12,524 nucleotides of DNA from Erysipelotrichaceae bacterium (GTDB taxonomy: Bacteria; Bacillota_I; Bacilli_A; Erysipelotrichales; Erysipelotrichaceae). Below are positions 1 to 12,524 of the stretch, piece after piece. A program made the position numbers and the translations under genes. Where the stretch lies: assembly GCA_017614055.1 (NCBI GenBank), contig JAGACP010000015.1:1-12524 (forward strand). Reading direction: 5' to 3'. The notes below the pieces were generated by a model. It was not told the DNA's origin, ran no database searches, and saw nothing but the letters and a program-made list of their open reading frames with translations. Every line of letters starts with the position of its first letter. Position 1 is the first letter of the stretch.

Positions 1-51
1 AAGGGTTTTTTCAATATTTTTTTAAATTAGTTTTAAATAATTTTTAAAGGA

Positions 52-180
52 TTAAACCCAAGTATAGCCGCCATCAATCGGCAAGACTGCACCGGTGACA
101 TAAGAGGCTTCTTCACTGGCTAAGAAAATCGCACCGGATGACCCGCAAGCAAACTCTCGCGTTTTTTTCGCGGTGCTTAT
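52..180 (-). pseudogene. C-terminal remnant of a short-chain dehydrogenase/reductase (SDR)
   Basis: On the minus strand this frame ends with residues reading IFLASEEASYVTG and then VLPIDGGYTWV before a TAA stop at 52-54. That is the typical end of classical Rossmann-fold SDR enzymes of the FabG or sugar/polyol dehydrogenase kind: the FLAS..ASYVTG stretch followed by the DGG segment. Only about 30 residues are recognisable. The frame runs back to an in-frame stop at 181-183 with no ATG, GTG or TTG between. The NAD(P)-binding GxxxGxG region and the YxxxK catalytic site are absent, so this is a gene end, not a gene. Codons such as TTA, ATT and GAT are used more here than in the neighbouring genes, which favour C-ending codons. 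That hints at a different origin or at a rearrangement junction around 142-180. The exact substrate class cannot be told from this piece. Confidence 0.7.
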
Positions 181-182
181 TT

Positions 183-211
183 ATACTAACAAAACTGGAT
201 ACCTATGTCAA
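183..211 (-). promoter_or_regulatory. Strong candidate promoter (TTGACA-17-TAGTAT), reading left
   Basis: On the minus strand a perfect -35 hexamer TTGACA (211-206) is followed after 17 nt by TAGTAT (188-183). TATAAA at 185-180 is an alternative -10 with a longer spacer. Just upstream on the same strand lie three A6 tracts spaced at one helical turn, as in UP-element or curved-DNA promoters. The predicted start lies near 176, so the transcript would enter the SDR remnant directly. No intact gene for it to serve is visible in the window. Confidence 0.5.
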
Positions 212-214
212 GAA

Positions 215-244
215 CTTTTTTACACTTTTTTCAACTTTTTTCAA
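215..244. repeat. Three tandem 10-bp units with phased T6/A6 tracts (curved DNA)
   Basis: Three consecutive 10-bp units each consist of C, six T and three further bases: 215-224, 225-234 and 235-244. The T tracts repeat at exactly one turn of B-DNA, a pattern known to give intrinsic curvature. The last unit overlaps an inverted repeat, CAACTTTTT (232-240) and AAAAAGTTG (243-251), with a 2-nt gap. That repeat is not followed by a U run on the minus strand, so it is a poor terminator for the gene ending at 266. Confidence 0.6.
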
Positions 245-265
245 AAAGTTGATTTTGGCCCATTT

Positions 266-811
266 TTACAGGCTATTTTCAGTGTAATTAAGCTCAAAAT
301 ACTTCATGACATAGTCGTTGGTATACGTGAAATTGAACGGATCCTGTTTGCTGTCGATCATCTGCAGAAGTTCGTCCCTGGCCCTGAAACACATGTCCAC
401 GGTCTCTTTGGGATAGTTCATCTTCTGGGTATGATATTCGAATTCATTCTCGTCCAGCAGGATGCGCGTCCCGTCCGGAAAGACTTTCACGTCAAGGTCA
501 TAGTCGATGTTCTTGATCGCCTCGCCGTCATAGACGCTGGGAGACGCGATGTTGCAGTAGTAGTAGATGCCGCTTCTTCTGATCATCGAGATGATGTTGA
601 ACCACTTGTCGGTGTAATAGAAACAGATCGCCGGCTCCTTCGTCAGCCAGCGGCGGTGGTCAGATTCGACGACCCACGTATAATCGGTGACCACCACATA
701 ACAGTTCTGAAGTACATCGATGACCATGGCCTTTGACCAGGTGCGGTGTACCGATCCGTCATGCTTGTACGATTCTACGAATACTCTGTCTCCTATCTTC
801 AGTCTTTCCAT
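266..811 (-). CDS. Ntdp/DUF402 family nucleoside tri-/diphosphate phosphatase
   Basis: This 181-residue protein matches the DUF402 family that includes Bacillus subtilis YgaC and the staphylococcal Ntdp enzyme, in both length and signature. It has an N-terminal beta-rich part with SYKHDGSVHRTW (residues 14-25), WFNIISMIR (70-78), YYYCNIASP (83-91), the acidic NIDYDLDVKVFPDG stretch (101-114) expected to bind divalent metal, then LDENEFEYHTQKMNYP (119-134) and a helical C-terminus. Characterised family members hydrolyse nucleoside tri- and diphosphates with Mg2+ or Mn2+ in the cytoplasm; that activity is inferred here from family membership. The gene lies 23 nt downstream of thiT and can be read from the thiT transcript. 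It also has its own TGnTATAAT element ending 8 nt before the ATG and no Shine-Dalgarno, so part of its message may be leaderless. No clear terminator follows it. Confidence 0.88.
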   Translation of the reverse strand: MERLKIGDRVFVESYKHDGSVHRTWSKAMVIDVLQNCYVVVTDYTWVVESDHRRWLTKEPAICFYYTDKWFNIISMIRRSGIYYYCNIASPSVYDGEAIKNIDYDLDVKVFPDGTRILLDENEFEYHTQKMNYPKETVDMCFRARDELLQMIDSKQDPFNFTYTNDYVMKYFELNYTENSL

Positions 812-819
812 GCTAGAAC

Positions 820-828
820 ATTATAACA
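820..828 (-). promoter_or_regulatory. Extended -10 promoter element just before the Ntdp gene
   Basis: On the minus strand TG-T-TATAAT occupies 828-820, a consensus extended -10, and the ATG of the Ntdp gene starts at 811. A start 6-8 nt after the hexamer would fall at about 813-811, at the initiation codon itself. No good -35 hexamer is seen at 16-18 nt, which extended -10 promoters tolerate. The element sits in the 23-nt gap after thiT. Confidence 0.45.
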
Positions 829-834
829 TATACG

Positions 835-1380
835 TCATAATGTGTATCTTTTGAAATCGATGGTCTTCAGCAGCAAAGGAACGACGATCATCAGCATGAC
901 TGTCGTGGCAATGCTGTAAGGAAGATTGTAGGCCAGCGAAGCCGTCCATGCCGGAGCTGAACCTGCAGCGACGCCGTCAGGCCAGAAGTATGCGCCGGAT
1001 ATAACGAGCATCAGCGTCCTTATCAGCATGGAAGTCAGGATGCCCGCTTCCGCCTCGTAGACATTCTTCCTGCGGTAGAACATCGCGGCCATTCCCGGCA
1101 GCACGCTTGGAAGGATGTAGTCCACGACATACTGGGGAACAGAGACGAACCACTTGTTGAGACCGAGTATGCTGGAGATCAGCCACCACAGCATCCCTCC
1201 CATCATCCCCTCTTTCACTCCGAAATGGAAAGAAAGGATAACGACAGGTATCAGAGCTATGTTGATGGAACCGCCCTGAGGCATGTTCAGGAAAGGAATC
1301 ATCTCCTTGACGAAATCCAGTACCAGAGCCAGAGCCACATAGATGGTGATCATGATCATCTTCTTCAGATTCTTGTTCAT
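835..1380 (-). CDS. thiT: Thiamine-binding S component of an ECF transporter, ThiT
   Basis: This is a 181-residue integral membrane protein with about six hydrophobic segments, as expected for ThiT, the substrate-binding subunit that captures thiamine and works with a shared EcfA-EcfA'-EcfT energising module. That module is not in this window. Family marks include NMPQGGSI (residues 32-39), the following FHFGVKEGMMGG region, PQYVVDY (82-88) and the late aromatic/Asn region AWTASLAYNLPYS (144-156) that lines the thiamine pocket in known ThiT proteins. The start chosen is the ATG at 1380, because GGAGGTG lies 7 nt upstream; an in-frame TTG at 1398 lies upstream of that site and is unlikely to be used. 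A TPP riboswitch immediately precedes the gene, which independently supports the thiamine assignment. It is probably cotranscribed with the Ntdp gene. Confidence 0.93.
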   Translation of the reverse strand: MNKNLKKMIMITIYVALALVLDFVKEMIPFLNMPQGGSINIALIPVVILSFHFGVKEGMMGGMLWWLISSILGLNKWFVSVPQYVVDYILPSVLPGMAAMFYRRKNVYEAEAGILTSMLIRTLMLVISGAYFWPDGVAAGSAPAWTASLAYNLPYSIATTVMLMIVVPLLLKTIDFKRYTL

Positions 1381-1409
1381 AAAAAAACACCTCCGCAATA
1401 CAAAGGTGC
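1381..1409 (-). terminator. Terminator-like hairpin that also covers the thiT Shine-Dalgarno
   Basis: In the thiT leader RNA, bases 1409-1401 (GCACCUUUG) can pair with 1395-1387 (CGGAGGUGU) around the 5-nt loop UAUUG, making a 9-bp stem with some G-U pairs. It is followed by a U run to 1381, directly before the ATG. The 3' arm contains the Shine-Dalgarno GGAGGUG, so the fold would both resemble an intrinsic terminator and hide the ribosome binding site. Its 5' arm is the same segment that forms the 3' side of riboswitch helix P1, so the two folds exclude each other. Confidence 0.5.
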
Positions 1410-1475
1410 CATTTCCCTACGCCGGCATTATCCGGATCAGGTCAAGGGTATGATCTCAGCCTTAACAGCACCCCT
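1402..1475 (-). ncRNA. TPP riboswitch (thi-box) aptamer upstream of thiT
   Basis: Read on the minus strand, the thi-box core is near consensus: CUGAGA (1459-1454), then ACCCUUGACCUGAUC, then GGAUAAUGCCGGCGUAGGGAA ending near 1413. Closing helix P1 is AGGGGUGC (1475-1468) paired with GCACCUUU (1409-1402), eight pairs including two G-U. This element binds thiamine pyrophosphate and controls thiamine uptake and synthesis genes. It lies between a promoter at the end of the carboxypeptidase gene and the thiT start. The aptamer call is very secure. The direction of control is not: see the hairpin at 1381-1409. Confidence 0.96.
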
Positions 1476-1486
1476 ATACAAGAAAT

Positions 1487-1514
1487 ATTATAACCATTTA
1501 ATAAACCAGTTCAA
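1487..1514 (-). promoter_or_regulatory. Promoter for the riboswitch-thiT(-Ntdp) transcript
   Basis: On the minus strand TTGAAC (1514-1509), a 16-nt spacer and a perfect TATAAT (1492-1487) lie across the last codons of the carboxypeptidase gene. The predicted start at about 1480 leaves only a few nucleotides before the 5' strand of riboswitch helix P1. The leader therefore seems to be just the aptamer plus the expression platform. Confidence 0.6.
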
Positions 1515-2367
1515 ATATCTTCAGCGCATCCTCGAAATGCCAGTACTGTTTCCTGGGATTGGAACCCATCGCTCCCGCGGTCACCAGAAGATAAGGTCTG
1601 CTTTCGTATCTGTAAAGCACTATGAGATTCTGCCCCGCTTCCGGAGTATATCCGGTCTTTCCGCCAAGGACATCGGTGGAATCGTTGCGCACGTATCTGA
1701 TGCCCGTCGATATCATCAGTCCGTCCTCCATCGTGTGATTGATGGTCGTCAGTATCTTCCTTCCCTCTTCATCCTTCAAGGTGTCCATGACGATGAGATA
1801 AAGATCGTCGATGGTCGTATAGTGGTCGTCGTCATGAAGACCGGTACTGTTCACGAAATGCGAATCAGTGCAGCCAAGCGACTGTGCAAGGATGTTCATC
1901 TGTTCGACAAGATCGATCCCTCTTTCAGAGAAATAGTTCTCCAGTGCCAGTGCCGCATCGGCACCGGAAGGAAGGACCAGCGCATATAGAAGATCTCTCA
2001 ATGAGTAAGGATAGTCTCTCTGGATATAGGCAAGCGATGCATCCTCATAGATGAGATCCTCCACCTGTTCATATGTGACATACGAGGTATCGTCAAGATC
2101 GTCCGCCAGATGCAGGACGGTATCCATCGTCAGCACCTTGGTAAGAGATGCGGGATATATCCTCTTTCCTTCGTTGCGGGAATAGATGACGTCGAAATCC
2201 GAAAGATCGACGATCATGTATCCGTAGGAATGCAGATCGAAAGAAAACTCTTCGGAGCAGTCGTCAGGACGGTTGATCGCGTCGATGTCGTAGGAGACGG
2301 CCTTCTCCTGTTTCCTGCAGGAACATAATAATATGAGTAAAACTATTATAAAGATTTTCTTCATCAT
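1498..2367 (-). CDS. D-Ala-D-Ala carboxypeptidase-like serine peptidase (S11), putative lipoprotein
   Basis: This 289-residue protein is of the penicillin-binding DacA/DacF type, which removes the terminal D-alanine from peptidoglycan stem peptides outside the membrane. The catalytic motifs are in order: SLTK (Ser74, Lys77), a second motif SGA (134-136) where the usual form is SxN, and KTG (237-239) within GGKTGYTPEAG. The N-terminus is KK followed by a hydrophobic run and L-C-S-C, a plausible lipobox with Cys17 as the lipidated residue. The typical long C-terminal beta domain and membrane anchor of PBP5-like enzymes appear to be absent, fitting a lipid anchor instead. The start overlaps the recO stop by 4 bp (ATGA), and a second ATG follows directly. 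It is the last gene of the ybeY operon. Loss of the SxN Asn may affect activity, but such variants may occur in the family. Confidence 0.85.
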   Translation of the reverse strand: MMKKIFIIVLLILLCSCRKQEKAVSYDIDAINRPDDCSEEFSFDLHSYGYMIVDLSDFDVIYSRNEGKRIYPASLTKVLTMDTVLHLADDLDDTSYVTYEQVEDLIYEDASLAYIQRDYPYSLRDLLYALVLPSGADAALALENYFSERGIDLVEQMNILAQSLGCTDSHFVNSTGLHDDDHYTTIDDLYLIVMDTLKDEEGRKILTTINHTMEDGLMISTGIRYVRNDSTDVLGGKTGYTPEAGQNLIVLYRYESRPYLLVTAGAMGSNPRKQYWHFEDALKIFELVY

Positions 2368-3065
2368 ATATTAAGAGCCTTGTACAGTTCATATGACTTC
2401 AGCTTGAGATCGCTGTTGTCCAGGAAGAAAGACAGGATCAGATCGAAGTCTCTCGAATCATAGTCGAACTGTTTCAGCACGTCGTAGTTGTCGAACGTCG
2501 CCTTCACGATCATGCGGAACTTCTTCAGTCTTTCGACGCTCAGCGTTTCGTTGCCTCCCAGATGATCGTGGCAGAGGAATCCTCCGTCCCTGTTCGATAC
2601 GGAAACGACGCTGGTGTTTCCGCAGATGACGCATCCGTCCACTTCCGGAGAAACACCGAATCTTTTCGCCAGATACGATACGAACATCGAACCGAGCAGA
2701 TATCTGTTTCCTTCTTCGAGCCTGTCGAACACGAACAGCAGCTCGTCGTAGCAGTCTATGTCCCTGTTCTTCAGTACCAGTTCCGCAAGGATGTTTCTGA
2801 AGGTCATCATGGCGATATTGTCGTCGTCGAAGTACTTGCGCAGCAGCTTGTATCCGTGGACGCTGAAAATGGTCTTTCCTTCTTTGTAGTCGATGATGAA
2901 CTCATATACGCACATGGGAAGGAAATGATTCTTGCTGCTGAGCTTCTTGGCGGCCTTGCCTACCAGCGAGATGATCCCGTATTCCCTGGTCATCACCTGC
3001 ATCAGGACATCGGCCTCTTTATAGTCGCTCTGGCTCAGTACGAAGCCTTCGACTTTGTCATTCAT
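2364..3065 (-). CDS. recO: DNA repair protein RecO
   Basis: This 233-residue protein has the RecO layout. An N-terminal OB-fold begins with VEGFVLSQSDYKEADVLMQV, followed by TREYGIISLVGKAAKK (residues 26-41). A helical domain follows, then a zinc-binding cluster with Cys145 and Cys148 (CVIC) and Cys165 followed by His166 and His168 (GFLCHDH). RecO anneals SSB-coated single strands and with RecR loads RecA at gaps in the RecFOR pathway. The length is close to the usual 240-250 residues. The start overlaps the end of era by 8 bp, with a GGAG-containing site inside era. The era-recO pairing is common in Bacillota and supports the call. Confidence 0.92.
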   Translation of the reverse strand: MNDKVEGFVLSQSDYKEADVLMQVMTREYGIISLVGKAAKKLSSKNHFLPMCVYEFIIDYKEGKTIFSVHGYKLLRKYFDDDNIAMMTFRNILAELVLKNRDIDCYDELLFVFDRLEEGNRYLLGSMFVSYLAKRFGVSPEVDGCVICGNTSVVSVSNRDGGFLCHDHLGGNETLSVERLKKFRMIVKATFDNYDVLKQFDYDSRDFDLILSFFLDNSDLKLKSYELYKALNI

Positions 3066-3954
3066 CCTTGTCTCCGCTGAAATATCCCAGATCGAAAAGC
3101 TGCTTCTGGGAATTGAGCCAGTCCTCTTCCACCTTCACGTACAGCGAAAGGATTATCCTCTTGCCGTCGAACAGTTTGGAGATATCCGTAGATGCCTGGT
3201 CGTTTATCCTCTTCAGCATCGATCCGTTTCTGCCGATGATGATGCCTTTATGCGATTTCTTGTTGCAGATGATGGTGGCCTCGATCTGCACCCTCGATGT
3301 TTTCTCGTTTATCTGATCAACTCTGCACGCCACCAGATGAGGCACTTCCTCCTTGGTGTTAAGTATTATCTTTTCCCTTATTATCTCCGCGATCTGGAAC
3401 TCCCTGTTGACGTTGGTGATCATGTCCTGTGGATAATACATGACATCGTCCTTCAGATACTTCTTCGTCGTTTCAAGCAGCTCGTCGAGATTGTCCTTCT
3501 TGAGTGCGCTGATCGGTATTATCTCCGCGAAATCGAAATTGCTGCCGGCATAATTCAGTCTCTGTATCAGCAGATCGTCCGACATGTCGTCTATCTTGTT
3601 GAGAAGCAGGAATACCGGTGCCTCATAGCCGAACACCTTCTCCAGTATCTCCCTGTCTTCATTCTGCAGGCCTTTGTTTCCGTCGACGATATAATAAATG
3701 ACGTCAACACCCATGGCCTGGGCCATGGCTTCCTTGTTCATGTAGGTGCCCAGAGCGGTAGTCGGGGAATGAATGCCCGGAGTGTCGATGAAAACGATCT
3801 GACTGTCGTCTTCATTCAGAATGCCGATGATCGCGTTCCTGGTCGTCTGCGCCTTGTACGTCGTGATCGCGATCTTCTGTCCCAGCAGTGAATTTATTAA
3901 TGTCGATTTACCGGCATTGGGTCTGCCGATTATCGCTACGAATCCCGATCTCAT
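3058..3954 (-). CDS. era: GTPase Era, 16S rRNA-binding ribosome assembly factor
   Basis: This 298-residue protein is the normal size for Era. GTPase motifs are G1 GRPNAGKS (residues 10-17), a switch region with TT and TTRNAIIG, G3 DTPG (57-60), G4 NKID (119-122) and G5 SAL (149-151). The C-terminal KH domain is visible around KGIIIGRNGSMLKRI. Era binds the 3' end of 16S rRNA during 30S subunit maturation and couples it to cell-cycle progress. The start chosen is the ATG at 3954, which overlaps the cdd stop (ATGA). The frame stays open a further 46 codons upstream, but that stretch lies inside cdd in another frame and shows no Era homology. Translational coupling to cdd is likely because no strong Shine-Dalgarno is present. 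Confidence 0.97.
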   Translation of the reverse strand: MRSGFVAIIGRPNAGKSTLINSLLGQKIAITTYKAQTTRNAIIGILNEDDSQIVFIDTPGIHSPTTALGTYMNKEAMAQAMGVDVIYYIVDGNKGLQNEDREILEKVFGYEAPVFLLLNKIDDMSDDLLIQRLNYAGSNFDFAEIIPISALKKDNLDELLETTKKYLKDDVMYYPQDMITNVNREFQIAEIIREKIILNTKEEVPHLVACRVDQINEKTSRVQIEATIICNKKSHKGIIIGRNGSMLKRINDQASTDISKLFDGKRIILSLYVKVEEDWLNSQKQLFDLGYFSGDKDE

Positions 3955-4352
3955 TGAACCAGATCGTCCGCTCCGAAACTCTCGGGCAGAAGCTGTGCTA
4001 TCGTCCTGACCATGCTGTCTCTGCCGTTTGAAAGGATGATCGGCGTATCGGGATTCAGAAGTTCCGAAAGCACCTGGCGGCAGATGCCGCACGGCGTACC
4101 GAGTTTCTCTCCGTCCGATACGATGGCCAGTGCCTCTATGTCGTCCTTGCGGTAGCCGTATGAATAAGCCGCGAACACCGCGCTTCTTTCGCCGCAGTTG
4201 GTCGCTCCGTATGAAGCGTTCTCGATGTTGGCGCCGTAGAACGTCCTTCCGTCCCTGCAGAGCAGGCAGGCTCCCACATGGTAGTTCGAATAAGGCGCAT
4301 AGGCATTCTTCATCGCCTTCATCGCTTCTTCGATCAGCTGTTCATGACTCAT
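3951..4352 (-). CDS. cdd: Cytidine deaminase
   Basis: This 133-residue protein is the size of the small homotetrameric cytidine deaminases, which convert cytidine and deoxycytidine to uridine forms in pyrimidine salvage. Zinc and catalytic residues are visible in TNCGERSA (Cys53 and proton-shuttle Glu55) and PCGICRQ (Cys88, Cys91). The substrate-binding NAYAPYSNYHVGA and GANIENASYG stretches are typical. The ATG at 4352 is chosen because GGAGGT lies 7 nt upstream; an upstream ATG at 4379 would place this site inside the gene. cdd lies between ybeY and era, as in Bacillus, but the dgkA gene usually found beside it is missing here. Confidence 0.96.
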   Translation of the reverse strand: MSHEQLIEEAMKAMKNAYAPYSNYHVGACLLCRDGRTFYGANIENASYGATNCGERSAVFAAYSYGYRKDDIEALAIVSDGEKLGTPCGICRQVLSELLNPDTPIILSNGRDSMVRTIAQLLPESFGADDLVQ

Positions 4353-4388
4353 GATATTGACCTCCAACTTTATGCGCAAAACAGGGAA

Positions 4389-4832
4389 CTATTTCAGATC
4401 CCCGATTATCTCATCCTGCAGTGCGAACATCTTCTTCTCGTCTTCAACATTCATGTGGTCATAGCCGAACAGATGCAGCAGACCATGCACGAAAAGGAAG
4501 ATGAATTCCCTCTTGACCGAATGACCGTATTCCTTCGCCTGGGAATGTACCCTGTTCCTGTTGATGAAGATGTCGCCAAGTTCTATGCCCTCGTCGTATT
4601 CTATGTCCTCGTCGTCATCAAGCAGCGCAAAAGAGATGACATCGGTAACGGAATCGATGTTCCTGTATTCCCTGTTGATTCTTCTGATGGTGATCGGACC
4701 GCAGATTATCAGCGAAACGTTGTATTCGTCCTCTACCTCAAGTACTTCAAGAGTCCTCTTGTAATATGAGTTTAAATCTTTGAAATACCTGTCCAGATCA
4801 CTGTATTTCGTCCTGTTTACGATGTTCAACAT
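4389..4832 (-). CDS. ybeY: Endoribonuclease YbeY, rRNA maturation factor
   Basis: This 147-residue protein carries the YbeY zinc motif HGLLHLFGYDH (His116, His120, His126), preceded by the conserved TDVISFAL (residues 63-70) and LGDIFIN (85-91) segments. YbeY is a zinc-dependent ribonuclease involved in 16S rRNA 3'-end processing and ribosome quality control. It is the first gene of the minus-strand operon; phoH, often directly upstream, is not here. The only purine-rich site, AAGG, lies too far from the ATG to be a good Shine-Dalgarno. A perfect TATAAT ends 6 nt before the ATG, which raises the possibility of a leaderless message. Confidence 0.95.
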   Translation of the reverse strand: MLNIVNRTKYSDLDRYFKDLNSYYKRTLEVLEVEDEYNVSLIICGPITIRRINREYRNIDSVTDVISFALLDDDEDIEYDEGIELGDIFINRNRVHSQAKEYGHSVKREFIFLFVHGLLHLFGYDHMNVEDEKKMFALQDEIIGDLK

Positions 4833-4838
4833 ACTATA

Positions 4839-4844
4839 ATTATA
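4839..4844 (-). promoter_or_regulatory. ybeY: -10 box for the ybeY operon
   Basis: A perfect TATAAT lies at 4844-4839 on the minus strand, 6 nt before the ybeY ATG at 4832. The expected transcription start, about 7 nt after the hexamer, coincides with the A of the ATG. I see no convincing -35 hexamer at 15-19 nt upstream, so this is only a candidate. Confidence 0.4.
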
Positions 4845-4850
4845 CCTTAC

Positions 4851-4879
4851 TTGATTTTACATATTATTGGTGCTATATT
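4851..4879 (+). promoter_or_regulatory. htpG: htpG promoter
   Basis: TTGATT (4851-4856), a 17-nt spacer and TATATT (4874-4879) form a plausible SigA-type promoter. The predicted start at about 4886 lies inside the CIRCE operator, so bound HrcA would block initiation or early elongation. Confidence 0.55.
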
Positions 4880-4882
4880 AAA

Positions 4883-4909
4883 TTAGCAATCTAGAGTATA
4901 GAGTGCTAA
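4883..4909 (+). promoter_or_regulatory. CIRCE operator (HrcA binding site) of htpG
   Basis: TTAGCAATC (4883-4891), exactly nine bases, then GAGTGCTAA (4901-4909). The consensus CIRCE is TTAGCACTC-N9-GAGTGCTAA, so the right arm is perfect and the left arm has one mismatch. HrcA represses class I heat-shock genes through this site and releases it on heat stress. The position between promoter and ribosome binding site is typical. Confidence 0.95.
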
Positions 4910-4932
4910 CAATATGCCAGGAGGTGAAATAT

Positions 4933-6801
4933 ATGGCAATCAAACAATTCAAGACAGAATCAAAAAGGCTGCTGGATATGATGGCTAATTCAATATACAC
5001 CAACACCGATATTTTCCTGAGGGAGCTGATATCCAACGCTTCCGATGCGCTGGACAAGAGGCATATCATGTCCCTCACCGATTCATCCATCGTTTCGGAA
5101 GATCCTAAGATCTACGTGAGCGTGGACAAGAAAAACAGGATCATAACCGTAAGCGACAACGGCGTCGGCATGGACAGGAAGGAACTGGAAGACAACCTCG
5201 GCACCATCGCAAGGTCCGGGACCTTCGAGTTCAAGAAAGACCTTTCCGAGAAAGACGAGGCCGACATCATCGGCCAGTTCGGCGTCGGTTTCTATTCCGC
5301 ATTCATGGTGAGCGAAAAAGTGGAAGTCGTATCGAGAAAAGTCAATGAGGCAAAGGCATACATGTGGTCATCCGACATGGAAGGCTACGAGATCACTCCT
5401 GCCGAAAGAGACGAAGCGGGAACGACCATCACCATGTACATAAAGAAGAACACGAGAGAGAAGAAATACGACAAGTATCTCGATCCTCACGAGATCGCTT
5501 CCCTCATCAAGAAATATTCCGACTTCATCAGATACCCGATCATGATGGAACTGGAGACCTACGACTACAAGGAAGACGGAACATCCGAGAAAGTCACGAA
5601 ACTGCAGACCGTCAACTCCATGCAGCCGATCTGGAAGAAAAACAAGAAAGAGATCTCCCAGGACGACTACGACAGCTACTACATGCAGGAGTACTATGAT
5701 TTCCAGAAACCGCTGAAGACCATCCACTACAAGGTCGAAGGAAACACTTCCTATACCGCCCTGCTCTACATACCGGGCGAGAAGCCGTTCAACTACTATA
5801 CCGGCGACTACAAACTTGGACTGAAGCTTTATTCAAGAGGCGTATTCATCAAGGATGAAGCGAGCGAGATCGTCTCCGACTATTTCCGTTTCATCAGAGG
5901 CGTGGTAGATTCCGATGACCTCAGCCTCAACATCTCAAGAGAGATCCTCCAGCAGGATTCCCAGATGAAAGCCCTCAAGAAATCCGTGGACAAGAAAATA
6001 AAGTCGGTCCTTGAAAACATGCTGGAAAAGGAACCGGAGAACTACGAGAAGTTCTTCGAGAACTTCGGTCCGCAGCTCAAGTACGGCTGCTACGACAACT
6101 TCGGCCAGAACAAGGACTTCCTTATAGACCTGCTGATCTTCAGATCAAGCAGGGACGACAATTACACCACCCTGAAAGACTATGTCTCGAGGATGAAGAA
6201 GGATCAGAACGACATCTACTATGTATCGGGAGAATCGCTTGAAAAGATAAAGCTCCTTCCTCAGCTTGAAAGCATCAGAGACAAAGGTTATGAAGTGCTT
6301 TACTTCACCGATTCCATCGATGAGTTCATGGCCAGTGTCCTGCGCGAGTATGACGGAAAACAGTTCAAGTCGATACTGAAGGGCGACCTCGATCTGAACA
6401 CCAAGAAAGAGAAAGAAGAACTTGAGAAGAAGACCGAAGAAAACAAGGATCTTCTGAATGAGATCAGGGAGATGCTGAAAGATAAAGTGGTCGACGTGAA
6501 GCTCTCAAGCCGTCTGAAATCTAGTGCTGTATGTCTGGTATCCGACGACAATCTCTCCATCGACATGGAGAAGGTCCTGAGTCATCTCGATCAGGGCAAC
6601 GTCAAAGCCAACAAGATCCTGGAGATCAATCCGGAGCACAGGATATTCGATACTCTGAAGAACATGAAAGACAAAGACAGACTGTCGGAATTCGTCGATC
6701 TTCTCTACGACCAGGCGTCGCTGATCGCCGGACTGCAGATAGACGATCCGGTATCCTACAGCGAAAAGATCGTCAGTCTGATGATCGATTCAGACAGATA
6801 A
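4933..6801 (+). CDS. htpG: Molecular chaperone HtpG (bacterial Hsp90)
   Basis: This 622-residue protein matches full-length HtpG (about 625 residues). The N-terminal GHKL ATPase domain shows ELISNASDALDK (Glu31, Asn35, Asp39), DNGVGM (75-80), GTIARSGT (90-97) and the lid glycines IGQFGVGF (113-120). The middle domain carries LSLNISREILQQD with the conserved arginine region, and a C-terminal dimerisation domain follows. HtpG is a cytosolic ATP-driven chaperone for stress-denatured clients. The ATG at 4933 is chosen because AGGAGGTG lies 6 nt upstream; an in-frame ATG at 4903 overlaps the CIRCE element and is unlikely to be used. The gene stands alone, driven by its own promoter under a CIRCE operator, and is followed by a terminator. 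Confidence 0.98.
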   Translation: MAIKQFKTESKRLLDMMANSIYTNTDIFLRELISNASDALDKRHIMSLTDSSIVSEDPKIYVSVDKKNRIITVSDNGVGMDRKELEDNLGTIARSGTFEFKKDLSEKDEADIIGQFGVGFYSAFMVSEKVEVVSRKVNEAKAYMWSSDMEGYEITPAERDEAGTTITMYIKKNTREKKYDKYLDPHEIASLIKKYSDFIRYPIMMELETYDYKEDGTSEKVTKLQTVNSMQPIWKKNKKEISQDDYDSYYMQEYYDFQKPLKTIHYKVEGNTSYTALLYIPGEKPFNYYTGDYKLGLKLYSRGVFIKDEASEIVSDYFRFIRGVVDSDDLSLNISREILQQDSQMKALKKSVDKKIKSVLENMLEKEPENYEKFFENFGPQLKYGCYDNFGQNKDFLIDLLIFRSSRDDNYTTLKDYVSRMKKDQNDIYYVSGESLEKIKLLPQLESIRDKGYEVLYFTDSIDEFMASVLREYDGKQFKSILKGDLDLNTKKEKEELEKKTEENKDLLNEIREMLKDKVVDVKLSSRLKSSAVCLVSDDNLSIDMEKVLSHLDQGNVKANKILEINPEHRIFDTLKNMKDKDRLSEFVDLLYDQASLIAGLQIDDPVSYSEKIVSLMIDSDR

Positions 6802-6808
6802 GCAAAAG

Positions 6809-6835
6809 AAAAGTGCATCTCACGATGCACTTTTT
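6809..6835. terminator. Bidirectional intrinsic terminator between htpG and the coiled-coil gene
   Basis: AAAAGTGCATC (6809-6819) and GATGCACTTTT (6824-6834) form an 11-bp stem around the loop TCAC. T runs flank it on both strands (TTTTTCTTT on plus, TTTTCTTTT on minus). It lies 7 nt after the htpG stop and 3 nt after the stop of the convergent gene, so it can end both transcripts. Confidence 0.92.
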
Positions 6836-6837
6836 CT

Positions 6838-9800
6838 TTAACCCTTCATGATATCGAGCTTGTTGAGCTCTTTCTTCTTTTCGTTCTGTCTCTGTTCGAG
6901 CAGCTTTCTCGCTTCGAACAGGATAGTGTTGCACTGATACTTGAGCTTGAGCTCTTCCTCGACGATCTCTTCGTCGATTATGCGGTTCTTCTCAAGCAGA
7001 GCGGACAGTTCGTTGTCCAGTTCGGACTTCGTGAACAGAAGCTTCTCGATCTCTTTCTTGTAGTTGTCGGAAGACTGGTTGAAATCGTCGAGACTGTTCT
7101 TGAGATTCTCCTCATGGATATCCGCAAGTCTCTGCTTCTCTTTCTCGTATTCGGTAACGGCCGTAAGGTCCTGATTGTGCATGTTCTGGATGAACTTCTC
7201 CTGCTCGCTCATCGCCTTGGCGATATGGTCGTTGAGGATGTTCTGCTTGTCATGCTCGTCCTTCAGCATCACGTCGTATGCGGAAGATATCTTCCTGACT
7301 TCGTCCTCGAATTCCTTCAGTCTGTTGGTCCTGGTCAGATCGAGGTTCTCGATCTCCTTGTTGATGTTCTCGATGGCCTCGTCGCGCTTGGTCGCAAGCT
7401 GTTCGAGTATCTGTTTGTGCGTCACTTCAAGCTCATCCAGCGTATCCCTGAATTCCTTGGTCATCTTGACGAGGTCGTTCTCGTATTCCTTGTCGACATC
7501 CTCGATCAGGCTAGGCTTGATCCTGAGCAGGTCGTCGTATTCGGTCATGGTCGAAGCTATCTGCTCCTTCAGGAACACGACACGGTCCTTGTGGGCCTTC
7601 TCGAGTTCCCTGGTCTGCTTGACGATGTTCTCGATCTGCTTCGATATGTTGTTGACATGGTCGACGGTCTCGTTCTTCCTCTCGTCCATCAGATACTTTT
7701 TCTCTTCCTCGTAGGTCTGCATCCTTGAGATCTCCAGTGCCTTGCGCTGCTCGAGATTCGCGATCTCGCTGCGCAATGATTCGCACTTCTCACGGATGTC
7801 GCTGTTGAGCTGGTTGTACGCCTGTCTCTTCTCTTCGAGGATGTTGTTGTAGCTGGTCGAAACCTCGTTGAGCTCGGATTCGATCATCTCTTTCTTCTGA
7901 ATCAGGGCGTTTGAAAGCTCCGAACGCTTGATGTCGTTGGCGTCCAGCATGTCGTCCAGCTTCTTCTGGATGCTCTTGGTCTGCTCGATGGCCTCGTTGT
8001 ACTTCTCGGTATTCTGCTGCTCGACGTTCTTTCGGCGCAGATCGATCTCCGTCATCAGCGAGTTGAGATTGTTCTGCTTGACCTGCAGATTCTCGCGGTA
8101 TGAGTTGATCTTGTCCTCGTACTGCTTCTCGACGACTTCCTCGTTGGCCTTGAACCTGAGCTTCTTGTTCTCAAGCTCCTCGTTGTTCTTCTTCTCTACC
8201 GCCTCAAGCTCCTGCTGCTTCTGCTGTCTGACCACTTCGATCTGGCTGGCCAGTTCTTCCTTGTAGTCTTCAAGCTGGGCCTGACGCTTCAGATAGTCGT
8301 CGTTGAGCTGAACTTCCGTATCCTCGACTTCCTTCTTGTATCTGAGATACTCGTTGTTGGTAGAGGTATATTTGTTCTCTATGACTTCCTTCTGCAGGGC
8401 ATTCTTGCGGATGGCGTCGGCCTCCTCTTCGTCGATCTTGTGCTTTCTCGAAGAGATGTCCGCGGCATTCTCGTTGTATTCGACCTGCTTCAGGGTATAC
8501 TCGTCCCTTATCTGCTGCAGCTGGGCCGTAGGAACGGTCTCGTATTCTTCGACGATCCTGGCGACAGCCTCTTCGTGCTGTCTGACGATCTCCTGGATCT
8601 TCTCGTCTCTTTCCTTCTCGAGACTCTGTATCTGCATGGCGTTGTTTGCTTCTTCGGCTTCGATCTCGACTTTCATCTTGGCGATGGAATCATTGAGTTC
8701 ATCCATATGGGCATGCAGATTGGCGATCTTCTGCTGGGACTCGCTGGTCAGCCTGTCGATGTCGACGGACAGTTCATCCTTGGCGCCTTCATATCTCGCC
8801 TGAGCCTGGGCGAACCTGTTGTTCGCACCGCTGACGTTCTGTTCGTACTTGTTGTTGATCTCTTCGAGCCTGCGCTCATGTTCGTTCTTGGCTTCTTCAA
8901 GATCATCGTTGTATTTCTGATTCAGCGAACTTACCTGATTGTCGTATTCATTCTGGATCTGCGTGAGTTTGTCCTCATATCTGCTCACCAGCTCGTTCTT
9001 CTGAGCCTGCAGATCGCTGATGTTGTTCTGATAGATCTCGTCGTTCCTGTCTTTCTTCTGCTTCAGGGCATCGAGACGCTTCTGCAGATCGGCATGCTTG
9101 TCTTCGACATCCTTGAGATATACCATGTGCTCGCGGTCGAGGTTGAGCTTCCTCTGCAGATAGTCGTTGTGATAGTCCTCGGAATCCTTCTGGGCCTTGG
9201 CTATCTCCTTGTTTATCTGGCCGATGTTCTCCTTGACGCTGCCGATCTCGGAATTGATCTTCTCCAGCTTGGCGGCATATTCGTTCTCGGTAGCCTTGAG
9301 CTTCTCGGCATACTCCTGTTTCGTATCGGCGATGATCCTCTCGCTCTCGTTCCTGGCGTTCTCGATGTTCTCGTTGAGTTCGCCGGTCTTCTTCTGATAG
9401 TCTTCCTTGAGACTGTCGAGGTCGTGCATCAGACCCGCGATGACCATCTCGTCGTCTTCGATGTTCTTCTGGTAAAGTGCCTGGCGCTTGGCGAATCTTT
9501 CGTTCAGATAGTCGTTGCGCGAACCCAGACGCTTCTCTTCCTGAGAGAGGTTGAATTCCAGAGCCTGCAGATCGTCGTCGTTCTTCTTCTTGACTTCGGC
9601 GAACTTGCTTTCGAGCTGGTCGACGAACTTCTGATACTGGCTGTTCAATGCAGGTTCGATCTCGCCGATCTTCTCCCTGATCCTGCTGACTTCCTCTTCC
9701 TTCTCGGCGGAATAAAGCTCCAGCTCGTTCTCCAGTTTCTTGATGTTCTCGGCATAGGTGATCTTGTTCTCATCTATGGTCTTCTTCGTGAGATCGATGT

Positions 9801-12057
9801 CGCTGTTGAGCTTCTCGTTGTCTATGATGATGCGGTCTCTTTCGTTCTCGAATCTGCTGATCGCTTCATTGTATTCCTTCTCGTTGCGTGAATTGGTCGC
9901 ATCGATGTCCTTGAGGAAATCGTCCCTTGTCTTGATGAGGGATTTGTACTGGGTATCGACGGAATTGTATTCCTCGACTTTGGCCTGGATTACCTGTTCC
10001 TTCTGACGCTGCAGTTCGGCGATCTTCTCGTTCTCGGCATCCTCAAGTTCCTTGAGATCCTGGACTCTCTGTCTTTCGATCTCCGCAAGATTCTCGTTGA
10101 GTTCGCCCAGAACTCTTGTCGATGTCTCGTTGAGCTCGTCGATCATGTCCTTGATGTCGCTCTTCTGCTTGGTGTTGGCGGCTACATGGGACTCGTAGTC
10201 GTTCTTTATCGTCAGCATCTTGTCCTTGAAGGTATCTTCCTCTTCCTTCTTGGTGGTCCTCAGCTGTTCAAGTCTCCTGTCGATGGCGTCCTTCTTCTCG
10301 TCGAAAGAGGCGACGTTCATGTCGATCCTCGTTCTGTTGGACTGACGCTTCTTTTCCTTCTCGGCCTCGATCCTGCCGTTGATGCCTTCAGCCTCGGCCT
10401 CATAGGACAGTCTGAGCTTGTTCTGCTGATCCTGAAGCCTCTCAAGATCACTTACGAGCTTCTGTCTCTGCTTGTCGAGCTTCTGCAGACTGTCGGTCTG
10501 TTCATTGTTCAGATCATTAAGTTTTGACTTATAGTCTCTGTCGTTTACTTCTATCTCGACATGGAGATCCTCGATCTCCTTGTTCACATGGTCGATGTTG
10601 TCCTTGGCCGCGGCGATCTCTTCGTTGACCCTCTCGATCCTCTCGGCATAGTCCTTCTCGGTAGCCCTGAGTCTGTCCGCATACTGCACGCGGGTCTCCT
10701 CGATCACTCTCTCGCTCTCGCTCTTGGCGTCTTCGATCTCATGATTGAGTTCCTCGGTCTTCTTCTCGTAGTCGTCCTTGAGATCCGCGAAATTCCTGTT
10801 GAGTCCGGAAATGACGTTCTCGGCATTCTCGATGTTCTTCTTGTACAGAGCCTGGCGCTTCTCGAATCTCTCGTTGAGATAGTCGTTCCTTGAAGCCAGA
10901 CGCTCCTCTTCCTGTGAGAGGTTGAACTCGAGAGCCTTCAGGTCTTCCTCGTTCTTGTTTCTTACTTCGTTGAATCTGTTCTGCAGTTCGTCGACGAAAC
11001 TCTGGAACTTCTTGACAAGACCCGGCTGGACATCTTCCATCTGCGCCTTGACGTCTTCAAGTTCCTCTTCCCTGGCAGAGAAAAGCGTCAGCTCGTTCTC
11101 AAGCTGGGCGATGCTGTCGGCATAGGCGATCTTGTTATCTTCGATCGTCCTGTTGGCTTCCTCTATTTCATTGTTCAGACGGTTGCTGTCGGCAACGATC
11201 CTGTCTCTTTCCCTTTCATATTTCGCTACGACGTCGCTGTACTGTCTCTCGTTCTTCAGATTGGTATCGTCGATGTTCTTGACGCACTCGTCCCTGGTCC
11301 TTACCAGAGCCTGGTACTGCGATTCGACGGCGTTGTACTCATCAACTCTCGCCTGCAGCTTCTGATCCTTCTTCCTCTGGATCTCCGCAAGCTTGCGGTC
11401 CTCGGCATCCTCGAGCTCCTTCATGGTCTGGTTCCTGAGTCTTTCGACCTCGAGCAGATCATTGTTCAGATCATTGAGACGCCTTGAAGATTCGACATTG
11501 AGATCGTCGATCTGATCCTCGATGTCGCTCTTCTGTCTGGTGTTCACGGCAGAGAGACTTTCGTACTCCTGCTTGATCGCCAGCATCTTCTCGTTGAAGG
11601 CGGTCTCCGCCTCCTTCTTGGTATTCCTGAGCTGCTGAAGCTTCCTGTCGATGGCGTCCTTCTTCTTCTCGAACGAAGCGACATCCATCTCGGTCTTGGA
11701 CTTCATCAGCTTCTTCTTCTTTTCTTTTTCAGCCTCTATCTTGGCGTTGAGGGTATTCGCATGAGATTCATATGAGTCTTTAAGCTGCTGCTGCTGTTTC
11801 TCCAATTTGGAAAGATCCTTGGCCAGTTTCTGTCTCTGCTTCTCAAGCTTGACAAGATATTCCTGCTGCCTGCTGTTGAGATCCGCAAGCTGAAGCTGGT
11901 ACTCCTTGTCCGTCTCCTTTATTTCAATGCCTAAATCCTCAATCTCCTTGTTGAGTTTCTTAATATCCTTCTTTTTCTCGGCGATAACGACCCGAAGTTC
12001 GCTCTCGTTGAGCCCTTCCAGGTTCATATTTCCATCATTGGTATCCAAAAGACTCAT
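6838..12057 (-). CDS. Giant 1,739-residue coiled-coil protein with long internal repeats
   Basis: I do not recognise this as a named family. Nearly the whole protein is Lys/Glu/Asp/Gln/Asn-rich with heptad spacing of leucines, for example Leu71, 78, 82, 85 and 92. I see no signal peptide, membrane segment, sortase motif or P-loop, so it is not an SMC or Rad50 ATPase and is probably cytoplasmic. A short non-coiled head (residues 1-15) precedes it, and a C-terminal tail ends in LNKLDIMKG. Residues about 29-484 and 485-941 are two copies of one unit. Residues 375-410 and 832-867 share 32 of 36 identities; residues 129-162 and 585-618 share 23 of 34. A third, degenerate copy seems to start at 942. 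Only four prolines occur (345, 802, 1176, 1515), I saw no tryptophan, and there are three cysteines. GGAGGG lies 8 nt before the ATG. It is monocistronic, with its own promoter and terminator. A cytoskeletal or spacer role is possible but only inferred. Confidence 0.9.
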   Translation of the reverse strand: MSLLDTNDGNMNLEGLNESELRVVIAEKKKDIKKLNKEIEDLGIEIKETDKEYQLQLADLNSRQQEYLVKLEKQRQKLAKDLSKLEKQQQQLKDSYESHANTLNAKIEAEKEKKKKLMKSKTEMDVASFEKKKDAIDRKLQQLRNTKKEAETAFNEKMLAIKQEYESLSAVNTRQKSDIEDQIDDLNVESSRRLNDLNNDLLEVERLRNQTMKELEDAEDRKLAEIQRKKDQKLQARVDEYNAVESQYQALVRTRDECVKNIDDTNLKNERQYSDVVAKYERERDRIVADSNRLNNEIEEANRTIEDNKIAYADSIAQLENELTLFSAREEELEDVKAQMEDVQPGLVKKFQSFVDELQNRFNEVRNKNEEDLKALEFNLSQEEERLASRNDYLNERFEKRQALYKKNIENAENVISGLNRNFADLKDDYEKKTEELNHEIEDAKSESERVIEETRVQYADRLRATEKDYAERIERVNEEIAAAKDNIDHVNKEIEDLHVEIEVNDRDYKSKLNDLNNEQTDSLQKLDKQRQKLVSDLERLQDQQNKLRLSYEAEAEGINGRIEAEKEKKRQSNRTRIDMNVASFDEKKDAIDRRLEQLRTTKKEEEDTFKDKMLTIKNDYESHVAANTKQKSDIKDMIDELNETSTRVLGELNENLAEIERQRVQDLKELEDAENEKIAELQRQKEQVIQAKVEEYNSVDTQYKSLIKTRDDFLKDIDATNSRNEKEYNEAISRFENERDRIIIDNEKLNSDIDLTKKTIDENKITYAENIKKLENELELYSAEKEEEVSRIREKIGEIEPALNSQYQKFVDQLESKFAEVKKKNDDDLQALEFNLSQEEKRLGSRNDYLNERFAKRQALYQKNIEDDEMVIAGLMHDLDSLKEDYQKKTGELNENIENARNESERIIADTKQEYAEKLKATENEYAAKLEKINSEIGSVKENIGQINKEIAKAQKDSEDYHNDYLQRKLNLDREHMVYLKDVEDKHADLQKRLDALKQKKDRNDEIYQNNISDLQAQKNELVSRYEDKLTQIQNEYDNQVSSLNQKYNDDLEEAKNEHERRLEEINNKYEQNVSGANNRFAQAQARYEGAKDELSVDIDRLTSESQQKIANLHAHMDELNDSIAKMKVEIEAEEANNAMQIQSLEKERDEKIQEIVRQHEEAVARIVEEYETVPTAQLQQIRDEYTLKQVEYNENAADISSRKHKIDEEEADAIRKNALQKEVIENKYTSTNNEYLRYKKEVEDTEVQLNDDYLKRQAQLEDYKEELASQIEVVRQQKQQELEAVEKKNNEELENKKLRFKANEEVVEKQYEDKINSYRENLQVKQNNLNSLMTEIDLRRKNVEQQNTEKYNEAIEQTKSIQKKLDDMLDANDIKRSELSNALIQKKEMIESELNEVSTSYNNILEEKRQAYNQLNSDIREKCESLRSEIANLEQRKALEISRMQTYEEEKKYLMDERKNETVDHVNNISKQIENIVKQTRELEKAHKDRVVFLKEQIASTMTEYDDLLRIKPSLIEDVDKEYENDLVKMTKEFRDTLDELEVTHKQILEQLATKRDEAIENINKEIENLDLTRTNRLKEFEDEVRKISSAYDVMLKDEHDKQNILNDHIAKAMSEQEKFIQNMHNQDLTAVTEYEKEKQRLADIHEENLKNSLDDFNQSSDNYKKEIEKLLFTKSELDNELSALLEKNRIIDEEIVEEELKLKYQCNTILFEARKLLEQRQNEKKKELNKLDIMKG
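9235..10605 (-). repeat. Coding repeat unit 2 of the giant coiled-coil gene
   Basis: This segment encodes residues 485-941, aligned to unit 1 with one inserted residue between the positions matching 327 and 345. Strong anchors are NKEIEDL, VASF-KKDAID, ALEFNLSQEE, SRNDYLNERF and KATE-YA. At the DNA level the copies differ at many third positions, so the duplication is old and both copies have been kept under protein-level selection. Confidence 0.88.
10606..11973 (-). repeat. Coding repeat unit 1 of the giant coiled-coil gene
   Basis: This segment encodes residues 29-484, the first of two consecutive copies of a 456-457-residue coiled-coil unit. It begins near KDIKKLNKEIEDL and ends near IERVNEEIAAA. 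The proline at residue 345 corresponds to proline 802 in unit 2. Confidence 0.88.
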
Positions 12058-12065
12058 TTGGCTTT

Positions 12066-12098
12066 CCCTCCAAATATTTTACATAGAAAATTATAACA
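12066..12098 (-). promoter_or_regulatory. Extended -10 promoter and ribosome binding site of the giant coiled-coil gene
   Basis: On the minus strand TG-T-TATAAT lies at 12098-12090, an exact extended -10. No clear -35 is seen. The predicted start near 12083 gives a leader of about 25 nt, ending in GGAGGG (12071-12066), 8 nt from the ATG at 12057. The same nine bases TGTTATAAT occur before the Ntdp gene. Confidence 0.6.
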
Positions 12099-12137
12099 GA
12101 TATGTTTTCTAAATAAAAAGTGTTTGCCATATTGTTG

Positions 12138-12166
12138 TTGCAATTTCCAGTCATTATTGTTAGAAT
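12138..12166 (+). promoter_or_regulatory. Promoter of the tRNA cluster
   Basis: TTGCAA (12138-12143), a 17-nt spacer and TAGAAT (12161-12166), with TG at 12158-12159 making it an extended -10. The predicted start near 12173 leaves about 17 nt before tRNA-Cys. It points away from the giant coiled-coil gene. Confidence 0.65.
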
Positions 12167-12189
12167 AATTAGGCACGGAAGATTTTAAT

Positions 12190-12263
12190 GGTTCCTTAGC
12201 CAAGTGGTAAGGCAATAGACTGCAACTCTGTGATCACCGGTTCGAATCTGGTAGGAACCTCCA
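12190..12263 (+). tRNA. tRNA-Cys (anticodon GCA)
   Basis: Acceptor arm GGTTCCT (12190-12196) pairs with AGGAACC (12253-12259), followed by T and an encoded CCA. The anticodon loop reads CTGCAAC between ATAGA and TCTGT, giving GCA. The D-loop has GTGGTAAGG and the T-loop TTCGAAT. The 74-nt length is normal. It is the first gene of the cluster. Confidence 0.96.
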
Positions 12264-12267
12264 CAAA

Positions 12268-12353
12268 GGGGATGTGGCGGAACGGTAGACGCGAGGGACT
12301 TAAAATCCCTTGGCAGCAATGTCGTGAGGGTTCAAGTCCCTCCATCCCCACCA
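12268..12353 (+). tRNA. tRNA-Leu (anticodon UAA)
   Basis: Acceptor arm GGGGATG (12268-12274) pairs with CATCCCC (12343-12349), then A and an encoded CCA. The anticodon loop CTTAAAA lies between AGGGA and TCCCT, giving UAA for UUA/UUG codons. The 86-nt length and long variable arm (TGGCAGCAATGTCGTGA region) mark a class II leucine tRNA. It starts 4 nt after tRNA-Cys. Confidence 0.96.
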
Positions 12354-12375
12354 CTTAAATCATTCCGGCCGGTAT

Positions 12376-12452
12376 GCGCCTATAGCTCAACTGGATAGAG
12401 TGTTTGGCTACGAACCAAAAGGTTGCGAGTTCAAGTCTTGCTAGGCGCGCCA
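12376..12452 (+). tRNA. tRNA-Arg (anticodon ACG)
   Basis: Acceptor arm GCGCCTA (12376-12382) pairs with TAGGCGC (12442-12448), then G and an encoded CCA. The anticodon loop CTACGAA between TTTGG and CCAAA gives ACG. The first base is expected to be edited to inosine by TadA so that CGU, CGC and CGA are read. Confidence 0.96.
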
Positions 12453-12466
12453 TATTTTTATCTTAT

Positions 12467-12524
12467 CGGGATGTAGCTCAGCTTGGTAGAGTACTTGATT
12501 TGGGATCAAGGTGTCACAGGTTCG
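12467..12524 (+). tRNA. tRNA-Pro (anticodon UGG), cut by the right window edge
   Basis: The 5' acceptor strand CGGGATG begins at 12467, followed by a normal D-arm. The anticodon loop TTTGGGA between CTTGA and TCAAG gives UGG. The sequence stops in the T-loop (GGTTCG), so the 3' part and CCA lie beyond the window. The cluster may continue. Confidence 0.93.

Follow-up and report, generated by a model that had tools for sequence, protein, structure and literature searches.

A giant predicted helical rod protein, conserved in one genus of Erysipelotrichaceae, with a long unit apparently duplicated in two lineages

HMW2 of the Mycoplasma pneumoniae attachment organelle is a long coiled coil of ~200 kDa; size-changed versions of it are largely functional, and HMW2 with altered coil length gives rise to longer and shorter organelles (PMC8191905). 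Scy and FilP are long actinobacterial rods of the DivIVA-like superfamily with nearly straight helix packing, and DivIVA, GpsB, FilP and Scy carry an N-terminal RGYDxxEVD before the heptad coil (PMC9858780). IF-like rod-domain proteins, FilP among them, are treated together with crescentin in a survey of proteins that have >80 aa of coil and lack a signal, a membrane segment and any known functional domain (PMC2680258). The arms of SMC proteins vary in ~100-aa steps, near one superhelical turn (PMC5344682). The giant rod protein described here joins the few very long bacterial rod proteins; its family is not named in the libraries searched and was found in one genus.

The window analysed (the whole stretch of 12,524 nucleotides) carries the giant gene on the minus strand at positions 6838..12057, as an open reading frame with an ATG start that encodes 1,739 aa and is backed by orthologs and dN/dS ratios (all features of the gene given below are on the same strand). 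The protein (205.8 kDa, pI 4.9, net charge -110) is composed of 15.4% Glu and 11.3% Lys, with 4 prolines and no Trp. When it was compared with itself, offset 456 matched residues 25-332 (54% identical, score 883) and offset 457 matched residues 329-547 (46% identical, score 540), while the next best offset scored just 169. The dominance of these two offsets bears out the preliminary description of a 1,739-aa frame with two consecutive units of 456-457 residues: unit A, residues 29-484 (456 aa; 10606..11973), and unit B, residues 485-941 (457 aa; 9235..10605). The remainder, residues 942-1739 (6841..9234), had been taken for a more degenerate half of the same repeat. It is a separate segment, nearly indel-free among orthologs, in which only the first ~65 residues (9040..9234) are a diverged copy of the unit start; because the C half opens with this piece, the self-match runs ~65 aa past one unit. 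An extended -10 TGTTATAAT (12090..12098) and a Shine-Dalgarno GGAGGG (12066..12071) were read directly, and a terminator-like hairpin followed by T residues was found at 6809..6834, between the convergent giant gene and htpG, so that the gene has signals of its own as first described. The hairpin could also terminate htpG. A promoter pattern scan of the window did not list the extended -10 of the giant gene.

To describe the coil, periodicity was counted on I, L, M, V and F in 22 full-length sequences, window protein included (G166, open at the start, was left out). All 22 showed a hydrophobic stripe with a period of 3.587-3.605 (18/5; 3.601 in the window protein), and its power was 31.7-140.3 vs. 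14.5 or less in any of 20 shuffles of each sequence. This refines the coiled coil of the preliminary description: the period is 3.60 and not the heptad value of 3.5, and the heptad power did not exceed 5.7 in any of the 22. The hendecad of Scy/FilP (3.667) was ruled out with a power of 2.0 or less against 31.7-140.3 near 3.60, and the power at 51/14, a variant of that hendecad periodicity, was at most 2.4. An ideal helix has 3.63 residues per turn, and 18/5 is named a stutter-type period (PMC4786415); with a stripe at 3.60 vs. 3.63 the bundle is nearly straight, with a slight left-handed twist. The phase of the stripe drifts slowly along the window protein, but it jumps within the latter half of unit A, at which point unit A has one residue fewer than unit B. 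Coherent periodicity is not unique to the giant rod: the metagenome protein P0001 has a period of 3.634 with a power of 114.8.

AF2 gave 92% helix in window residues 1-1000 and 90% in residues 91-1290 of the one-unit ortholog G161, in monomer models of modest confidence (pLDDT 62-66, pTM 0.28-0.29). The almost uninterrupted coiled coil of the preliminary description is, as helix, predicted at this confidence, with breaks at prolines and at a few other places. Pro345 of unit A (11023..11025) lies at a break between predicted helices, and Pro802 of unit B (9652..9654) occupies the equivalent site. If the helix were continuous, the window protein would measure ~258 nm, close to the roughly 250 nm estimated before; the giant rod is roughly three to four times as long as crescentin. 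With the coil taken from hydrophobic periodicity and helix prediction, the giant rod falls within the survey definition of IF-like proteins (PMC2680258). The RGYDxxEVD of DivIVA, GpsB, FilP and Scy (PMC9858780) was absent under strict and relaxed patterns from 29/29 sequences, four of which lack their N-terminus.

We searched the protein against known families. The window protein had no Pfam match at E<=0.001, and 12 orthologs at E<=1 matched 14 Pfam families, none of them in more than two members (best, FAM184 at 4e-5). Among NCBIfam models (E<=0.001), SMC_prok_B matched 7/12 orthologs and a mycoplasma helix-rich family 3/12; such matches tend to be the usual behaviour of coils. A chromosome-associated rod, i.e., a headless SMC/MukB-like arm tethering or spacing DNA, has in its favour the weak SMC_prok_B match of the orthologs and of the window protein. 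The window protein scored 29.8 bits, far under the SMC_prok_B cut-off of 567, and its match is confined to the profile's coil region. SMC/Rad50 proteins resemble the giant rod in having an arm length under discrete constraint. The ATP-binding heads found at both ends of SMC/Rad50 proteins have no counterpart here by Pfam, the unit of the giant rod is ~461 aa, and its period of 3.60 differs from the heptad coils of SMC arms (PMC5344682). The net charge also makes direct DNA binding unlikely, and we regard the chromosome-associated reading as improbable.

Two further candidates were set aside. The best PADLOC ZorA match was 27.3 bits, in the window protein only (profile positions 403-787 of 1063; none in G161), and the window protein has no membrane-like segment that could be the MotA/ExbB/TolQ domain of ZorA. 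SpiroCoCo, an NCBI name used in Treponema, is likewise coil-rich and appeared as weak profile hits of 43 and 39 bits, but the periods of the two named hits are 3.645 and 3.459 and the local alignments cover 24 and 23% of the query. SpiroCoCo was not found in the literature search. A search for literature joining Erysipelotrichaceae, "coiled-coil protein" and rumen found none either.

Searches of a protein database scored subsets of candidates and missed known orthologs, so absence cannot be read from them: none of 7,973 candidates scored with the whole protein reached E<=0.001, 4 of 7,995 scored with the profile were weak coil hits, and the C-terminal region gave one partial ortholog (MAG hypothetical protein, Erysipelotrichaceae). 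Among solved structures, 31 matched weakly at E<=1, the best of them with E 0.0002. The status of the family as undescribed is based on the literature searches and the family libraries.

Long alpha-helical rods are common among surface proteins, and this is what speaks for a secreted protein or for a fibre on the cell surface or wall. The peak 19-residue hydropathy of the window protein is 0.49, i.e., no hydrophobic stretch is fit for a signal or membrane segment (judged by hydropathy). No proline follows residue 1515, so the window protein has no LPXTG-type anchor, and no surface-protein Pfam domain was detected in the window protein or the 12 orthologs. A surface location is thus very unlikely, in keeping with the initial reading that ATPase head, signal or membrane segment and wall anchor are all lacking. 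A phage or mobile-element origin, e.g., as a tape measure protein, has length and helicity on its side and is extremely improbable: PHROGs matched none of the 12 orthologs, the window protein had no match in 50,697 phage records, and 27 stretches of viral contigs that fit one peptide pattern did not encode a relative. There is no phage structural neighbourhood; the neighbours are housekeeping genes and tRNAs, and the tree of the C half is broadly in step with the neighbour genes. Neither Pfam nor PHROGs offered a fit, and the first assessment of the protein as an unrecognised one, distinct from SMC/Rad50 and tape measure proteins and with no sign of a surface protein, is upheld. The data support an unrecognised conserved family.

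Conservation in relatives, which had been anticipated, was found within the genus. The protein query matched 28/36 genomes of the genus (the window's own counted) and 6/145 genomes of the family, every one of the six in the window's genus. Profile A1, built from 12 one-unit orthologs, matched 13/195 family genomes (59 genera) and 25/294 order genomes (78 genera), all in the window's genus; 77 other genera sampled across the order gave no ortholog. Several of the ortholog-bearing Erysipelotrichaceae MAGs came from ruminant guts. The majority of the genomes are in fragments and many lack part of their sequence, with 57% completeness for the window's own, and the eight genus members without a match gave just three weak hits (E 0.004 to 1.2). 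Two of these eight (G160, G171) have a contig that stops within a transporter gene, the one next to the giant gene in relatives, and in G170 the contig ends inside htpG; in G147, G158 and G163 the htpG match is also absent. G165 has a completeness of 69%; the giant gene and htpG of its sister G145 are on different contigs. The last, G164 (L155), retains the locus intact, with an FtsQ-type gene, nine tRNAs, a NUDIX gene and htpG but with the giant gene absent, i.e., an empty site. As a side observation, the htpG frame of G165 (L154) is interrupted by two TAA within the match, either as a pseudogene or by an assembly error.

The orthologs of G115, G092, G002 and G151 are at ~20-25% identity and occupy the same locus position; this shared place beside the tRNA cluster supports orthology beyond coil composition at such identity. 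Ratios of dN/dS were 0.05-0.12 in 6 pairs of relatives (rough in 3/6 pairs, where dS is >1), and the giant rod gene is shown to be under purifying selection.

The neighbours of the gene in the window are, by Pfam, DUF402, a ThiT-type transporter, a D,D-carboxypeptidase, RecO, an Era-type GTPase (Era) that carries a KH domain, cytidine deaminase, YbeY and HSP90/HtpG. Divergent from the giant gene lie tRNA-Cys, -Leu and -Arg (12190..12452, plus strand), the start of a tRNA cluster that is conserved in relatives. Of the linkage to tRNA-Cys and htpG proposed for checking, the tRNA side is constant: tRNA-Cys is divergent beside the giant gene in 10/12 relative loci scanned, as in the window. Adjacency to htpG is not general, as htpG lies elsewhere in five genomes (G115, G092, G002, G059, G173). 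In G153 (L064) the tRNA cluster is inverted relative to ten other loci and tRNA-Phe is nearest the giant gene; in G154 tRNA-Phe alone was seen, 2 kb away. The tRNA-Arg(acg) present in the cluster of most other scanned loci was not called by ARAGORN in L063 and L065. The gene had also been described as monocistronic, which may not apply to ten relative loci (L061-L064, L067, L068, L070, L072, L073, L076), where the giant gene is followed immediately, on its own strand, by genes for a sugar-type MFS transporter and an AAT/choloylglycine-hydrolase-like protein.

The C half comprises ~805 aa and aligns in 810 columns among 23 full-length orthologs, and 22/25 invariant columns of A1 fall in it. Leaving the tail aside, four sequences have indels of 1-2 residues next to the first proline, G092 and G002 lack a stretch of 20 residues, and G115 has single-residue differences. 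For the C half, the indel rate in 99 pairs at 35-50% identity was 0.00 events per 100 residues, compared with 0.39 for RecO (28 pairs) and 1.09 for DacA (31 pairs) as controls from the genus genomes. At 15-35% identity, where there is no control protein, the values for the C half and for the units were 0.14-0.21, except for 0.08 in the units at 25-35% (C half, 0.14-0.19 below 35%). Both prolines of the C half, at +231-235 and +572-574, are present in 21/23 full-length orthologs; in the window protein they are Pro1176 (+235; 8530..8532) and Pro1515 (+574; 7513..7515).

Many relatives end in a peptide [LV]D[IV]x...[IV]FK, which in the window protein opens with LDIM (6847..6858) and stops two residues later, with most of the peptide missing. 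In a comparison with FtsZ tails (12 genomes; noted for L081, L080, L076 and L083), the giant-protein tails DDVSNIFKKK of G092, NIPDLFKK of G002 and DDVEDLFRS of G172 resembled the FtsZ tails of the genus (G172: DDVPSFFKTR). The giant rod might accordingly be read as a polar or division-site organiser whose C-terminal peptide mimics the FtsZ tail and competes for or recruits its partners, and MurG, MurB and FtsQ-type genes do lie across the tRNA cluster from the locus in G153, G115, G002, G145 and G173 (Pfam-checked in G153; in G115 FtsQ-type only). The likeness is a short motif of varying spacing that was spotted after the fact and carries no statistics, and it is absent from the window protein, from G115 and from several long forms ending IIS. 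We consider such an organiser unlikely.

We examined how the two-unit form arose. The 23 full-length orthologs comprise ten long forms (1,739-1,802 aa, some of these lengths counting upstream start codons) and thirteen short ones (1,240-1,351 aa). The last unit has 461 aa in 17/23 and 457 aa in the window, G161 and G169; the 488 of G115 is unreliable owing to unresolved bases, and the 407-aa unit of G151 aligns poorly. In unit trees, where each A unit of a long form was taken as the fixed 456 residues preceding its unit B, window units A and B are sisters (support 100/99) and join the single units of G161 and G169 (99/97), whereas the nine other long forms split into a clade of A units (90/88) and one of B units (99/100). 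The trees include long branches. AU tests, made after the tree had been seen, rejected the grouping of window unit A with other A units (p 1e-8) and of window unit B with other B units (p 8e-39), and the rejection also holds without five long branches. Both window units share with G161 and G169 a 4-aa deletion (site matched to within three alignment columns) that is absent from the other 29 units. In a midpoint-rooted species tree from five neighbour genes, each represented in 17-32 of 32 genomes, the window groups with G161, G169 and G157 at a bootstrap of 100, one-unit forms stand near the base, and the one-unit G172 falls among long forms with weak support (47). The tree of the C half does not resolve the long forms as one group.

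One-unit rods of ~1,290 aa look ancestral, and judging from these alignments and trees the ~461-aa unit was duplicated in the ancestor of the nine other long-form species and apparently again in the window's lineage. Gene conversion is able to mimic a recent duplication, and the tree alone does not discriminate: a shared ancestral duplication might have been kept, with the window units later made alike. Such a course would need unit loss in the sister lineage of G161 and G169 as well as conversion, and both the shared 4-aa deletion and the AU tests speak against it, which makes it quite unlikely beside a fresh duplication. The beginning of the unit also resembles that of the C half, and in register: a shift of 0 was best in 23/23, with a score above every control place in 19/23, including 9/13 one-unit forms; the exceptions are G167, G092, G059 and G151. 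This older repeat may explain why one segment was duplicated twice.

Our preferred reading, to which we give about an even chance, is that the protein acts inside the cell as a scaffold or molecular ruler, in the form of a helical rod of set length that is cytoplasmic and homo-oligomeric. One-unit rods would be about 190 nm long and two-unit rods about 260 nm. In the oligomer, several chains would be held together along the nearly straight hydrophobic stripe of 18 residues per 5 turns, the conserved prolines would split the rod into stiff segments of fixed length, and the C-terminal peptide would dock it on a partner. The family, its periodicity, the near absence of indels, the fixed prolines, the purifying selection and the unit duplication in two lineages are observed and helicity is predicted; we infer oligomerisation, intracellular location, docking and the filament or ruler role. 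A filament, scaffold or spacer, as suggested at the outset, stays the best class of explanation. By functional analogy, the giant rod would work like Mycoplasma HMW2, in which altered coil length changes organelle length (PMC8191905). HMW2 serves the gliding organelle of a wall-less pathogen, and the length variants of the giant rod, unlike those of HMW2, are natural and come in whole units. Several findings weigh against a scaffold or ruler: no partner gene is conserved, the neighbours being tRNAs and, in many genomes, htpG; the locus of G164, within the genus, is intact yet lacks the gene; a number of the predicted breaks are not at prolines; and the C-terminal peptide is cut short in the window copy.

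A more specific form of the ruler, which is speculative and rather unlikely, is a natural ruler with an 18/5 helix that would lengthen over evolution by quanta, each close to one turn of the superhelix. Periods of 3.601-3.604 against the ideal 3.63 predict a pitch of 451-503 residues, and the unit, duplicated at least twice, has 457-461; the pitch estimate swings widely with the ideal-helix value, and its match to the unit length may be coincidence. If true, the quantised rod would be the second case, after SMC arms, of a coil length held to whole turns. The natural length series (about 190 and 260 nm) from whole-unit duplications lets coil length be tested as a selected trait by comparison of species.

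The giant rod occurs in bacteria where no MreB passed the family cut-off: 0/36 genus genomes reached it (365.75 bits, strict). The cut-off was passed by 78/195 family genomes, and many genera without the giant rod fail it too. Within the genus the MreB profile gave matches of at most ~64 bits, mostly in ~600-aa frames, which look like DnaK; weaker MreB-like matches of 70-162 bits in ~330-aa frames were seen in other genera and not in the window's genus. The idea that the giant rod replaced MreB is weakened. FtsZ matched 30/36 genus genomes, including 11/11 good ones, and the giant rod was rejected as an FtsZ replacement since FtsZ is present. DivIVA was over its cut-off in 33/36.

An antisense open frame of 483 aa lies opposite the giant gene (8440-9891, plus strand) and is probably a by-product of the skewed composition of that gene (AT skew about -0.4).
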